Shown piece by piece: positions 1 through 64,000 of a DNA stretch of 64,000 bases. The notes under the pieces are model-generated. The model did not search any database. It saw only the letters and a list, made by a program, of their open reading frames with translations, and had not been told where the DNA came from. The DNA comes from an uncultured Candidatus Saccharibacteria bacterium (GTDB taxonomy: Bacteria > Patescibacteriota > Saccharimonadia > Saccharimonadales > Saccharimonadaceae), in assembly GCA_946530965.1 (NCBI GenBank), contig CAMNAK010000001.1:434001-498000 (forward strand), written 5' to 3'. A program made the translations under genes and the position numbers. The first letter of the stretch is position 1. Each line of letters starts with the position of its first letter.

Positions 1-854
1 GCCGGAATATTTCTAAAGACGTTACCATCGGTAACCTTGTAATAGTATTCAGGATTAAAGCTAGGATAAGTTGCCATCGAATAAATCTGGCCATTTTGCG
101 GGTTCATTATGACAACGCTTGCGTTCTTAATCTTGCCTTCGTAAGTATCATAGATACGCTTCAGAGCTTTCTCGCTCTCGCGCTGAACATTTTCGTCAAG
201 CGTCAATACTAGCGTTTCGCCGTCCTGTGCAGGAATTTCGACATTCTCATCGCCAAGAGACAATGGAATTTCATTAACATCTGTAACCGTCTTAAGAAGC
301 CCGTTTTTACCGGATAGACGATCATTTTGTGCACCTTCGAGACCAGAGCCTACGCCCTCAGCATTCACGAAACCAAGCACCTGCGCTGCCATCTCGCCAC
401 GCGGATAGACACGCTTGGAAGTTTCCTTCTGTCCTACACCCTGAATATTTGCTTTCTTTACCGCTGCGACGGTATCGTAATCTACGCCCTTTGCAACCTC
501 GACATACATATTAGTAAGGTCTTTCCAGACGTCATCCCAACTTACAATAAGCTTATCGCCGAGAATCTCAGTAAGCTTTGCTTGGGCTTTATCACGGTTT
601 ATAACATAACTTGGATCTACGAAAATCGTCCAAGTTCTTTCATTAAGAACAGCAGGCACGACTTCATTTTCGCCACTCTTCATATAGATCTCGCCACGCT
701 TCGCAAGTAGCTCATATTGCTTTACGCGTACGCTATTAGCAGCCGAAACATATTCATCGTGTTTAACTAGTTGCACATAAAAAAGTCTTGCACCAAAAAC
801 AACAAAAACAAGACTTAAAAGAATATAAACAAAACGGTAGCGCTTGCCAACCAT
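1..854 (-). CDS. ftsI: Penicillin-binding protein 2 / FtsI-like transpeptidase (C-terminus cut by window edge)
   Basis: The ATG is at 854 and the reading frame stays open to the window edge, giving about 284 residues. A single membrane helix (about residues 7-23) is followed by the PBP dimerisation domain, with the typical stretches AKRGEIY, RVYPRGEMAAQVLGFVN and GLEGAQNDRLSG, and then the start of the transpeptidase fold (VVIMNPQNGQIYSMATYPSF). The SxxK catalytic motif would lie beyond base 1. Family knowledge: this septal enzyme cross-links peptidoglycan. It lies downstream of rsmH and the ftsL-like gene, the usual division-cluster order. TATAAT (861-866) ends six bases before the ATG and overlaps the gap after ftsL, so the gene may also be transcribed on its own as a leaderless mRNA. 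Confidence 0.93.
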   Translation of the reverse strand, partial: MVGKRYRFVYILLSLVFVVFGARLFYVQLVKHDEYVSAANSVRVKQYELLAKRGEIYMKSGENEVVPAVLNERTWTIFVDPSYVINRDKAQAKLTEILGDKLIVSWDDVWKDLTNMYVEVAKGVDYDTVAAVKKANIQGVGQKETSKRVYPRGEMAAQVLGFVNAEGVGSGLEGAQNDRLSGKNGLLKTVTDVNEIPLSLGDENVEIPAQDGETLVLTLDENVQRESEKALKRIYDTYEGKIKNASVVIMNPQNGQIYSMATYPSFNPEYYYKVTDGNVFRNIP

Positions 855-860
855 AAGAAT

Positions 861-866
861 ATTATA
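861..866 (-). promoter_or_regulatory. -10 box (TATAAT) of ftsI, six bases before the ATG
   Basis: TATAAT on the minus strand is followed by six bases and then the ftsI ATG, with no Shine-Dalgarno sequence. The same geometry recurs before many genes in this window. Inference: leaderless start. Confidence 0.6.
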
Positions 867-872
867 CGATAT

Positions 873-1229
873 TTATCGCTCAACAAAAGCCGCACTATTT
901 GCATCGACCATTGTTGATGCAACACTATTAGAATCCGCATCTGATGCCGCTGCAGTAATTTTCGCATTTTCTACTGCAAGTGCATCTCTTTGAGCTTCTA
1001 GCTCAGTTATTTCACTATTTACTTTAGCAACTTCCAAGTCATAATCTGTGACTTTGGAACTTTGCGAAACAAACATCAAGCCGATTAGTAATACAACCGC
1101 AGTCGTAAAAATTATATGACTAACTGGCCCCAGCGATAACTTAGAATTATGGCGCACAGAATTTCTGTTACGCATCCAAGGCGCTGAATTTGTCATTGTC
1201 ATACTTCTACTCGCATTATAAGCTGACAT
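873..1229 (-). CDS. ftsL: FtsL/DivIC-like small division protein
   Basis: The protein has 118 residues: a basic, low-complexity cytoplasmic N-terminus, one membrane helix (about residues 37-56), and an extracytoplasmic heptad-like segment (VTDYDLEVAKVNSEITELEAQ begins it). This bitopic layout, the size, and the position between rsmH and ftsI are diagnostic of FtsL; the sequence itself diverges fast in this family. Inferred role: divisome scaffold that partners DivIC/FtsQ-type proteins and helps activate septal FtsI. The start is preceded by an A-rich leader (AAAACAAAAACAAAAA, about 1250-1265) with only a weak AGGA-type site. The 480 bp gap from rsmH carries repeated motifs and a small ORF, so ftsL probably has its own control. 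Confidence 0.75.
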   Translation of the reverse strand: MSAYNASRSMTMTNSAPWMRNRNSVRHNSKLSLGPVSHIIFTTAVVLLIGLMFVSQSSKVTDYDLEVAKVNSEITELEAQRDALAVENAKITAAASDADSNSVASTMVDANSAAFVER

Positions 1230-1262
1230 TAAAATCCAATTTTTCCTATTTTTGTTTTTGTT

Positions 1263-1570
1263 TTAAGAGATAATTTGATAATCTACTAAAGACACAAAAG
1301 GCTTTGGCTTATGCCGAGATTGAGAGAGATAGTTCTCGGCATAGCGGCCAAAGAAGGTCAAAAATAAATTGTGTTTTATACACACCCACAAATTATCTCG
1401 AGTGTTTGTTGCCCCGGTCAAAAGGCATAAAAAAGTTTTAAATTTATCGGTCAAAATAAATTTAGAGAGAGATTTTTTGTTCTAAAAAGATATCGGTCAA
1501 AATAAATTTTTAGAGGTTACCAAGTTTATCGGTCAAAATAAAATGGTATTAAAAGGCTGTGCTCTTACGA
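1263..1570. repeat. Five GGTCAAAA boxes, three within a longer ATCGGTCAAAATAAA repeat
   Basis: GGTCAAAA occurs at 1356, 1416, 1449, 1495 and 1531. The last three lie inside near-identical 15-mers ATCGGTCAAAATAAA (1446-1460, 1492-1506, 1528-1542), which themselves have inverted TTTAT/ATAAA ends. The block sits between the rsmH stop and the ftsL start, upstream of ftsL. Seen directly: repeated identical boxes with spacing of 60, 33, 46 and 36 bases. Inference: operator sites for a regulator of the division cluster. MraZ is a natural candidate, but the motif does not match the published GTGG/TGGG-type MraZ boxes. A 63-codon frame across this block has no coding character. Confidence 0.6.
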
Positions 1571-1574
1571 GCGA

Positions 1575-1637
1575 TTAGCGAAAGTTTACTTTAACTTTCT
1601 CTGCGCGGGACCTGTTGGTCACCATGATCTTTGCCAT
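1575..1637 (-). CDS. 20-residue leader-like peptide between rsmH and ftsL
   Basis: A strong ribosome site AAAGGAG lies six bases before an ATG at 1637. The frame encodes MAKIMVTNRSRAEKVKVNFR and stops at 1575. The 3' half of the frame forms a hairpin (GAAAGTT/AACTTTC), and a second small stem (GCTC/GAGC) follows the stop. An A-rich leader (CAAAAACAAAAACAAA) precedes the ribosome site. This placement resembles a leader peptide or a small basic protein controlling ftsL-ftsI. I do not recognise the peptide; the coding claim rests on the ribosome site and structure only. Confidence 0.4.
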   Translation of the reverse strand: MAKIMVTNRSRAEKVKVNFR

Positions 1638-1708
1638 ATGGCTCCTTTGTTTTTGTTTTTGTTATTACGATAGCGCCTTATTTACGAGCCACAGGCAACT
1701 ATCAAGAC

Positions 1709-2584
1709 CTAAATCTTCTCAGCCACCCTTAGCTTCGCACTTCTAGCGCGTGGATTGTAAACTAATTCATCATCCGCAGCAACAACCGGCTTCTTAGTCA
1801 AAATCTTTAGCTCTGATTCAAGACCAAAGCTACTTTCTTCCTTAAAGAAGTCTTTTACTAGACGATCTTCTAAGCTATGAAAAGATATAATACCTACTCT
1901 TCCGCCCTTATTTAAAAGCTTAGGAAGCAGAGGTAAAGTCCTTTCAATTTCACCAAGTTCGTCATTTACGGCAATTCTAATGGCTTGAAAAACCCTAGTT
2001 GCTGGATGAGTATGCGAATATGGCGACTTAGACTTAATAAGTTCAGCAAGTTCGATAGTCGTATTAATTGGACGATTAAAGACGATTTCTCGCGCCAAAA
2101 GCTTAGCCCTACCAGGCTTTTCTTCTCCATAGCGCTCAAAAATATCGGCTAACTTTTTCTCGCTCCAATGATTCACAATTTCCCATGCATCCAAATCCTG
2201 AGATTCGTCCATACGCATGTCTAGCCGTGCATCTTTTGTAAACGAAAAACCTCGCTCAACATTGTCTAGCTGCGGCGAAGAAACTCCGAAATCCGCCAGT
2301 ATTAAATCAAATGTCCTTTTATTCTCCACAAAGCGTAGCGCAGTGCTATAAAAATCATCATGCACGATTTCCGGCTTCACCTTTTGGTACTTCACATTGA
2401 GGTAATCGATTGCATTTTGATCCCGATCATTCAAGACCGAATCTTTATAATTCTGCGTTACTTCCAAAATTTTATCAGCATGACCAGCATAGCCAGCGGT
2501 TAAGTCTAGATAACTTTCGCCAGGCTTTGGCCCAAGATACTCCAAAACATCGGATAATAACACCGGAATATGAATTTCTTCCAT
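1709..2584 (-). CDS. rsmH: 16S rRNA (cytosine1402-N4)-methyltransferase RsmH (MraW)
   Basis: The protein has 291 residues from the ATG at 2584 (MEEIHIPVLLSDVLEYL). An upstream in-frame start at 2620 is unlikely because the promoter's -10 box lies inside that extension. Family hallmarks are visible: HIPVLL at the N-terminus, the SAM motif LDLTAGYAGHADKIL, a DFGVSSPQLD segment, RGFSF, LDMRMD, ATRVFQAIRIAVNDELGE, and a C-terminal GGRVGIISFHSLEDRLVK. It methylates C1402 of 16S rRNA in the P site. It is the first recognisable gene of this partial division cluster; mraZ is not adjacent. Transcription probably starts leaderless from TTGATA-18-TATAAT. Confidence 0.96.
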   Translation of the reverse strand: MEEIHIPVLLSDVLEYLGPKPGESYLDLTAGYAGHADKILEVTQNYKDSVLNDRDQNAIDYLNVKYQKVKPEIVHDDFYSTALRFVENKRTFDLILADFGVSSPQLDNVERGFSFTKDARLDMRMDESQDLDAWEIVNHWSEKKLADIFERYGEEKPGRAKLLAREIVFNRPINTTIELAELIKSKSPYSHTHPATRVFQAIRIAVNDELGEIERTLPLLPKLLNKGGRVGIISFHSLEDRLVKDFFKEESSFGLESELKILTKKPVVAADDELVYNPRARSAKLRVAEKI

Positions 2585-2590
2585 TCCTTC

Positions 2591-2620
2591 ATTATACATT
2601 TGCTCAAACCTGGGTATCAA
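2591..2620 (-). promoter_or_regulatory. rsmH promoter, leaderless geometry
   Basis: TTGATA (2615-2620), an 18-base spacer and TATAAT (2591-2596) are followed after exactly six bases by the rsmH ATG at 2584. The usual start site 6-7 bases after the -10 box would be the A of the ATG. GAAGGA directly abuts the ATG and cannot act as a Shine-Dalgarno site at that spacing. Confidence 0.7.
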
Positions 2621-2887
2621 GAAATTTCAGGTTTTTGTGTTTTTTGTTTTTTGTTTTATTCCTAAACACTTTTATAAGTTAACCAAAATCTGAACCGCGT
2701 ATAGCAGATCACGACGATTTTGGCGTTGAGAGACTTAATTTGTGTGTGAGGTGAGATATTTTTGTATTGGGAGGTGTGTATTTTGAGATGTGCCTATTGA
2801 ATTCTGTTTCGCGAATTCCAATCGCGCCCAAAACTCCTTGATATCCAGATTCGAGCGATGTTAAATTGCCCAAAAATATCGAAGAAA

Positions 2888-2962
2888 TTAATGATTTTTT
2901 CGCAAGCGAATCACTTCGCAGGTGCCGCCGCGGAGGCATTTGACTTCAATGTTTCTCTTCAT
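2888..2962 (-). CDS. Possible 24-residue leader peptide upstream of rsmH
   Basis: ATG at 2962, stop TAA at 2888, beginning MKRNIEVKCLRGGTCEVIRL and ending RKNH. It is the first ATG after a near-consensus promoter (TTGCAA-17-TATACT). No strong Shine-Dalgarno site precedes it. The segment TTCGCAAGCGAATCACTTCGCA in the 3' half can form alternative stems. Small, basic and cysteine-containing; function unknown. Coding status is uncertain. Confidence 0.25.
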   Translation of the reverse strand: MKRNIEVKCLRGGTCEVIRLRKNH

Positions 2963-3044
2963 AGTAGTTATGCCAATCTAATTTTTTCTTTATTTTTGTT
3001 TTAGTGGTTTTTGTTGTTTTTATTTTTGCTTTCCACTTGAAATA

Positions 3045-3073
3045 AGTATAAGCAATTTTTTGAAACTTTGCAA
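3045..3073 (-). promoter_or_regulatory. Minus-strand promoter TTGCAA-17-TATACT
   Basis: TTGCAA (3068-3073), a 17-base spacer and TATACT (3045-3050). The same -35 variant TTGCAA with 17-base spacing occurs before thyA and tRNA-Lys. It would drive the leader region upstream of rsmH. Confidence 0.65.
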
Positions 3074-3197
3074 GTACTTTTGACCAAATTCGTATAAGTA
3101 TTTTTTACAACCCATACTTAGCGTGGTGTGTAAAACTTTAGCACCATATATAGGGCTTGCGCTTCTTTTACATCTTATAGCTATATTTTGCGCAAGT

Positions 3198-3300
3198 TTG
3201 ACAAGTTTGACTAGTTTGACAAGTTTGACTAGTTTGACAAAGTTAACCCGTCAAACCTGCGAACATGCTAGCTGGTCCAATCCGCAAACCTGCACAAAAA
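3198..3300. repeat. 9-bp tandem repeat array, copy 1 (TTGAC[A/T]AGT x5 plus conserved tail)
   Basis: TTGAC recurs at exactly 9-base steps (3198, 3207, 3216, 3225, 3234), and the phase continues with TTAACC at 3243. A tail follows (GTCAAACCTGCGAAC, then CCAATCCGCAAACCTG) that resembles the tail of the second array at 35075-35185. A hairpin terminator lies directly after the tail in both places. One frame reads as LTS repeats, but there is no other coding evidence. Confidence 0.8.
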
Positions 3301-3301
3301 A

Positions 3302-3330
3302 GAATAGCCCATCCAATAAATGAGCTATTC
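3302..3330 (-). terminator. Terminator of the polysaccharide-control operon
   Basis: The stem GAATAGC(T/C)CAT / ATG(G/A)GCTATTC is followed on the minus strand by TTCTTTTTTG. The 5' arm overlaps the stop codon of the PHP phosphatase gene. Confidence 0.75.
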
Positions 3331-4092
3331 CGATTCTTTCTTTCTGTTCTTACGGCTATTTGCGGCCGATACGATGATCCTCTTAGGATTATCATGGATA
3401 AGATCAGTCAAATAATTATCATCCTTTACAATCTTATTGAGCTTTGCGATTGCTTTGGAATAATATCCATCAGTCCTAATCTTGTGAATATCCGAGCCAA
3501 AGGCAAAGACATAGCGCCTCCTGAGCATCTTCTTCAAAGTCTTCTTGGCTTCACGACCGTACTGCCCCATAAGCGTTCCATAATTGCACTGGAAACGAAT
3601 TCCCATATCCACTAACCTCTCAATCAAAGTAAAATCTTTCTGGAAGCTGGTATAGCGTTCTGGATGAGCCAAGATAACCTTGTATTTCCTATTCATGAAG
3701 TTCAAGATATCTTCATAATCTTCAAACTCGCCACTCATCGGAAGCTCAATCAAAAGATAACGCGAATTAACAAGACCACAAATCTGTTTCTTCTTTAATA
3801 AAACATCGAGATCTTCGTCGATATACAACTCATTACCAATATATAGCGGCGTGCGAGGATCCTCTTCCTTAAGAAGATCCAAAAGTTGCCTGTTCTCTTT
3901 TAGTGGACTAACCGAATCTGTATCTGGGATATAGTGAGGCGTACAAATAATTGCTTCAGCACCCTCACTCCTTAGCTGGGCAATAAGAATCTTGGATTCG
4001 GCAATATTTTTAGCACCGTCATCAATTCCCGGCAAAATATGCGAGTGAATATCTATAAAACTATAGTCACGATTCTTATTTTTAGCTAACAT
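3325..4092 (-). CDS. cpsB: PHP-family protein-tyrosine phosphatase (CpsB/YwqE type)
   Basis: About 255 residues. Metal-binding PHP motifs are visible: FIDIHSHILPGIDDGAK near the N-terminus, ICTPHY, LAHPERY and FGSDIHKI. Family knowledge: Mn-dependent phosphatases of this type remove phosphate from the tyrosine cluster of capsule BY-kinases. The gene directly follows its likely substrate kinase, separated by 3-15 bases depending on start choice. A TTG start at 4104 is also possible; the ATG at 4092 is preferred. The C-terminus is lysine- and arginine-rich (SRKNRKKESE). Confidence 0.88.
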   Translation of the reverse strand: MLAKNKNRDYSFIDIHSHILPGIDDGAKNIAESKILIAQLRSEGAEAIICTPHYIPDTDSVSPLKENRQLLDLLKEEDPRTPLYIGNELYIDEDLDVLLKKKQICGLVNSRYLLIELPMSGEFEDYEDILNFMNRKYKVILAHPERYTSFQKDFTLIERLVDMGIRFQCNYGTLMGQYGREAKKTLKKMLRRRYVFAFGSDIHKIRTDGYYSKAIAKLNKIVKDDNYLTDLIHDNPKRIIVSAANSRKNRKKESE

Positions 4093-4107
4093 TTTTGAGA
4101 TCAATCT

Positions 4108-5640
4108 TTAAGCTAGTCTTTTTCTTTTGTTGCCAGGAAGCGCAGCGGCGGCTTTCTTTACTACGCTTTTTGGCTGTTCTTCGGCTTCTTCATAATAGTT
4201 ATAATAATAGTTCGAGCCCTTTGAATGGCGAATTGCATTAATAATAATACCAGCAAATGGAGCTTCTACCTTCTTGAGATCATCAAGTACAGTCATCAAA
4301 TCTGCGCGGTTAGTCTTGCCGTTCCAGCAAACAACAGAAACAGCATCGACGAGCTTAGAAGCGACAATAGAATCTGCTAGGCCACCGCATGGAGCACCAT
4401 CGAGGATTACAATATCGAACTTCTTCTTTAGCTTCTTCATAACTTCTTCAGCACGAACAGAGCCCAAAATCTCGCTTGGATTTGGTGGGCATGTACCACG
4501 AGTAATTACGCTTAGACCCTTAACGCTAGTCTTTTTGATGTATTTCTTTAGGGATTCTTCATCATTGCCATCAAGAAGCATATCAGAGAAACCGCTCTTG
4601 TTCTTTAGGCAGAAAATGCGATGCAAGCGACCCTTACGAAGATCACAGTCAACAAGTAGTACCTTATGACCAGCCAAAGCATAGGCGCTAGCTAGGTTGG
4701 AAGAAACAAAGCTCTTACCCTCAGATGGATTAACGGAAGTAATAAGAAGACTCTTCATGCCCTTATCGATGGAAGAAAAGCTAAGGTTTGCACGAAGATT
4801 GCGGATACTTTCGGAAGTACCAGCCTTTGGTAGATTTACAACAAGAAGTTCGCTGCCGCTCTTTTTCATGCTGGCATCAGTTTTTGCGATTTTACCAATA
4901 ATTGGGATATTAAGCTCTTTTTCGAGATTTTTGGAATACTTGACCGTATCGTCAAAGTAGAAGATAAGGAATGCAACTGCAGTTACGCCAAATACGCCGA
5001 CGAAAGCAGCAATTGCCATATCGCGCAAAGTCGTATTGTTGCTCTGAACATCAGACACGATTGCAGTATCCCACTGCTTAACGTTCTTCTGGCCGAACTT
5101 CTCTTCTACGACATTTTCAAAAACATGAGCAATCTCATTAGTTAGAATCATTGCGCGTTCAGGGTTCTTGTCTTCGACAGAGATCTGCAAAATCTCAGTA
5201 TCGTCAATATTTTTAACGCCAATCTTGCTCTTTAGATTGTCGTAGCTTAGTTCATCGAGATTCAAATTAGCCAAAGTTTTCGTACGTTCCTCAATTGCAG
5301 AATTATCTGCACCAGAAACATAACCTTCACAGGCATGTTTATCGTCTCTACAAGCCTTTAGGCCTTCAATCGTACGATCAAGAACGGTACGGTTCTTAAC
5401 AAGCTCGCTATAAGTAGTAACAAGCTTCTGGTTCAAATTGACCGTAGTCAAATCTTCCTGAACAGTTTTTGCGCTATTGCCGCTGTTCAAGACAACAGTT
5501 GTCGAGCTCTTGTATAGTTTTGTTTTTATATTCAAGTCGTAGAACGAAATTACGCTAACAAGCACAAAGACGGCTACGAGCATCATCCAAACGTATTTTC
5601 GGAGATACTTCAAAAATTCCTTTAGGTCAATCTCTTCCAT
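4108..5640 (-). CDS. Fused Wzz chain-length regulator and BY-kinase (CpsC-CpsD type)
   Basis: 510 residues from the ATG at 5640 (a TTG at 5652 is less likely). Helix 1 is at about 17-35, an extracytoplasmic Wzz domain follows, and helix 2 is at about 208-229. The cytoplasmic kinase has Walker A (TSVNPSEGKSF, 301-311), Walker A' (VLLVDCDLRKG, about 327) and Walker B (DIVILDGAP, about 409). A C-terminal tyrosine cluster (NYYYNYYEE, 477-485) is the expected autophosphorylation site. In Firmicutes these are often two proteins; here one chain, as in Wzc. It controls polysaccharide polymerisation and export. A C-terminal basic tail (GNKRKRLA) is notable. Confidence 0.92.
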   Translation of the reverse strand: MEEIDLKEFLKYLRKYVWMMLVAVFVLVSVISFYDLNIKTKLYKSSTTVVLNSGNSAKTVQEDLTTVNLNQKLVTTYSELVKNRTVLDRTIEGLKACRDDKHACEGYVSGADNSAIEERTKTLANLNLDELSYDNLKSKIGVKNIDDTEILQISVEDKNPERAMILTNEIAHVFENVVEEKFGQKNVKQWDTAIVSDVQSNNTTLRDMAIAAFVGVFGVTAVAFLIFYFDDTVKYSKNLEKELNIPIIGKIAKTDASMKKSGSELLVVNLPKAGTSESIRNLRANLSFSSIDKGMKSLLITSVNPSEGKSFVSSNLASAYALAGHKVLLVDCDLRKGRLHRIFCLKNKSGFSDMLLDGNDEESLKKYIKKTSVKGLSVITRGTCPPNPSEILGSVRAEEVMKKLKKKFDIVILDGAPCGGLADSIVASKLVDAVSVVCWNGKTNRADLMTVLDDLKKVEAPFAGIIINAIRHSKGSNYYYNYYEEAEEQPKSVVKKAAAALPGNKRKRLA

Positions 5641-5748
5641 CAAAAATCCCAAAAATTAATAAATAATCATTATTATTATATCAATTTTCAGGGCAAAAGT
5701 CAAGGTTTAGAGAATGATTCTTCCCTGTTACTTCGACAAAACAATCAA

Positions 5749-7233
5749 CTATTCGACGCTCATAAATTCGTCAATTTTTGCCTTTGCAGCATTGACGGTA
5801 TTTTCGTCAGGAATCATAACATAAAGTTTCTGTGCACCCATGCTATAAGTTGGAAGCATTGCACCAGAACCATCAACGGAAATGCGCTCCACTTCCCAGC
5901 CCTGCAAGGTACTGAGTTGTAGTTTAGCGAAGCTAGTAATCTCGTCATAGCTCATACTTGTGTCAAAAGAGCCTTCGGCATTCTGCAAAATCTTTGGATA
6001 CTTGGATAGGTAATGCGGGTCAGAAAGTTTGTCTAGAATAGCAACCACGACGTCTTGCTGATTCTGAATACGATGCCTATCGCCACTTTCGTAAGCATAG
6101 CGCTCACGAGAATAAGCCAAAGCACAGTCACTATTAACCGTCTGCTTGCCCTTTACAAAATGACAGCTCTTATTAGTCCAAGCTGTAAATTCTTGATCAG
6201 AATTAATCTCAATTCCGCCAAGCGTATCTACGACAGAAATAACCGTACTAAAGCTAACCTTGGTCGTATAGTTAATATCAATATCAAACAAATCTTCGAT
6301 CGTCTTGCGGCTCATCTCTACACCATAAACACCAGCGTGCGTTAGCTTATCCTTCGTACCGGTTGTGCCGTGAAGCTGAACATAATAATCGCGCGGGATC
6401 GAAACAAGCAAAATCTTATGCTTCTGTGGGTTCACGACAGCGAGCATATTTACGTCGCTACGAGCAACCGTATTTAGGCCACTACGCGAGTCTGTACCGG
6501 AGATATACATAATAAATGGCTCGGTTTTAACATCAACCTTAGCTGGCTCGTCTGGAGTATCACTGCGAACCTCAAAGCTATAAAGAACTTTCGTACGTTC
6601 TTCAAAATCCAAATCAGTATCAGCCAAGATATCAAGATAGCTCTCGTTCAAAACAATTGCTGCAACCTTAGAATCATAAAGCGCCGCAACAATCTCGCCA
6701 ACATTCTCAAAATCTGCAGTCTTATGACCTACGGAAGCCTGAAGCTGCGCCTCAGTATCGGCACGATGCGGATTAACGCCAATATAGCCAACTGTCTGAC
6801 GTTCAAGATTCTTTAGCTCCTTGTATCCGCCATTCTTTAAAACATAAACCGAATAAGTCTCAGTCTCGACATGTTTACCAGTCGCGCTCTCGATGAAAGA
6901 GATTGCACTAGAAAGATAATGGCAACCATAGCAGTAAAATGCGCCAAGAATGAACGCCAGAGCCACAAAAGCGATACGCACAGCCTTGCGGGTCTTTGAG
7001 TTAACAATCTTCCAGCCAGTAAATAGAATAAACGTTACAACAACGACTATAATTAGCGCCATCTGCCAGTTTGCTAGGATATTTAGCTTAATCAGACCAC
7101 TAATTAGCCTGATACCCATTACGGCTTCAAAGACCCAAAATGGGAATAGCACAAGCTGGAGCTTGCGAAACTTAGCAAATAATTTCTTATACTTGTTTTG
7201 CTCACCCTTCTTACTCTTATTATTATCTGTCAT
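5749..7233 (-). CDS. LytR-CpsA-Psr (LCP) family cell-wall glycopolymer ligase
   Basis: 494 residues. About 3 membrane helices lie in the first 110 residues (around 30-50, 55-80, 90-110), then an extracytoplasmic accessory domain, then the LCP domain. LCP hallmarks: ISGTDSRSG, RSDVNMLAVVNP, LLVSIPRDYYV, KLTHAGVYG and the arginine motif RERYAYESGDRHRIQNQQ. Family knowledge: LCP enzymes transfer undecaprenyl-linked polymers to peptidoglycan or protein. It lies first in the operon with the kinase and phosphatase, matching cpsA-cpsC/D-cpsB. No glycosyltransferases occur in the window. Confidence 0.92.
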   Translation of the reverse strand: MTDNNKSKKGEQNKYKKLFAKFRKLQLVLFPFWVFEAVMGIRLISGLIKLNILANWQMALIIVVVVTFILFTGWKIVNSKTRKAVRIAFVALAFILGAFYCYGCHYLSSAISFIESATGKHVETETYSVYVLKNGGYKELKNLERQTVGYIGVNPHRADTEAQLQASVGHKTADFENVGEIVAALYDSKVAAIVLNESYLDILADTDLDFEERTKVLYSFEVRSDTPDEPAKVDVKTEPFIMYISGTDSRSGLNTVARSDVNMLAVVNPQKHKILLVSIPRDYYVQLHGTTGTKDKLTHAGVYGVEMSRKTIEDLFDIDINYTTKVSFSTVISVVDTLGGIEINSDQEFTAWTNKSCHFVKGKQTVNSDCALAYSRERYAYESGDRHRIQNQQDVVVAILDKLSDPHYLSKYPKILQNAEGSFDTSMSYDEITSFAKLQLSTLQGWEVERISVDGSGAMLPTYSMGAQKLYVMIPDENTVNAAKAKIDEFMSVE

Positions 7234-7367
7234 AATATAAATCTTTTGCTATACTATAACATCTTCTAAGAACTTACCAAAGCTTAAGCATAAAAAGAGC
7301 GAGCTTACCATAGCCAGCTCGCCCCATATAATATCTCGAGTTTTTAAACGTATAGATACTAAAGAAT

Positions 7368-8888
7368 CTACTGCTCGTTATTCTCGCCCTCGGCTTCTCT
7401 CCTACTCTTGCTGAATGCCTTTAAAACCCGAGCCCATTGTTCTTTTTTGAGATCGTCCGGTTCTAGCCCCTCGTTATTTTTAAGAATAAACTCCAATACG
7501 GCACTCGCCCTATTATATAAAAAGCGTTTGCCCCCTTCATTTTCACCATCATCGTGCGACAACCATGGCGCAAATTCTACATCTACAAACCAATCCCATT
7601 GTTTGTCTGTAATAATGGTTGCAAGCTCTTCTGGTACAGATGTTTCGCCTTTTAAGATACTAGCCCATTGTTCCGGCTTAAATTCATATGCCCCTATCCC
7701 TAGTCCCTCATTATTATCTTCAAGCTCGTTTAATTTCTCGTGCGCCCTATAGTACAATTCCTCATTTTTCTCTATCTCGTCATCTTGCTGATCATAAGGT
7801 TTTCCTGAATCAAAAGCCACACTTACAAACCAATCCCACTGCTCACTGGTAATTTTTGGCTCTTGTTCCGAAGACGACTGGTCACTTTCTGTAGCATCTA
7901 CTGATTCGCTGTCAGGCTTCCTAGAGAATCCATCAATTATTTTTTGCTCTAATTCTGAAAGTGGTTCTGTGCTATTTTCGTTTTCTTGTTTAGATATTAT
8001 TTCTTGTTTAGGCAATTTTTCATGTTTAGGTAAATTAGCAAATTGCGGCTTCAGATGGTTTTCAATAAAATGATCGCGTTTTCGCTGCATGACCACATCA
8101 TACGATTCTCCAGTCTCCTGCTCCAATTCTTCCCGCACAGACGTTTCGCCCTTCAAAATTCGAGCCCATTGCTCTTTTGTAAAATCGTCCAGCTCTAGTC
8201 CCCCATTATCCCTCAGAATCCCCTTCAATACTTCAAGGCCCCTATCGTACAATTGCTGTTTTTCTTTATCTACGCCTCCTATCGGATCAAAAACTGTATC
8301 TACAAACCAATCCCACTGTTCATCGGTAATATCGCGTGCAAACTCTTCCTGTAGAGTCGTTTCTCCTTTTAGGACCCGAGCCCATTGTTCTTTTGTGAGA
8401 TCTTCCGGTTCTAACCCATCATGGCTTTCCAAGATATCCCACACCACCCCACTTGCTCTATCAAACAATTCCTCATTTTCGTCTATCTCGTCATCTTTCT
8501 CTTCTTTAGATTTTTCTGAATCAAAAGCCACATTTACAAACCAATCCCACTGTTCATCGGTAATTTTTTGCTCTTGTTCCGAAGACGACTGGTCACTTTC
8601 TGTAGTATCTACAAATTTGTCATCACTCTCCCGACCGTCATCCGAAGACGATTCAATATTCTCCGTAGCATTCCCAGACTTATCATTATTACTCTCCTGG
8701 TTTTCTGCGCCTTCAGGCTTATCATTTTTTTCATTTGCCACAGATGCCTTATCACCACCAAAAAATCGCTTAATGGCACCCATAAGTTTTCCGCCCCTCT
8801 TCTGATTCTTCTCTTCTTGAGCCTCGCCAGATACTTCGGCATCATTTTCACTCGGTGCAGGTGCAGTTTCTTTGTTACGGAATCGCAT
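7368..8888 (-). CDS. Acidic repeat protein with four WDWF/EQWARxLKGE repeats
   Basis: 506 residues, strongly acidic, no signal peptide. After a low-complexity head with a short basic amphipathic patch (GGKLMGAIKRFFGGDK) come four repeats of about 75-80 residues. Each starts ITxEQWDWFVxxxF, continues L(Y/F)xRA...GLExxDxxKEQWA(R/S)xLKGET and ends EEL. Repeats 1-2 and 3-4 are joined by a charged, Q/K-rich linker. DNA of the SEQ-rich segment before repeats 1 and 3 is almost identical over about 44 bases (7858-7902 and 8569-8613), so the array grew by block duplication. I do not recognise the family. The weakly spaced AAGGAG before the ATG at 8888 supports the start. Confidence 0.75.
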   Translation of the reverse strand: MRFRNKETAPAPSENDAEVSGEAQEEKNQKRGGKLMGAIKRFFGGDKASVANEKNDKPEGAENQESNNDKSGNATENIESSSDDGRESDDKFVDTTESDQSSSEQEQKITDEQWDWFVNVAFDSEKSKEEKDDEIDENEELFDRASGVVWDILESHDGLEPEDLTKEQWARVLKGETTLQEEFARDITDEQWDWFVDTVFDPIGGVDKEKQQLYDRGLEVLKGILRDNGGLELDDFTKEQWARILKGETSVREELEQETGESYDVVMQRKRDHFIENHLKPQFANLPKHEKLPKQEIISKQENENSTEPLSELEQKIIDGFSRKPDSESVDATESDQSSSEQEPKITSEQWDWFVSVAFDSGKPYDQQDDEIEKNEELYYRAHEKLNELEDNNEGLGIGAYEFKPEQWASILKGETSVPEELATIITDKQWDWFVDVEFAPWLSHDDGENEGGKRFLYNRASAVLEFILKNNEGLEPDDLKKEQWARVLKAFSKSRREAEGENNEQ

Positions 8889-8970
8889 ATTAGTTGGTTA
8901 CTCCTTTTGCTTTATTATATAAGTTTTTTTAAAGAAAATGCCGAAATAGCCAAAAGCGATTCCCGCTAAA

Positions 8971-8998
8971 AAAATACTCCCAAACTTGGGAGTATTTT
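8971..8998. terminator. Terminator after typA
   Basis: Perfect 13-bp stem (AAAATACTCCCAA/TTGGGAGTATTTT) with a two-base loop, followed by T runs on both strands. It sits a few bases beyond the typA stop. Confidence 0.85.
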
Positions 8999-9004
8999 TA
9001 TCAA

Positions 9005-10819
9005 CTAATTCTTTCTAGCACGCTTTCGCATGACTGGATCGAGTTCCTTCTTGCGAAGACGCAGAGACTTTGGCGTAACTTCTAGAAGTTCATCTTCCAT
9101 CAAGAAGTCCAAGCACTGCTCCAAGCTTAGCTGTGTATAAGGAGTGAGCTGGATTGCACCATCAGAAGCATGCGTACGCATGTTCGTAAGCTGCTTCTCG
9201 CGACAAACGTTAATGTCTAGTTCATCTTTCTTGGACAAACCAACAATCATACCCTTATATACATCTACCTGAGGCGGAATGTATAGGATACCACGTGCCT
9301 GAGCCATATCTAGCGCATAAGCCGTGCTCTGACCAGTTTCACTAGCAACCAAAGCACCATTTCTTTCCTGGCTATAGTGAGTAGTTACAGGCTGGTAACC
9401 CTTTGGCAAAGTATTCATAATTGCCGTACCCTTGGTACCGGTCAAAAGATTGTTGCGAAGGCCAATCAAAGCAGCGGTTGTAATTATATAGCAGAAACGA
9501 GTTGCACCAGTAGTTGTAAGTTCCTGAGAAACTAGTTCTGCCTTGCGAACACCAAGCTCCTGAGAAACAGCACCGACGAATTCGCTAGAAACTTCAATGG
9601 TAAGTTCCTCAACTGGTTCATATTCCTGACCGTCCTTAATCTTGTAGACAACCTCTGGGCGACCAACTTCCATCTCATAGCCTTCACGGCGCATAGTTTC
9701 AATCAAAACCGAAAGATGAAGCTCGCCACGGCCAGAAACCTTATAGCCAAGACCCTGTGGTTCTAGGCGAAGAGCAATATTCGTTTCAAGCTCTTTCTTT
9801 AGACGATCACCAATCTGGCGAGAAGTCGTAAATTCGCCTTCGCGACCCTTGAGTGGCGAAGTATTTGGGCCAATATAGATAGATAGGGTTGGAGCCTCGA
9901 GCTCGATAGTAGGCAAAGCTTCTGGGGTATCACCAGTAGCAACAGTATCGCCAATACTTGCCTCGCCAAGACCAGCAAGAGCTACGATATCACCAGCAAT
10001 AGCAACATCAGCCTCTTCACGGCCAAGACCACGATAAGTAAATAGGCGATCAATCCTACCTTTTACAGTAGAGCCATTGGTCTTCATGATTGTGACGCTC
10101 TCGTTCTTCTTGAGTTTGCCACGGAAGATCTTACCAATTGCATACTTGCCAAGATAGCTATCAGCAGCAAGCGCAGCGACAAGAAGCTGTGCGCCCTTAG
10201 AGCTATCGACATCTACGTTTGGTTCTGGAATTTCGTTAATAATTGCATCAAAGATAACATGAAGGTCGTTATCTAGCTCTGGAGTCTTGCCAGCTTTACC
10301 ATCACGGGCAACAGCATAATAAACTGGGTACTTGAGCTGATCTTCGCTTGTTGCGAGCTCTAGGAACAAATCTGCGATTTCATCCTCAACAATGCCAAGA
10401 CGCGCGGCTGGCTTATCGATCTTGTTTACGACGACAATAGGCTTCAAGTCCATTTCTAGCGCCTTCTGCAAGACGAACTTAGTCTGAGGCATTGGGCCTT
10501 CCTGCGCGTCAACAACCAAAATAACACCGTCGGCCATGTTTAGAGTACGCTCGACCTCACCAGAGAAGTCTGCGTGGCCTGGAGTATCAATAATATTAAT
10601 CTTGTAGCCGTTGTAATGGATAGCGGTCTGTTTTGCAGTAATCGTAATACCGCGTTCATGCTCCTGATCACCAGAGTCCATAATGAGCGTCTGACCCATT
10701 TCTGCCTGGTTATCACGGAAGGTATTGCTCTGCTTCAAAAGCGCATCAACCAAGGTTGTTTTGCCGTGGTCGACGTGCGCGATAATCGCAACGTTGCGAA
10801 TTTTGCTCTTGTCTTGCAT
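9005..10819 (-). CDS. typA: Translational GTPase TypA/BipA
   Basis: 604 residues, normal length. G1 motif AHVDHGKTT, switch region [12 protein letters not shown]3 DTPGHADF, G4 NKID, then domains II, III, V and the TypA C-terminal domain (QTKFV..., ...[26 protein letters not shown]). Ribosome-binding GTPase linked to stress, cold adaptation and ribosome assembly. AAAAGGG lies a few bases before the ATG. The 5' leader folds into a stem (see the leader entry). It is transcribed alone. Confidence 0.97.
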
Positions 10820-10846
10820 ATTTACCCTTTTCTTCCAATAAATCAG

Positions 10847-10892
10847 GACGAGCCAAACAGCACTTTATTTAAGCGGTGCTTGCTCGTCCCAC
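10847..10892 (-). promoter_or_regulatory. Hairpin in the typA 5' leader
   Basis: GGACGAGC...AGCAC pairs with GTGCT...GCTCGTCC around an AT-rich loop, about 30 bases upstream of the typA ATG. Structure is visible; a regulatory role (cold shock or stress) is only inference. Confidence 0.5.
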
Positions 10893-10923
10893 TAATATAT
10901 AAATCTGGGCAAAATTATACCAG

Positions 10924-10956
10924 AAAACGCTTACGTAGTAAAGCGTAAGCGTTTTT
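10924..10956. terminator. 12-bp perfect stem, probable bidirectional terminator
   Basis: AAAACGCTTACG and CGTAAGCGTTTT are separated by 8 bases, with five T on the plus strand. It isolates typA from the upstream membrane-protein gene. Confidence 0.75.
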
Positions 10957-11011
10957 ACAAAACTAGACGACATTAAGGCGCGTCAAGATAGTCCTAATAC
11001 GTCCCAACCGG

Positions 11012-11067
11012 TTTTATGCCTATAATTTCTAAAACATGTTTTCGTTTTAGAAATTATAGGCATAAAA
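11012..11067. repeat. 24-bp perfect inverted repeat with 8-base loop
   Basis: The arms 11012-11035 and 11044-11067 are perfect reverse complements (arm begins TTTTATGCCTATAATTTC). The structure begins just past the stop codon of the gene at 11072. It has no GC-rich core or classic T tail and is separate from the terminator at 10924. Confidence 0.85.
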
Positions 11068-11071
11068 CTAC

Positions 11072-11521
11072 CTACATCTTCTGCGCAAGGCGAATCGAAG
11101 CATGATTTACATAGACAAAGTCTGCCACAAAGATAGCCAAAGCAAGACTACCGAAAAGCACAGAAAGAATAAAGAAGAAATGCATATCGTCGTGCAAATT
11201 CTCCTGAATTGAGATATCCTGAAGAAGCTTGCTATTTTCAAACTGCTTCTTCATAATTAAAGCTTCTGGAGTTTCGGAATTTAGGACCAAATCCCTGTAT
11301 TCGTCATCGGCAATATTCTCAGCCGCGAATGCTGGCGTAATAAGATTAGACTTCGTGTCCTGAACCTTTAAGAAATTTGTAAAGCAGTAAACTGACGCCC
11401 AAGCCATAATTAGACCCAAAGCACCGATAATCATGCCATCAACCGTAACACGCGAAATAAACGGCCTGTTGCTTGCAAAAATCTTTTGTCTAGTTGTTTT
11501 TGTGTTTGTTTTTGTTGCCAT
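11072..11521 (-). CDS. Small two-helix membrane protein, unknown
   Basis: 149 residues. Basic Thr/Lys-rich N-terminus, helix 1 about 28-50, an extracytoplasmic stretch of about 65 residues, helix 2 about 113-135, short tail. AAAGGA six to seven bases before the ATG fixes the start. I do not recognise the family. It is followed by a long palindrome and then by the typA-side terminator, so it is probably monocistronic. Confidence 0.65.
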   Translation of the reverse strand: MATKTNTKTTRQKIFASNRPFISRVTVDGMIIGALGLIMAWASVYCFTNFLKVQDTKSNLITPAFAAENIADDEYRDLVLNSETPEALIMKKQFENSKLLQDISIQENLHDDMHFFFILSVLFGSLALAIFVADFVYVNHASIRLAQKM

Positions 11522-11603
11522 AAAAGTCCTTTATTACTTTTCTTTAATTATACAACAAATAAAAATAATCTCAAGCTTTTTGCCGCACCCGTCAGCCAAG
11601 AAA

Positions 11604-11628
11604 AGCCGCCCATTTTTCATGGGCGGCT
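11604..11628 (-). terminator. Terminator after the DNA-binding repeat protein
   Basis: Perfect 10-bp GC-rich stem AGCCGCCCAT/ATGGGCGGCT with a five-base loop, then TTTCTT on the minus strand. Confidence 0.85.
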
Positions 11629-11632
11629 AGAA

Positions 11633-12412
11633 TCATGAAGCTTTCTCGACAATTTCCTGGAAATTCCGCCAGCTACCAAACACTTTGACATATGTTCGAT
11701 AACAATGCGTTCCATTCTTCTTGCCAAGTTCTTCGGTCGAGGGATGATGGCCGATCAGTTCCGTAGCGCGCAAATAGTCGGCAAGCAGTTTTGTCTTGTC
11801 ATGCTCGCCGCGCTTCTTTTTCTTCTGCTTGTTTTTTGGTTTTCGAACCAAATTTGCAGCTTTGAGCGCATTACTCCAAGAGCCAAAGATTCTTTCAAAG
11901 CTCTTCCTACACGGCACGCCATTCTTCCGACTCAAGTCTTTAGCGTTTGGAATTCGCCCTAAGCGTTCACTTAGATCACGCAGCATTTTAATCATGCTCT
12001 CTTTATCCAGAACATTTCTGCAACGATCATAGTCGTAGCCAGCCAGAGCGAAAGCCCTTTTTATACTTCCAAAACGACCGAAATAAGTAAACCACGACGG
12101 CAAATCCTTATCGTTATTAAATTCTGCCTGCGTCGGAAGATGGCCTTCCCTCTCGACGAATGCGCGAAGAGCCGAAAGTAATTCTTCTTCAGTATAGGCC
12201 TTCGAACGAGTTCGAAAACGCCTCGTCTCGAGTCCAGCCGCGAGTATTGCCTCCTCCCACGTTTTAAAAATAGAACTGTAACTGCTATGCGGAGAATCAA
12301 CCAAACCACGCTTATGAAGCTCGTCCATTTCTGCCGAACTAGGAGTATGACCAAGAATTGCGTTGGCTTTAAGAAGCTCGTCAATCAATCTTTTGCGTCT
12401 ATCCTCTGCCAA
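11633..12412 (-). CDS. Homing-endonuclease-associated repeat (HNR-type) DNA-binding protein
   Basis: 259 residues made of four helical repeats of about 55-60 residues. Each has the pattern L...A...G(H/R)xPs...L...ng....(Y/S)(F).FGSW..A...A; clear FGSW copies occur in repeats 3 and 4. A lysine-rich linker (KPKNKQKKKKRGEHDK) precedes the last repeat. The pattern matches the homing endonuclease associated repeat family (PF18780), winged or homeodomain-like DNA-binding modules, but no nuclease domain is present. The start is TTG at 12412, supported by AAAGGGGG eight bases upstream. Likely a DNA-binding regulator; target unknown. Confidence 0.7.
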   Translation of the reverse strand: MAEDRRKRLIDELLKANAILGHTPSSAEMDELHKRGLVDSPHSSYSSIFKTWEEAILAAGLETRRFRTRSKAYTEEELLSALRAFVEREGHLPTQAEFNNDKDLPSWFTYFGRFGSIKRAFALAGYDYDRCRNVLDKESMIKMLRDLSERLGRIPNAKDLSRKNGVPCRKSFERIFGSWSNALKAANLVRKPKNKQKKKKRGEHDKTKLLADYLRATELIGHHPSTEELGKKNGTHCYRTYVKVFGSWRNFQEIVEKAS

Positions 12413-12427
12413 GAATATCGCCCCCTT

Positions 12428-12490
12428 TAAGAACTAGGACTATCAAAGTCCTGTGCAAATAATTTATACCATTTTCCCCTGTTTTGTCAA
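12428..12490 (-). promoter_or_regulatory. Promoter and leader hairpin of the HNR-repeat gene
   Basis: TTGACA (12485-12490), a 16-base spacer and TATAAA (12463-12468). Downstream in the leader, AGGACT TTGAT AGTCCT forms a perfect six-bp hairpin. Both features are read on the minus strand. Confidence 0.7.
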
Positions 12491-12522
12491 GCTACTGCCC
12501 TTTATTTTTATGCTTTATCTGC

Positions 12523-12551
12523 TTGCAAATTATCCCCCACTCAAAGATAAT
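12523..12551 (+). promoter_or_regulatory. thyA-dfrA promoter
   Basis: TTGCAA (12523-12528), a 17-base spacer and GATAAT (12546-12551), about 25 bases before the ATG. GTGGAGG is the ribosome site. Confidence 0.7.
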
Positions 12552-12576
12552 AAAAACAGAAAAAGTGGAGGTATAA

Positions 12577-13542
12577 ATGAGTAAGTTCGACGATCAATAT
12601 ATTGATCTTTGTAAGCGTATTTTGGCGCACGGCGAAAAAATCACAAACTACAAGAAATCAGACAAGCGCAGCAAGAAAACCGCATCTGCAATCCCAGATC
12701 ACCGCGCTCAAGGCACTAGCGCCGCAGAGACCATCCGTTTGCCGCATCAGGTCCTTCAATTTGACCTCGAAGAGGAGTTCCCTATTCTCGTTTCCAAACA
12801 AGTCGGTTTCAAAACAGCCGTTCTAGAAATGCTTTGGATCTACCAGGTCGCATCAAACGACGTTCGCTGGCTTCAGGATCGCAATATCAAGATTTGGAAC
12901 GAATGGGAAATCGCCGAAGACGGTAGCTATCAAGGTCGCAACATCAACGAAATCTTCGCCAAAAAGCACTCCACTGAGCCAAAGACGGATTTTGCGCACA
13001 CAATCGGCACAGCTTACGGCTGGATCGTTAACCGCTATGATCTTATTCGCAATCTTATTGAAACCCTCAAAACCAACCCTGGCAACCGCCGCATGGTTCT
13101 AAGTCTCTGGCAAAACGAATGGCTCGAGACCGCCGCTCTTCCTAGCTGCGTCTGGAACTCGCAATGGAACCTTATCGACGGACATCTTAACTTGCTTGTT
13201 ACTTCCCGCTCGTCCGACGTTCCGCTTGGCCTTCCATTCAATGTTGTTCAGTATGCTACGCTCTGCTACCTAATTACTCAAGTTATCGGCGCCAAACCTG
13301 GCCAGTTTACCTTCATTACCAACGATGCACATATCTATGCCAACCAAGTCGACGGCATCCGCGAGCAAATCGCCCGCTATGACAAGGCCGTAAAAGACGG
13401 CACGCTTCCAAAAGCACCAAAGCTTGTAGTCAATCCAGAGATCAAAGATTTCTTCAAGTTCGATAATTCACGCGATCTCAAAGATATCCATCTCGAAAAC
13501 TATGAAAATCTTGGCAAAATCGTAATGCCGGTCACGGAGTAA
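12577..13542 (+). CDS. thyA: Thymidylate synthase ThyA
   Basis: 321 residues. Converts dUMP to dTMP with methylene-tetrahydrofolate. Signatures: RTS-like RAQGTSAAETIRL (where RTGT is usual), FPILVSKQVGFKTAVLEMLW, catalytic cysteine in ALPSCVWNSQWN, SSDVPLGLPFNVVQYA and ITNDAHIYANQV. The PSCVW context differs from the common PPCHT, but the cysteine is in place. GTGGAGGTATAAATG sets the start. It forms an operon with dfrA, the enzyme that regenerates the folate product; the genes are two bases apart. Confidence 0.95.
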   Translation: MSKFDDQYIDLCKRILAHGEKITNYKKSDKRSKKTASAIPDHRAQGTSAAETIRLPHQVLQFDLEEEFPILVSKQVGFKTAVLEMLWIYQVASNDVRWLQDRNIKIWNEWEIAEDGSYQGRNINEIFAKKHSTEPKTDFAHTIGTAYGWIVNRYDLIRNLIETLKTNPGNRRMVLSLWQNEWLETAALPSCVWNSQWNLIDGHLNLLVTSRSSDVPLGLPFNVVQYATLCYLITQVIGAKPGQFTFITNDAHIYANQVDGIREQIARYDKAVKDGTLPKAPKLVVNPEIKDFFKFDNSRDLKDIHLENYENLGKIVMPVTE

Positions 13543-13544
13543 AT

Positions 13545-14018
13545 ATGTTTAGCATTATTGCAGCAGTAGGAAAGAATAACGAACTCGGTAAAAAAGGTGG
13601 GCTCGTCTTCCATATCAAAGAAGACATGAAATTCTTCAAAGAAACCACTACTGGCCACACGGTTGTTATGGGCTTTAAAACTTGGGAAAGCCTTCCAAAA
13701 AAGCTCCCAAATCGCAAAAATATCGTCATAACTTTTGAAGAATTCGAAGGCCCAGACGAATGCGTAACGGATCTCGAAAAGTTCATCAAAGAAAACGAAT
13801 CCACCGACGAAGAAATCTTTATCATTGGTGGCGGCTCCATCTATGCACAGTTCCTCAAACACGCCAAAAAGCTCTACCTAACCGAAGTAGACGGCGAAGA
13901 TAAAGATGCCGATGTCTTCTTCCCTACATTCGATAAAACGCTCTACGACAAAAAAGTTCTCCGCGAAGGCAACGAATCTGGTATAGATTACAAAATGTGT
14001 CTCTACGAAGCAAAATAA
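13545..14018 (+). CDS. dfrA: Dihydrofolate reductase
   Basis: 157 residues, normal DHFR size. N-terminal MFSIIAAVGKNNELGKKGGLVFHIKEDMKFFK, TGHTVVMGFKTWESLP, NRKNIVIT, and EIFIIGGGSIYAQFL with the NADPH-binding GGG. Reduces dihydrofolate produced by ThyA. At the usual LPW(x)xPxD position the protein has LVFHIKED, so the acid that normally protonates substrate is probably E24/D25. The start ATG follows the thyA stop by two bases. Confidence 0.94.
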   Translation: MFSIIAAVGKNNELGKKGGLVFHIKEDMKFFKETTTGHTVVMGFKTWESLPKKLPNRKNIVITFEEFEGPDECVTDLEKFIKENESTDEEIFIIGGGSIYAQFLKHAKKLYLTEVDGEDKDADVFFPTFDKTLYDKKVLREGNESGIDYKMCLYEAK

Positions 14019-14026
14019 TAAGCATG

Positions 14027-14063
14027 AAAATACCCCCGACATTGCTGCCAGGGGATATTTTTT
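14027..14063 (+). terminator. Terminator after thyA-dfrA
   Basis: AAAATACCCC pairs imperfectly with GGGGATATTTT around 14 bases, followed by a T run. Confidence 0.6.
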
Positions 14064-14082
14064 GTTTTTGTCTTGCTGACGA

Positions 14083-14829
14083 TTAGTTCTGAAGATTGTC
14101 GACACGTGCGCCAAGAATATCATAGCCCCAGGACACATTCTCGAGATTCTTGCGGAAACGATCCTTGTCGAGCGATTCGCCAGTCTGCAGATCAACTGCT
14201 CTAACTGTATCGCCAGACACCTCGTCAATCACGACGAGAGAATCTCCAATGCGGCCGAATTCAATCTTGAAATCAATCAGCTTAGCGCCAACCTCCGAGA
14301 AGAAGTCGCGTAGAACATAAGCCACCTGCTCGGTAGTCTCGCGAATGAAGCGAACTTCATCCATATCACGAAGCAGCCCCTCTTTCAAAACTTCGCGATC
14401 GTACATCGGAGGGTCACCCTCCTCGTCGCATTTGTACGTAAACTCGACGAAAGGCTTACTGAACGGAATATCCTCAGGAAGCAGGAACCTCTTACAGAAG
14501 CTTCCCTTCGTGAAGAATCTACCGATCACTTCAAGCTTAATAGGCTCAGCCTTATGCACAAAGATGGATGAATCCTGGGAACCAGCGCCGAGAAAGTGGG
14601 TCTTAATACCTGCGGCTTCGAGATGCTTGAAGATTGCCTTGGAAATCGTGCAGTTCGCACGACCTTTACCAGGAATCACGGAGCGCTTCTCGCCGTTTCC
14701 AGCAGAGACACGATCCGACATCACAATTTCAAGCACGTCAGGGTTGTCGGTCTGCCAAACATCATTGGCCTTGCCCTGATAGGGTTCACCGACACGCTTA
14801 ATATCAGACAAAACAATATTAAAGGACAT
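14083..14829 (-). CDS. purC: SAICAR synthase PurC
   Basis: 248 residues. Catalyses ATP-dependent joining of CAIR and aspartate. Signatures: KRVGEPYQGKANDVW, MSDRVSAGN, GKGRANCTISKAIF, KPFVEFTYKCDEEGDPP and VVIDEVSGDTVRAVD (usually DEISPDT). No other purine gene is in the window, so it may act on a scavenged intermediate or have neighbours elsewhere. TAGGAGG is the ribosome site, and the leader contains a hairpin-plus-T-run that could attenuate transcription. Confidence 0.92.
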   Translation of the reverse strand: MSFNIVLSDIKRVGEPYQGKANDVWQTDNPDVLEIVMSDRVSAGNGEKRSVIPGKGRANCTISKAIFKHLEAAGIKTHFLGAGSQDSSIFVHKAEPIKLEVIGRFFTKGSFCKRFLLPEDIPFSKPFVEFTYKCDEEGDPPMYDREVLKEGLLRDMDEVRFIRETTEQVAYVLRDFFSEVGAKLIDFKIEFGRIGDSLVVIDEVSGDTVRAVDLQTGESLDKDRFRKNLENVSWGYDILGARVDNLQN

Positions 14830-14830
14830 A

Positions 14831-14876
14831 GGATTTACCTCCTAGAAAAAAAGATTTGTGAACCCGAAGATTCACA
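14831..14876 (-). promoter_or_regulatory. purC leader: UUCG hairpin, T run and hidden ribosome site
   Basis: On the minus strand an 8-bp stem (TGTGAATC/GGTTCACA) with a C(UUCG)G tetraloop (14857-14876) is followed by AATC and seven T, then by TAGGAGGTAAATCCTA, in which TAGGA can pair with TCCTA across the ribosome site. This has the form of an intrinsic attenuator upstream of a sequestrable ribosome site. Confidence 0.5.
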
Positions 14877-14914
14877 TATAAATACATTATCACTTTTTAG
14901 CAATTATTCAAGCA

Positions 14915-15081
14915 TGGGCGGTATAGGGTACGTCCTTTTGCTCCGCAAAAGAACATCGTCGGGCGTCGCCTCTTATTTGAAGAATAAAATTGTCTAGATA
15001 GGTATTTTCTTCTTGCGAAGCGCTATTATCGATAGAGCGAGCAAGAAAAAATGCCTAGATAGGCAATTTTAACTTCAAATA
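14915..15081 (-). mobile_element. Short element between tRNA-Val and a copy of its 3' end
   Basis: TGGGCGGTATAGG at 14915-14927 repeats the 3' end of tRNA-Val (15085-15097), 170 bases apart. Next to the copy are a hairpin (CTTTTGC TCC GCAAAAG, 14935-14951) and the 20-mer ACATCGTCGGGCGTCGCCTC (14953-14972), shared with the tRNA-Leu element at 20340-20526. The rest is AT-rich, with an inverted repeat (ATTTGAAG..AAAATTG near the tRNA, and its complement at about 14974-14998) and the tRNA terminator GCCTATCTAGGC plus T6. Inference: a non-autonomous element or scar using the tRNA 3' end as attachment site. Confidence 0.55.
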
Positions 15082-15158
15082 TGGTGGGCGGTATAGGATT
15101 CGAACCTATGACCTCTTCTACGTCAAAGAAACGCTCTAGCCAACTGAGCTAACCGCCC
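15082..15158 (-). tRNA. tRNA-Val (anticodon GAC)
   Basis: Cloverleaf with acceptor GGGCGGT/ACCGCCC, D arm GCTC/GAGC, anticodon arm TTTCT-TTGACGT-AGAAG, T arm ATAGG-TTCGAAT-CCTAT and encoded CCA. Confidence 0.95.
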
Positions 15159-15211
15159 TTTATTCCCATATAATACCAGATTAAAAACCAAAAATCAACA
15201 GCCCATAAAAA

Positions 15212-15233
15212 GACCCCGCGAAACCGCGGGGTC
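15212..15233 (-). terminator. Terminator of the orphan gene at 15308
   Basis: GACCCCGCG/CGCGGGGTC stem with a four-base loop and TTTTT on the minus strand. Confidence 0.8.
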
Positions 15234-15307
15234 ATACAAGAAGATAAAGCGCATGACTTCTAGAGAAAGAACCAAAACCCAGAATCACGCACCATGAAAA
15301 TAGCTAC

Positions 15308-15853
15308 TTATTCTACCGTAACGATAGCGAGCTTAATGTCTTTTTCCGGATTATCTGCCCTGGTTTCAAAGAATCTCTTTGCCATTTCCGTAACTGCCTC
15401 GACCTGCCCTTCGCTTATCTTAATCTCAGACGCGAGTCTTCCCGCCTCGCCACCAAAGCGGCTATGAGACAGAACAAAGCCTTTCATTTCGTCCTCTGCA
15501 TCTTTGTAAGCGGGCACTACGATTCTCTTCGAATGGCCAAGTGCGACTCTGCCCGGAGTGATAATATTCACAATAAAGACAGAGTTCCACTTTGCGCAGC
15601 CAGTCGTAAGATCGATACCGATGGGCGGATAATACTTAGGCAGCTCGGATTCGAGTCTTCCCCAGAGCAGCTCAACATTCATCTCGAACTCGTTGGTAGG
15701 AGCGAGACGCCAAGAACTGGTCCAGTTGTAAAAACGGAAGCGGTTGCGGTTTTCGACCTTCGCAGGCTCGAGCGAACGCAGGCTTTCGTTAAAGAAAAGT
15801 GCGTCGATATCGAGTTTTCCGTCGGTAAGAAAACGTTCCTTGATAGTACTCAT
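15308..15853 (-). CDS. Orphan soluble protein, unknown
   Basis: 181 residues, no membrane helix or signal peptide. GGGGAGG five to six bases before the ATG gives a firm start. Mixed alpha/beta composition, with an aromatic, arginine-rich patch (NRNRFRFYNWTSSWRL) and a C-terminal helical part. I do not recognise a family. It is a single-gene unit with its own terminator and a leader of about 110 bases. In the leader, AAGTACCT (minus strand, at 15905-15912) can pair with AGGTACTT (15856-15863), which overlaps the ribosome site. Confidence 0.65.
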   Translation of the reverse strand: MSTIKERFLTDGKLDIDALFFNESLRSLEPAKVENRNRFRFYNWTSSWRLAPTNEFEMNVELLWGRLESELPKYYPPIGIDLTTGCAKWNSVFIVNIITPGRVALGHSKRIVVPAYKDAEDEMKGFVLSHSRFGGEAGRLASEIKISEGQVEAVTEMAKRFFETRADNPEKDIKLAIVTVE

Positions 15854-15945
15854 ATAAGTACCTCCCCATTAAAAATAGAAGCAGCTTAATCTCCAATCAT
15901 ATTAAGGTACTTCCATAAGATTTACCCTCAAAACCGTAGTGGTTT
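15854..15945 (-). promoter_or_regulatory. Structured leader of the orphan gene at 15308
   Basis: An 8-bp complementarity (15856-15863 with 15905-15912) covers part of GGGGAGG, and an AAAACC/GGTTTT hairpin lies further upstream. This could gate translation. No known riboswitch is recognised. Confidence 0.35.
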
Positions 15946-16033
15946 TTTCGAGAGCATGCCTAAATATACCATGATTATCTAGCTGCTTCAAGCACAAGCA
16001 AATAAGCTTCGAAAATTCTTTCCCTGCCACCAC

Positions 16034-16062
16034 TTGCAAAAAGTCAAAATAAGATATATAAT
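16034..16062 (+). promoter_or_regulatory. tRNA-Lys promoter
   Basis: TTGCAA (16034-16039), a 17-base spacer and TATAAT (16057-16062), ten bases before the tRNA. Confidence 0.75.
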
Positions 16063-16072
16063 ATTAAGTGTT

Positions 16073-16150
16073 GGGTCCGTAGCTCAGGTGGTTAGAGCAC
16101 CTGCCTTTTAAGCAGGGTGTCGTGAGTTCAAGTCTCACCGGACTCACCAT
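16073..16150 (+). tRNA. tRNA-Lys (anticodon TTT)
   Basis: Acceptor GGGTCCG/CGGACTC with one G-U, D arm GCTC/GAGC, anticodon arm CCTGC-CTTTTAA-GCAGG, T arm GTGAG-TTCAAGT-CTCAC, encoded CCA. No 3'-end copy follows, unlike tRNA-Val and tRNA-Leu(GAG). Confidence 0.95.
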
Positions 16151-16170
16151 TTCGAAATCTTTCATATATA

Positions 16171-16201
16171 AAAAACGACTCCCTAAAGAGCCGTTTTTTT
16201 C
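16171..16201. terminator. Terminator between tRNA-Lys and the WxL-like gene
   Basis: AAAACG.CTC/GAG.CGTTTT stem with T/A runs on both sides; it can serve both converging units. Confidence 0.65.
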
Positions 16202-16206
16202 TTGTT

Positions 16207-17112
16207 CTAATCTTCTTCGCCTGCGATTGGTTTGCGATGCTTCTTGCGAATAATAGCTATCACTACAATAAGTACAATAATCGCAAACAACACACCGCCA
16301 GCGATAAATACGCTTGCCCAAGGCAAATTAATGACGGTCTGTTTCAGAGTAGATTCGATTAGTTCCCCATTGCCATTTACATACGTAACCGTCTGTTCAA
16401 GCTTATAAATACCATATTGATCCTGCGTAAACTCGCTAGCATCAAATTTTACTTCAGAACCAGCCGGAACTTCCTTTGTTTCAGAAATAATATCCTGAAA
16501 ATGCTCTAGACCAAAAGCTTCGCCTTTCTTCAGTGTATAAGTCGTTACAAAACCCGCACTACCCGTGTTCTTGACAGTTGCGCCAGCCTGAATCTTGCCA
16601 CCAAACGAAATCGAACGTGCATAGTTTCCACCAAGCGAGCCAGCCTTACTAAAACCCTCACCAAGGATATCCATACGAACATCTATCGTCTTGAAAGTTT
16701 CAGACTCCAGATTAAGTTTTACAGATGCATAATACGTGCCAGCCTTTACCGTATTTGGAAGATGCACGCGAACATTAACTACAGATTCACCACCAGCTGG
16801 AACCGTATATTCGTTCTTGCCATCAACAAAAGTTAGCCATTCATCAGCAATCTTAAAATCATTACTCACGTTGCCATTCTCATAAGACCCAACACTAGCA
16901 ACAACCTTCTGCTCGACATCCGAATGATTACGTACGGTAAAATTCTGCGTATAAGAACGGCCGAGCTCACTAAGCTCGCCAAAATCTACATAATCCTTGT
17001 CTGTTTCAAAAATAATTTCGGTGCTATCAGCATACGTAAGCCCACCAAAACAAAGCACAAGAGCCAAAGCCGCTGAAGCTACAAATTTTATTTTCTTAAA
17101 AAAATTCTTCAT
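16207..17112 (-). CDS. Secreted, membrane-anchored WxL/DUF916-like surface protein
   Basis: 301 residues. Signal peptide (residues 1-28, ending GGLTYADS), two beta-rich Ig-like domains (YTQNFTVRNHSDVEQKVVASV, VPAGGESVVNVRVHLPNTVKAGTYYASVKL, then FGGKIQAGATVKNTGSAGF), one C-terminal helix (about 266-290) and a basic tail (IRKKHRKP). This is the plan of the proteins with a WxL-protein peptidoglycan/host-binding domain (DUF916-DUF3324 type). Likely binds the envelope or a partner surface. It lies downstream of the PEP-stalk surface protein on the same strand. Family assignment is by pattern only. Confidence 0.65.
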   Translation of the reverse strand: MKNFFKKIKFVASAALALVLCFGGLTYADSTEIIFETDKDYVDFGELSELGRSYTQNFTVRNHSDVEQKVVASVGSYENGNVSNDFKIADEWLTFVDGKNEYTVPAGGESVVNVRVHLPNTVKAGTYYASVKLNLESETFKTIDVRMDILGEGFSKAGSLGGNYARSISFGGKIQAGATVKNTGSAGFVTTYTLKKGEAFGLEHFQDIISETKEVPAGSEVKFDASEFTQDQYGIYKLEQTVTYVNGNGELIESTLKQTVINLPWASVFIAGGVLFAIIVLIVVIAIIRKKHRKPIAGEED

Positions 17113-17169
17113 AGTTCACGCACCTCACTAATTATGATTCTATTTTAGCATAAATAATTTGCACCAAAA

Positions 17170-17190
17170 AGCGCCCACATTTGGGGCGCT
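17170..17190 (-). terminator. Terminator of the PEP-stalk surface protein gene
   Basis: AGCGCCC/GGGGCGCT stem followed by TTTTTGG on the minus strand. Confidence 0.75.
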
Positions 17191-17196
17191 TATAAA

Positions 17197-18225
17197 TTAT
17201 TTAGACGACTTTTTGAGCTTTACCGCGATAGCCGTAGCGACTCCGCCAGCAATCAAAGCAACAGCCAAAATTGTTAGATAGCCGTTAATATTATCCGCAG
17301 TATTTGGTACATAGGTAATATCACTCGAAGGAGCTGGCGCTGGAGCCGGGGTTGGTTCTGGCTCTGGCTCAGGCTCTGGAGTTGGCGCTGGCGTTGGAGG
17401 AGTCGGTTCCGGTTCTGGTTCAGGCTCAGGTTCTGGAGCTGGAGGGGTCGGTTCCGGCTCCGGTTCTGGCTCCGGTTCCGCATCTGGATCCTGTTTGTAT
17501 GGACGAGTTGGTGCACCATAGCCACCAATCAAATCGCCACAATCCTCATTATTGCCTTCAATATTAGTGCCGTTGACAGTTAAAGTGTAGCCACAAAGAT
17601 AAATATTCGAGAAGTCTTGAACTTCGTCAGTAAGATAGTTAATAGAACTATTACCGGTCAAGTACAAAGTCGAATCATTAGAAAGCAGCAAAGCAATGCT
17701 ACCATTAAGGCTACCACGGAAAATATTTCCGTTTGTCATTGAAGCATTCAAAAATGCTCCATCGAGTGTAGAAATTGCACCATTAGTGCTAGAATTTGAT
17801 TCAAAGATAATTCTAGAGTTGCCATTCTTAGCAACAACCAAATTGCCATTACTAGAAGCAGCGCTCTGAGATAACCTTAACTCCGCATTATCATTTAGCC
17901 AGAAGGCATTACCGTTCGCGCCATTTGCGATAACAGTACCGCCAATCAAGCTTAGCTTAGCACCCGTAACTTCCACCGCAGCGGAATTAATACCACTAGC
18001 AGTGATTGTAGCAAGGCTCAGCTCGCTCTCTCCACCATTAACAAGTAGCGAAGATATTCCGTCTTCAATGCCAGAATATACATCACCCGTCGTAGAGAGG
18101 CTATCAGAAATCTCGTACTGACCATTATGATTCGTAGCGGAAACAGAAAACGCAAGAAGCGCAGAACCAAGCAGCACTGCACCGCCAGAAGCATAGAAAG
18201 AGAGACCTTTCCTATTCCTTCTCAT
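17197..18225 (-). CDS. Sortase-type surface protein with beta-helix head and PEP stalk
   Basis: 342 residues. Signal peptide (1-30), an S/N/G-rich repetitive domain to about 240 that looks like a right-handed beta-helix (recurring LxLxxx...NG turns), a Pro/Glu stalk (PEPEPEPEP and PTPPAPEPEP units, about 247-300), the sorting-like signal VPNTA at about 306-310, a hydrophobic helix and the basic tail KLKKSSK. The tail from VPNTA to the end is 37 residues, the same as in the giant adhesin. A sortase is encoded at 35221-36543. The ribosome site AAAGGA fits the ATG at 18225. Probable role: wall-attached surface display. Confidence 0.75.
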   Translation of the reverse strand: MRRNRKGLSFYASGGAVLLGSALLAFSVSATNHNGQYEISDSLSTTGDVYSGIEDGISSLLVNGGESELSLATITASGINSAAVEVTGAKLSLIGGTVIANGANGNAFWLNDNAELRLSQSAASSNGNLVVAKNGNSRIIFESNSSTNGAISTLDGAFLNASMTNGNIFRGSLNGSIALLLSNDSTLYLTGNSSINYLTDEVQDFSNIYLCGYTLTVNGTNIEGNNEDCGDLIGGYGAPTRPYKQDPDAEPEPEPEPEPTPPAPEPEPEPEPEPTPPTPAPTPEPEPEPEPTPAPAPAPSSDITYVPNTADNINGYLTILAVALIAGGVATAIAVKLKKSSK

Positions 18226-18405
18226 ATTAATCCTTTTTTGTTTTTATTTTTGTTTCGACTTTTTGACCTTGTCTTACAAAAATTTTAGCATAAGAAGATT
18301 GGATTGTCTAGTAGGATTTATATATCTATATTCTAGTACATAGGCAGCAATCGATTTTTTGAATCTATATGCATATGCTTTATAATCTAAAGCAAGGAGA
18401 TAACC

Positions 18406-19101
18406 ATGTCAGAAAAAATGCCATCATCAAAACCAGAACAAGAACAGCCCGAAGAAATCGAGCGAAGCGAACAAGAAAATCGCTCTCTTGGCCAGAAAAT
18501 CTTAGGCTTCTTTAATGGTCTACGGAGCAAACGAAGGAATGAAGCCCAGCCAGCCCAGACGGAAGAAACCGATAATTCTGAAGCCGAAACGGCGCCCATT
18601 CCAGAAGAAGCAACCGAAGCCCCACAGCAAAAAGCAGCCGAACAGTATACTTATGCACCAGAGAGCGAAGCTGTAATTCCAAAGATGTTTCTTAAAAGAG
18701 CTTTCGAAGAATATCAGCACGCCTTACAAGAAATTGCCGAAAAAGGTGACGAAGCTACGCCGGAAGACATGACAAGACTAAAAGAAATTAAGGACAAAAT
18801 CACTCGCTCACAGATCGATTACGCCGAACACCTTCTACCAGTTGAAGTTATGCAAGATTTTCTAGGCTGTTTTTATACCAAATCGCAAAAACTCGGTGAA
18901 CCACCAGTCTTTGATAAACGCAAATCTTTCGTCGCGCCATTCTTAGTTCAGGCAGCCAATGGCACCCTCGACGCCGAAAAGTTACAAGCAGAGTTAGATA
19001 GAGAAAACACGAGTGATGGCCTCACGAAAGAAGAACGCACAGAAATCTGGGAATCCGTCGAGCCTTACGCGCAACTCCTGCTAGATAGAAAGAAAAAGTA
19101 A
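18406..19101 (+). CDS. Acidic orphan protein with basic amphipathic patch
   Basis: 231 residues. Acidic, proline/glutamate-rich disordered N-terminus interrupted by an amphipathic basic patch (LGQKILGFFNGLRSKRR), then a helical C-terminal half (residues 90-231). The layout of an acidic head with a GKxxGxxxxFFxG-like patch resembles the WDWF-repeat protein at 7368, though the repeats are absent. TATAAT and AAGGAG lie before the ATG. No family recognised; cytoplasmic by sequence. Possibly peripheral to the membrane through the patch. Confidence 0.65.
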   Translation: MSEKMPSSKPEQEQPEEIERSEQENRSLGQKILGFFNGLRSKRRNEAQPAQTEETDNSEAETAPIPEEATEAPQQKAAEQYTYAPESEAVIPKMFLKRAFEEYQHALQEIAEKGDEATPEDMTRLKEIKDKITRSQIDYAEHLLPVEVMQDFLGCFYTKSQKLGEPPVFDKRKSFVAPFLVQAANGTLDAEKLQAELDRENTSDGLTKEERTEIWESVEPYAQLLLDRKKK

Positions 19102-19181
19102 TCTGCTTTTTGTTCTTGGTGCGCTTTCCTAAATAACTTATATATCGTACCGATGAGGCTATTTGTGGTATTATGCAACTA

Positions 19182-19994
19182 ATGGAAGACATGGATTTAA
19201 TTAAACGTTTGTCCGATTTTGATTTAAAGGCAAGACTCGGTTTGAATGTTGATGATTTTGAAGATTATCAAAATTATAGATTAGTTTATAGCAGTACAAT
19301 TGGCGATGCTTGGTATAACTACATAACTAATATTCAATGCTCGAATGAAGATGGATTCGAAAAGATTATCGATGATGGCGCATTGAGACTGCAAAGGGTT
19401 GGGCGAAACTTGAGTGTTAGCCTATTGCCGACTATGCCTGAACTTTATGAAAACCGAGATAAGTATTTCAATGAGAAATTTGATTTAGTTTCTAATATAG
19501 TGTGGCAGGTTTTTGACTCTTTTGATAAGATTGATGACATTGAGTCAAATTGTCCGTATAAAATTGAATTGGTTAAAACCGAGAATATGGATGAATTTGC
19601 CGATGCTCTAATTGAGGCTTATCGCACTGGCGATTCAGATGATCCGTATGGTGATTTGGATCCAGCTTATCGCGATGCTTATGCGAATTACGTGAATAAT
19701 AAGGAAGGATTCAATGACGACTTCTTTATTATTAAAGCCAATGGTGAAATAGTTGGCATTACGCGTGGTGCGTACGATAGAGAGTTTTATGGCATATACG
19801 GTATTGCGATTAATATTAAACATCGAGCTAAGGGTATCGGAACAGAGGTACTCAAAATGCAACTTCGAGATTGTTGGGATAAGGGCCTAAAAATGGCCTT
19901 TCTAGAGACAGAAGTTGGTTTTTATCCAGAGAAACTCTATAGAAAAATTGGTTTTAAAGATGTCTGCATAAGATATATTTACGCAAAGAAGTAA
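19182..19994 (+). CDS. GNAT-family N-acetyltransferase
   Basis: About 270 residues from the ATG at 19182 (TATTAT ends seven bases before it; an ATG at 19173 overlaps the -10 box). The C-terminal half carries the GNAT fold: FFIIKANGEIVGITRG, GIYGIAINIKHRAKGIGTEVLKMQL with the acetyl-CoA loop HRAKGIG, and FYPEKLYRKIGFKDV. The N-terminal 120 residues are unassigned. Codon use is clearly more AT-rich than in neighbours (many TTA, GAT, AAT), which suggests later acquisition; it lies near the tRNA-Leu element. Substrate unknown. Confidence 0.8.
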   Translation: MEDMDLIKRLSDFDLKARLGLNVDDFEDYQNYRLVYSSTIGDAWYNYITNIQCSNEDGFEKIIDDGALRLQRVGRNLSVSLLPTMPELYENRDKYFNEKFDLVSNIVWQVFDSFDKIDDIESNCPYKIELVKTENMDEFADALIEAYRTGDSDDPYGDLDPAYRDAYANYVNNKEGFNDDFFIIKANGEIVGITRGAYDREFYGIYGIAINIKHRAKGIGTEVLKMQLRDCWDKGLKMAFLETEVGFYPEKLYRKIGFKDVCIRYIYAKK

Positions 19995-19997
19995 ACA

Positions 19998-20026
19998 AAT
20001 CCCCGCTCTTAAGAGCGGGGATTTTG
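19998..20026 (+). terminator. Terminator after the GNAT gene
   Basis: A 26-base perfect palindrome AATCCCCGCTCTT/AAGAGCGGGGATT followed by TTTT. A run of nine G (20030-20038) follows. Confidence 0.85.
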
Positions 20027-20039
20027 CTAGGGGGGGGGT

Positions 20040-20339
20040 GTTCCGGTTAGTTATAATTCACCCCAGTTGTTTTGCGATTTTGACATCTACTGCGAGTTTG
20101 ACTTTGAAGTCTGGCGCGACCTTCTCCATTTTCTCGCGCTGCTCGTAAAAATGCGCAAGCATATTTTCAAGATCGCATGGGCATACAATACGGCGAGCGG
20201 CAGGACGAATCAGGCGCGCCCTGTTAAATACCTCGTTCCAGTGGCTAAAAACCAAGCGACTTTACAAGCTAAAAAAGAGGCGGCTCGAACCGCTCCTCAA
20301 CAGATCAAAAAGACCTCAAAGAGGACTTAGTTTCAGTGC
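20040..20339. other. Gene-free stretch, possibly decayed sequence
   Basis: Two overlapping 65- and 87-codon frames on opposite strands have no ribosome site and no recognised family. The minus frame (20058-20255) ends VAPDFKVKLAVDVKIAKQLG and looks protein-like, so a decayed gene is possible. GAGGCGGCTCGAACCGCTCCTC and GACCTCAAAGAGGACTTAG form small stems near 20278-20330. Confidence 0.3.
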
Positions 20340-20526
20340 GGTGCGCCCGACTAGACAGCTGGCCGAATAAATTTGGCCAACATTGTGGGGCGTCGCCTCG
20401 GAAAATCCGAAGCGCACGCGCTTCTCTTTTTCTCTCGGCTCCTACCACAACCGAACTACGTTCTCGTCTAGGTCGGGGCTATACCAGGACAAAAAAATAA
20501 TGCCTTTCGGCATTGTTTTCTTGTCC
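20340..20526 (-). mobile_element. Short element between tRNA-Leu(GAG) and a copy of its 3' end
   Basis: GGTGCGCCCGACTAGAC at 20340-20356 is an exact 17-base copy of the tRNA-Leu 3' end (20528-20544), 188 bases apart. A hairpin (TGGCC...GGCCA, 20360-20379) and ACATTGTGGGGCGTCGCCTC (20380-20399) follow, matching the motif of the tRNA-Val element in 18 of 20 positions and at nearly the same distance (23 versus 25 bases). A degenerate inverted copy of the same tRNA end (GTCTAGGTCGGGGC) lies at about 20467-20480. The tRNA terminator AATGCCTTTCGGCATT (20499-20514) is at the tRNA side. No protein gene fits inside. Confidence 0.6.
20499..20514 (-). terminator. Terminator of tRNA-Leu(GAG)
   Basis: AATGCC/GGCATT stem with a four-base loop followed by ATTTTTTT on the minus strand, nested in a GGACAA/TTGTCC pairing. 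Confidence 0.75.
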
Positions 20527-20616
20527 TGGTGCGCCCGACTAGACTCGAACTAGCACAGCTCTAAAATGGCCACTACCACCTCAAGGTAGCGTGTCTACCA
20601 ATTCCACCACGGGCGC
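20527..20616 (-). tRNA. tRNA-Leu (anticodon GAG)
   Basis: Class II tRNA with acceptor GCGCCCG/CGGGCGC, anticodon arm CTACC-TTGAGGT-GGTAG, a long variable arm, T arm GCTAG-TTCGAGT-CTAGT and encoded CCA. Confidence 0.94.
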
Positions 20617-20661
20617 AATACCTAAATTATATCACAAGACAAACTAAAATCAACCAAGAAA

Positions 20662-20684
20662 AAGCCTGCGCAATCCGCAGGCTT
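20662..20684 (-). terminator. Terminator of the oligopeptide-binding protein gene
   Basis: AAGCCTGCG/CGCAGGCTT stem followed by TTTTCTT on the minus strand. Confidence 0.8.
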
Positions 20685-20688
20685 CTCC

Positions 20689-22503
20689 TTATGGCGTAAG
20701 ATTTACTCTACCCTTTTGCGTTGCAAAGTTTCTTACATCTGCAAATCTATCGAGCGCATCTGTCATTGTTACATCTTCAGAATAGATCTGTGCGCCATCC
20801 ATATAGTAATAACTCAAGCTTGAACGATAAACGCCAATTGACGGCACATCTTCAACCCAATAACCAAGGAATGATTCGTACTTCATCTTACGAAGATCAA
20901 AGTCGTTTGTCGTACGTGCAGACAACAACGCATCATCAGCCAACTTGTTATTGTAGTTACTCAAGTTCCAGCCATGCTCCGTCGCCTGTTTTGAGCTGTA
21001 ATATACAAACGGATCGGCGCTTACGCCCAAGTTCACTTCGTAAAGCAAGATATCGAAATTCCTAGGCTGAATATAATTCGAATAGAAATCGCCACCACCT
21101 GGAGCCATCTGCATATCTTCATAAATCGTAACATCAACATCGAAGCCAAGCTGGATTAGCTGCTGCTCGATACGTTCCGCAACAAGCTTCTGCTCACTAC
21201 CACCACGAAGGACTAGCCTAATCGTCTGAGGCTGGCCATCCTTAGAAAGAATACCATCTTTAAACTCGTAACCAGCATCCGCTAACGCCTTACGTGCATC
21301 AGACAAGTTGTAGCCTTCAATCTCTGGGAACGCCAAATCTTCAATCTGAGCCTGAAGAATCGGATAATCCAAGCCACGCTTAGCAAACTCATCGCCACGA
21401 ACCGTAGCCATATCAATACCCTTGCGAATTGCCTTGCGAACCTTAACGTCACCAACAGCATTCCTACTAGTCGTATTAAAGAACATAAATACACCCGCAT
21501 TGAGTGAACTATCCCTCTCGGCTACCTGTTCGCGACTAAAATGCTCATTCTGATCAAGCTCGGCTGTAGCCGTAACCTCGGACATCTCGAACGCCTCGCG
21601 AATATCCGCAACGCTATCATAAGTCTTCAAGGTAAAACTTGATAGACGCGTGCCGCTCAAATAATATTGTTCATTCTTATTAAGATAAATCGTCTGGATT
21701 GCCTTGCTCTTGGCATTCTCTGTCTGAACCGCATTAAACTTAAAGACACCAGAACCAACTGGATTCTTCGAGAAGCTACTTTCGTAAACAAGTGCAGGTT
21801 CAATATCACCAAGAATATGCTTTGGTACAATTGGGAATTCCAAGCTGTCCGTAAAATCGATATAAGGCGATGGCAAATCGAACTCAATCGTCTTATCGTC
21901 AATCTTTACCAAATCGACGCTCGAGAAATCCGTAGCAATCGTCGTCTTCGCGCTTTTATCAGACAACAAACCGATTGTATAGATAACATCGTCGGCTGTA
22001 ATTGGCTCACCGTCAGACCAACGCAAATTCTCGCGCAACTTCAAAACCCATTTAGCCGCATCGCCATCAACGCGCTTCACGGATTCCGCCAACTCGCCCT
22101 TCATATGACCAGTCGTATCAGGAGACATCAAGTTCGCAAAAAGAAGCTTTGCGAGCGTTTTCTCACTACTCGAAGCCGCATAAAGCGGATTCATAGACTT
22201 CACTTCACCAAGCGTAGCTTCACTATAGTCGCCACCGTTTACATAAGTCGTAGATTTATAGGCATCATCATACCAGTAAAGCTGAACAATTGCTAGCAAA
22301 AACACTACGAGGCTAAGTAGACCCCATTCCAAAATCCATAGACGTACCGAGCGGAGATTCTTCCACCTTTTAACAAAAAGACGCTCAAAATGCTGATTAG
22401 CACGTTCATTTGCTTCGCGCACAGAAAGCAAGACAGATTTTTTAGGCTTCTCTTCAGATTCTGCCTTTTTTGTTTGCCCACTCTTTTTGTTGAATTTTTT
22501 CAT
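20689..22503 (-). CDS. ABC transporter substrate-binding protein, family 5 (OppA/DppA type)
   Basis: 604 residues. Unusual for the family: a cytoplasmic Lys-rich N-terminus of about 55 residues precedes one membrane helix (about 57-76), so the protein is a signal-anchored rather than a lipoprotein form. The SBP_bac_5 core shows LMSPDTTGHMKGELAESV, WVLKLRENLRWSDGEPITADDVIYTI, GSGVFKF, FNTTSRNAVGDVKVRKAIRKGIDM and the C-terminal LGVSADPFVYYSSKQ. Likely captures oligopeptides for import; no permease or ATPase gene is adjacent. It follows secG by one base, so the two are co-transcribed. Confidence 0.9.
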   Translation of the reverse strand: MKKFNKKSGQTKKAESEEKPKKSVLLSVREANERANQHFERLFVKRWKNLRSVRLWILEWGLLSLVVFLLAIVQLYWYDDAYKSTTYVNGGDYSEATLGEVKSMNPLYAASSSEKTLAKLLFANLMSPDTTGHMKGELAESVKRVDGDAAKWVLKLRENLRWSDGEPITADDVIYTIGLLSDKSAKTTIATDFSSVDLVKIDDKTIEFDLPSPYIDFTDSLEFPIVPKHILGDIEPALVYESSFSKNPVGSGVFKFNAVQTENAKSKAIQTIYLNKNEQYYLSGTRLSSFTLKTYDSVADIREAFEMSEVTATAELDQNEHFSREQVAERDSSLNAGVFMFFNTTSRNAVGDVKVRKAIRKGIDMATVRGDEFAKRGLDYPILQAQIEDLAFPEIEGYNLSDARKALADAGYEFKDGILSKDGQPQTIRLVLRGGSEQKLVAERIEQQLIQLGFDVDVTIYEDMQMAPGGGDFYSNYIQPRNFDILLYEVNLGVSADPFVYYSSKQATEHGWNLSNYNNKLADDALLSARTTNDFDLRKMKYESFLGYWVEDVPSIGVYRSSLSYYYMDGAQIYSEDVTMTDALDRFADVRNFATQKGRVNLTP

Positions 22504-22728
22504 TTATCCGAAAATTATCATTGATAGAATCGAAACACAGAAAATTACTGCAATGACGACAGTTACGTTATACATCGTCTTTTCGAGACCACGACGCTCA
22601 GTATAAAGCTCACCAGAACCGTTAAGACCGGCACCAAGTGAAGCACCACGCTGCTGAAGCAAAATTAACAAGATTAATAGAATTGCAGAGACAAAAGTCG
22701 TTACTGTACAAAACACACCTATATTCAT
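22504..22728 (-). CDS. secG: Preprotein translocase subunit SecG
   Basis: 74 residues with two membrane helices (about 7-25 and 52-72) joined by the SecG signature loop LQQRGASLGAGLNGSGELYTERRGLEKTM. Part of SecYEG, assists SecA-driven secretion. TAAAAT ends six bases before the ATG with no ribosome site (leaderless geometry). The next gene is an oligopeptide-binding protein. Confidence 0.93.
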   Translation of the reverse strand: MNIGVFCTVTTFVSAILLILLILLQQRGASLGAGLNGSGELYTERRGLEKTMYNVTVVIAVIFCVSILSMIIFG

Positions 22729-22732
22729 AAGA

Positions 22733-23110
22733 CTATTTTACACTAGGTACCGCTAAATTGACAAGGAAGTTGATAAGCGAGATCACGATACAGCTAAAGA
22801 ATACGCCCCAGAAACTCATACCAACATCAGGCATAATCCAAATCGTAACCGCCACCATGAGCATGTTAATAATAATCGTAAACAGGCCAAGAGTAATAAT
22901 CAAAACCGGCAAAGCAAATAGCGTTACAAGCGGTTTCAAAATCGTATTTACGAGCGCATAGACTAAGCCTGCTAGCGCATAAAACCACCAAGAAGAAGCA
23001 ATAAATCGTCCGCCGTCATTAACCTTACCAAAAAGATTAATACAGACATACATTGCAATACTAGAAATCAACCACTTGAAGATAAAGCCAAGAAATTGCT
23101 TTTTAACCAT
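22733..23110 (-). CDS. Four-helix phage-holin-4 family membrane protein
   Basis: 125 residues, four predicted membrane helices. The pattern FxxKWLISSIAMYVCINLFG...ALAGLVYALVNTILKPLVTLFALPVLIITLGLFTIIINMLMV matches the PF04020 family (mycobacterial 4-TMS holin-like), widespread in bacteria without phage context. Function unknown. TAAAAT lies seven bases before the ATG, inside the 3' end of uvrC, whose stop is five bases upstream. Confidence 0.85.
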   Translation of the reverse strand: MVKKQFLGFIFKWLISSIAMYVCINLFGKVNDGGRFIASSWWFYALAGLVYALVNTILKPLVTLFALPVLIITLGLFTIIINMLMVAVTIWIMPDVGMSFWGVFFSCIVISLINFLVNLAVPSVK

Positions 23111-23115
23111 AAAAG

Positions 23116-24408
23116 TTATTTTATCGCATTCTTTCGTTTTAATAAAGTGTGATACTGAACCGCAAAACGATGACTCTCTTCGTCAATGCGCGCAATCATC
23201 TTCGCTATATGCCCATCTGGCATCAATTCTTCCATCCTATAATCCCCACCATCTTCAGGAATCACAATCCTTACCCTAGCATTTTTACTATGATCGCCAC
23301 TCTTGTCTCTACCAATCACAGGAATACCCGCTTTCTCTAGGATCTCACGCACAGCAGAAACTTGCCCTACCGAGCCATCGAGCACAATCAAATCCGGCCT
23401 ACCCCAATCTTCCAAATGATTCAGGCGCCTAGAAATCACCTCGAACATGCTCGCCGTATCGTTATTCTGCTGCTTACGCAGTTTAAAACGACGATATTTC
23501 GTCCTATCTGCCGCACCATTGATAAAGCAAACCATCGAGCCAACCACATTCGTACCAGATTGATGACTAATATCATAACCCTCGATACGTACTGGCGGTT
23601 TTTCGAGATTCAAAACTTCCTGCAACTCAGACAAAGCCTTATCGCTCGAAATATCAAGCAGCTCCTTATCAGAAAAGACGATCTTTGTTCCAATCCCCTT
23701 CAAACCAAACAACTGATTCCTATACTCTGCCGCCTTCTCATAATCACCCTTTGCAGACGCCTCGTACATTAACTTCTCAATCTCGCGCGAAAGCTTCTTT
23801 CTGTTTCCCTTGAGATAAGAAATCATATGGCGAAGCTCGTGCTTGTACTCCGTCTCAGTCATCTTTCCAACCTCTACGCCAGGAGCAAGACCCAAATCTG
23901 TATCTAGCGTCTTCTTGCCAGTGTATGGACGAATATAATATGGGAAAATCCTACGTAAAATTCTGAGTGCCCTAGTAATCGCCGTCTTGCCATAATATGG
24001 ACCAAAATACTCCGCGCCGTCGTCATCCGGATTTCTCGTCATCGAAACGTATGGCACTTTGTCCTTCATATTAATGCGCACATAGCTTACGGATTTATCG
24101 TCACGAAGCAATATATTCCACTTCGGCATATAGCGCTTAATCATCTCGGATTCAAGAAACAGCGCATCCATTTCCGTATCAACGACAATCCAATCCGTAT
24201 CGTCGATTTCCGCTACCAAAGCGCGCGTTTTCGCATCTTTTCTTTCAGGCGACTGAAAATACTGGCGCACGCGATTCTTCAAAATCGCCGCCTTGCCAAC
24301 ATAAATCACTTCGCCTTCGCGATTTTTATGAAAATACACCCCAGGCTCAGCTGGGAGTTGTTTGAGTTTTGCTTTAAGTTTATCTGTAATTTTTAAACTT
24401 GAGCTCAT
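23116..24408 (-). CDS. uvrC: Excinuclease subunit UvrC, short form
   Basis: 430 residues against about 600 in E. coli. N-terminal GIY-YIG nuclease (PGVYFHKNREGEVIYVGKA, residues about 19-37), UVR motif (EKLMYEASAKGDYEKAAEYRNQL), and the RNase-H-like nuclease (GYDISHQSG, VGSMVCF, YRRFKLR, LIVLDGSVGQVSAV, IDEESHRFAVQYH). The chain ends here, so the C-terminal helix-hairpin-helix DNA-binding domain is absent. Both catalytic sites appear intact, so it should make both incisions in UvrABC repair, perhaps with altered DNA binding. TATAAT ends seven bases before the ATG. Confidence 0.93.
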   Translation of the reverse strand: MSSSLKITDKLKAKLKQLPAEPGVYFHKNREGEVIYVGKAAILKNRVRQYFQSPERKDAKTRALVAEIDDTDWIVVDTEMDALFLESEMIKRYMPKWNILLRDDKSVSYVRINMKDKVPYVSMTRNPDDDGAEYFGPYYGKTAITRALRILRRIFPYYIRPYTGKKTLDTDLGLAPGVEVGKMTETEYKHELRHMISYLKGNRKKLSREIEKLMYEASAKGDYEKAAEYRNQLFGLKGIGTKIVFSDKELLDISSDKALSELQEVLNLEKPPVRIEGYDISHQSGTNVVGSMVCFINGAADRTKYRRFKLRKQQNNDTASMFEVISRRLNHLEDWGRPDLIVLDGSVGQVSAVREILEKAGIPVIGRDKSGDHSKNARVRIVIPEDGGDYRMEELMPDGHIAKMIARIDEESHRFAVQYHTLLKRKNAIK

Positions 24409-24440
24409 TAACTTTATTATACCATTCTGAAACCAACAAA

Positions 24441-24469
24441 AAATTCACCTCAATGAGTGAGGTGAATTT
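24441..24469 (-). terminator. Terminator of the 24480 operon
   Basis: AAATTCACCTCA/TGAGGTGAATTT 12-bp stem, five-base loop, then TTTTTTG on the minus strand. Confidence 0.85.
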
Positions 24470-24479
24470 TATAGCTTAT

Positions 24480-25913
24480 TTAGCGAATTCCGCCAAGATG
24501 CCCCATTAGCGAAGTAGCTTCAGAGCCACTGGTGTTCTGGACCGAGAAAGTTTCGATAAGATCTTCGATATCGACATCTTCGCCATCACTACCGAACTGT
24601 TCTTCGATTGCATCCTTTACATAGGATTCACAAGCTTCCTTGCTATCCATGCCCATATACTGCGTAGATTCAGTACAATACTGAGCAGGCATAACATTTA
24701 TATAGTAGCTAGCAATACTTGCCTTCAAGGTCTTTACAAGCTCCTTGATTTCCTTAGCGTCGCTAGGAATTTCAACCTTATCTACGCTGTATTCGATATT
24801 AGCTTCGATAGAAGTTTCAGTATCGTCTTCCTTAGAAGTTAGGTTGACATACTTTAGTTCGTGAGTCCAACCAGTAATACCAAGCTGGATGTCACCCTTG
24901 AACTCTTTTTCATTCTTTGGAGATACGACAATATCATCATCTTCGTCATCGAAATCATCGTCGTAGTCTTCGTCTAGATACTCTTCATATATGCTCGTAG
25001 ACTTAACGCTTGAAGAAGAAGCACATTCACTAAGCTCTTTGTAAGCATCAATCTTTTCGAGGGCCTTAGAGAACTCTTTATACTCATCGTTATCAACTTC
25101 GATAGTGTAAAGCTTGTAGCCATCTTTGCTCTTTACTTCTGCACCATCCTTGGCCTTCATGAATGGATGTTCTTTGAAAGCTTCCTTGACAGCCTTTGCA
25201 GTTTCTTCACTCTTAAGATCCTTGCTCTTTTCAACGACGCAGCTCATTGGATTCTTTGAGTTGCCCATCTTCATATCAGCTGGAATCTTGTACCAGTTAC
25301 CATCGAGTTCGTCGATAACAGTACCAAGAACATTACTGAGCAAATCGGCAGTATCACTATCCATCGAGTAGCTCAAACTGCTAATAAGACCACCAAGGAC
25401 ATCTTCGATATTGCCCTTGTCTGCTAGGCGGAAGTAAACATTACCATCGCTATCGGCAGCAACATCGACGCCAGCATTAATCGTAGTACCATCGGCCTCT
25501 ACGTTAATCTTGCCCGTACCGCTAAATGCGCCGTCTTTTTCAGTGACGGTATATTCTAGCTTAACAGTGCTTTCATCGCTCTTTGATGTCAAAGTACCAG
25601 AAATCTTTTGCTGATCGGCGGTTAGAAGCTTCGTAAAGCCATCGCTGATTGTATTTTCTGCAGATTCATGGATGTTGTAGAAGATGATTGCTGCAACGGC
25701 AGCGCCAGCAAGTAGCAAGAATATAATAATCAAAGTAACAATTAAACCAACCTTACTCTTCTTCTTTGGAGCAACTGGAGCCTGACCCATTACTGGAGTT
25801 GCAGGTGCTGCAGCTGGAGTAGGATTAGCTACTGGAGCAGCAGGTGCAGCTGGAGCTGGTGCTGGAGCTGCTGGAGCTGCGCCGGCTGGTGCAGCTGGAT
25901 TAGTATTTTCCAT
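24480..25913 (-). CDS. Membrane-anchored extracytoplasmic protein with Pro/Ala head, unknown
   Basis: 477 residues. A Pro/Ala-rich cytoplasmic head (about 1-50), PKKKSK, one helix (about 55-80) and a large extracytoplasmic part with repeated beta-strand patterns (KLEYTVTEKDGAFSGTGKINVEADGT), resembling lipid-binding or immunity-type lipoprotein folds, plus an acid-rich insert (DEDYDDDFDDEDDD). Cysteines in the outer part (SECASS, ...QYCTES, KEACES) could form disulfides. Nine bases separate it from the upstream small membrane protein, suggesting a pair acting together. Family not recognised. Confidence 0.65.
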   Translation of the reverse strand: MENTNPAAPAGAAPAAPAPAPAAPAAPVANPTPAAAPATPVMGQAPVAPKKKSKVGLIVTLIIIFLLLAGAAVAAIIFYNIHESAENTISDGFTKLLTADQQKISGTLTSKSDESTVKLEYTVTEKDGAFSGTGKINVEADGTTINAGVDVAADSDGNVYFRLADKGNIEDVLGGLISSLSYSMDSDTADLLSNVLGTVIDELDGNWYKIPADMKMGNSKNPMSCVVEKSKDLKSEETAKAVKEAFKEHPFMKAKDGAEVKSKDGYKLYTIEVDNDEYKEFSKALEKIDAYKELSECASSSSVKSTSIYEEYLDEDYDDDFDDEDDDIVVSPKNEKEFKGDIQLGITGWTHELKYVNLTSKEDDTETSIEANIEYSVDKVEIPSDAKEIKELVKTLKASIASYYINVMPAQYCTESTQYMGMDSKEACESYVKDAIEEQFGSDGEDVDIEDLIETFSVQNTSGSEATSLMGHLGGIR

Positions 25914-25922
25914 AATTAATTA

Positions 25923-26285
25923 TTAGCGAGCAGCCTCTTCTGCGTTATCTACGACAGTATCGTCTGTGTAGTATTCGGTCTTGTCGGTATCATCTGCCTT
26001 CTTAACATAAACCGAGCAATTCTTGTCGGAAGTTAGACAGCTAGTCAATTCTTCGTACTTTGTCTCAAGATCACTTGCGCGAACAAAGAGATAAACTGTC
26101 AAACCAGCAAAGATAAGAGTTGCAAGCGCGAAAATGACATAGAAGATTATATAGTGACGTTCAGACTTCTTAACAAGAAGAAGATCCTTTGCGCTTAGTT
26201 TGCTTGTGCTAGAAGTAGCTTTTCTAGCTGCGCTACTAGTAGCTCGCTTCGTGCTAGTAGCTTTTTTGGCGGTTTTTGTAGCCAT
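25923..26285 (-). CDS. Small single-helix membrane protein, unknown
   Basis: About 120 residues from the ATG at 26285 (an upstream frame to 26366 is not needed). Basic Thr/Ser/Ala/Lys-rich cytoplasmic head (MATKTAKKATSTKR), one helix (about 48-70), and an acidic outer tail with two cysteines (SCLTSDKNC). The head resembles that of the protein at 11072-11521 (MATKTNTKTTR). Operon with the 24480 gene. Function unknown. Confidence 0.6.
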   Translation of the reverse strand: MATKTAKKATSTKRATSSAARKATSSTSKLSAKDLLLVKKSERHYIIFYVIFALATLIFAGLTVYLFVRASDLETKYEELTSCLTSDKNCSVYVKKADDTDKTEYYTDDTVVDNAEEAAR

Positions 26286-26402
26286 AGTTAATGTATGCCC
26301 TCCATTAGCATTATGATTAATTTTAATAAAAATATAACACAGCTTATGCTTTTTTGGAACAGGCACTTTTTACCCACAAACACGCCCAAATACCCTAAAC
26401 AA

Positions 26403-26430
26403 TTGCTTATCGCTCGTGCTAAAATATACT
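26403..26430 (+). promoter_or_regulatory. eno promoter
   Basis: TTGCTT (26403-26408), a 16-base spacer and TATACT (26425-26430). Confidence 0.6.
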
Positions 26431-26464
26431 CAGCATTTTATGTTTAATGTGGAGAAAGGCATAA

Positions 26465-27766
<1,302 letters not shown>

Positions 27767-27784
27767 TAATCTAGCTTAGCAGAG

Positions 27785-27812
27785 AGCGCCTCTTTAAAAG
27801 GGGCGCTTTTTA
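27785..27812 (+). terminator. Terminator after eno
   Basis: AGCGCC/GGCGCT with inner CTTT/AAAG pairing, then TTTTTA. Confidence 0.75.
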
Positions 27813-27906
27813 TGGTATAATATGCATAACTCCAAGCAATTGGGGAGTATTATATATTAACTGAAATTCCATTCCAGCAATCTGTCGTAAAAAGGAGATG
27901 ATTCGA

Positions 27907-28572
27907 ATGACAGATGCCAAACTGGCACAAATTTTCCTTGAAACAGGCGAAAAACTCGGCGTTGTCCTTACTGACCTCAGAAAGCTGGACGAGATACATC
28001 ACGGCTGGATCGAAGACCTTAAAAAGGCATACGACACGGAAAATCCGCTAGGTGATTTTATTCTCGACACAAGAGATATCGTCAATTTGGAAGGCAACTT
28101 CCTAAATGGCGATTATTACCTAACACTACACGGACTCCGCCAGTTGCAATTTGCGTTTTATCGCAAAAAGCACTACTTCGAGGACACAAAATCCAACGAA
28201 GGCGAGCTTTACTGCGATATCGACAATGCTTTAGATGCCTTCTATCTTCATGCCGACGAAGTTTTTGAGTACAAAATGGGTCAGCTCACGAACGACAAAC
28301 GCGAAGCTCTCTATGACAAGCTGCGCGTTTGGAGCATTTATCGTAGACTCTATTCCGACGCAAGCAACGAAATCAGCACCCTGATTTGTCATGACGCTAC
28401 GCTCAAAACTCGCCCAGTCTTCCTCGAGATGTCTCTGGCGCACCAAGTCATAGCTCAGGCCAAATACCAAAAGGAAAATGGCTATGAAAAGCTCGATGCC
28501 GAAGAAAAACAGCTTCTCGATGCACTCGTAAGCAATCAGTTGTTTAACGAGCTGGAATCATGGAAAATCTAA
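27907..28572 (+). CDS. Orphan soluble helical protein, unknown
   Basis: 221 residues from the ATG at 27907, nine bases after GGAG (an ATG at 27898 overlaps the ribosome site). Mostly helical, charged, no signal or membrane segment. TATAAT (27815-27820) gives a leader of about 80 bases with an ACTCC/GGAGT stem. First of three consecutive orphan single-gene units (27907, 28708, 29164), each with a strong ribosome site and its own terminator. No family recognised. Confidence 0.65.
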   Translation: MTDAKLAQIFLETGEKLGVVLTDLRKLDEIHHGWIEDLKKAYDTENPLGDFILDTRDIVNLEGNFLNGDYYLTLHGLRQLQFAFYRKKHYFEDTKSNEGELYCDIDNALDAFYLHADEVFEYKMGQLTNDKREALYDKLRVWSIYRRLYSDASNEISTLICHDATLKTRPVFLEMSLAHQVIAQAKYQKENGYEKLDAEEKQLLDALVSNQLFNELESWKI

Positions 28573-28586
28573 GCCCTACCCCAAGA

Positions 28587-28615
28587 CCCCGTTCGGACCG
28601 AACGGGGCTCTTTTA
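28587..28615 (+). terminator. Terminator
   Basis: CCCCGTTCGG/CCGAACGGGG 10-bp stem, then CTCTTTTATTTT. Confidence 0.85.
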
Positions 28616-28707
28616 TTTTCTAAATCCCTATGCTAAAATCAAATACCTAGTCTTCCGAAAAGAAAGACTAAAAATGCGTACGCATGCGCTACGAAGGAGG
28701 AACAAAA

Positions 28708-29043
28708 ATGCGAGCACCTCATGATCAGAAAGAAGAAGCATTCGTAAACGTCTTTCCGCCAAGGAAGGTCGCAGACGTAAAGGTAAGATGTCTACTCCAG
28801 CAGGCCATCGATATCGTGGGCAAGATTCACAAAAACGACGCTTTGCCCTACTCTGCGTCTCTAGACATAATTAGCGAGCTTTTCGATGGAGGATTCAATC
28901 AGCGTGCCTATAGAGCAATCTATGATCTCAGCCATCGCCTGCACTGCGAAGAGCATCCTTGCGGCGAACAGACAGAAGATTGTCTCAACCAAATGGTTCA
29001 GACAATCGACAAAGCTCACCTTCTTACTGAATCGGGAAGTTAA
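28708..29043 (+). CDS. Orphan small soluble protein, unknown
   Basis: 111 residues from the ATG at 28708, seven bases after GGAGG. An upstream in-frame ATG at 28684 lies before the ribosome site. Helical, with cysteines near the end (HCEEHPCGEQTEDC). TAAAAT lies about 75 bases upstream, and the leader has an AGTCTT/AAGACT hairpin. No family recognised. Confidence 0.6.
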   Translation: MRAPHDQKEEAFVNVFPPRKVADVKVRCLLQQAIDIVGKIHKNDALPYSASLDIISELFDGGFNQRAYRAIYDLSHRLHCEEHPCGEQTEDCLNQMVQTIDKAHLLTESGS

Positions 29044-29059
29044 AATTGCCCAAACCGAA

Positions 29060-29087
29060 ACCTCGCCCAGTATGGCGAGGTATTTTT
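29060..29087 (+). terminator. Terminator
   Basis: ACCTCGCC/GGCGAGGT stem, six-base loop, then ATTTTTTA. Confidence 0.85.
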
Positions 29088-29163
29088 TATTGCAAAAACT
29101 ATGAGTTTATGGCATAATACACACATTCACAATCCACCCTTCTACTACGATTGGAGGTTCTTT

Positions 29164-29808
29164 ATGTATCAGTATTCAGATCTTGCATTTGTCAATATGG
29201 CCGCAAACAGGGTTATTTCTGACATTAATGCACAAATCGTCAAATTTACACAGAGATACAGCGACGATATAGAGCTTATGGAAAAGCTCGCCATTGTTGA
29301 CAATCTCGAAACTTCCTGGCAGACAGGCCGCTTCGTAAGCTTCGTTCGCACTCTGCGCAAGCTGAACGAGATTCTTTGGGATTCTGGTTATGCTAGCACT
29401 GTTAGCGGCAGCGAATTAGAGCATCACATCAGCTGCGGCATAATCGACGTTCTCAAGTATGACTCCGTACTCTACGAGTACCTGTCTTGTCGTAGCGACG
29501 GAAGCTTCAATGAAGCAACTCGCCTGGGACGACTTGCAAGACTCAAAAAGGATCTCGAAACCAGAGTTTTCCTTATCGACGCTCCCGCCGAGTTTAAACA
29601 GCTTGTCTACAACCACCTCTCCGACTGCAAAAAATTCGCAGCCGAATATCCCAACCTTCAGCCCTGCCTTCTCGTCGAGATGGCCGACGCTCTGGAGTTC
29701 GGAGATAAGATCCTCGAATACGAAAAGAAAGACTACTGCCCTGAAATGGTCGAAATCAAAAACATCCTAGCAAAAATCGGCGTTTTTGACCGCTGGCAGA
29801 AGCTCTAA
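29164..29808 (+). CDS. Orphan soluble helical protein, unknown
   Basis: 214 residues from the ATG at 29164 (six bases after GGAGG); the longer frame from 29101 has no ribosome site. Predominantly helical, no membrane segment, five cysteines. Separate promoter-like CATAAT about 55 bases upstream and a terminator after the stop. Same one-gene design as its two upstream neighbours, but no visible sequence similarity to them. Family not recognised. Confidence 0.65.
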   Translation: MYQYSDLAFVNMAANRVISDINAQIVKFTQRYSDDIELMEKLAIVDNLETSWQTGRFVSFVRTLRKLNEILWDSGYASTVSGSELEHHISCGIIDVLKYDSVLYEYLSCRSDGSFNEATRLGRLARLKKDLETRVFLIDAPAEFKQLVYNHLSDCKKFAAEYPNLQPCLLVEMADALEFGDKILEYEKKDYCPEMVEIKNILAKIGVFDRWQKL

Positions 29809-29813
29809 TCTCA

Positions 29814-29839
29814 AAACCCCGCAATCACTTGCGGGGTTT
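29814..29839. terminator. Bidirectional terminator between 29164 gene and pgi
   Basis: AAACCCCGC/GCGGGGTTT stem with an eight-base loop, pyrimidine run on plus and TTTT on minus. Confidence 0.8.
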
Positions 29840-29847
29840 CTTTTGTC

Positions 29848-31107
29848 TTATTTTCTTTCGAATCCTGGTTTGCCAAGTAGTTCAAACATTCTTGTTTTGT
29901 ATGCTTCAACTCCAGGCTGATTAAACGGATTAACGCCAAGGCAAAATGCGCTAAGCGCACAGCTCATCTCAAAGAAGTAAATCAAAGCACCAAGCGACCT
30001 CTCGTCGAGTTCTGGCATTTCTATCTCGAGTACTGGAACGCCACCAACAAAGTGAGCCTCGCGCGTTGCGCGCTCTGCCTTTTTGCAAACATAGCTCATT
30101 TCCTTGCCCTCAAGGTATCCAAGACCATCAAGATCTTCGCCAAACTTTGGCACCTTTACGCCCTTGTATTCATTCTTAACCTCGACAAATGTCTCGAAAA
30201 GATTGCGGCGACCTTCCTGCATATACTGACCCATAGAATGAAGATCCGTAGAATAGATTACGCTTGCTGGGAAGATACCCTTATTTTCCTTGCCTTCGCT
30301 TTCGCCGAAGAGCTGTTTCCACCATTCATTAAAGAAAGCAAAGCTTGGCTCAAAGTTTGCCATAACTTCAATATCAAAGCCCTTTTCTAGGAGCAAATTG
30401 CGCATTGCTGCATATTCTGCCGCAAGACCACCATCAGAAATAAGGCTTGCGCGCTCTTCTTCAGCGCCGTCCATAAGCTTATCAATATCAATGCCGGCGA
30501 CCGCAATTGGCAAAAGCCCCACTGCGGTCAAAACCGAATAGCGGCCCCCAATATTGTCAGGAACCACAAAGCTCTCGTAGCCCTTGGCTTTCGCCTCATC
30601 ATGCAAAGCACCCTTGTTGGCATCGGTAGTTGCATAAATACGCTGCGCAGCCTCAGTCTCGCCATATTTCTCAATCAGTTTCTCTTTCAAAATGCGGAAA
30701 GCTACGGCAGGCTCGGTCGTTGTGCCAGATTTAGAAATAACGTTAATCGAAAAGCTGTGTTCGCTAATCTCGTCGATGACCTTTTGCAGCTCGCGTGGAC
30801 TCAAAGAATTACCAGCATAAAGAATCTTAGTGCGCGAAGTATTACCAAGCGTTTCAATAACAGCCTTGTGGCCAAGATAACTACCACCAATACCAATACA
30901 AACAAGATAATCCGAATTCAAGTTAATGCGCTCGGCAGCCTTCTTGATGCGAGCAAACTCTTCCTTGTCGTAATTAATAGGAAGATCCGCCCAACCGCCA
31001 AAAGAATTCTCTTGCACGCGCGGCACGGTGCTACGAACAATATCTATCTGCTTTTGATACTCTTCTTCGTCTACGAAGCCTTTAGTATTGTATTTAAAAT
31101 CAATCAT
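29848..31107 (-). CDS. pgi: Glucose-6-phosphate isomerase
   Basis: 419 residues, short bacterial form. Motifs: CIGIGGSYLGHKAVIETLG, VISKSGTTTEPAVAFRILKEKL, GGRYSVLTAVGLLPIAVAG, SFAFFNEWWKQLFGESEGKENKG and the C-terminal NPFNQPGVEAYK. Interconverts glucose-6-phosphate and fructose-6-phosphate. GAGGAGG lies before the ATG at 31107. Single-gene unit. Confidence 0.95.
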   Translation of the reverse strand: MIDFKYNTKGFVDEEEYQKQIDIVRSTVPRVQENSFGGWADLPINYDKEEFARIKKAAERINLNSDYLVCIGIGGSYLGHKAVIETLGNTSRTKILYAGNSLSPRELQKVIDEISEHSFSINVISKSGTTTEPAVAFRILKEKLIEKYGETEAAQRIYATTDANKGALHDEAKAKGYESFVVPDNIGGRYSVLTAVGLLPIAVAGIDIDKLMDGAEEERASLISDGGLAAEYAAMRNLLLEKGFDIEVMANFEPSFAFFNEWWKQLFGESEGKENKGIFPASVIYSTDLHSMGQYMQEGRRNLFETFVEVKNEYKGVKVPKFGEDLDGLGYLEGKEMSYVCKKAERATREAHFVGGVPVLEIEMPELDERSLGALIYFFEMSCALSAFCLGVNPFNQPGVEAYKTRMFELLGKPGFERK

Positions 31108-31172
31108 TTAAACCTCCTCGATATATAAAGTATAGCAAATCTAAAGCTTTTTATCCCTTATACCAAATAAAA

Positions 31173-31195
31173 GGCCCCAGCCTTTCGGCCGGGGC
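31173..31195 (-). terminator. Terminator of the orphan gene at 31205
   Basis: GGCCCCaGCC TTTC GGCcGGGGC stem, then TTTTATTTG on the minus strand. Confidence 0.7.
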
Positions 31196-31204
31196 GCGAA
31201 CAAA

Positions 31205-31846
31205 TTACAGCAAAGTAACGTTCGTGCTAACGATGGTTGCCTTATTAAGCATGCTAGTGCAATCCACAAGGGATTTCTCCTTCGTTTCCAGCAAATCGTC
31301 ACACTGTCTCATCTGCTCATCAAGCATCAGCTCACCAGAACCAGAAAAACCAATCCAGCTATTTCCGATTTTTGCATAATCGCCAGGCTTCATCTTGATA
31401 ATTCCGAATCGCCCATGGCAATACGGCTTTCTCTTGACGATACTCGGGCAAAGCAGAGCCTCATGGCAGAGCTGGTTAGTCAAAGCGATAATCAGGTTAT
31501 TATCCCTGCTGCGCTCAACAATCGAGAAATGCGCCTTCTTGGATCTAGAGAACACCAGCTCATGGCTTCCACCGCCAGCCTGATAGTACGCAGCACGAAA
31601 CGGCGAAAGCTCCTGGTCGTTAAGTCTCGGAACAAAGCATCTCTTAAAGCCGAGCGCATCGAGCGCATCCTTAAAGTTGATGCTACCGAGCGAAGTATAG
31701 TAAGATTCGTGAATCTCGCTAAACATATCGGTATACTTAACCAAAACATCCTGAGTCAGGTCACCATGAACGTTTTCGTAGAAGCGGATGATGGGCTGAT
31801 CTACAATCAGTCCGGAGTCGGTAGTCGTGCGAATCACTCTAAGCAT
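31205..31846 (-). CDS. Orphan soluble protein, unknown
   Basis: 213 residues from the ATG at 31846, five bases after AAAGGAGG. The longer frame to 31921 is rejected: it lacks a ribosome site and contains TATAAT and a CTGCAA/TTGCAG leader stem. The protein begins MLRVIRTTTDSGL, has alternating strands and helices, five cysteines, and a KRKPYCHGRFGIIKMKPGDY patch. No family recognised. Single-gene unit with a strong ribosome site, like the other orphan genes here. Confidence 0.65.
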   Translation of the reverse strand: MLRVIRTTTDSGLIVDQPIIRFYENVHGDLTQDVLVKYTDMFSEIHESYYTSLGSINFKDALDALGFKRCFVPRLNDQELSPFRAAYYQAGGGSHELVFSRSKKAHFSIVERSRDNNLIIALTNQLCHEALLCPSIVKRKPYCHGRFGIIKMKPGDYAKIGNSWIGFSGSGELMLDEQMRQCDDLLETKEKSLVDCTSMLNKATIVSTNVTLL

Positions 31847-31963
31847 ATTTGCCTCCTTTAGAGCCCACAAATCATCACTGCAAACCTCTTGCAGATTATA
31901 GACCTGTGCCGATTTAGCCATTAAAGAACAATTTACTAAATCAATTTATATATTATGCCACAA

Positions 31964-31997
31964 AAAAGCAGGTAAATCAAATGACTCACCTGCTTTT
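31964..31997 (-). terminator. Terminator of the glutamine-rich membrane protein gene
   Basis: AAAAGCAGGT/ACCTGCTTTT 10-bp stem, then TTG on the minus strand after the T arm. Confidence 0.7.
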
Positions 31998-32011
31998 ATT
32001 ATCGTTATCTC

Positions 32012-33205
32012 TTATAGACTGATTGCAATATCGTGCAAATCATCAGTGGTCAAGTTGCTGCCGTGATCCTCGATCTGATATAGAACACCGCCGTTAACCC
32101 AAACTGCGTTCGAACCAGAGATATAAACCGTTAGACCCTGACCCTTGGCGACTACGTAATCGCTTCCCCACTTTTCTTCGACAAAGTTACTTAGAACCGT
32201 TGCGGAATCCCAGCTAGATTTCTTTTCGATAAGCTGGAAACTGCCACCATTTTCCTGTACGAAGTTCATCGTAATGGCGCCATTATCTTCCTTTACGAGA
32301 CCGCTTAGGCGATAGTTCATTGGAACATAGCTTGGATAAGCGTTCTCGATACCAGTCTGCATAGCCGCTACACGAACGGATAGATCTGGAAGATTTAGAT
32401 AAACTAAATAGCCAAGAAGCGCGATAGAGATAATTGCGACCGCACCAGAGATTAGGAATCCTCTCTTCTGCCAGAAACGACGCTTTGGCTGGTATTCTTC
32501 CTGCTCTTGCTGCATAGTAGCGACATCACGAAGAGCTTTCTGAATTGCCTTGTCCTTCATTTCCTTAGCAGAGATATGTTCTTGCTGCTGATTCTTGTAC
32601 TGAACACGTGCGCGAGCATTTCTTGCAATCGGAGACTGAGCCATTCTTGCCTGCTGCTGAGCACTTAGATTTGTATACTTTGCGGCAGCCTGCTGTGCGG
32701 CCTGAGCATATTCGCTTTGCTGCTGCTGAGCATTTTTGAGCGATACAATCTCTTGCTGCTTCTGAGCAATAGCTTTTGTAGCCTGCATACTTACTAGGTC
32801 AATACCCTGTTGCTGCTGTCGTTGTTGCTGTTGCTGGGTTTTTGCAGAGCTAATCGGTTGCAAACGAACTCTCTTCTGACGAGCAATAAGCTGCTGCTGA
32901 CTCTTTGCTGTTATGACACGAGCTTTAGCTGCAGTTGCTCTTGTAGCGCTATGCTTGCGAAGCTGCTGGGTCGTAGCTCGCTGAGCGGTCTGCTGCTTAG
33001 TAGTGGCTTTCTGTACAACCTGCTGCTGAGCGGTTTGCTGCTGCTTTGCGACCTGAGTTACCTGCCTCGCAGTAGCAGTCTTAGAAAGGACTGGACGCTT
33101 CACAAATCTGCGGTTAAGCGTAGTGGATTTCTGAACGCGACGATGATCAATACTACTCGAATGATTAATCGTTGCATTAGCTCCACGCCTTTTTATTCCG
33201 TCCAT
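32012..33205 (-). CDS. Glutamine-rich bitopic membrane protein with DUF4367-like outer domain
   Basis: 397 residues from the ATG at 33205 (GAGAGG upstream; the frame to 33286 lacks a site). The cytoplasmic region (about 1-245) is basic and very rich in Q, A, T and K, with runs such as TQQQQQRQQQQG. One helix (about 250-270) leads to a C-terminal outer domain (PSYVPMNYRLSGLVKEDNGAITMNFVQENGGSFQLIEKKSS) that resembles DUF4367 domains of anti-sigma/sporulation-type proteins. The Q-rich region looks intrinsically disordered. Function unknown. Confidence 0.7.
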   Translation of the reverse strand: MDGIKRRGANATINHSSSIDHRRVQKSTTLNRRFVKRPVLSKTATARQVTQVAKQQQTAQQQVVQKATTKQQTAQRATTQQLRKHSATRATAAKARVITAKSQQQLIARQKRVRLQPISSAKTQQQQQRQQQQGIDLVSMQATKAIAQKQQEIVSLKNAQQQQSEYAQAAQQAAAKYTNLSAQQQARMAQSPIARNARARVQYKNQQQEHISAKEMKDKAIQKALRDVATMQQEQEEYQPKRRFWQKRGFLISGAVAIISIALLGYLVYLNLPDLSVRVAAMQTGIENAYPSYVPMNYRLSGLVKEDNGAITMNFVQENGGSFQLIEKKSSWDSATVLSNFVEEKWGSDYVVAKGQGLTVYISGSNAVWVNGGVLYQIEDHGSNLTTDDLHDIAISL

Positions 33206-33376
33206 CTTACCTCTCTTTAATTCCGTTAAATCTATCTTAAAACATAAGCATGCCAAAAACAAGAGCGTTTTAAAAAATTTATTCATGCAAAATACGCCGA
33301 TTTTTCCCTGTAAAAAATAGATTTTTAATTAAACATAAGCACTTTATAAGCATTAATGATATAATTATTCTTAAGT

Positions 33377-34963
33377 ATGAGTACTAAAAGTAAGAAAATT
33401 CGCAATGCGCGAGTTATTGCCACCGATATTTTCATGCTTATAGCAGTCTTGGCAATAGTTTTTCTAATGATGCTTGTAGCAATGGGCTACAAATTTACAG
33501 ATGGCGGCGGAATTGAACAATCAGGTCTTCTGGAAATTTCTTCACAACCAAGCTCAGCCAAGGTTACGATCGACGGCGACGAGCTCTTCTCGCCGACCGA
33601 AATCAGTAAACTCCTAAGCGCCGGAACCCACGACGTAAAACTCAGCAAAAACGGATATGATGTTTGGAAATCTCAGGTCGAGATCGAAGCGGGTCTTCTT
33701 ACAAAAATCACCTGGGCACGTCTCTTCCCAATTAATCCAACCGTCGATACTGTAGATATTCACGATAAGCCCCTTACAATCACAAGCTTCTCGCCAAGTC
33801 GCAAGAACCTAATCATTGCAGAAGCCGAATCGGAAAGCTTAGAATTCCTTAACATTCAGTCAGACAAGCTCAAAGCAAAAACAATCAAGTTTGCAGATTT
33901 CGCATATATCCCAAGCGAAAGCGACGCAAAGATTCAGTCGTCAGATTTCAAGATCGTTTCCTGGAGCAACAACGACAGCAAAATTCTTGTCCGTCAGCAA
34001 GTCGGCGAAAGCGCTCACTGGATTCTTGTAAATTTGTCCGACACCAAAAAGAGCGTCGACCTTACTACAATCTTCAATAAAAATTTTACTCAGCTACTAC
34101 TCGCAAATGATTCAGCTTCAAAAATCTGGGCACTAGCCGAAGGTGAGCTTGCTGAAATTAACGTTGAAGACAAGACAATGACTCAGGTCATCGCAACCAA
34201 CGTTACTCGCATCGCAAATAACCAGAACACTGTCGCCTATGTTGCAAAAAGTACCGATACAATTCTAGGCGCAAAAACCGATAGCACTGACGCCGAAATC
34301 AACGACGGCGATACGCCAACAAACAAAATCTACATTTACAACGAAGGCGAAGACGGTTCTACCCCAATCGTAGAACTTGGCGATAATAGCACCCCACTAA
34401 TCACTATGGGTACATATTGGAGTAAGAATTGGCTCGCCTATGCCAATGCCGGAGATTTTCATTGCATGAGCGGCAAATATCCAGCCTACAACAAGGCCCG
34501 CGAAACAGACTTTAAAGATATTTACAAAACCGCTATTACTTTCGAGCCAAACTACATTACTAATAATCCAGAACAGCGCGTTATTATTACTGCTTCAAAC
34601 AAGGAACTGCTGGGCTTCGATATCGAAACTTTGCGCCCATATACCTTCTCGGTCGATTCCGACCTTTCAAGCATCAACTGGCTAGATAATTACCTAATCT
34701 GGAACCAAGAAGGCGACAAGATTGTAACTCACGACTTCACTGGCGAAAACCGCCGCGAGCTAGCTTCTACGAAGCTTTCCGGTTTCCCGGCTGTTATTAG
34801 CGATAATAATCAGTATTTCTACTTCTTCACGACAGAAGATAGCGTAGTTGAATCATTGAGTAATGATAATAGCAATTTAGATACTAGCGAAACGGTTCCT
34901 GTCGAATCCGAAACTACGAAGCAAGTTAATTACGTCTTGAGGCGCGAAAAGCTAAATATCTAA
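33377..34963 (+). CDS. PEGA-domain membrane-anchored protein
   Basis: 528 residues. One helix near the N-terminus (about 13-37), then a PEGA domain (LLEISSQPSSAKVTIDGDELFSPTEISKLLSAGTHDVKLSKNGYDVWKSQVEI, about 50-103), then a beta-strand-rich region that looks like a propeller (repeated SWSNNDSKILVR, SINWLDNYLIWNQEGDKIV). Extracytoplasmic by topology; likely binds a cell-surface ligand. TATAAT (33360-33365) lies 11 bases before the ATG, giving at most a few bases of leader. Converges with the sortase gene. Confidence 0.85.
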   Translation: MSTKSKKIRNARVIATDIFMLIAVLAIVFLMMLVAMGYKFTDGGGIEQSGLLEISSQPSSAKVTIDGDELFSPTEISKLLSAGTHDVKLSKNGYDVWKSQVEIEAGLLTKITWARLFPINPTVDTVDIHDKPLTITSFSPSRKNLIIAEAESESLEFLNIQSDKLKAKTIKFADFAYIPSESDAKIQSSDFKIVSWSNNDSKILVRQQVGESAHWILVNLSDTKKSVDLTTIFNKNFTQLLLANDSASKIWALAEGELAEINVEDKTMTQVIATNVTRIANNQNTVAYVAKSTDTILGAKTDSTDAEINDGDTPTNKIYIYNEGEDGSTPIVELGDNSTPLITMGTYWSKNWLAYANAGDFHCMSGKYPAYNKARETDFKDIYKTAITFEPNYITNNPEQRVIITASNKELLGFDIETLRPYTFSVDSDLSSINWLDNYLIWNQEGDKIVTHDFTGENRRELASTKLSGFPAVISDNNQYFYFFTTEDSVVESLSNDNSNLDTSETVPVESETTKQVNYVLRREKLNI

Positions 34964-34970
34964 TCCACTA

Positions 34971-35003
34971 AAAACGAGCCCAACCTATCCGGGTTCGTTT
35001 TTT
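34971..35003 (+). terminator. Terminator of the PEGA-domain gene
   Basis: AAAACGAGCCC/GGGTTCGTTTT stem with one G-U, then TTTTTTG. Confidence 0.75.
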
Positions 35004-35009
35004 GTAAAA

Positions 35010-35033
35010 GTTAACTTAGTTAACCTAGTTAAC
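35010..35033. repeat. GTTAAC repeated three times at 9-bp steps
   Basis: GTTAAC palindromes at 35010, 35019 and 35028, joined by TTA and CTA, inside a larger palindrome (GTAAAAGTTAAC.../...GTTAACTTTTTAC). It lies 40 bases from the second TTGAC array. Confidence 0.8.
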
Positions 35034-35074
35034 TTTTTACACTTTTTTCAAACAATATAATTGTGCCTGCGAGT

Positions 35075-35185
35075 TTGACAAGCTTGACAAGCTTGACAAG
35101 TTTGACAAGCTTGACTAGTTTGACAAGTTAACCTGTCCAACCCGCGAACCCCGCAAATATACAAACTAATCCAACTCGCAAACAT
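35075..35185. repeat. 9-bp tandem repeat array, copy 2 (TTGACAAGC type x6 plus conserved tail)
   Basis: TTGAC recurs at 35075, 35084, 35093, 35102, 35111 and 35120; phase continues with TTAACC at 35129. The tail GTCCAACCCGCGAAC and later CCAACTCGCAAACAT parallel copy 1 at 3198-3300. A terminator follows in the same relative place. Confidence 0.8.
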
Positions 35186-35189
35186 AAAA

Positions 35190-35215
35190 AAATACCTCGC
35201 ATCAAGCAAGGTATT
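35190..35215 (-). terminator. Terminator of the sortase gene
   Basis: AAATACCT.GC/GC.AGGTATTT stem followed by TTTTTTTATG on the minus strand. Confidence 0.75.
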
Positions 35216-35220
35216 TTAAT

Positions 35221-36543
35221 CTAATTCTGGCCCGTTAGCCAATTCCAGAACTGACCAAGCGGCGTTGGACTATTCGCCGTCGTTTCCATCGTCGCCGTTT
35301 CACCCTCTACAACCTCAGGAACAGCTGCATGCTCTGCGTTTGTATAATCTGGATAGATCTGCTCGCCATATACCAGCAAACGGTAACGTGACGTACCAAG
35401 CGGCATACAAGTAATCAAAGTAATCATTGGCTTGCCCGCATTCTGACTCGTAATCTCGGCTAGCTTATGTACTTCCGTAGGCTCGACTGTAATATTTCCG
35501 GTAATCCTGTAAGTATAGCGTTTACCTTCATAATCCACATAAATCAAATCACCTTCGCCTAATCTAGAAAGACCCGAGAAGATAAACTTGTAGTCGCCGC
35601 TTTCATAGAAGTTATTCGATGAGTGGCCAGAAACCGCAAAGTTACCAATCTGACCAGGCAAAGCCGAAGCGCCTTGCATCGAGAACTGCGCAACGCCATT
35701 AGACATCGCGGCATTCATCGACTCGACATCATTCTTTACGCCAAGGACAATCGGAACTTCAACGTTAAGCTTCGGAATCATAAGAGTTGGATTTTCATGT
35801 ACATCGGCCACAACCGTAGGATCAACGGCCGTAATTGTCGTGCCTTCGCTTCCGCCTGGCGAAATATAAGCCACAATATTCGCAATGATCGACTGGTTAT
35901 ACTGGAACAAGATACCGATTACCAAGACCACGAGCGCGATCATGATCGGCACAAAGTGCCTAGATTTACGCATCTTCTTGGCGCGCTTCTCGACTTTTTT
36001 GCGCAACTTCGAGCGGAATTGATTGACCGCACTCTGTTCGGCTTCTTCTGCCTCTTTTTCTTGTTCAGCACTCAGCTTTGCATTGGCCAGCAGATTAGAT
36101 TTTTGTACAGCAAAGCCCAAACGTTCATTCTTTAGTCTCTTGCGAGCCTCTTCGAGCTTCTTTGTCTCTTCAGAAGTATCAACCTGATTAGCTTCTTTCA
36201 AACGCTCACGCTCCGCTTCAAGCTTCTTCTTTTGCTCAGCAGCAATGCGTTCCTTTTCCTTTGCGATATATTCCTGGGCAGCCTTGTTATAATATTCGCC
36301 GTAATACTTCTGATAATAATCTTGCCAAGCTGAATGATATTTCTTCCATTCCGCCTCGTTAATATTCGTATTCTGAGCCTGCTGGTTTGCCGGCCTGTAA
36401 TTCTGCGGCTGAGTCTTATAAGCATTGACAACTTTTTGGCGTGCCAAATCAATCGCCGTCTGTCTCTGGCGTTCTTCACTGGTCAGATTCTTGTCTTGGG
36501 GTGCAGAATTCGAAGAATTTTGCCCACCACTTTTGTTGTCCAT
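35221..36543 (-). CDS. Sortase with long cytoplasmic coiled-coil N-terminus
   Basis: 440 residues from the ATG at 36543 (TAGAAT ends seven bases upstream). The first 195 residues are unusual for a sortase: an N/Q-rich head, a tyrosine-rich patch, and a long K/E heptad region. One helix is at about 197-214. The catalytic domain shows MIPKLNVEVPIVLG, GNFAVSGHSSN with the active His (about 307), TLITCMPLGTSRYRLLVYGE with the active Cys (about 379) and Arg (386/388). It should attach VPNTA/NPETS-type proteins encoded at 17197 and 46005. A short Pro/Trp C-terminal tail follows. Probably class E/D-like; subclass not certain. Confidence 0.88.
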   Translation of the reverse strand: MDNKSGGQNSSNSAPQDKNLTSEERQRQTAIDLARQKVVNAYKTQPQNYRPANQQAQNTNINEAEWKKYHSAWQDYYQKYYGEYYNKAAQEYIAKEKERIAAEQKKKLEAERERLKEANQVDTSEETKKLEEARKRLKNERLGFAVQKSNLLANAKLSAEQEKEAEEAEQSAVNQFRSKLRKKVEKRAKKMRKSRHFVPIMIALVVLVIGILFQYNQSIIANIVAYISPGGSEGTTITAVDPTVVADVHENPTLMIPKLNVEVPIVLGVKNDVESMNAAMSNGVAQFSMQGASALPGQIGNFAVSGHSSNNFYESGDYKFIFSGLSRLGEGDLIYVDYEGKRYTYRITGNITVEPTEVHKLAEITSQNAGKPMITLITCMPLGTSRYRLLVYGEQIYPDYTNAEHAAVPEVVEGETATMETTANSPTPLGQFWNWLTGQN

Positions 36544-36550
36544 TAACTCT

Positions 36551-36583
36551 ATTCTAGCATAAAAGCTCACTTCGTGCTAAAAT
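36551..36583. promoter_or_regulatory. Divergent promoters for the sortase gene and tRNA-Leu(CAA)
   Basis: TAGAAT on the minus strand (36551-36556) serves the sortase start, and TAAAAT on the plus strand (about 36578-36583) is placed 13 bases before the tRNA. Confidence 0.55.
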
Positions 36584-36596
36584 ACAACTATCACTC

Positions 36597-36683
36597 GGGC
36601 GAGTGGTGGAACTGGTAGACACGCTAGACTCAAAATCTTGTGGCAGCAATGCCGTGAGGGTTCAAGTCCCTCCTCGCCCACCA
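36597..36683 (+). tRNA. tRNA-Leu (anticodon CAA)
   Basis: Class II tRNA: acceptor GGGCGAG/CTCGCCC, anticodon loop CTCAAAA, long variable arm TGGCAGCAATGCCG, T arm GAGGG-TTCAAGT-CCCTC, encoded CCA. A terminator follows (36684-36727). No 3'-end copy downstream. Confidence 0.93.
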
Positions 36684-36727
36684 AGAATATAAAGAAAGGC
36701 CCGCAGGGTTCTTTTTTTATATTCTTA
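36684..36727 (+). terminator. Terminator of tRNA-Leu(CAA)
   Basis: AAGAATATAAA...TTTATATTCTT long stem with inner CCC/GGG pairing and a T run. Confidence 0.75.
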
Positions 36728-36759
36728 ATGCGATGGAGTGAAATGCGCTGTCCCCTCCT

Positions 36760-37272
36760 CTATCCAATCATATTATTCTTCGCGCAATAATCACGAGCAA
36801 TCTTCTTATACTTTTCGTATGTTTCTTTAGCATCCTGTGCCCGAGCCGCCTCTTTCAAAAATGTATTAAACGATTCTTCGTTTTGAACCAACTCAAGCAG
36901 AAATCTCTTCTTTTCCTTTTCTTCAATATCATTCAATTTCTCAAAGAAATCGGTTAGCATCTTACCCCAAAACGGATCCACATTAGAATTCGTCACAAAA
37001 CCGATGATATCAGACAAAGTTATCTCGAATTTCTTATCCTCAAACGAATAGTCTTTGCCTGTTTTCTCTTTCAATAACTCTTCTAGCGCAATCCGGCGAG
37101 AATCATTATTAACCCTATTGCTCGCTTTTAAATAATGCTTAATATCGTAATCGATCTGTTCTTCTTTTGAATCGAAGCAAAAATTCTTCTTCAAATCTTC
37201 GTACTCCGCTTCCAATTCTTCTATAGATTTATTCTCTAAAAGTTTCTTTACTACATTTGGTGCAATTGCCAT
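36760..37272 (-). CDS. Orphan charged helical protein, unknown
   Basis: 170 residues, very rich in K and E, almost all helix (coiled-coil-like KSIEELEAEYEDLKK, EKLNDIEEKEKKRFLLELVQ). No membrane segment. AAAGGA is about 12 bases before the ATG; TATAAT is close upstream. No family recognised. It is divergent from the 37450 gene. Confidence 0.6.
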   Translation of the reverse strand: MAIAPNVVKKLLENKSIEELEAEYEDLKKNFCFDSKEEQIDYDIKHYLKASNRVNNDSRRIALEELLKEKTGKDYSFEDKKFEITLSDIIGFVTNSNVDPFWGKMLTDFFEKLNDIEEKEKKRFLLELVQNEESFNTFLKEAARAQDAKETYEKYKKIARDYCAKNNMIG

Positions 37273-37449
37273 AATTATCCTATTCCTTTCTTATTATTAT
37301 AAGCATATCTACTTCGCTTTTTGAGTGCCTTGCCAATCCTCCAAAAATGTCATATAATACGCCCTATCACTCGCCCCTCTTGAGACAAAGAGGACGAGCG
37401 TACAATTGGTATCCCGCATACAGCACATTCAAAAGGAGGTCGTTTAGCT

Positions 37450-38004
37450 ATGTTATTCAACATTATGCCTTTACCGAACAAAGATGCAATGATCGTTGCA
37501 GCCAATCTTGAGCTTCCGTTCATCGTAAGACTCAAGAACCCTGAGAGCGAGAATAAGAATACGGTAAAAACAGAATATATTCTCAAGAATGGCAGTCACC
37601 ACGGTCGTGGCCTTGAAGTTCTGTTTGCGCACGAGTACGAGAAGTACTGCAAGCAGGTCATCAGCTCTATTACTATTCTCAAGGCAGTTCGTGAGAGCAA
37701 CTTTGCTATTCTTGCAAAGGATCCTGGCAATATCGCCGCAATCATGGGCAACTTCCCTGCTAGCGCAGATTGCGCAAGAATGCTCGAGATTGCATTCGGC
37801 GAAGAAAACTGCCAGGCAGACAAGAATAATGTCTTTGCATACTTCTCTAAGAAGAACGAGAGAATCGAGCTCAAGGAAATCACCCCGAGCCACACTCTCA
37901 TTGCAGAAATCTTCGACATGCTCCAGCGCTGCAACCGCGTAGAGCCGAGCGAAGAGCTTGCCAAAAAGATGAGATATATCCTCTCCGGCGGCAGCGAAAA
38001 GTAA
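37450..38004 (+). CDS. Orphan soluble protein, unknown
   Basis: 184 residues, mixed alpha/beta, no signal. TATAAT lies about 95 bases upstream, the leader has a CTCG.CCTCTT/AAGAGG.CGAG hairpin (about 37371-37397), and AAGGAGG is nine bases before the ATG. It is a single-gene unit with a terminator. No family recognised. Confidence 0.65.
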   Translation: MLFNIMPLPNKDAMIVAANLELPFIVRLKNPESENKNTVKTEYILKNGSHHGRGLEVLFAHEYEKYCKQVISSITILKAVRESNFAILAKDPGNIAAIMGNFPASADCARMLEIAFGEENCQADKNNVFAYFSKKNERIELKEITPSHTLIAEIFDMLQRCNRVEPSEELAKKMRYILSGGSEK

Positions 38005-38029
38005 TTAAGCTATCCACATCCACTTCCTA

Positions 38030-38066
38030 CAAAAGGCCGCTCCTTCCATTTCCGGGGCGGCCTTTA
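38030..38066 (+). terminator. Terminator
   Basis: AAAGGCCGC.CC/GG.GCGGCCTTT stem followed by ATC; T-rich arm end. Confidence 0.65.
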
Positions 38067-38095
38067 TCATGCTCTTTAAGAAAGGAGGTCTGGCT

Positions 38096-39169
38096 ATGCC
38101 AAGGTTTTTCAGCTATTTTTGGCGAGGCTTCAGGAACATCTGTCCTAACGAAATCGCCCTGATAATCTTTGACGTCGTCACCATCGCAGTCGCACCTCGC
38201 CAACTCTTCGATTGTTATCTTTGGGCAGTTATCGTACTCTGCGATATTGCCGTAATAACATCACACGGAGCTTGGCTGGAGCACCGCTGTGCAATGCCAA
38301 TCGGCCAAACACACCCCTGGCAGCGCACCGAAAGTTTTGTACTACGCGCCGTAATTCTGTTTTCCCTGTCCGTAGGTTTGGGTTACGATTATATAACCCA
38401 CAACTTCGCGACCGTCCAAACAGAACTCTGGCACGTCGCTACGTATTGCTGGTATATCACAGTGTTCGTCGCAGTCTACGAAAGCTTCTATTGCATTCTG
38501 AAGACACTCAATGCAATCGATCATAGCTGGCTCGAAGGCACCAAAGGACATATCGGCGTACCGAACGCTATCAGCGTCATCCGCATTGGACTTGCACTCT
38601 GCATTCCACACGTCTACGTAACACAAAGCTTCGGCACGCACAGCGACGCACTAGCAACCATCATCTTGGGCGCAGCGCTTGGTACTGATGCTATCGACGG
38701 TTATATCGCCAGATCATGCAACCAAATCACCAAAGCCGGCAAGGCTCTCGACCCTTTAGGGGATAAGCTTATCTTCTATCCGGTCGCTATTGGATTCTTC
38801 ATCTATACACAAAATAGATTAATCAATCCAAAGGACGTTTTCCCAGATATCTATATCTGGATTGCCGCAAGCCTAATCGCTCTTAGGGACGTCCTGATTA
38901 TTATCTGGTTTGCCCTGTTTTATAAAAAACACGCAGGCGGCGTCAGCGCTGGCCTCGCAGACAAACTCAGAACAATCGTCCTAAGCGCATGGCTCGTCTC
39001 GACCGCACTCGCTATTGCCACTACCGAAACCGAACTCGGTTACGACATGAGCTGGATAAGTTGCATATCCTTGTTCATCGCTGGCATTCTTAGCCCTTTA
39101 AGCTTCGTCATCGACATTTGCCGCATCCGCGCAATTCGCAAAAAAGAAGCTCAAGCAGCCTTGAAGTGA
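38096..39169 (+). CDS. CDP-alcohol phosphatidyltransferase family membrane protein
   Basis: 357 residues from the ATG at 38096, seven bases after GGAGG. An N-terminal block of about four helices precedes the enzymatic domain, which has the family motif GTDAIDGYIARSCNQITKAGKALDPLGDK (DxxDGxxAR...GxxxDxxxD) and PNAISVIRIGLA. Probably makes a phospholipid headgroup such as phosphatidylglycerophosphate from CDP-diacylglycerol. Longer than typical PgsA (about 180-200 residues) because of the N-terminal block. Basic tail (RIRAIRKKEAQ). Single-gene unit with the same strong ribosome-site design as nearby orphans. Confidence 0.85.
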   Translation: MPRFFSYFWRGFRNICPNEIALIIFDVVTIAVAPRQLFDCYLWAVIVLCDIAVITSHGAWLEHRCAMPIGQTHPWQRTESFVLRAVILFSLSVGLGYDYITHNFATVQTELWHVATYCWYITVFVAVYESFYCILKTLNAIDHSWLEGTKGHIGVPNAISVIRIGLALCIPHVYVTQSFGTHSDALATIILGAALGTDAIDGYIARSCNQITKAGKALDPLGDKLIFYPVAIGFFIYTQNRLINPKDVFPDIYIWIAASLIALRDVLIIIWFALFYKKHAGGVSAGLADKLRTIVLSAWLVSTALAIATTETELGYDMSWISCISLFIAGILSPLSFVIDICRIRAIRKKEAQAALK

Positions 39170-39177
39170 GTCACAAA

Positions 39178-39207
39178 AACCGCCCCAGTACTAAGGGGCG
39201 GCTTTTT
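39178..39207. terminator. Bidirectional terminator
   Basis: ACCGCCCC/GGGGCGGCT stem with a T run on plus and TTTTTGTG on minus; between the phosphatidyltransferase and the serpin. Confidence 0.75.
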
Positions 39208-39215
39208 ATCGGCTA

Positions 39216-40571
39216 TTAGTCTTCGTTGACTTCAATGCAACCATCATAGTCGGTCATCAACTCTGGATGCTCGACTACACCAGTAAAGATAATTTCCTTT
39301 GTCTTATGATCACGGATCATATATACGAAAGACTTATCAAAATCTACGTGGTAATTAACATATTCTGGTTCATCTTGATAAGCCGCCGAAATATCGAGCG
39401 TCATCGCCGTAACAGCCGCTGCGCGTGTGCCAGTCTCGCTCATCTCAACATGCGTCTTCTGAATCAAATCCGAAACATAGAATGACATACTATCGGAAAT
39501 GCCACTAAAGTCCGCTTTCTCACTATTAAATGCATCGCTTACACCCATACCGGTCGAAAACATCTTTACTAGATCAGGAACCGTATAGTCATAGCTGAAT
39601 CGTGGTAGACTTACGCCAACTGTCACAACCTTCTCATCGCTGCTAGATGGAGCAATTAACTTCTCATCAAAGCTCTTCAAATCACTTTCGAATGAATCGC
39701 TGATATAGCTGCTTACCGAATTATTTGGCTTAAATGCTACAAATTCGAGATAATCACCGCTATCGCTGGCCTTATAATTCCTAACGATACCTTCGGAATT
39801 ATCGGTCTTGAAATAATAGTTTGCTCCACCGGTCATCATTGAAGCTTCAACGGTTTCGCCTTCAGAATTCGTAAAGTCTACACCCTTCGTTTTCTCGCAT
39901 TCGAACTTATCATTCCACTCTTGTTCCATAGCAATCGCGTTTGCGAGCACCATGTCGCCATCGGGAGCATTATCGAAAATCTTAGGGATCATACCATTGG
40001 TATTATCATTAACCCAGGCGTTCATCGTGTCTGGCGAAGTAAATGAATCGTAAACAATATCGCCATTTACAGCATCCAAGAACTCGTTCTTAATCTTATC
40101 CGCAACAGTCTCACGAATAAAAGCAGCGTTTGCAGAATGAAGACCAGTAATCTCTGGCATCGTGCGCTCAGTACCGAGCATTTCATAAATCTGAGTCTTA
40201 GTGTTTCCACCGGCGCCCTTACCGGCAATCTGCCATACTGCTTCCATGGAATATGGACTAATCAAAGTATTAGAATAGCTTTTCTCTGCCGCATAAGCAT
40301 TCTTGAAATAGTTTACGGCAAACAGATTGCTATCTGAGCTATAATTTGCGCCTGGTTTTACTGGCGATGGCGCTGGACTTGGCTTATTCGGCTTGTCTTT
40401 GCCCATAAAAATAATCGCTGCGACAATCGAAGCGCCAACCAAAATCACCGCAATAGCAATAAGTATTATCAAAGATTTTGAGTTCTTAGCACTATTAGGC
40501 TGACTAGGCGTGATCTGACCACCCGCATCAACATTAGACACATTTACTGCGCCACCGTTTCCTTCTTCCAT
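39216..40571 (-). CDS. Membrane-anchored serpin (serine protease inhibitor)
   Basis: 451 residues from the ATG at 40571 (GGAG six bases upstream; GTG at 40583 less likely). Cytoplasmic head of about 33 residues, one helix (34-56), Pro-rich linker, then a full serpin domain (about 78-440). Serpin marks: TLISPYSMEAVWQIAGKGAGGNTKTQI, WVNDNTNGMIPKIF, LPRFSYDYTVPDLVKMF, and the hinge METGTRAAAVTAMT (about 377-390) followed by a reactive loop with LDISAAYQ, then FDKSFVYMIRDHKTKEIIFTGVV. The AAA-type hinge predicts an inhibitory serpin; counting 15 residues from the hinge Gly places P1 near the S-A of LDISAA. Outer-surface protease inhibitor. Confidence 0.92.
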   Translation of the reverse strand: MEEGNGGAVNVSNVDAGGQITPSQPNSAKNSKSLIILIAIAVILVGASIVAAIIFMGKDKPNKPSPAPSPVKPGANYSSDSNLFAVNYFKNAYAAEKSYSNTLISPYSMEAVWQIAGKGAGGNTKTQIYEMLGTERTMPEITGLHSANAAFIRETVADKIKNEFLDAVNGDIVYDSFTSPDTMNAWVNDNTNGMIPKIFDNAPDGDMVLANAIAMEQEWNDKFECEKTKGVDFTNSEGETVEASMMTGGANYYFKTDNSEGIVRNYKASDSGDYLEFVAFKPNNSVSSYISDSFESDLKSFDEKLIAPSSSDEKVVTVGVSLPRFSYDYTVPDLVKMFSTGMGVSDAFNSEKADFSGISDSMSFYVSDLIQKTHVEMSETGTRAAAVTAMTLDISAAYQDEPEYVNYHVDFDKSFVYMIRDHKTKEIIFTGVVEHPELMTDYDGCIEVNED

Positions 40572-40613
40572 TAAAAACTCCACTTAGTATAAATAAATTA
40601 TACCACGAGCGTT

Positions 40614-41093
40614 TTAGCGACAAAATATAGTCTCATAGAACGACGCCCACTTGTCGGCCATCGAGACAACCCAAGCTTCGCGTTTTGTTGGCACATGCGT
40701 CAAAGTTAGTGGCCACATATGCTTGTAAATGATTTCGCATTCGAGTGCTGTAAGATCAAAATCTTTTTTGGCATTCTTTAAAGCAATCGTCGGATGATAA
40801 AAACCGTGTAGTTTCGGGTGCTCATTTAGCTCCGCTGCGTGATCATGCCAGTCATACAGGAAATAATCATGAAGGAGCGCGCCACGTACCAAATCACGCC
40901 TATTACAATGCAGATGCATTTTTCTATTAATCTCAAGCGCAAAATAAGCCACCCTTAGCACGTGTTGCCAAGTCGACACTGAGCCATGCTGGTAATAGTT
41001 CTGCATACTCAAAAAATTATCATGAGTTAAAATATCTTCTGCATAAGGCTCGGCTTTAGCCTGCAGATAATCATAATTCTGACTTAGCTTCAC
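40614..41093 (-). CDS. HD-domain phosphohydrolase
   Basis: 159 residues. HD motif: H at WQHVLRVA, LVRGALLHDYFLYDW with HD, and a distal D in VVSMADKWASF. Small HD proteins of this type hydrolyse phosphate esters, often nucleotides; substrate unknown. The start is GTG at 41093, overlapping the TGA of the upstream gene (GTGA), so translation is coupled. Last gene of the ExoIII-NnrD-HD operon. Confidence 0.85.
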   Translation of the reverse strand: MKLSQNYDYLQAKAEPYAEDILTHDNFLSMQNYYQHGSVSTWQHVLRVAYFALEINRKMHLHCNRRDLVRGALLHDYFLYDWHDHAAELNEHPKLHGFYHPTIALKNAKKDFDLTALECEIIYKHMWPLTLTHVPTKREAWVVSMADKWASFYETIFCR

Positions 41094-41890
41094 AAAATTG
41101 CCCTCGAAAGCACCTTTTCCAAAGATAATTCTCTATTCCATAACGACAAAACGGCCGAACGTGCCATGATTTTGCCATCCCAGAATGTAATCTGCGTATA
41201 ATCCGTATCATTAATATCTTCCGAAACAACCACGCCATCATTCGCGATTACGATCTGATCATTATGGTAAGTAACTAAACTAAGCGGAAAACTCAAAGTA
41301 AACTTATGCAACGTCTCAATTAACTGATTAGTTGGCATCGATAACGTAATAACTTTTGGATAATACAAAGTTCGAAGAAGTTTCTGGAGCTGCGGCATCG
41401 TTAAGAACAAGGTTGTCTTCTCGTCGCGCATTCCCCAGTTCATAACATCAGGAATCAAAACATCAACCCCATCGCGCGCAATCGTCACAGGCTTATCGCA
41501 ATGCTTCATAAACTCTGCGAAAGCCACCGACGTTTCTGCATTACGACCCAAATCACCTGCAATCAAAACCGCTTCCGCCCAGGCCAAATGCTCCCACATG
41601 TCGGCCATCGATGCTTTGCCAAAAGCACCCGAAGCTTCGGCCTTCGCAAAATAAATCTCAGGAATTTTTGGCAACTTTCCGCGCAAAGAATCAGGGAGCA
41701 AAACACGAACCTCGCCAACACCCATTTTGTTAGCCGTTTCCATAGCTTTTGCGGCAGCATAAAAAGCACCCTTGTTTCCGCCAATAATCAATAGTTTGCC
41801 AGCAAAGCGCCTTTGCTCTGGCTGCCAAGTATCTACCTCTGGAAACAAAGCTGTTTTGCTCTGTCTTTTCCAATAATCAAAATCACTCAT
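41090..41890 (-). CDS. ADP-dependent NAD(P)H-hydrate dehydratase-like protein
   Basis: 266 residues with a ribokinase-like pattern: GKLLIIGGNKGAFYAAAKAMETANKMGVGEVRVLLPDSL, AEAVLIAGDLGRNAET, KPVTIARDGVDVLIPD. These match NnrD (YjeF C-terminal domain), which repairs hydrated NAD(P)H. The usual GPGLG appears as AGDLG and the GxGD catalytic stretch near the C-terminus is not clear, so activity is uncertain. Transcribed between the ExoIII-type gene and the HD gene. Confidence 0.6.
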   Translation of the reverse strand: MSDFDYWKRQSKTALFPEVDTWQPEQRRFAGKLLIIGGNKGAFYAAAKAMETANKMGVGEVRVLLPDSLRGKLPKIPEIYFAKAEASGAFGKASMADMWEHLAWAEAVLIAGDLGRNAETSVAFAEFMKHCDKPVTIARDGVDVLIPDVMNWGMRDEKTTLFLTMPQLQKLLRTLYYPKVITLSMPTNQLIETLHKFTLSFPLSLVTYHNDQIVIANDGVVVSEDINDTDYTQITFWDGKIMARSAVLSLWNRELSLEKVLSRAIL

Positions 41891-41914
41891 TTTTTGTTTA
41901 CAATAAGCACTATT

Positions 41915-42859
41915 TTATTCTTCTTCCGAAATATCGGCAAGTTCGTCCGTTTCGGAAGATTCGCTTATTTTATCAGCCTCAATCGCCGAAGCACCAAGCA
42001 TCCTTAGATGCGCCCTATAATCAGGTTCCGCTTCCTCGGAAGAAGTATTTAAAATCGCTCTTAAACCTTCGTCGTACTCTATCATTACTGGGCAGTGGTC
42101 CGAACCGAGCACTTCGTCCAAGATATCCGCAGCTTTAATTCTCTCACGCAAAATTTCAGAAGCTAGGAAATAATCAATACGCCACCCAACATTATTCTGG
42201 CGAGCGCCCCCACGATAAGACCACCAGGAATACTTTCTCTCTAGCGGATGAAACACCCTGTAAGTATCAATTAGACCCGAATTAAGATAATTCGTCATAC
42301 CCTGTCGCTCTTCGTCCGTAAAGCCGGCATGACCAACATTCTGCTTTGGACGCGCCAAGTCAATTTCTTCGTGAGCGACATTAAAATCACCACAAATAAT
42401 CACCGGCTTTGTCTGTTCGAGCGTCTTGATATATTCCAAAAGCGCTGGATCCCAAAGCTGCTCACGGTATTTCAAGCGCTCTAGTCCATCCTTCGCATTT
42501 GGGACATAGGTATTAATTAGATAGAACTGTTCAAATTCCGCCGTTAGTACGCGGCCTTCAGTCCTCGCATCACCATAACTATCTTCCCAACCGGGATTAT
42601 CATTCTGTTCAGAGAAAAATCCTTCACGCGTAGCAATAGGCTCAACACGAGTAAAAATCGCTGTACCAGAATAGCCGGCGCGCTCAGCCGAATTCCAAAT
42701 CTCGATATAATCTGGCAGATCAACCTCGGCCTGGCCTTGTTTAGCCTTCGTTTCCTGGAGACACAGAATATCTGGATTATACTTTGCCAAGAAATCCTGC
42801 AAAGCACCTTTTTTCAAAACCGCTCTAAGACCATTCACATTCCAGGAAAAAATTTTCAT
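41915..42859 (-). CDS. xth: Exodeoxyribonuclease III / AP endonuclease
   Basis: 314 residues from the ATG at 42859; TATAAT ends six bases upstream (leaderless geometry), which rejects the longer frame to 42919. Motifs: MKIFSWNVNGLRAVLKKG, ILCLQETKAKQ, GYSGTAIFTR, LINTYVPNAKDGLERLKYR, ICGDFNVAHEEIDLARPK, YSWWSYRGGARQNNVGWRIDYFLAS and DEVLGSDHCPVMIEY. Cleaves abasic sites in base-excision repair. A C-terminal acidic extension of about 55 residues follows the nuclease domain. Confidence 0.95.
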   Translation of the reverse strand: MKIFSWNVNGLRAVLKKGALQDFLAKYNPDILCLQETKAKQGQAEVDLPDYIEIWNSAERAGYSGTAIFTRVEPIATREGFFSEQNDNPGWEDSYGDARTEGRVLTAEFEQFYLINTYVPNAKDGLERLKYREQLWDPALLEYIKTLEQTKPVIICGDFNVAHEEIDLARPKQNVGHAGFTDEERQGMTNYLNSGLIDTYRVFHPLERKYSWWSYRGGARQNNVGWRIDYFLASEILRERIKAADILDEVLGSDHCPVMIEYDEGLRAILNTSSEEAEPDYRAHLRMLGASAIEADKISESSETDELADISEEE

Positions 42860-42962
42860 ACCTTCATTATATCGCACAAGCTTGAGACTTAAGCGGAAAT
42901 ATACTACAATAACTCCCATCCATAAACAGACGCACTTTTCCAGATTAGAAAGGAGATAAACG

Positions 42963-43289
42963 ATGAAACCTAGAATCCATCATTTTCTCAAATCAGAAGC
43001 AAACATCCTTGATACTTTCACTATCGTGAGCGATCAATACGGCCACACTGCCGGAATCTCGATTATCCTTCAGGATTTCGTAGAAGCCTACAAGAAAGGT
43101 AAACCCCTAAAACCTCGCCATCATCTGCACAAAGAATACCCCTGCACGCTTCACGGAGTTGCGGGCAACTTCGAGTCAGACACACACGATTTTGGCACTA
43201 TCCGCATGATTCAGGGCGCCTTAGACGAAGACGAAAACTTCTATATCCGCCTCGAAACCGAAAAGGATTTTTATCTGATCAAGTACTAA
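42963..43289 (+). CDS. Orphan small protein, unknown
   Basis: 108 residues, histidine-rich N-terminal half (MKPRIHHFLKSE, LKPRHHLHKE), beta-rich C-terminal half. AAAGGAG eight bases before the ATG. Own terminator. No membrane segment. Family not recognised. Confidence 0.6.
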   Translation: MKPRIHHFLKSEANILDTFTIVSDQYGHTAGISIILQDFVEAYKKGKPLKPRHHLHKEYPCTLHGVAGNFESDTHDFGTIRMIQGALDEDENFYIRLETEKDFYLIKY

Positions 43290-43297
43290 TCTCGATG

Positions 43298-43325
43298 CTC
43301 CCGCACATCACGGCGGGAGTTTTTC
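43298..43325 (+). terminator. Terminator
   Basis: CTCCCGC/GCGGGAG stem with an eight-base loop, then TTTTTC. Confidence 0.85.
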
Positions 43326-43426
43326 TTGACTTTTACCCAGATTATATTACAATTTTTAAATCGACCGGTTTAACCTCGTGCACCTTTATACTATCGTTCT
43401 TTCCTCCCGGTCAGAAAGGATACAAA

Positions 43427-43840
43427 ATGTCCAAGAGTTACTTTTTAATCGCTGGAGCCGTTATTGCTGGCGCCTGTGCTACCGCTGGATTAATCGCCAT
43501 GCAGTACACAGACAAACGCAAAGACCTTATTGATGAGCTGCTTGATCTTCGTGATGATCTCGAGCTCGACTGCGACATTATCAATAGCGCCACCAGCGAC
43601 TCCCCCAAGGAAATAACCACGCCTGAAGACAAAAAGTACAACGAAATCGTACAGGAAGGCATCCGCTTTACCAATGCGACCTTCCCGCTTCGCCAGAAGA
43701 TTACAGAGCTAACCCCCAAGCTTTCTAATCACCACCTCGAAGCATTTATCGATTCGTTCAAAACCACAATCGCTCATGCCGAGAGTACCATTATGGCAAT
43801 CGACGTCGCCCGTGAAGACATGCAGGCATCTCATGCCTAG
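43427..43840 (+). CDS. Small signal-anchored protein, unknown
   Basis: 137 residues from the ATG at 43427 (AGAAAGGA upstream; the frame from 43295 crosses a terminator and leader). One N-terminal helix (about 5-25, FLIAGAVIAGACATAGLIAM), then a helical, charged outer or inner domain (DKRKDLIDELLDLRDDLELD). The leader holds GACCGG/CCGGTC complementary ends. No family recognised. Confidence 0.6.
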   Translation: MSKSYFLIAGAVIAGACATAGLIAMQYTDKRKDLIDELLDLRDDLELDCDIINSATSDSPKEITTPEDKKYNEIVQEGIRFTNATFPLRQKITELTPKLSNHHLEAFIDSFKTTIAHAESTIMAIDVAREDMQASHA

Positions 43841-43873
43841 CCCCTAGCTTACCCACCGAACGATAGTATCAGT

Positions 43874-43902
43874 AAAGCCCCGTGATAAACGGGGCTTTTA
43901 TC
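43874..43902 (+). terminator. Terminator
   Basis: AAAGCCCCGT/ACGGGGCTTT 10-bp stem, five-base loop, T run. Confidence 0.85.
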
Positions 43903-43921
43903 TTGCCAAAATACATAATGC

Positions 43922-43927
43922 TATAAT
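43922..43927 (+). promoter_or_regulatory. -10 box of rel, six bases before the ATG
   Basis: TATAAT, six bases (AAAGGT), ATG. Leaderless geometry. Confidence 0.6.
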
Positions 43928-43933
43928 AAAGGT

Positions 43934-45424
43934 ATGAAACAATCGCCAAAACTCAAGCAAGCTATCGATATAGCCACCAAGGCTCACGAGGGCCAGCTTC
44001 GCAAGACTGGCGAACCTTATATTATCCATCCCCTCGCCGTCATGAAAATCCTTCAGGAATGGGGCATGGATGAAGATACTGTTATTGCTGGCGTTCTTCA
44101 CGACACCGTCGAAGACACCGAGCTTACCCTCAAAGAAATCGAGGACACTTTTGGAAAAGATGTCGCTTTTCTTGTTAACGGCGTTACGAAACTCGGCAAA
44201 GCCCGCAAAGGCATGCGCGATCTTGACGATTACCTTCCAGAAACCAGTAGCAACCTACTAAAGCTTCTTATTGCTACCGGCCAAGACGTTCGCGTCCTCA
44301 TTATCAAACTTGCTGACCGCCTACACAACCTACGCACTCTATCCGCAATGCCGCCACAAAAGCAGCAAAAGATCGCCCGCGAATCACTCGAGGTCTTTGC
44401 TCCGCTTGCCGACCGTCTCCAGATGGGTCACGTCCGTGTCGAGATCGAGGAAACCAGCTTCTACTACCTAGACAGGCTTCGCTACGACTTCCTCAAAAAC
44501 CTCACCGCTGAGCGCCTCAAAGCTGCCGACAGTAAGTTAAAATCCGCAAAACAAGCCGTCGAAGACGCTCTCAAAAAAGAAGGCATCAAATACGAATGCG
44601 ACGGCCGCATCAAATCCATCTATTCTTTGCACAAAAAACTTGCTAAATACAACCAGGACATCAACCGCATTTACGACCTTATCGCCCTTCGCTTTATCGT
44701 CGAAGATGTTACAACCTGTTATCTAGTTCTAGGCATTATTCATTCGCTTTTCAAGCCAATGGATGGCCGCATCAAAGATTATATTGCTACACCAAAGTCC
44801 AACGGTTACCAATCCCTCCATACTACCGTCATAACCCCAGAGCATCAGGTCGTAGAGTTCCAGATTCGTACCAAAGAAATGCACAACTTCGCCGAGCGCG
44901 GTCTTGCTGCCACTTTCTTCTATAACGAACAAAAACTCACCAAAGATTACGCCGAAGGCAAAGCCAGCAAGCTCCCAACCAATCTTCTCTGGATTCGTGA
45001 GCTTCAGGAAGCCGCCGCCAAGCTATCCTCTGGCCAAGAAGTCGACACCAAGAAGCTCAAACTTAATCTTTTTGCCGACAAGATTTTCGTCTACACTCCA
45101 CGCGGCGATATTATCGATCTACCAAAAGGTTCCATGCCTCTAGATTTCGCCTATCGTCTCCATAGTGACATCGGCGCAAGTTGTACTGGCGCTATTGTAA
45201 ACGGCAAAATGGTTAGCCTCAACACCAAGCTTAACCAAGGTGACATCGTCGAAATCGTCACCACCAAAAACCAAAAACCAAACCCAGGCTGGCTAGATAA
45301 AGTCTTCAGCAAACACGCCCGACACAAACTACTGGCCCAGCTAAACTCAATCTTCCCGAATTTTAGTCCCCACAAAAAAGAATCCCCACAAAGCCAAGAC
45401 ACTAGCAAGAAAAAGAAATCCTAG
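43934..45424 (+). CDS. rel: RelA/SpoT-family (p)ppGpp synthetase/hydrolase without ACT domain
   Basis: 496 residues versus about 730-750 in long RSH proteins. HD hydrolase half (GQLRKTGEPYIIHPLAV, AGVLHDTVEDTELT), synthetase half (RIKSIYSLHKKL, IYDLIALRFIVED, GRIKDYIATPKSNGYQSLHTTV), then a TGS domain (DKIFVYTPRGDIIDLPKGSMPLDFAYRLHSDIG) and a short basic tail. The helical, zinc-finger and ACT parts that follow TGS in long enzymes are missing. Makes and degrades the stringent alarmone. Confidence 0.95.
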   Translation: MKQSPKLKQAIDIATKAHEGQLRKTGEPYIIHPLAVMKILQEWGMDEDTVIAGVLHDTVEDTELTLKEIEDTFGKDVAFLVNGVTKLGKARKGMRDLDDYLPETSSNLLKLLIATGQDVRVLIIKLADRLHNLRTLSAMPPQKQQKIARESLEVFAPLADRLQMGHVRVEIEETSFYYLDRLRYDFLKNLTAERLKAADSKLKSAKQAVEDALKKEGIKYECDGRIKSIYSLHKKLAKYNQDINRIYDLIALRFIVEDVTTCYLVLGIIHSLFKPMDGRIKDYIATPKSNGYQSLHTTVITPEHQVVEFQIRTKEMHNFAERGLAATFFYNEQKLTKDYAEGKASKLPTNLLWIRELQEAAAKLSSGQEVDTKKLKLNLFADKIFVYTPRGDIIDLPKGSMPLDFAYRLHSDIGASCTGAIVNGKMVSLNTKLNQGDIVEIVTTKNQKPNPGWLDKVFSKHARHKLLAQLNSIFPNFSPHKKESPQSQDTSKKKKS

Positions 45425-45467
45425 TTTTTCATACCATTCTTTAGCCTCCGCAAAGATATTGATTTTT

Positions 45468-45508
45468 GAGCGTTTTATGGTATAATAATAGAATCCGTTT
45501 TAAACGCT
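45468..45508 (+). promoter_or_regulatory. Inverted repeat around the promoter of the 45531 gene
   Basis: GAGCGTTT (45468-45475) and AAACGCTC (about 45501-45508) flank TATAAT (about 45480-45485). The -10 box lies in the loop. Possible operator or leader stem. Confidence 0.4.
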
Positions 45509-45530
45509 CGCACCTTAAAGGAGGCAACTT

Positions 45531-45944
45531 ATGAAAAAACAAGTTTTACGCAATTGCGTCATTCTCACTATCGCTACTCTTGCGATACCGGCCCTGCTCT
45601 ACGGAGTCTATGCCATCATTTGGCACTACTCCTTTACGCATCTAGTCACAAGAATGGCGCCACTCTCGATTTGCTGCGTGCTTTTCTTGGCAACAGCCAA
45701 CCTGCTCGCTTATTGCGACGTTCAGGATAGCACGAACAAGATCTACAACTACCTCATCAACGCCGTTACGCTTCTATATCCGTCTTTATCATTCGCGATG
45801 CATTCAAACATCGAAACATTGACAGATCAAAAAGTGATTTACGAGTACCAGGCTGCCCTGACGAACATCCTGGTCGGACTACTCTTTGCAGAAGCTGCAA
45901 GAAAAATCATCCTGCGATATGAGAAAAGCCACGAAACCGAATAA
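45531..45944 (+). CDS. Four-helix membrane protein, unknown
   Basis: 137 residues with about four hydrophobic helices (9-30, 43-62, 75-92, 108-125) and short charged ends. AAAGGAGG six to seven bases before the ATG. Single-gene unit with terminator. No family recognised. Confidence 0.65.
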   Translation: MKKQVLRNCVILTIATLAIPALLYGVYAIIWHYSFTHLVTRMAPLSICCVLFLATANLLAYCDVQDSTNKIYNYLINAVTLLYPSLSFAMHSNIETLTDQKVIYEYQAALTNILVGLLFAEAARKIILRYEKSHETE

Positions 45945-45958
45945 CAGCCCCAATGCAA

Positions 45959-45987
45959 AATCCCGCCTAGTCAAGGCGGGATTTTTA
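45959..45987. terminator. Terminator between the 45531 gene and the adhesin
   Basis: AATCCCGCC/GGCGGGATT stem, seven-base loop, T run on plus and TTTTGC on minus. Confidence 0.8.
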
Positions 45988-46004
45988 TAACTAGCGTCTA
46001 ATGT

Positions 46005-49000
46005 CTAGCGTCGCCCAAAGAAGCGCTTAGAGACGAAGACTCCAGCACCTAGCAGTGCTACGGAAAGGCCAGCAATGCTACCAATGCCCAAGATTTTATT
46101 ATCGCTTGTTTCTGGATTATCGAGTTCGTTCGTAATCTCGAAAGTTCCATCTTCTAGCTTCTTGATAGTCTTGTGGTAGTTAGGAATGTCAATCGATTCT
46201 GTTACCGAATAGCCCTGCTCACAATCAGATACATATAGATCTTTCCAGGTATATTCCCAAGTATCATCGCCATCAAGATTGTTTTCTTCGCTAAGTTTTA
46301 CGGTATCAATTGTCTTGTCGCCGCAAAGAAGACTTGCCTCGATGTAACCCGGACGATCTTCCTTGCTGTCATTCTTCCATACCTTAATGACCTTAACGTC
46401 AGTCGTGTGACGGTTAGTGATTACAACCGTGCCATCTTCAAGCGTTTCAGTGCTTGTCTTATAATTTGGAACGTTTACACTTTCGCGTACCGAGTAACCC
46501 TGAGCACAATCTGAGACGAGTAGATTATCCCAAATGTATTCCCAAGTATTGTCGCCATCAACATTATTGGCCTCGCTTAGCTCGACTGTGTCAATGATAG
46601 TATTGCCACACATCAAATCGGCCGTAATCGAACCTGGGCGGTCCTGAGCAGTATCACCTTCCCAGACCTTTATAACTTTCTGCGAAGTCAACTCGGTATT
46701 TACAATCGTATAACCAGTGCTTGCCGTGTAGTCAACGCTCGTCTTCTCGAAGTTCTCGACAGTCGAAATTTCATCGACAATATATGCTCCGCCTTCGCAA
46801 TTATCGTTCTTAACATTGCGCTCAGCCCAAGTATAGCTCCAATTATTTGCTTCGCTTAAGAGCTGTTCATCAAGCTTGGTCTTATTGTTATTTAATTCAC
46901 AGAATAGACCAACCGTAACCGATTCTGGCAAAGCCGTGCTCTGTTTTTTGACCCATTCCTTCTTTACAGGAACATCTACAGTCTCGGCATTCGTAAAAGT
47001 ATATTCGTTATTACTACCAACACGTACGCTCGATGCAAACTCGCTACCTTCTGGCAAGACTTCCTTTACAGAATAGCCAGCTTCGCAAGCTGAAACATCT
47101 AGGTTATTCCAGCTTACTGCTGCCCAGTTGCTTGCCTTCGTGATGTATTGTGGTTGTTCTAGATCAGTCTCACCACAATATAGGCGAACTTCGACCTGCT
47201 CTGGAAGCTGAGTATCTTTAAGTGTTGCCCAATCCTTAGCAGCCGTAACGCTCGTATATTCTGGAGCATACTGGTTCGTAATATTGTAGCCATTTATCGT
47301 CTTCTCGTAGTAGGCAAACTCGACTTCGTCAACTGCATAGCTATATGCATTGCCGTTAGCATCATAGCGTGGATAGCCATCAAAGTTATAGTTCCACTTG
47401 CCAGAAGCATCGGCCGTTACTACCTGAGTATCTATAACTACATCGTTCTGGAGCAGATTAATCGTAACCTGTGTTGGGCGCTTCGAAACAGTCTGGGTGT
47501 TGCCGTAGTCGTCGGTATAAATCCAGGTCTTTTCGCCATCAATATCTACACCATCATAAGTATTCTTAATTGTGAAGCCTTCTGCCGCGGAGCCGCTAAC
47601 GCCGCCAAAGAAGAAGTAATCATTATAGCGATCACCAACGGTAGATAGGATTGTCGAACCATCCGCTGCAACTTCGCGAACACCGTAGCTTTCGCAGTCG
47701 TCAACGCTTAGGTTGCTCCAGCCGCCCTGATAGTTTGGCCTATTCAAGCGAATTCGCTTATTGGCCACCTCGGAATCGGTTGCTTCGCACCATAGAGCGA
47801 CAGTAACTGACCTTGGAAGCTCAACCTGCTTGCCAGAAGTTACAACCCAGTCCTTGCGTACAGACAAATCGGTATGTTCTGTATTGGTAATCGTGAAGCT
47901 ACCATCACTGTTAGCAACAACAACGCTTTCAAAACCATCGAGCTCAGTATTTTCTGTCACATTGTAACCAGCAGTACACTCATCATACATAAATGGACCA
48001 AATAGGCCGTAATAATCAAACCTCTTTTGTAGCGTAATCGTCTGGCGGAAATTATTAGCGTCATCTGTAGCGCCACAGTATAGGCTCACTTCGATTTCGT
48101 CAGGCGTATTAGTACCTTCGCTAATAGTCCAAGCCTTTTCAACAGGAATATAGATGATTTCCTTATTTGTGAGATCTACCGTAGAATCCACCAAAGAGTG
48201 ATTAACTTCTTTGAAGTTATAAGCATACCTCAAATATTCTTCGACATCGTAATTGCTACATACGGAAGTCTTTAGATTCGTAAAATCATAGCTCCAACCA
48301 TCAGCCTCAGTGATAGTTACCGTATTGCCAATCGTAGTCGTATCGCCGCCGTCTTTACAGACAAGCTGTAGTTGCAAACTTGCGGGAGTCTGCGTCGTAT
48401 CGCGCTTGCTCCAAGTCTTATGAACTTCAAGGTGAGTATATTCGGTATTTGTGATCGTGAAACCATCGTCGGCATTGCCATCAATCGTAGTTATAAAGCC
48501 TGGAATTTCAGTATTTTCTACGACGAAGAATTCATATCTTTCTGACTCTACGCAACTTTCTGTCGTAAGTAGACCAAATTCACCTCTCCAGTCTTCACTC
48601 TTTTTTAGCGTGATAGTTTCTACGGAGTATGGACCACAGAATAGGCTTACTTCTACTTCATCAGGCAAATCGTCGACAGAGCGACCACTATCCCAAACCT
48701 TCTCGACAGGAATTGTAAACTCTTCATTGTTTTTGATAACTACCGTACCATCCTGCACCATCGTAACTGTTGCATTATACGAAGCACCCTGAGGGATAAT
48801 TTCGCGAACAGTGTAACCATGGTGAGTATATGCAGTATGCTCACGAGCAGGACAATCCGAAGCCTTAAGACCCTTATAACCATCATAGAACCATGTACCA
48901 TCTGGGCGCTGATTTGCAGTTTTAGTTAATGTAACTTGCGTATTTGGAACATCTCTATCATTGCAAACCAAGACAATATCTACGCTATCTGGAATATTGC

Positions 49001-51725
49001 TTGGGTCACGATAATTCCAAACCTTAACAACCGGAACATCGACATACTTTGTATTCGTAATCTGGAAACCACCTTTTTCGCTTCCAGCAATAGTAGATTC
49101 GTAATAATACGTCGAATCATAACCGTGCGAGCGAGGCAAGACTTCTTCTACCTCATAGCTGGAACACTTAGAAGTGCTTAGATTCGTCCAGCTTTCCCGG
49201 TATCTATTATCCTTCGTAAGAGTTTTAGTCCCCTCTACGATTTTGGACTTGCCTTCCTTGCCTTCATTCACGCAGTACAGAATAACCTCAACAGATTTTA
49301 GGCGATCCGTATCGATATTATCACCTTCATCATCCCAGCTCTTCCAAACAGGTATATCGATTATCTCTTCATTGGTAACAGTAAAGCCATTTGCGGCATC
49401 ACCCGTATAGTGGACCTTTAGCTTATAATCGCCGGCAGCAGTACTGTTTGTAAACATATCGCCGTCCTGATAAAGAGTAGTACCGTCCGTAGATTTCTCG
49501 GCAATGCCAAAGCCTCTACAATTACCACCCAAGATATTCGTGAAAGTGCCCTTCCAGTTGTTTGCGGCATTCAAAGTAAGCTCAGCGCGAGTCGAAGCAT
49601 CATACATATATGGATTCGTATCGCCATTATTGTCTTCACAAAGAAGAACAACCTTGACCTCAAACTTCATAGCATCGACATCACTACTGCGACCTGCCCA
49701 GGCCTTCTCTACTGGAATATCAATTGTCTTGATGTTATCTAGCTCAAGAATCCAGACTTTATTTTCACTATCCCAAGATGTCTTTGTACCAGCTGGAGAG
49801 AAAGAGCCATTATAGCCACGTTCGTAGACATAGTATTTATGATTAGAACATTCGTTATAACCACGATTAGACCAGCTATATTCCCAGTTATTGTCTGGAT
49901 TAAGAGTTGCATTAGCTACAACTTGATTCCTGTTATCATCACAAACAAGATCGACCGATAGACTCTGAACATCAGGATTATCGCCAATCCATGCTTTTCT
50001 TACTTTTACGTCAATGCCATGATAATTATAAAGTTTCCAAGTTCCGTCTTCTTCAACTTCATAAGCAGTATAATCTTCAGGTACAGAAACTTCTGCCGCA
50101 CGATAACCAGCCGAATCGCTGCAACCGCTTCTAATAACGCCAGCAAACTCGCCTTTCCAACCATTACCCTCATTCAAGGTGAGCTTAACAGGATTACCCT
50201 GGTCATCAAGAACAACATTATCGCCACACATTAGATTTACGTCAATATATTCTGGACGATCCTCAAGATAGTTTTCGTCGCCGACCCAAATTTTTTCTAC
50301 CGGAAGAGAGATTAAGTCGTCATTAATTAGATCTTGGGTTGTGGCACGTGCAATAACTTTGCCATCAGAAGTCAAATCTGCAATTGTAACAGCGCCTTCG
50401 GTCATTTCATATGCGCTTGTCACGTCGTTTTGGTTAGCATCATACAAGGCAACCTCAAATGCCTTATATTCTACAAGTTCAAATTTGCCATTAATCTTCA
50501 AAAATGCTGGGAGATTCGTGAACGTAAAGTGCTCTGGACTATCTCCGCTAATCCGAAGCTTTTCATAGCGCTTAAATGTAGCCCAGGTGTCAGAAGTGCT
50601 ATTTGCAAGACGATATCTGACGTCAAATGTAATATAGCTTGGACGCTCGCCGCCCTTATCGTTCCAAGTCTTCGTAGCATTTACGTGCGTCGTATAAAAT
50701 TGGTTGTCGATGATAAATGCAGCCGTTACGTCATTGGAAACATCTACACTTTGATGATCGACAGAGCTACTGAAAGTGGATTCATATATCACAGGAACTA
50801 CAGTCTCTTCCGTAGATAAGGATAGACCGCTACAAGAATAGTCATTTGTAACACCAAACAAATCACTCTTTACTTTATGGCAGCTAATATTATTCTCGCC
50901 ATTAGTATAGTTGTTGCCATGATTCAAAGGAAATTCCCTCAAATCCTTGGTTGTACCATTATAAGAAACCTTAACCTTAGCAGTAATCGAGATATTTGCA
51001 GAATGAGGAACGATATCTGCACTCACGCTATTGATATTAAAGACATTATGAAGGTCAGAGTTTGCATCAGTGTCGTTCCAATGCTTTACAACAGAGACAT
51101 TGAACTTTTCTTCAACTGCAGTTTCATAAGTAATTTGGGAGAGATTCTGTGTACTATTATTGTTGTTCGACCAGATAATAAGATGCATGTTTTTGCCGAC
51201 AGGAAGATTATTATTCTCCGCTAGAGTCAAAAGATCGCTCTTGCTAACGCGACCAGCTTCGCTTGTTGCGCCGTTGACCTGACCATCAGTAATGACATAG
51301 CCGTTATTATAGCCAGACCAGCCCGGATTGTTCCAATTTGGGCCTGCACCAGCTTTACTGTTGGCATTATTGATCGCAATAGCAATTTGCTGATGCGTAT
51401 AGCCGTTAATCTGGCCATAATAGATAACCTTATAGACGAGCTTGTCTAGAGACGTCGCGTTCGACGTATTAACATCAACATTCCTAATCTGAGAAGCATT
51501 GCCGGTAGGAACCGCTTTTGCGTGCCAAGAACAGTAGGCGGGCTTATTATCAACGGTAAAATAATTAGAGTAAAAATTACCACTAGTGCCGCTATACTGC
51601 ACATTGATCGTTGCTGCAAAAGCAGAAAAATTATTAATAACCAAAGTGACGACAAACACGACCGCCGCCGTCACAAACGCTGCTGCGCCACACACTAGCG
51701 CACGCTTATGCGTAAACCTAACCAT
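46005..51725 (-). CDS. Giant surface adhesin: thioester-like head, about 15 CnaB repeats, sortase signal
   Basis: 1,906 residues. Signal peptide (1-38). Residues about 40-200 resemble a thioester domain: Cys65 in KPAYCSWHAK and a QxA segment (YTHQQIAIAIN, Gln113). From about 210 to 1865 run some 15 CnaB-type repeats of about 95-125 residues, each starting (V/I)xxKxW and ending with (F/V)xI(T/K)N. K, E and N of the isopeptide triad appear kept in most. Nearly every repeat also has one Cys in strand SL(F/Y)C and one before the VxE strand. The end is NPETSD, a helix and FFGRR (last 37 residues), a sortase signal. GGGAG fits the ATG. Likely a long cross-linked fibre for attachment. Confidence 0.9.
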   Translation of the reverse strand: MVRFTHKRALVCGAAAFVTAAVVFVVTLVINNFSAFAATINVQYSGTSGNFYSNYFTVDNKPAYCSWHAKAVPTGNASQIRNVDVNTSNATSLDKLVYKVIYYGQINGYTHQQIAIAINNANSKAGAGPNWNNPGWSGYNNGYVITDGQVNGATSEAGRVSKSDLLTLAENNNLPVGKNMHLIIWSNNNNSTQNLSQITYETAVEEKFNVSVVKHWNDTDANSDLHNVFNINSVSADIVPHSANISITAKVKVSYNGTTKDLREFPLNHGNNYTNGENNISCHKVKSDLFGVTNDYSCSGLSLSTEETVVPVIYESTFSSSVDHQSVDVSNDVTAAFIIDNQFYTTHVNATKTWNDKGGERPSYITFDVRYRLANSTSDTWATFKRYEKLRISGDSPEHFTFTNLPAFLKINGKFELVEYKAFEVALYDANQNDVTSAYEMTEGAVTIADLTSDGKVIARATTQDLINDDLISLPVEKIWVGDENYLEDRPEYIDVNLMCGDNVVLDDQGNPVKLTLNEGNGWKGEFAGVIRSGCSDSAGYRAAEVSVPEDYTAYEVEEDGTWKLYNYHGIDVKVRKAWIGDNPDVQSLSVDLVCDDNRNQVVANATLNPDNNWEYSWSNRGYNECSNHKYYVYERGYNGSFSPAGTKTSWDSENKVWILELDNIKTIDIPVEKAWAGRSSDVDAMKFEVKVVLLCEDNNGDTNPYMYDASTRAELTLNAANNWKGTFTNILGGNCRGFGIAEKSTDGTTLYQDGDMFTNSTAAGDYKLKVHYTGDAANGFTVTNEEIIDIPVWKSWDDEGDNIDTDRLKSVEVILYCVNEGKEGKSKIVEGTKTLTKDNRYRESWTNLSTSKCSSYEVEEVLPRSHGYDSTYYYESTIAGSEKGGFQITNTKYVDVPVVKVWNYRDPSNIPDSVDIVLVCNDRDVPNTQVTLTKTANQRPDGTWFYDGYKGLKASDCPAREHTAYTHHGYTVREIIPQGASYNATVTMVQDGTVVIKNNEEFTIPVEKVWDSGRSVDDLPDEVEVSLFCGPYSVETITLKKSEDWRGEFGLLTTESCVESERYEFFVVENTEIPGFITTIDGNADDGFTITNTEYTHLEVHKTWSKRDTTQTPASLQLQLVCKDGGDTTTIGNTVTITEADGWSYDFTNLKTSVCSNYDVEEYLRYAYNFKEVNHSLVDSTVDLTNKEIIYIPVEKAWTISEGTNTPDEIEVSLYCGATDDANNFRQTITLQKRFDYYGLFGPFMYDECTAGYNVTENTELDGFESVVVANSDGSFTITNTEHTDLSVRKDWVVTSGKQVELPRSVTVALWCEATDSEVANKRIRLNRPNYQGGWSNLSVDDCESYGVREVAADGSTILSTVGDRYNDYFFFGGVSGSAAEGFTIKNTYDGVDIDGEKTWIYTDDYGNTQTVSKRPTQVTINLLQNDVVIDTQVVTADASGKWNYNFDGYPRYDANGNAYSYAVDEVEFAYYEKTINGYNITNQYAPEYTSVTAAKDWATLKDTQLPEQVEVRLYCGETDLEQPQYITKASNWAAVSWNNLDVSACEAGYSVKEVLPEGSEFASSVRVGSNNEYTFTNAETVDVPVKKEWVKKQSTALPESVTVGLFCELNNNKTKLDEQLLSEANNWSYTWAERNVKNDNCEGGAYIVDEISTVENFEKTSVDYTASTGYTIVNTELTSQKVIKVWEGDTAQDRPGSITADLMCGNTIIDTVELSEANNVDGDNTWEYIWDNLLVSDCAQGYSVRESVNVPNYKTSTETLEDGTVVITNRHTTDVKVIKVWKNDSKEDRPGYIEASLLCGDKTIDTVKLSEENNLDGDDTWEYTWKDLYVSDCEQGYSVTESIDIPNYHKTIKKLEDGTFEITNELDNPETSDNKILGIGSIAGLSVALLGAGVFVSKRFFGRR

Positions 51726-51821
51726 ACTTTTTCTCCCAAAATTTGTATGTTTATTTTTGACCTTTTATAATCTCATATTAGCATAAGCATTTTAGAATTG
51801 CAATACTATTTATTACCTCAC

Positions 51822-51853
51822 AGGAAATCCCGCTGCTATCAGCGGGATTTCCT
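51822..51853. repeat. 13-bp perfect stem upstream of the adhesin region
   Basis: AGGAAATCCCGCT/AGCGGGATTTCCT with a six-base loop and no T tail; a palindrome rather than a classic terminator. Confidence 0.6.
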
Positions 51854-51859
51854 ACAGTC

Positions 51860-51893
51860 AAAAATCCGCCCTTTTCGGAGCGGATTCTTTTTA
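51860..51893 (-). terminator. Terminator of glyS
   Basis: AATCCGC/GCGGATT core with flanking A/T pairing, then TTTTTGAC on the minus strand; the outer stem reaches the glyS stop. Confidence 0.75.
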
Positions 51894-53213
51894 TAGCTCA
51901 GCAATCTTTACGCGAACCTGCTCGGTTGTATCGCGATCACGAATCGTAACCGAATCATCCTCAAGCGAGTCAAAGTCGACGACAACACACTTTGGCGTAC
52001 CAATCTCGTCCTGTTTGAGATAGCGCTTACCAATATTGCCAGAATCGTCCCAAGTAACGTTGCCATACTTCTTGCGAAGAAGATCATAGGCCTCGCGAGC
52101 CTTATTTACTAGCTCTGGCTTGTTCTTTAGAAGTGGCGATACGCAGAAGCGATATGGTGCCAAGTTCTCTGGCAAAGCCAAAATCGTGCGCTTCTTGCCG
52201 TCTTTTTCTTCTACCTTATATGCGCAGCTTAGAACTGCGAGAAGCAAACGCTCAACACCAATCGAAGGCTCAATAACATGAGGGACAAAACGCTCGCCAC
52301 CACCCTTTGGAATATATTCCATGCTCTTGTTGCTTGCCTTCTGGATATTCATAAGGTCGAAATCCGTGCGGTACGCCAAGCCCATAAGCTCTTCCTGACC
52401 GTTTGGATAATCAAACATAATATCAATCGTGTGTTTGGAATAATGCGCACGATCTTCTGGAGCAACCTCAAAGTCATGAATCATATTAGCATCAAGGCCC
52501 ATCTCTTCGGTCAAGAATTTATGATAGGCATCATGTAGCTGCTTGAAGTTTTCTTCCCAAGTTGATGGATTAATAAAATACTCGATCTCCATCTGTTCGC
52601 ATTCGCGGTCGCGCAAGACAAAATCGCGAGGCGAAATTTCGTTACGAAAAGCTTTACCTTGCTGAGCAAGACCAAATGGCAAATCTGGATAAATCGTATC
52701 AACTACGTTCTTGTAGTTCGTAAAGATGCCCTGAGCAGTCTCTGGGCGTAGATATGCGATAGAAGAATCATCGTCAACAGGGCCAACATGTGTCTGGAAC
52801 ATCATGTTAAACTTGCGGATATCACTCCAGTTAACCTTGCCGCAAGTTGGACACTTTGCGTTCTTTGCTTTAAATTCTTCTGTTGAAATGCTTTCGTTTG
52901 CGCCCTCAACAAGCTTGTCTGCACGGAAACGACCATGACACTCGTTACATTCTACAAGTGGGTCTGCAAAAGTTGCTGTGTGGCCAGAGGCCTCCCACGT
53001 CTTTGGGTTCATAATAATAGCCGCATCGACACCATACATGTCGTCACGACTTTCTACCCAGTAGCTCCACCAGGTATTCATAATGCGGCGCTTCAACGCG
53101 ACACCAAGAGGACCAAAATCCCAGGTACCAGCCATACCGCCATAAACGTCAGAACCTTGCCAAATGAAGCCACGACGTTTACATAAACTTACAATATCTT
53201 CCATTTTTGCCAT
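51891..53213 (-). CDS. glyS: Glycyl-tRNA synthetase, single-chain class II type
   Basis: 440 residues from the ATG at 53213 (the frame to 53258 crosses the promoter). Homodimeric archaeal/eukaryote-like GlyRS: RRGFIWQGSDVYGGMAGTWDFGPLGVALKRRI, a zinc-binding pair (CNECHGRF and CPTCGKVNW), RPETAQGIFTNYKNV, FRNEISPRDFVLRDREC(EQME), PSIGVERLLLAVL, and the C-terminal anticodon-binding domain (LAPYRFCVSPLL). TATAAT ends nine bases before the ATG, and AGGA lies five bases before it, so both leader modes are possible. Confidence 0.95.
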   Translation of the reverse strand: MAKMEDIVSLCKRRGFIWQGSDVYGGMAGTWDFGPLGVALKRRIMNTWWSYWVESRDDMYGVDAAIIMNPKTWEASGHTATFADPLVECNECHGRFRADKLVEGANESISTEEFKAKNAKCPTCGKVNWSDIRKFNMMFQTHVGPVDDDSSIAYLRPETAQGIFTNYKNVVDTIYPDLPFGLAQQGKAFRNEISPRDFVLRDRECEQMEIEYFINPSTWEENFKQLHDAYHKFLTEEMGLDANMIHDFEVAPEDRAHYSKHTIDIMFDYPNGQEELMGLAYRTDFDLMNIQKASNKSMEYIPKGGGERFVPHVIEPSIGVERLLLAVLSCAYKVEEKDGKKRTILALPENLAPYRFCVSPLLKNKPELVNKAREAYDLLRKKYGNVTWDDSGNIGKRYLKQDEIGTPKCVVVDFDSLEDDSVTIRDRDTTEQVRVKIAEL

Positions 53214-53249
53214 AACATTCCTATTATATAACAGATACGAATAAAGCCA

Positions 53250-53276
53250 AAATCCCACAAGTCTTCCTTGTGGGAT
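53250..53276 (-). terminator. Terminator of the 53294 operon
   Basis: AATCCCACAAG/CTTGTGGGATT-type stem (10 bp), then TTTTGG on the minus strand. Confidence 0.75.
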
Positions 53277-53293
53277 TGCTCACGTTTTAAGCT

Positions 53294-53797
53294 TTAGGCA
53301 GCTACACTAAACTTTGCCAAAATTGCATTGTATTCTTGCGTCTGATAATCAAGACTTTTGACCTGTGGCGAAAGCCTAATCTGGTAAACTGCGCCATTTT
53401 TGAGCGTAAACTCAATCATTGCACCACCAATAACTTTCTTTATACTAATACTCTGCATATCGCTATAAAGCACATAAAATAGCTGCGAACCTTCAATAAC
53501 CTGCGCAGTATTCCATTTCTTGAATAGACCCTTTTTCTTGACTGCAAGTGCACCAATACCAGTTTCCGTAACGTCTAGCATTACAAACAAGTAGCGTTCA
53601 GGAAACAAAGTTTGTTTAGAGCTGTTAGCCTGAACCGCGTTGCCAATTGCGTAGCCTACAAGACCACCACCATAGTAAGCGCCACTTGCGCTCTGAACTA
53701 CCTGATCTGACGCAAAGACATAATGGTTTTCTGAGCCGTGGCAACCCATCGATTGAAAAGTAGCCGCTGCCGACTGAAGTGTATCAAATTGTTCCAT
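53294..53797 (-). CDS. Orphan protein with glycine-rich zipper, unknown
   Basis: 167 residues. A Gly-rich hydrophobic patch (SGAYYGGGLVGYAIGNAV, about 38-55) resembles glycine-zipper segments, followed by a beta-rich domain with a PH-like strand pattern (RYLFVMLDVTETGIGALAVKK, LFYVLYSDMQSISIKKVIGGAMIEFTLKNGAVYQIRL). TATAAT ends eight bases before the ATG. It lies just after recO on the same strand. No family assigned with confidence. Confidence 0.6.
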   Translation of the reverse strand: MEQFDTLQSAAATFQSMGCHGSENHYVFASDQVVQSASGAYYGGGLVGYAIGNAVQANSSKQTLFPERYLFVMLDVTETGIGALAVKKKGLFKKWNTAQVIEGSQLFYVLYSDMQSISIKKVIGGAMIEFTLKNGAVYQIRLSPQVKSLDYQTQEYNAILAKFSVAA

Positions 53798-53806
53798 ATA
53801 TTTTTA

Positions 53807-54526
53807 TTATATCTTAGTCGAACGTTCTACGCATTTTACAATATACAAAATCTCGTCAATCAAATCGTCCGCCCCTTTAACTTTGAGCGCTAGTTCCGCC
53901 TGCCCGGTCTGCATAATACGCATGAGCTTGATATGTTCAGCATTAACCCTACCAGCCTTCGCAGGCATCAATGCCACGCTTTCTTCATCCCAATAATATC
54001 TACCGTCAGCCACCAACTTGTCGCCATTCGCATCAAAGCTCAGATTTACATCTTCACCACTCGCCTTGACCAAATTCAAGCCCCACCAAGCCCTCAGAAC
54101 GTCTTTCCAACGCCCAGAGCCTCCCTCTACGCGTTTCTGCATCGCACGGAAGCTCTGCTGCACAATATCAAAGAAATCTGGCGAATCCACGTGCTCTGCG
54201 CGCGCGTTTACCGCTCGCATCAGCTCGCCACCTTGTTCAATCAAATCCAAATCTTTAACCAAGCCGTCATAATATTCCAAAAGTCTCGCGCCGGTCAAAA
54301 TCCCCAACTCGCCACGTCCGCTATGGATTAAAACATCAGACACAGAGAATAGTTCGATACCACCCGCCAGCCTAGATTTTTCTTTCCTCGCACCACGCGC
54401 AATCACGCTACGTTTTCCGTCTGGCGTCAAAAGCTGCAAAATCCTATCCGCCTCGCCATAATCTGTACGCCTTAAAACGATCGCTCGCGTCCTAATGTCT
54501 CGACCGGTATTTTGCTTATCAGTCAT
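53807..54526 (-). CDS. recO: DNA repair protein RecO
   Basis: 239 residues. N-terminal OB fold (RTRAIVLRRTDYGEADRILQLLTPDGKRSVIARGARKEKSRLAGG) and the helical part (LRAWWGLNLVKASGE). The zinc cysteines seen in many RecO proteins are absent. Loads RecA with RecR at gaps. Its ATG overlaps the end of the response-regulator gene by eight bases, so it is co-translated with a two-component pair, an unusual partnership. Confidence 0.88.
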   Translation of the reverse strand: MTDKQNTGRDIRTRAIVLRRTDYGEADRILQLLTPDGKRSVIARGARKEKSRLAGGIELFSVSDVLIHSGRGELGILTGARLLEYYDGLVKDLDLIEQGGELMRAVNARAEHVDSPDFFDIVQQSFRAMQKRVEGGSGRWKDVLRAWWGLNLVKASGEDVNLSFDANGDKLVADGRYYWDEESVALMPAKAGRVNAEHIKLMRIMQTGQAELALKVKGADDLIDEILYIVKCVERSTKI

Positions 54527-54884
54527 TTGTCGCCTCCGTCAGGCTATATTTCACCATGTCAAGCAACGACCTTGGTGTCATTGTTGCTTTATTTAGATAT
54601 CCTGCAATTCCATATTCTTTCGAAAAATCTCCCATTTCAACGCTGGACACCAAAAGCACCGGAACCTTCTCAAGCTCCGTAAAGCTGCGCATTTCATGAA
54701 TCACAGCAAAGCCAGTCGGCCCAGTCAAAAGCACGTCCAAAAGCACGAGATCTGGCACCTGCTCATCCATCGCCGCAATCGCCTCTACGCCATCATGAAA
54801 GCAAGACAAATCGTAGCCCCTCAAAATGCGCTTGTAGTAGCTCTCCCAGCCCCTATCATCCTCAATTACAAAAACCTTCTTCAT
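54519..54884 (-). CDS. Single-domain response regulator
   Basis: 121 residues, only a receiver domain: acidic pair ED(D) at residues 8-10, phospho-acceptor Asp in LVLLDVLLTGPTG (about 50), Ser in LLVSSVE (about 80) and Lys in GYLNKA (about 98). No output domain, so it acts by protein contact, as CheY- or Spo0F-like regulators do. Overlaps the kinase gene by one base and recO by eight. Confidence 0.9.
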   Translation of the reverse strand: MKKVFVIEDDRGWESYYKRILRGYDLSCFHDGVEAIAAMDEQVPDLVLLDVLLTGPTGFAVIHEMRSFTELEKVPVLLVSSVEMGDFSKEYGIAGYLNKATMTPRSLLDMVKYSLTEATND

Positions 54885-55585
54885 TAGACCAAACTTAGCT
54901 GACCACTAACATTAAGCTCAACATAAAAACTCGTTCCGTCGCGATGACGAACTAAGCCAAATTTACCATTCATATAATTCGTAAACTTTGCTGCAATATA
55001 AAGACCGAGTCCAGAACTGCCAGGACGCATCGAAATATCCATCGGACGACCGACCAAGCCCTTCCTGATCTCGCGCCAAATCTTTGTCGGAATCGCCGGG
55101 CCATAATCTCGCACCTCGACACGAATCCTGTCCGTGCTTTTATCTGAAATAATAATCTCGCTCGGCAAATCCTCGCCACCATAGTTCATGGCGTTGATAC
55201 AAAAATTATATAAAACCGAATAGAGTAGCTGCGGATTCGCAATCACGAGGCGCCTACGATTCCTGTAATAAACCTTAAGCTCGCGACGATTAAACTGGAA
55301 CAGCTTCCAAAGTTCGTTTACAACATCATCGCAAACCACACGTGGGTTAACTGGCTCCATCTCGAACAAAGCGTCGTCAAGACGAGCGACCTTTATCATA
55401 TCTTCAACCTGGCGAAGCGCACGTTCGCTAGTTGCAGCAATCTGGCGCCCAATTTCATTAACGCCTTCTTTCGAATCTTCAAGCTCTAGAGATAAGGCAA
55501 GCTGCCGCATCAAACTAAGCGGCGCTTTTAGCTCGTGCGCAACAACAATTGCGCCAGAATTAGCGCTAAATACCTCACTCTCCAT
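54884..55585 (-). CDS. Soluble histidine kinase lacking a sensor domain
   Basis: 233 residues, no membrane segment. H box VVAHELKAPLSLMRQ at about 15-29 (His about 17), N box YNFCINAMNYG, G1 RDYGPAIP, G2 GSSGLGLYIA. The dimerisation helix pair begins almost at the N-terminus, so any sensing comes from a partner. TAGAAT ends six bases before the ATG (leaderless geometry). First gene of the kinase-regulator-recO operon. Confidence 0.9.
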   Translation of the reverse strand: MESEVFSANSGAIVVAHELKAPLSLMRQLALSLELEDSKEGVNEIGRQIAATSERALRQVEDMIKVARLDDALFEMEPVNPRVVCDDVVNELWKLFQFNRRELKVYYRNRRRLVIANPQLLYSVLYNFCINAMNYGGEDLPSEIIISDKSTDRIRVEVRDYGPAIPTKIWREIRKGLVGRPMDISMRPGSSGLGLYIAAKFTNYMNGKFGLVRHRDGTSFYVELNVSGQLSLV

Positions 55586-55636
55586 GTCTCTATTCTACAC
55601 CAAAAAGAATCAAAGAGAATCCCCCCTGTAAAATTT

Positions 55637-56422
55637 CTAGAACATATTATTGCGTTTGAGGCTCTTCAAAACGAGCTCATAATCGTCTTTGTAGGTATCT
55701 GCATCGGTCTGCAAGATTGCAGTCTTATCGTTGATTTCTACAAGTACAACACTACCTGTAATACCTTCGTCAATCGTACCGTCATAGCGAATCATCGAGA
55801 CGCCATTGTCAGACTTTGTCGTACCGCCAACAACAGCCGTTAAACCTTCATTGTTATTATATTCCGCCTGAACCTCGGTATATTGACGATCAACAATCTT
55901 TAGCCTCAAGGCATAGCGCGAGCTTTCCTTATCGGTTGGCAAAACTTCAGATGGTCTAAAGTATGCAGAATACTCACTACGATTCGAACCATCTTCATCT
56001 ACGTAAACACTCCAAGTTCTTGGATAAGTAAAGCTTAGCGCACCCAAATCGCTCGGAACACCCTTGAATTCAATAAATGGTTTCTTGTCTTCTTCGAGAT
56101 AACGAGCATCATCTTCTTGCTGCTGTTCAAGCTTGCCGGATTCAATTGCTTTTGCAGTCCAAGATTCGCTATTTAGATCGATATCGCGGGATTTCAAGAA
56201 GAAAATCAACAATGCGATAATTGCAGCCGACGCAAGCAAACAACCAATAACAAGCGCAATAAGCCTTCCGAGAGCGCCAGAATCACGGCGTTTGAACTTA
56301 GACGTATCAAGATCGCCGCCAGGTTGCATGTTGACAGGATGTTTTACAGTGGGATTATTAACACCCACATTTGGAGCTGAACCATAAGGGTTCGCATAAG
56401 GATTAACCGAATTCGGATTCAT
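55637..56422 (-). CDS. Bitopic membrane protein with outer beta domain, unknown
   Basis: 261 residues. Asn/Pro/Gly-rich cytoplasmic head (about 1-50), one helix (about 51-76), coiled segment, and an outer alpha/beta domain (FIEFKGVPSDLGALSFTYPRTWSVYVDEDG, SVVLVEINDKTAILQTDADTYKDDYELVLKSLK) that resembles PsbP-like lipoproteins by strand pattern. TATAAT ends six bases before the ATG. Function unknown. Confidence 0.65.
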   Translation of the reverse strand: MNPNSVNPYANPYGSAPNVGVNNPTVKHPVNMQPGGDLDTSKFKRRDSGALGRLIALVIGCLLASAAIIALLIFFLKSRDIDLNSESWTAKAIESGKLEQQQEDDARYLEEDKKPFIEFKGVPSDLGALSFTYPRTWSVYVDEDGSNRSEYSAYFRPSEVLPTDKESSRYALRLKIVDRQYTEVQAEYNNNEGLTAVVGGTTKSDNGVSMIRYDGTIDEGITGSVVLVEINDKTAILQTDADTYKDDYELVLKSLKRNNMF

Positions 56423-56462
56423 AACAAAATTATATAAAAGCTAAAGCGATTTCGCAAGGCAA

Positions 56463-56669
56463 CTATTTACTAAAATCTTTGTCAATTACAGTGATTTCGT
56501 TCTTTAATCCATTTAAATCTTTTTCAATTTCTTGAGCCAAAGAATTGAGCTTTTTATAACGATCAGCTGCTTCGTCAAGCTGAAATTCGTCCGAATAAAA
56601 CCAGTCAACGCCAGCTTTAAGTTCATCAATCTTTTTGCTAATTTTCTTATTGTCGCTGTTTGCTACCAT
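56463..56669 (-). CDS. xseB: Exodeoxyribonuclease VII small subunit
   Basis: 68 residues, all helical, with the XseB pattern KKIDELKAGVDWFYSDEFQLDEAADRYKKLNSLAQEIEKDLNGLKNE. Several copies bind one XseA. It follows xseA by ten bases. Confidence 0.88.
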   Translation of the reverse strand: MVANSDNKKISKKIDELKAGVDWFYSDEFQLDEAADRYKKLNSLAQEIEKDLNGLKNEITVIDKDFSK

Positions 56670-56679
56670 AAAATCCTTT

Positions 56680-57774
56680 CTAATTCCTATCCTTAATTTC
56701 TTTAATTTCTGCCTTAATCGTTTTCTTATTTGTTGTAATATCTACAACACTTCCTACGTCGAGTTTGCCGCTAATTATCGCGTAACCACGCTGCAAAACC
56801 TTCTCAGGATCAAACTGTTCTAGAATGCGCAAAATACCCTCGATATCTCTTTGGAATGTTGTAATCTTTACATCAATTTGGCGTTTCGCTTCAAGCTTCA
56901 AATCTCTAATTTCCCTGTATTTTTCATCGATTCTGGTATTGAGCAAATTATTTATACGCTGGATGTTTCCCCAGCTCGCATCAATGATTTCGTTCTTGTC
57001 TCTAGACAACATCTGGGCTGCGTTACTTGGCGTCGAAGCCACAACGTCAGCCGCCAAATCACAAAGACTTTCGTCTATCTCATGACCAATACCCGTAATA
57101 ACCGGAATCTTACTGGCCGCCACAGCGCGAACCAACTTCTCATCGTTAAATACCGCAAGATCATCAGCGCTACCGCCACCTCGAATCAAGGCAATCACCT
57201 GCACTTCGCTACGCTCGTTAAAATATTGCAAAGCACGAATAATCTGATCGGCCGCAACCTCGCCCTGCACCTGCGTATGTGCTACCTGAACCTTCAAGCC
57301 ACCCCAACGCTCGTTCAAAATCTTACAAAAATCTGCATAGCCCGCCGCCTGCGTGCTAGAAATCACGCCAATTTCGCTAATCTCACTCGGAAGTGGGCGC
57401 TTGCGTTCTGGCTTGAACAAACCTTCTTCAGACAACTTCTTTTTGAGTAGTTCCAAGCTCTTCTTGATACTTCCTTCGCCAACTGGCACGACCGCCTGAA
57501 CCGTCAAAGAAAACTTACCCCACTTTGTAAGTTTAGGGAGCGCTCGAATCCTGACTTTCATTCCATCTTCAAGCGGAAAACGGAGCGAAAAAGCCATCAT
57601 AAAACAGCCCACGCTAGACTCAGCATCCTTCAAATCAAAGAACACATACTTGCCCTGATTGAGCTTAAAGTTCGCAACTTCGCCCTCAATAATCGCGCCA
57701 GTAAAAGCGTTTTCGATAATCTGGTTACAAATCGCCTGAAATTCTGTAACTGAGTATACGACAGGGTTGTCCAT
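56680..57774 (-). CDS. xseA: Exodeoxyribonuclease VII large subunit
   Basis: 364 residues. OB-fold N-terminus (GEVANFKLNQGKYVFFDLKDAESSVGCFMM), nuclease domain (ISSTQAAGYADFCKIL, RGGGSADDLAVFNDEKLVRAVA, ITGIGHEIDESLCDLAADVVASTPSNAAQ), then a shortened helical region and the C-terminal LEQFDPEKVLQRGYAIIS. Degrades single-stranded DNA with XseB. Its start follows the flippase-like gene's stop by one base. Confidence 0.95.
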   Translation of the reverse strand: MDNPVVYSVTEFQAICNQIIENAFTGAIIEGEVANFKLNQGKYVFFDLKDAESSVGCFMMAFSLRFPLEDGMKVRIRALPKLTKWGKFSLTVQAVVPVGEGSIKKSLELLKKKLSEEGLFKPERKRPLPSEISEIGVISSTQAAGYADFCKILNERWGGLKVQVAHTQVQGEVAADQIIRALQYFNERSEVQVIALIRGGGSADDLAVFNDEKLVRAVAASKIPVITGIGHEIDESLCDLAADVVASTPSNAAQMLSRDKNEIIDASWGNIQRINNLLNTRIDEKYREIRDLKLEAKRQIDVKITTFQRDIEGILRILEQFDPEKVLQRGYAIISGKLDVGSVVDITTNKKTIKAEIKEIKDRN

Positions 57775-57775
57775 T

Positions 57776-59056
57776 TTAGGCCTTCGTCTCGACTTCCTTT
57801 GTTTCAGGCTTAGAAGCCTCTTTGGCCTTTTCTTCTGCTGGCTTTTCCTTAACGAAATGAGCTTTTTGCTCTTCTAGAGATTCTCTGGCAGCATCAGCTT
57901 TCAAAACCTCTTCCTCTTTACGGCGACGCTCTTCTTCTTTACGCTCCATTTCGCGTACCCTACCAACATCAAAGCGGCTATCGCTAGACATAAGTGCTTG
58001 CTGATAGAATCCAAGGCCACTCATGATTGTGAGCGTCAAAACTACAATACGAGTCACAATAACTACAATCGTTGCAATCGAAAGATCTACGCCGGTAGCC
58101 ACCAAAACTGCCACGAAAGCACCTTCATAACCACCAAGGCCACCAGGTGTTACCATAACCGTACCAACAACGCTTGCTACGCCTTCGGCAATCATAATCT
58201 GAGGCAAAATCTCTGGATGACCAAGCGCGCAGCCTACAACCCAGTAAGTCGCAAGTTCCAAGAACGAGAATACGAAGCCCCAAATAATTGGCTTCTTCAG
58301 GATATTCTTATCTCGCATGAGCGCTAGATAATCCGAACGCATATCTGTAAAGAACCGCTCGACATTCTCGCGCGTAAAGTTTTTCTTCTTGGCTGGTTTT
58401 TCTGGATTATTAGCCCTATTCTGACTCTTACGCCTCTGCCATTTATCTGCGAGGTTCGCAAGCTTATCCTTCAAGAAATCAACATTCTTCTGTTTTCTAA
58501 GAACAAGAACGGCAATAACAATCAAAAGCTGGATACCTGCCGCAATACCACCAGCAAGCCACAAATACCAACCATTTCCAGGGCGAACACAGCCTGCAAT
58601 CAGCACAATAATAATCGCAATCATCGTCTGGACGGCATTGCCGACCGCGCAAATTGCATAGCGAAGGCCATGAATAAAGCTCACCTGACCAGCCGAGATC
58701 TCAAGCTCACGAAGGCGCCAGATTAGATATGCTAGGCCACTCATACCACCGCTTGGCATCGTGTGGTTTACAAAGTTAATTTCGAGCGAAATACGCGTTA
58801 GTTTTAGATTACTAACCTTCATTTTTCTGCGCTGTTTCAAGAACGAGAAATACATCTGACCGGCCGCAAAATACATCATGAACTGCTCTGGGATCAAAAG
58901 AAGAAGCACCCAGATATTCAATTCCCTAAAGGCATCGACAGTTGCCTGGAACATTGTCATTTCCCGGCCATCAATCGTAACGACCTCAGAAAAAGTGCTA
59001 TAACCAATTACTACCACCAAAATAAGGGTGACAGCACTAAGAATCTTCTTAAACAT
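57776..59056 (-). CDS. Flippase-like / LPG synthase-type (UPF0104) membrane protein
   Basis: 426 residues from the ATG at 59056; the longer frame to 59257 overlaps the divergent gene and is rejected. About eight helices with the family marks ISLEINFVNHTMPSGGMSGLAYLIWRL and GVASVVGTVMVTPGGLGGYEGAFVAVLVATG. Members translocate or modify lipid-linked substrates. A charged K/E-rich cytoplasmic tail of about 75 residues (MERKEEERRRKEEEVLKAD) is unusual. TATAAT ends six bases before the ATG and overlaps the promoter of the opposite gene. Confidence 0.88.
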   Translation of the reverse strand: MFKKILSAVTLILVVVIGYSTFSEVVTIDGREMTMFQATVDAFRELNIWVLLLLIPEQFMMYFAAGQMYFSFLKQRRKMKVSNLKLTRISLEINFVNHTMPSGGMSGLAYLIWRLRELEISAGQVSFIHGLRYAICAVGNAVQTMIAIIIVLIAGCVRPGNGWYLWLAGGIAAGIQLLIVIAVLVLRKQKNVDFLKDKLANLADKWQRRKSQNRANNPEKPAKKKNFTRENVERFFTDMRSDYLALMRDKNILKKPIIWGFVFSFLELATYWVVGCALGHPEILPQIMIAEGVASVVGTVMVTPGGLGGYEGAFVAVLVATGVDLSIATIVVIVTRIVVLTLTIMSGLGFYQQALMSSDSRFDVGRVREMERKEEERRRKEEEVLKADAARESLEEQKAHFVKEKPAEEKAKEASKPETKEVETKA

Positions 59057-59072
59057 GATAAAATTATAACAT
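59057..59072. promoter_or_regulatory. 16-bp overlapping divergent leaderless promoters
   Basis: Only 16 bases separate the start codons of two divergent genes. On minus, TATAAT (59063-59068) is six bases from its ATG; on plus, TAAAAT (59059-59064) is eight bases from its ATG. The two -10 boxes overlap. Confidence 0.65.
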
Positions 59073-60227
59073 ATGATTTTTATGCTAATTTTAGGTCGCG
59101 AGCCAAAACTTTCCCTCGTTGAACTCGAGGCGCTTTTTGGCAGCGAAAATGTTAAAAAAGTAGCACCAGAAATTGCATTCGTCGAAACAGACAGTCTTAA
59201 TCTTGAACATCTTGGTGGCTCTATTAAAGCCGGAAAAATCCTTGAAGAATCCGTCACGGATTATCTCGCTAAACTTCCAGAAGGCAAAATCACCCTCGGC
59301 ATCTCAGACTATTCCGCCAAAGCCAACAAAAAATCCAGCTGGACACTTGCGCTCAAATATAAGAATCTTCTCAAGCGTCATGGTCGCAATGTTCGCCTAA
59401 TACCGAACAACGACGGTCCGGTTCTTAGCTCCGCTGCATCCCATCACAACCAGCTTGGCGAGAAGCTAAACCACATCGAAATCCTAAAATTCAACAATCA
59501 CCTCGCCGTTTCTATTGGCACGCAAAATATCACTGCCTATGCCAAGCGCGACCGCGAACGTCCAGCCCGCGACGCTTTTGTTGGCATGCTTCCACCAAAG
59601 CTAGCCCAAATCCTAATCAACATTGCCGTTGGCGAATTCAAAAAAGAAAATCAAGACCAAAAAGATCTCGTCATTCTTGATCCATTCTGTGGTACTGGCG
59701 TTGTTTTGCAGGAAGCCACCCTCATGGGCTATTCCGCCTATGGCACCGACCTTAGCGAAAAGATGATTTCTTATTCCAAGAAAAACATGGATTGGCTCAC
59801 TAACCGCACGCCAGAATTACAAGAAAAAGATGCGCCAAAACTCTACCTAGAGCCAGGCGACGCCACTGATCATAGCTGGAATCTTACCAAAGTTAACTGC
59901 ATCGCCAGCGAAATTTACCTTGGCCACCCACTATCACAGGCGCCAAGCGGCATCAAACTAAAGGAATACCAACAGTCTACAAAAGCTCTTCTAACCAGCT
60001 TTTTGAAGAATATTGGCACACAAATTGCCTCCGGAACCACACTCTGTCTAGCCACTCCAGCTTGGCTACGTCCAAATGGGCACTATGAAGGGGTAAATAT
60101 CCTTGACGAAATCGAGAAACTTGGGTATAATACCCTTCAGTATAAGCACGCAGCGAGTCAAGACCTTCTCTATTACAGAGACGGGCAGATCGTTGCGCGC
60201 AAATTATTAATTTTAAGGAAACAGTAG
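59073..60227 (+). CDS. Trm11-like tRNA (guanine-N2) methyltransferase
   Basis: 384 residues. N-terminal region (MLILGREPKLSLVELEALFG) and THUMP-like middle, then a Rossmann methyltransferase with LVILDPFCGTGVVLQEATLMGYSAYGTDLSEKM (SAM site). In place of the usual DPPY motif it has SEIYLGHPL, seen in some bacterial Trm11-type proteins by my recollection. Likely modifies G10 of tRNA. It starts without a leader and is five bases upstream of rpmA, so both may be co-transcribed. Confidence 0.82.
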   Translation: MIFMLILGREPKLSLVELEALFGSENVKKVAPEIAFVETDSLNLEHLGGSIKAGKILEESVTDYLAKLPEGKITLGISDYSAKANKKSSWTLALKYKNLLKRHGRNVRLIPNNDGPVLSSAASHHNQLGEKLNHIEILKFNNHLAVSIGTQNITAYAKRDRERPARDAFVGMLPPKLAQILINIAVGEFKKENQDQKDLVILDPFCGTGVVLQEATLMGYSAYGTDLSEKMISYSKKNMDWLTNRTPELQEKDAPKLYLEPGDATDHSWNLTKVNCIASEIYLGHPLSQAPSGIKLKEYQQSTKALLTSFLKNIGTQIASGTTLCLATPAWLRPNGHYEGVNILDEIEKLGYNTLQYKHAASQDLLYYRDGQIVARKLLILRKQ

Positions 60228-60231
60228 TAGT

Positions 60232-60510
60232 ATGTCACATGTCAAAGCTGGCGGTACCAGCAAAAACCTACACAACAACGCTGGTCAGCGCCTAGGCGTC
60301 AAGCGTTTTGGTGGTCAGACCGTTCGCACTGGCGAAGTACTCGTTCGTCAAACCGGCGCTACGAAGATCGCTGGCCCAGGCACGTTCATGAGCCGCAACT
60401 TCACCATCCATGCTGCAATCGATGGCAAAGTCGTCTTCGTTAAGACCAAAAAGAATCACTTCTCAGGTAAAAGCGTTCCACGCACTCGCGTAGAAGTTCA
60501 CGCAGCCTAA
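60232..60510 (+). CDS. rpmA: 50S ribosomal protein L27
   Basis: 92 residues: MSHVKAGGTSKNLHNNAGQRLGVKRFGGQTV, RQTGATKIAGPGTFM and a divergent C-terminus. The N-terminus begins like processed L27 (normally AHKKAGGS), with no Firmicutes-type cleavable extension. AAGGA is upstream. Usual partner rplU (L21) is not adjacent. Confidence 0.93.
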   Translation: MSHVKAGGTSKNLHNNAGQRLGVKRFGGQTVRTGEVLVRQTGATKIAGPGTFMSRNFTIHAAIDGKVVFVKTKKNHFSGKSVPRTRVEVHAA

Positions 60511-60512
60511 GT

Positions 60513-60545
60513 AAAAAAATAAAGCCCGTAAGGGCTTATTTTTTA
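60513..60545. terminator. Bidirectional terminator after rpmA
   Basis: AATAAAGCCC/GGGCTTATT stem with T run on plus and A/T tail on minus. Confidence 0.75.
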
Positions 60546-61292
60546 TTCTTTAATTTCGACACTTACTGCCGCATGATCCGAAACGAGCTCTTTATGAACC
60601 TCAAAGTTACTCCATTCAAGATCATTCGATATAAGAATATGGTCGCAAGCTACATCTTTTACAAACTTTAGATTCATTAAAGTCTGCTTCGTACCAGTCT
60701 CGGCCGTCAAATCTTTCAAGAAATCAAACTCGCGCATTGCTGGCGCCGCCGCTTCAAGATTCAAATCACCGCAAAATACCAACTTATTATCTATATCGCG
60801 AATCAAATCTGCCACCTTATGTGCACATTCAACCGACACCTCATTGCCGAGCGGATCCGCCTGCCAATAGCCATGATGCGTCACAATCGTAAAACCGTTT
60901 TCTAGTTTCGCGATAATTGCGCCATAACCCTGTTTTTCAACTTGCGCATGCCACTCCTTAGCATAATTCATCTCGTTACTATAAGCACCGTGAATCCATG
61001 GCGCCTCGGAGCTTACGATTGGAATCTTGCTCAAGATTGCATTGCCTTGCTCAATAACCGCCGTGCCATCAAGCATACGGACACCCCAGTTAGACTGACG
61101 CACCTCATAATCAAAACCGCCGGCCTCTTTCAAGACATCAACCGTATCCGCAAAATGTGCGAGATGATCTGGCGCCTCTTTGCTCCAAACCGCCTCCTGA
61201 AGACAAACTACGTCATAATCGTTTTCTCTCAGGAACCTCGACAACGCACCCTTCATACGTCCAGTCCAAACATTTAGCTGCAATACCTTCAT
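60543..61292 (-). CDS. Endonuclease/exonuclease/phosphatase family protein
   Basis: 249 residues from the ATG at 61292, seven bases after AAGGAGG. Motifs: VLQLNVWTGRMKGALSRFL, YDVVCLQEAVW, TIVTHHGYWQ, LVFCGDLNLEAAAP, CDHILISND and ELVSDHAAVSVEI. Metal-dependent phosphoesterase fold; substrate (nucleic acid, lipid or inositol) not clear. Last gene of the operon starting with the S2P protease. Confidence 0.85.
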   Translation of the reverse strand: MKVLQLNVWTGRMKGALSRFLRENDYDVVCLQEAVWSKEAPDHLAHFADTVDVLKEAGGFDYEVRQSNWGVRMLDGTAVIEQGNAILSKIPIVSSEAPWIHGAYSNEMNYAKEWHAQVEKQGYGAIIAKLENGFTIVTHHGYWQADPLGNEVSVECAHKVADLIRDIDNKLVFCGDLNLEAAAPAMREFDFLKDLTAETGTKQTLMNLKFVKDVACDHILISNDLEWSNFEVHKELVSDHAAVSVEIKE

Positions 61293-61302
61293 ATTTACCT
61301 CC

Positions 61303-61932
61303 TTATAGCTTAGAAATCTCAAGCAGTGCCCATTCTACTGGCATCCAGATATCCGTAATACCAGAGCTCTTAGTCATCATATCCGCTTCCGCAATAATTT
61401 TTAATGCCTGAACGGGCTTCTTGTTTTTGCCATCAATCAACTTAATACATTGACCAGCCATTGTACCAATAATCAGTGGTGCCGCAGATCTAGATTCTAT
61501 CTTACGAAGCTTCCTAATAGCATCCGCACCGCGCCCAGCGTAAGCATCCTGGAAGGGCTTGCAGTTTTCAAACTTATCTCGAGTCTTTTCCTCGGTTGTT
61601 ATAAATTCTTCGACCTCGATATCCTTACAGGCAAAGACACTCTTTACGTAGGCAAAAGTCTTATTCAGTTTATCGTTCACAACAACCACATTGAAGCTAG
61701 TGTCAGCATAATCTGGTAGTTTCTCGAAACACTCCGGCTTCGAGCTTAAATCTTTGATCAAAATCTTTCGCCCAGAGCCATCATCAAACAAGCTAACACC
61801 TCTAAATATCGAATCCAAATCAGATAGGTCGATATTCTCAGTCTCAACCACCTCATAATTATCCCCGAGAATACGTTTAGCGGTTCGCATCATCGCCTCT
61901 CGGTCCGTGCCATGAAGTATCTTAATCGGCAT
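61303..61932 (-). CDS. DNA polymerase III delta subunit-like protein
   Basis: 209 residues, shorter than HolA (about 330). N-terminal MPIKILHGTDREAMMRTAKRIL with a nucleotide-fold start, a FRGVSLFDDGSGRKILIKDLS segment as in HolA (sSLFgdkrlvil), and a C-terminal helical part (FQDAYAGRGADAIRKLRKIES). Likely a minimal clamp-loader subunit. Its ATG overlaps the fpg stop by one base (TAATG). Confidence 0.6.
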   Translation of the reverse strand: MPIKILHGTDREAMMRTAKRILGDNYEVVETENIDLSDLDSIFRGVSLFDDGSGRKILIKDLSSKPECFEKLPDYADTSFNVVVVNDKLNKTFAYVKSVFACKDIEVEEFITTEEKTRDKFENCKPFQDAYAGRGADAIRKLRKIESRSAAPLIIGTMAGQCIKLIDGKNKKPVQALKIIAEADMMTKSSGITDIWMPVEWALLEISKL

Positions 61933-62801
61933 TACTTAGTCTCCTTGTATCCAGGCTGGCATTTCGGACAAAAATGCGTACCACGTCCAGCTACTCGAAT
62001 TTTTAAAATATTTGTTCCACAATGCGTGCAAGCTTCGCCATCGCGTCTAAAAACTTGTGCAAACTTATCCAAATAATTTCCACGCGAGCCGTCCGGCTTC
62101 ACATAGTCCTTCATAGTCGAGCCGCCAGACTCAATCGCACGTGTCATAACATCACGCGCGGCGACTAATAATTCGTCAGATTCCGCACGCGTCAAAGTTC
62201 CAGCATTTCGTCCAGGAAAAACTTTGGATTTAAAACAAGCTTCGTCAACATAAATATTTCCAAGCCCACAAATTAGCTTTTGGTTTAATAAAACCGCCTT
62301 AATTGATGTGTTTTTATGACGATTTAACATTTCATAGAAATCATCTTCGCGCATATCCCAAGGCTCAGGCCCAAGTTCGCTCAAAAACTTATCGTTTTTA
62401 AGATCTTTTTCAGACATAATTGCCAAGAATCCAAACTTTCGAAGATCGTTAAAATACAGATGCGAGCCATCTTCAAACTCAAAATAAACCCTCGTATGGT
62501 GACTCGGCATCTCAGCAATAAAGTTACCGTCTGGGTGGCCAGCCGCAAAACGCCCATCCTTATCAACATATATCATCTGACCAGTCATACGCATATGACC
62601 AAGGACAGTCCGTCCGTCATCTAACCTAAGAAGTAAAGCCTTGCCCTTACGGTCAATTTTTACGAATTCCCGCCCCTGTAAGCTATCGCTCTCACCCCTG
62701 AAGCTTTTTTCGCACAAAACACAGCATTGAACAATTTTTTTGTTCAATATTAACCCCTGTAACCCACGCCTTATCGTCTCAATTTCTGGAAGTTCCGGCA
62801 T
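61932..62801 (-). CDS. fpg: Formamidopyrimidine-DNA glycosylase
   Basis: 289 residues from the ATG at 62801, since the enzyme must begin MPELPEIETIRRGL with the catalytic Pro2. HMRMTGQM, LNDLRKFGFL, helix-two-turn-helix LLNQKLICGLGNIYVDE, and a C-terminal zinc finger CTHCGTNILKIRVAGRGTHFCPKCQ. Removes oxidised purines. It overlaps the upstream protease gene region. Confidence 0.96.
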   Translation of the reverse strand: MPELPEIETIRRGLQGLILNKKIVQCCVLCEKSFRGESDSLQGREFVKIDRKGKALLLRLDDGRTVLGHMRMTGQMIYVDKDGRFAAGHPDGNFIAEMPSHHTRVYFEFEDGSHLYFNDLRKFGFLAIMSEKDLKNDKFLSELGPEPWDMREDDFYEMLNRHKNTSIKAVLLNQKLICGLGNIYVDEACFKSKVFPGRNAGTLTRAESDELLVAARDVMTRAIESGGSTMKDYVKPDGSRGNYLDKFAQVFRRDGEACTHCGTNILKIRVAGRGTHFCPKCQPGYKETK

Positions 62802-62815
62802 CAGTTTCCCCGCTC

Positions 62816-63742
62816 TCAAGCTATACCATGTACGAAGAGTAGATAATAGGCCAAGCCGTTCTTAAACATATGAACCAACATGCCACCCCAAATCGTCCCT
62901 GTATATTCACGGATCAAGCACATAACTAGACTCATCGAAGCAACCGACACAGCAACATTAACCTGTAGATGTACTACGCCAAACAAGACGGACACTAAAA
63001 GAATTGCCGGCCAAGCAGAAATCCTTAGTCGTAGTTTGCCATATAGCCAACCACGGAAGACGATTTCCTCTGCAATCGGAGCAATCACGACAAGCGCAAT
63101 AAATGCCATCAGCATATCTTTCGTACCGGATATATTCTCGTAACCAACTTCCTGCTTCTGCTCCCAGTCGACGAATGGCAATAGCCACTGCATAATCGCA
63201 GTAATTACGAATGCAATAATCAAAGACAAAACAAAGCCCACTAGCGCCAAACCAATATCTGTCCAGGTAAGCAAACCTCGAAGACCCAGCTCATCGCGCG
63301 TTGTTTTCTCTTTTAAAACAAGCCATGGCAGGAATATCGTAACTGCAAGACAGACGACATAAATAATCGCAGAGAGAATCGTCTCGAAAGTTGCATTATC
63401 AACAAACTGTACACCAAATACACGGTTCAAAATAATCAAAGCGCCCATAACAAGATATTGCGAACCAAACAACGCTACGGCCACCCATGCAGATAGAAGA
63501 AGACATCTTAGAACCCCAAGACCAATCTTCCAACCTTTGCTCTTCTTTTCTTGCTTACGCCACTTTTTCTTTAGCTCACGAATCTTTGCATAGTAGCCCG
63601 TTTCTACCTCTTCTTCGGCAGAAACTTTTACAACAACTTTCTCTTTTGGAACTACAGAAACAACCTTCCCTGCAGGCTTCTTATCAGTTCCTAGTACTTT
63701 ATCTGCTTTCTTTTTCTTTACAGATTGTTTCGTCGTCGTCAT
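62816..63742 (-). CDS. CPBP-family intramembrane metalloprotease
   Basis: 308 residues. Basic Lys/Val-rich cytoplasmic head (about 1-70), then about seven helices. Active motifs of the CPBP (Abi/Rce1-like) family: APIAEEIVFRGWLYG (EExxxR), LFGVVHLQ (FxxxH) and GMLVHMFKNGLAY (HxxxN). Likely cleaves membrane or exported peptides. GGGAGGAG precedes the ATG. Confidence 0.93.
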   Translation of the reverse strand: MTTTKQSVKKKKADKVLGTDKKPAGKVVSVVPKEKVVVKVSAEEEVETGYYAKIRELKKKWRKQEKKSKGWKIGLGVLRCLLLSAWVAVALFGSQYLVMGALIILNRVFGVQFVDNATFETILSAIIYVVCLAVTIFLPWLVLKEKTTRDELGLRGLLTWTDIGLALVGFVLSLIIAFVITAIMQWLLPFVDWEQKQEVGYENISGTKDMLMAFIALVVIAPIAEEIVFRGWLYGKLRLRISAWPAILLVSVLFGVVHLQVNVAVSVASMSLVMCLIREYTGTIWGGMLVHMFKNGLAYYLLFVHGIA

Positions 63743-63751
63743 ATCTCCTCC

Positions 63752-64000
63752 CTACCTTTGCACAAGACGCATTACATCGATTACGGTCACGATCAAAGCT
63801 AGAATAATAATCGCCATAAATGCACGGCCAACAATCTTCTCTTCTTTCTCTTTCGTAAGCTCTTTCTTGTGTAGTTTAAAGATTGTAATTAGTAGCCATC
63901 TACCGCCATCAAGTGCAGGAATTGGCAAAACATTCATACAAGCAAGGGAGATCGAAATGATAGCCACCAAGAAGAATACGCTGGTTGCGCTATCGCTCAC
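63752..64000 (-). CDS. Site-2 protease (M50/RseP family), C-terminal end; N-terminus outside window
   Basis: 82 residues visible. ISLACMNVLPIPALDGGRWL carries the NxxPxPxLDGG motif that closes the M50 zinc site, followed by a linker (HKKELTKEKEEKIVGRAFM) and the last helix. The HExxH motif would lie beyond base 64000. Intramembrane protease of the RseP/SpoIVFB type. First known gene of the operon with the CPBP protease and fpg, ten bases apart. Confidence 0.88.
   Translation of the reverse strand: MSDSATSVFFLVAIISISLACMNVLPIPALDGGRWLLITIFKLHKKELTKEKEEKIVGRAFMAIIILALIVTVIDVMRLVQR

Follow-up and report, generated by a model that had tools for sequence, protein, structure and literature searches.

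The integrative elements of tRNA genes insert at the tRNA 3' end, restore the tRNA and leave its end duplicated as attL and attR. The element described here, behind a leucine tRNA gene in a small gut-dwelling Saccharibacterium, is similar in these respects, but it is 188 bp long and gene-free, its body is folded, and a single family occupies 14 tRNA species with a near-constant 18-nt boundary. Tycheposons of Prochlorococcus are likewise tRNA-associated mobile DNA in small genomes; they are kilobases long and carry genes and their own recombinase, whereas the present element is far shorter and gene-free. In the integron attC site the palindromic structure is conserved rather than the sequence, and mismatches distinguish the strands (PMC4792948). 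Our element resembles integron cassettes in structure and asymmetry only (a conserved fold, strand-distinguishing mismatches and tandem arrays behind a fixed target) and differs in the lack of genes and in the tRNA-tail target; no IntI was seen, and the sole PF00589 protein is Xer-like. The attP hairpin of CTX-phi, with dif as the target, is recombined by the host Xer (PMC3089051). Here too inverted and direct copies of the site lie about 90-100 nt apart and pair into an attachment stem, and the host is the candidate source of the enzyme, but the target is a tRNA instead of dif and the element is not a phage. Like REP sequences and MITEs (PMC3733652), the element is short, non-coding, hairpin-rich and dispersed, and its hairpin P3 also occurs alone elsewhere, but it differs from them in the tRNA-specific duplication, the absence of growth within genomes and the lack of a visible partner transposase. 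No description of such elements was found in open papers (subscription papers and preprints were outside the search), and the family is apparently undescribed.

The window, the whole stretch of 64,000 nucleotides that was analysed (C1:434001-498000), belongs to a 997-kb Saccharibacteria genome in three contigs and contains the target tRNA-Leu(GAG) gene at 20527-20616 on the minus strand (ARAGORN). The exact 17-base repeat GGTGCGCCCGACTAGAC reported in an earlier note on this DNA was confirmed at 20340-20356 and 20528-20544, with no third site in the window at up to three mismatches (0.05 expected by chance). It represents the 3' end of the tRNA; the full duplicated unit has 18 nt (20527-20544), corresponding to tRNA nt 59-76 from the T-loop to CCA. 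The two attachment-like copies bracket a 170-bp insert, and the displaced tail (20339-20356, minus strand) is identical to the tRNA tail at 17/18 positions, the last base alone being altered (CCA to CCG). Along the tRNA strand, CCA is followed immediately by an element-borne terminator-like hairpin, detected as an inverted repeat (20487-20526), by P1', a degenerate inverted copy of the tRNA tail and the 5' strand of a closing stem (20466-20486), by three hairpins, and by the displaced tail as the 3' strand of this stem. The hairpins are P2 (20453-20463; GAAC-GTA-GTTC with a GNA triloop), the long P3 (20383-20451), with its invariant GGAGCCGAG/GAGGCGACG double tandem-GA internal loops, and P4 (20357-20382). 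Of the other features in the earlier note, the TGGCC/GGCCA hairpin is present at 20361-20382 and the degenerate inverted tRNA end at about 20466-20486; the motif at 20380-20399 exists as well, not as a stand-alone feature but as half of the long P3 hairpin, which recurs across the bacterial family. On the other side of the displaced tail, two genes (18406-19994, plus strand) encode a 231-aa protein without a Pfam match and a GNAT acetyltransferase. The segment holding them (about 18365-20339) departs from the G035 locus, which is 94% identical apart from it; the AT-rich GNAT gene, also described earlier, has no counterpart at the G035 locus and is variable cargo beside the element. We consider it likely that the unit of about 188 bp, composed of terminator, P1', P2, P3, P4 and tail, is non-autonomous mobile DNA inserted precisely at the tRNA-Leu(GAG) 3' end.

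The insertion was detected by comparison with related genomes, the comparison genomes being mostly metagenome assemblies. In G034 and G004, tRNA-Leu(GAG) directly abuts the end of a large serine recombinase (LSR) gene and the element is absent. In the window a C-terminal remnant of the same LSR with a single frameshift, an older occupant that marks the empty site (20196-20359, plus strand, by tblastn and junction alignment; 71-77% identical to two LSRs), follows the displaced tail, with the element in between, and its last residues, CARLDS, are encoded within that tail. The site has therefore changed from tail-LSR to tail-element-tail-LSR, demonstrating precise insertion with an 18-nt duplication. 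Occupancy is patchy, with the element in 3 of about 28 readable Leu(GAG) loci of the genus and an assembly gap in a fourth locus. Many loci have a second, original-type terminator after the displaced copy, several carry an older truncated tandem copy farther out, and decayed distal copies were detected; some elements with decayed tails may be relics. The tRNA-Tyr and tRNA-Glu(UUC) loci were dropped as clean empty-site pairs because they carry further changes, and Leu(GAG) alone was used as proof. As in tRNA-integrating elements, a direct repeat of the tRNA 3' end surrounds the insert and an empty site is found in relatives. An integrase-encoding form was not found: 188 bp is too short for a gene and no cargo-bearing form occurs in 50 loci, so that the element is non-autonomous at most.

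The element body matches further places in the same genome. Every tRNA gene of the genome was checked, and the same layout was found 3' of tRNA-Val(UAC), Gly(CCC), Gly(UCC) and Ala(CGC), with the motif about 125 nt and the displaced copy about 170 nt downstream. The genome thus has five elements, on Leu, Val, Gly and Ala tRNAs, together with remnants (the damaged copy at tRNA-Val(GAC) and a tRNA-Tyr remnant). Among relatives, the pattern was detected in 29/120, nearly all of the same genus, the named records being gut and rumen Candidatus Saccharibacteria; 50 of the 77 distinct matches are no more than 100 nt from a tRNA end, and this family covers 14 tRNA species. In most measurable loci the displaced copy and the tRNA agree exactly for 18 nt (nt 59-76), in a few for 19 or 20. 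Phage and plasmid collections contained no DNA similar to the element, and a phage or plasmid origin was rejected, the one match of the pattern in a viral contig being chance-like. We attributed to chance the matches in unrelated phyla (Brevibacterium, Microcella and others), which lay in unrelated GC-rich sequence.

Another hairpin family, B, is present in three tandem copies at Ser(GGA) and two at Ser(CGA), with its core also behind both Gln tRNAs. At both serine tRNAs the tail duplication is likewise 18 nt, which makes the boundary a property of the insertion process rather than of a single hairpin. Family B was located in the same genome at C2:131400-131905, C2:150850-151177, C1:210909-211050 and C1:339950-340134, and one copy was seen behind tRNA-Arg in G027. 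Family C consists of palindromes of about 105 bp in which a terminator is duplicated in inverted orientation, beginning immediately behind the tRNA CCA (window 15035-15082, L113, L114, L117, L123, L126); one of them replaced half of the tRNA-Val(GAC) element. The element-borne terminators after CCA (L055 to L100 and others) commonly have a left A-tract and a right T-tract arm, as if bidirectional.

Near-identical elements in dissimilar surroundings demonstrate horizontal movement. Two tRNA-Tyr elements (L150 and L181) are identical at 157/161 positions and their tRNAs at 72/76, with no homology detected in the adjacent 1.4-kb flanks and 67-73% identity of genes elsewhere on the loci; for L058 and L073 the element is 96% identical and the flank 73.5%. 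In G027 a Glu-type element lies behind tRNA-Lys (169/175 identical, flanks without homology) and retains its Glu tail. The Glu and Lys tails share TCACCA, suggesting that strand exchange probably takes place at the CCA end. The nearest relative of an element is on the same tRNA in 31/50 cases (shuffle mean 4.7, maximum 15) and in the same genome in 0/50. By sequence comparison, the elements are tRNA-specific lineages moving between genomes, with the target rarely changed.

Two other ways of spreading were considered, both improbable. The elements could be REP/MITE-like palindromes distributed by a transposase of the Y1/RAYT type with no more than a preference for tRNA ends. P3 also occurs alone and off tRNAs in other genera: its model matches 119/246 genomes and 35/61 genera of the bacterial family, in a second genus again tRNA-linked (Tyr, Leu) and in several other genera stand-alone. 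P3 has GTAG at its start and CGACG at its end, reminiscent of the GTAG/CGTC tags of REPs (PMC3733652), a likeness of the ends only. However, amplification within genomes was not seen, given the 0/50 grouping by genome, the 18-nt tRNA duplication argues against such an origin, and a Y1 transposase is absent from the genome and present in only 4/45 of the genus. A solitary weak P3 hairpin was found upstream of tRNA-Ile(GAU) (C1:529162-529235), and a similar one upstream of a tRNA-Asn promoter in L082.

The spread could instead be passive, with no dedicated site-specific reaction; natural transformation would carry the insert, together with homologous recombination across the tRNA gene, which is conserved. 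We regard this as equally doubtful. It is consistent with the tRNA-specific lineages and with the variable genes that the same sites carry in 94-96% identical genomes; G011 and G035 have different small genes at the 3' flanks of tRNA-Leu, Tyr, Glu(UUC) and Gly(CCC). Passive spread leaves unexplained, however, the constant 18-nt boundary common to two hairpin families, the jump to tRNA-Lys and the first arrival on so many tRNAs. At the tRNA flanks we also noted genes absent from 94% identical relatives, for a 476-aa protein without a Pfam match (C1:275835-277460, tRNA-Tyr) and for a 94-aa protein with a weak DUF1737 match (C1:429249-429648, tRNA-Glu UUC). Another inverted duplication at a tRNA gene was observed in G027 (L220, about 18520-18660), where a partial tRNA-Lys 5' duplicate and an inverted fragment lie just upstream of the intact tRNA-Lys.

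All members have a common four-helix fold, in which the displaced tail pairs with the inverted tail P1' and closes P1 around P2 (GAAC...GTTC), P3 and P4, and in all of them P3 has the two invariant tandem-GA mismatches. Covariation in P1 and P3 was above 500/500 shuffles and every slid control. P1' scored 17.1 against its own tRNA and 9.9 against other tRNAs (p 1e-9), and where the displaced tail has drifted P1' follows it in several cases (L005, L066, L093), not in all. This strong covariation, together with stable predicted RNA folds (mean z -4.65), would speak for a structured non-coding RNA, either a tRNA 3' trailer or an independent small RNA, with the displaced tRNA end as its closing stem. 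The opposed bases across the stems point the other way, comprising 1833 Watson-Crick pairs, 28 G:T and 23 A:C (p = 0.58 for equality), whereas G:T to A:C was 271:0 in the tRNAs of the same loci (Fisher p 2e-21) and 29:8 in the terminators that the elements carry (Fisher p 0.026). Since G:T equals A:C among the mismatches, the fold is kept as DNA and not as RNA. Some G:U does occur in three columns of P3 whose 5' base is fixed, despite the overall symmetric wobble test. When the two strands were compared as whole folds, the top strand is slightly more stable and the G:U share is alike on both. P2 has GNA triloops in 37/50 and P4 in 20/23 triloops, and among P3 loops a two-base type prevails. 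GNA triloops and two-base loops are favoured in DNA hairpins. Further against an RNA, the tail remains identical to the tRNA as P1' drifts, the terminator insulates the element, most orthologous loci lack it, it moves horizontally, and Rfam gave no match at gathering thresholds. We judge an RNA to be slightly less probable still than either form of spread considered above.

The reading of the locus as an integrated element, already proposed in the earlier note, is supported by the filled and empty sites, the patchy occupancy, the displaced second terminator and the near-identical copies in unrelated flanks. The note had set against integration a single structured RNA closed by the tRNA-like end; one fold closed by this end is indeed present, with covariation, but its mismatches have no wobble preference, and a fold maintained at the DNA level does not refute integration. 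From the tRNA-Val(GAC) copy in the window (14915-15158, minus strand) it had been argued that only the end by the displaced copy is conserved. That copy is damaged, retaining the motif at 14961-14972 and the displaced tail, with its left half, P1' to P3, replaced by a terminator palindrome, and at the same locus of the sister genome G011 (L070) it is intact; the conservation therefore far exceeds the displaced-copy end. To interpret that end as a recombinase-binding arm does not go far enough, since conservation extends over the entire body (inverted tail, P2, P3, P4).

The genome encodes one tyrosine recombinase (PF00589), a 310-aa housekeeping Xer-like protein, and two LSRs; element occupancy follows no recombinase family tested, Xer and LSR included. 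LSR genes of the genus end inside the tails of tRNA-Leu(GAG), Gln(CUG), Ala(UGC), Ala(GGC) and Arg(UCU), indicating that tRNA-tail-targeting LSRs exist in the genus. Such tail-ending genes were recorded at L280, L281, L282, L283 and L284, and in the genome of the window at C1:266385-268055 and C2:79765-81333. At L281 the gene of a further LSR contains a tail-like sequence that is read through, which suggests a putative attachment core in the coding end. Host Xer and the tRNA-targeting LSRs are the only candidates seen for the mobilising enzyme. A retro-origin, with the tails as cDNA copied by a reverse transcriptase over 18 nt of tRNA before m1A58, would account for the exact match to nt 59-76, but was rejected as hardly credible, reverse transcriptase (PF00078) being absent from the genome and present in only 7/45 of the genus, and the m1A58 methyltransferase PF08704 having no match.

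For the mobile element we propose that the unit would be excised and re-integrated by strand exchange at a specific site in the tRNA tail, which probably lies close to CCA; the recombinase would be provided in trans. The tRNA-sense strand would be folded as single-stranded DNA, analogous to the attC site of integrons or the attachment hairpin of CTX-phi, and the matched 18-nt tail would preserve the tRNA and determine the target. Based on these precedents (attC, and CTX-phi with host Xer) and on the anatomy of the element, we give the folded single strand somewhat less than an even chance, within the mobile-element reading.

More tentatively, and on balance unlikely in our estimate, the tRNA 3' ends of Saccharibacteria may be integron-like landing platforms, where gene-free cassettes of folded single-stranded DNA are placed in order behind CCA by a trans-acting recombinase, the 18-nt tail matching the cassette to the tRNA. 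Patescibacteria have tiny genomes and few recognised mobile elements. If true, a gene-free, moving family that distinguishes tRNAs and has a complex DNA fold would be a mobile element near the minimum size, and its loci would be concrete sites to test the recombination of folded single-stranded DNA beyond integrons and filamentous phages. The tRNA 3' flanks would also be marked as spots of gene exchange in these bacteria.
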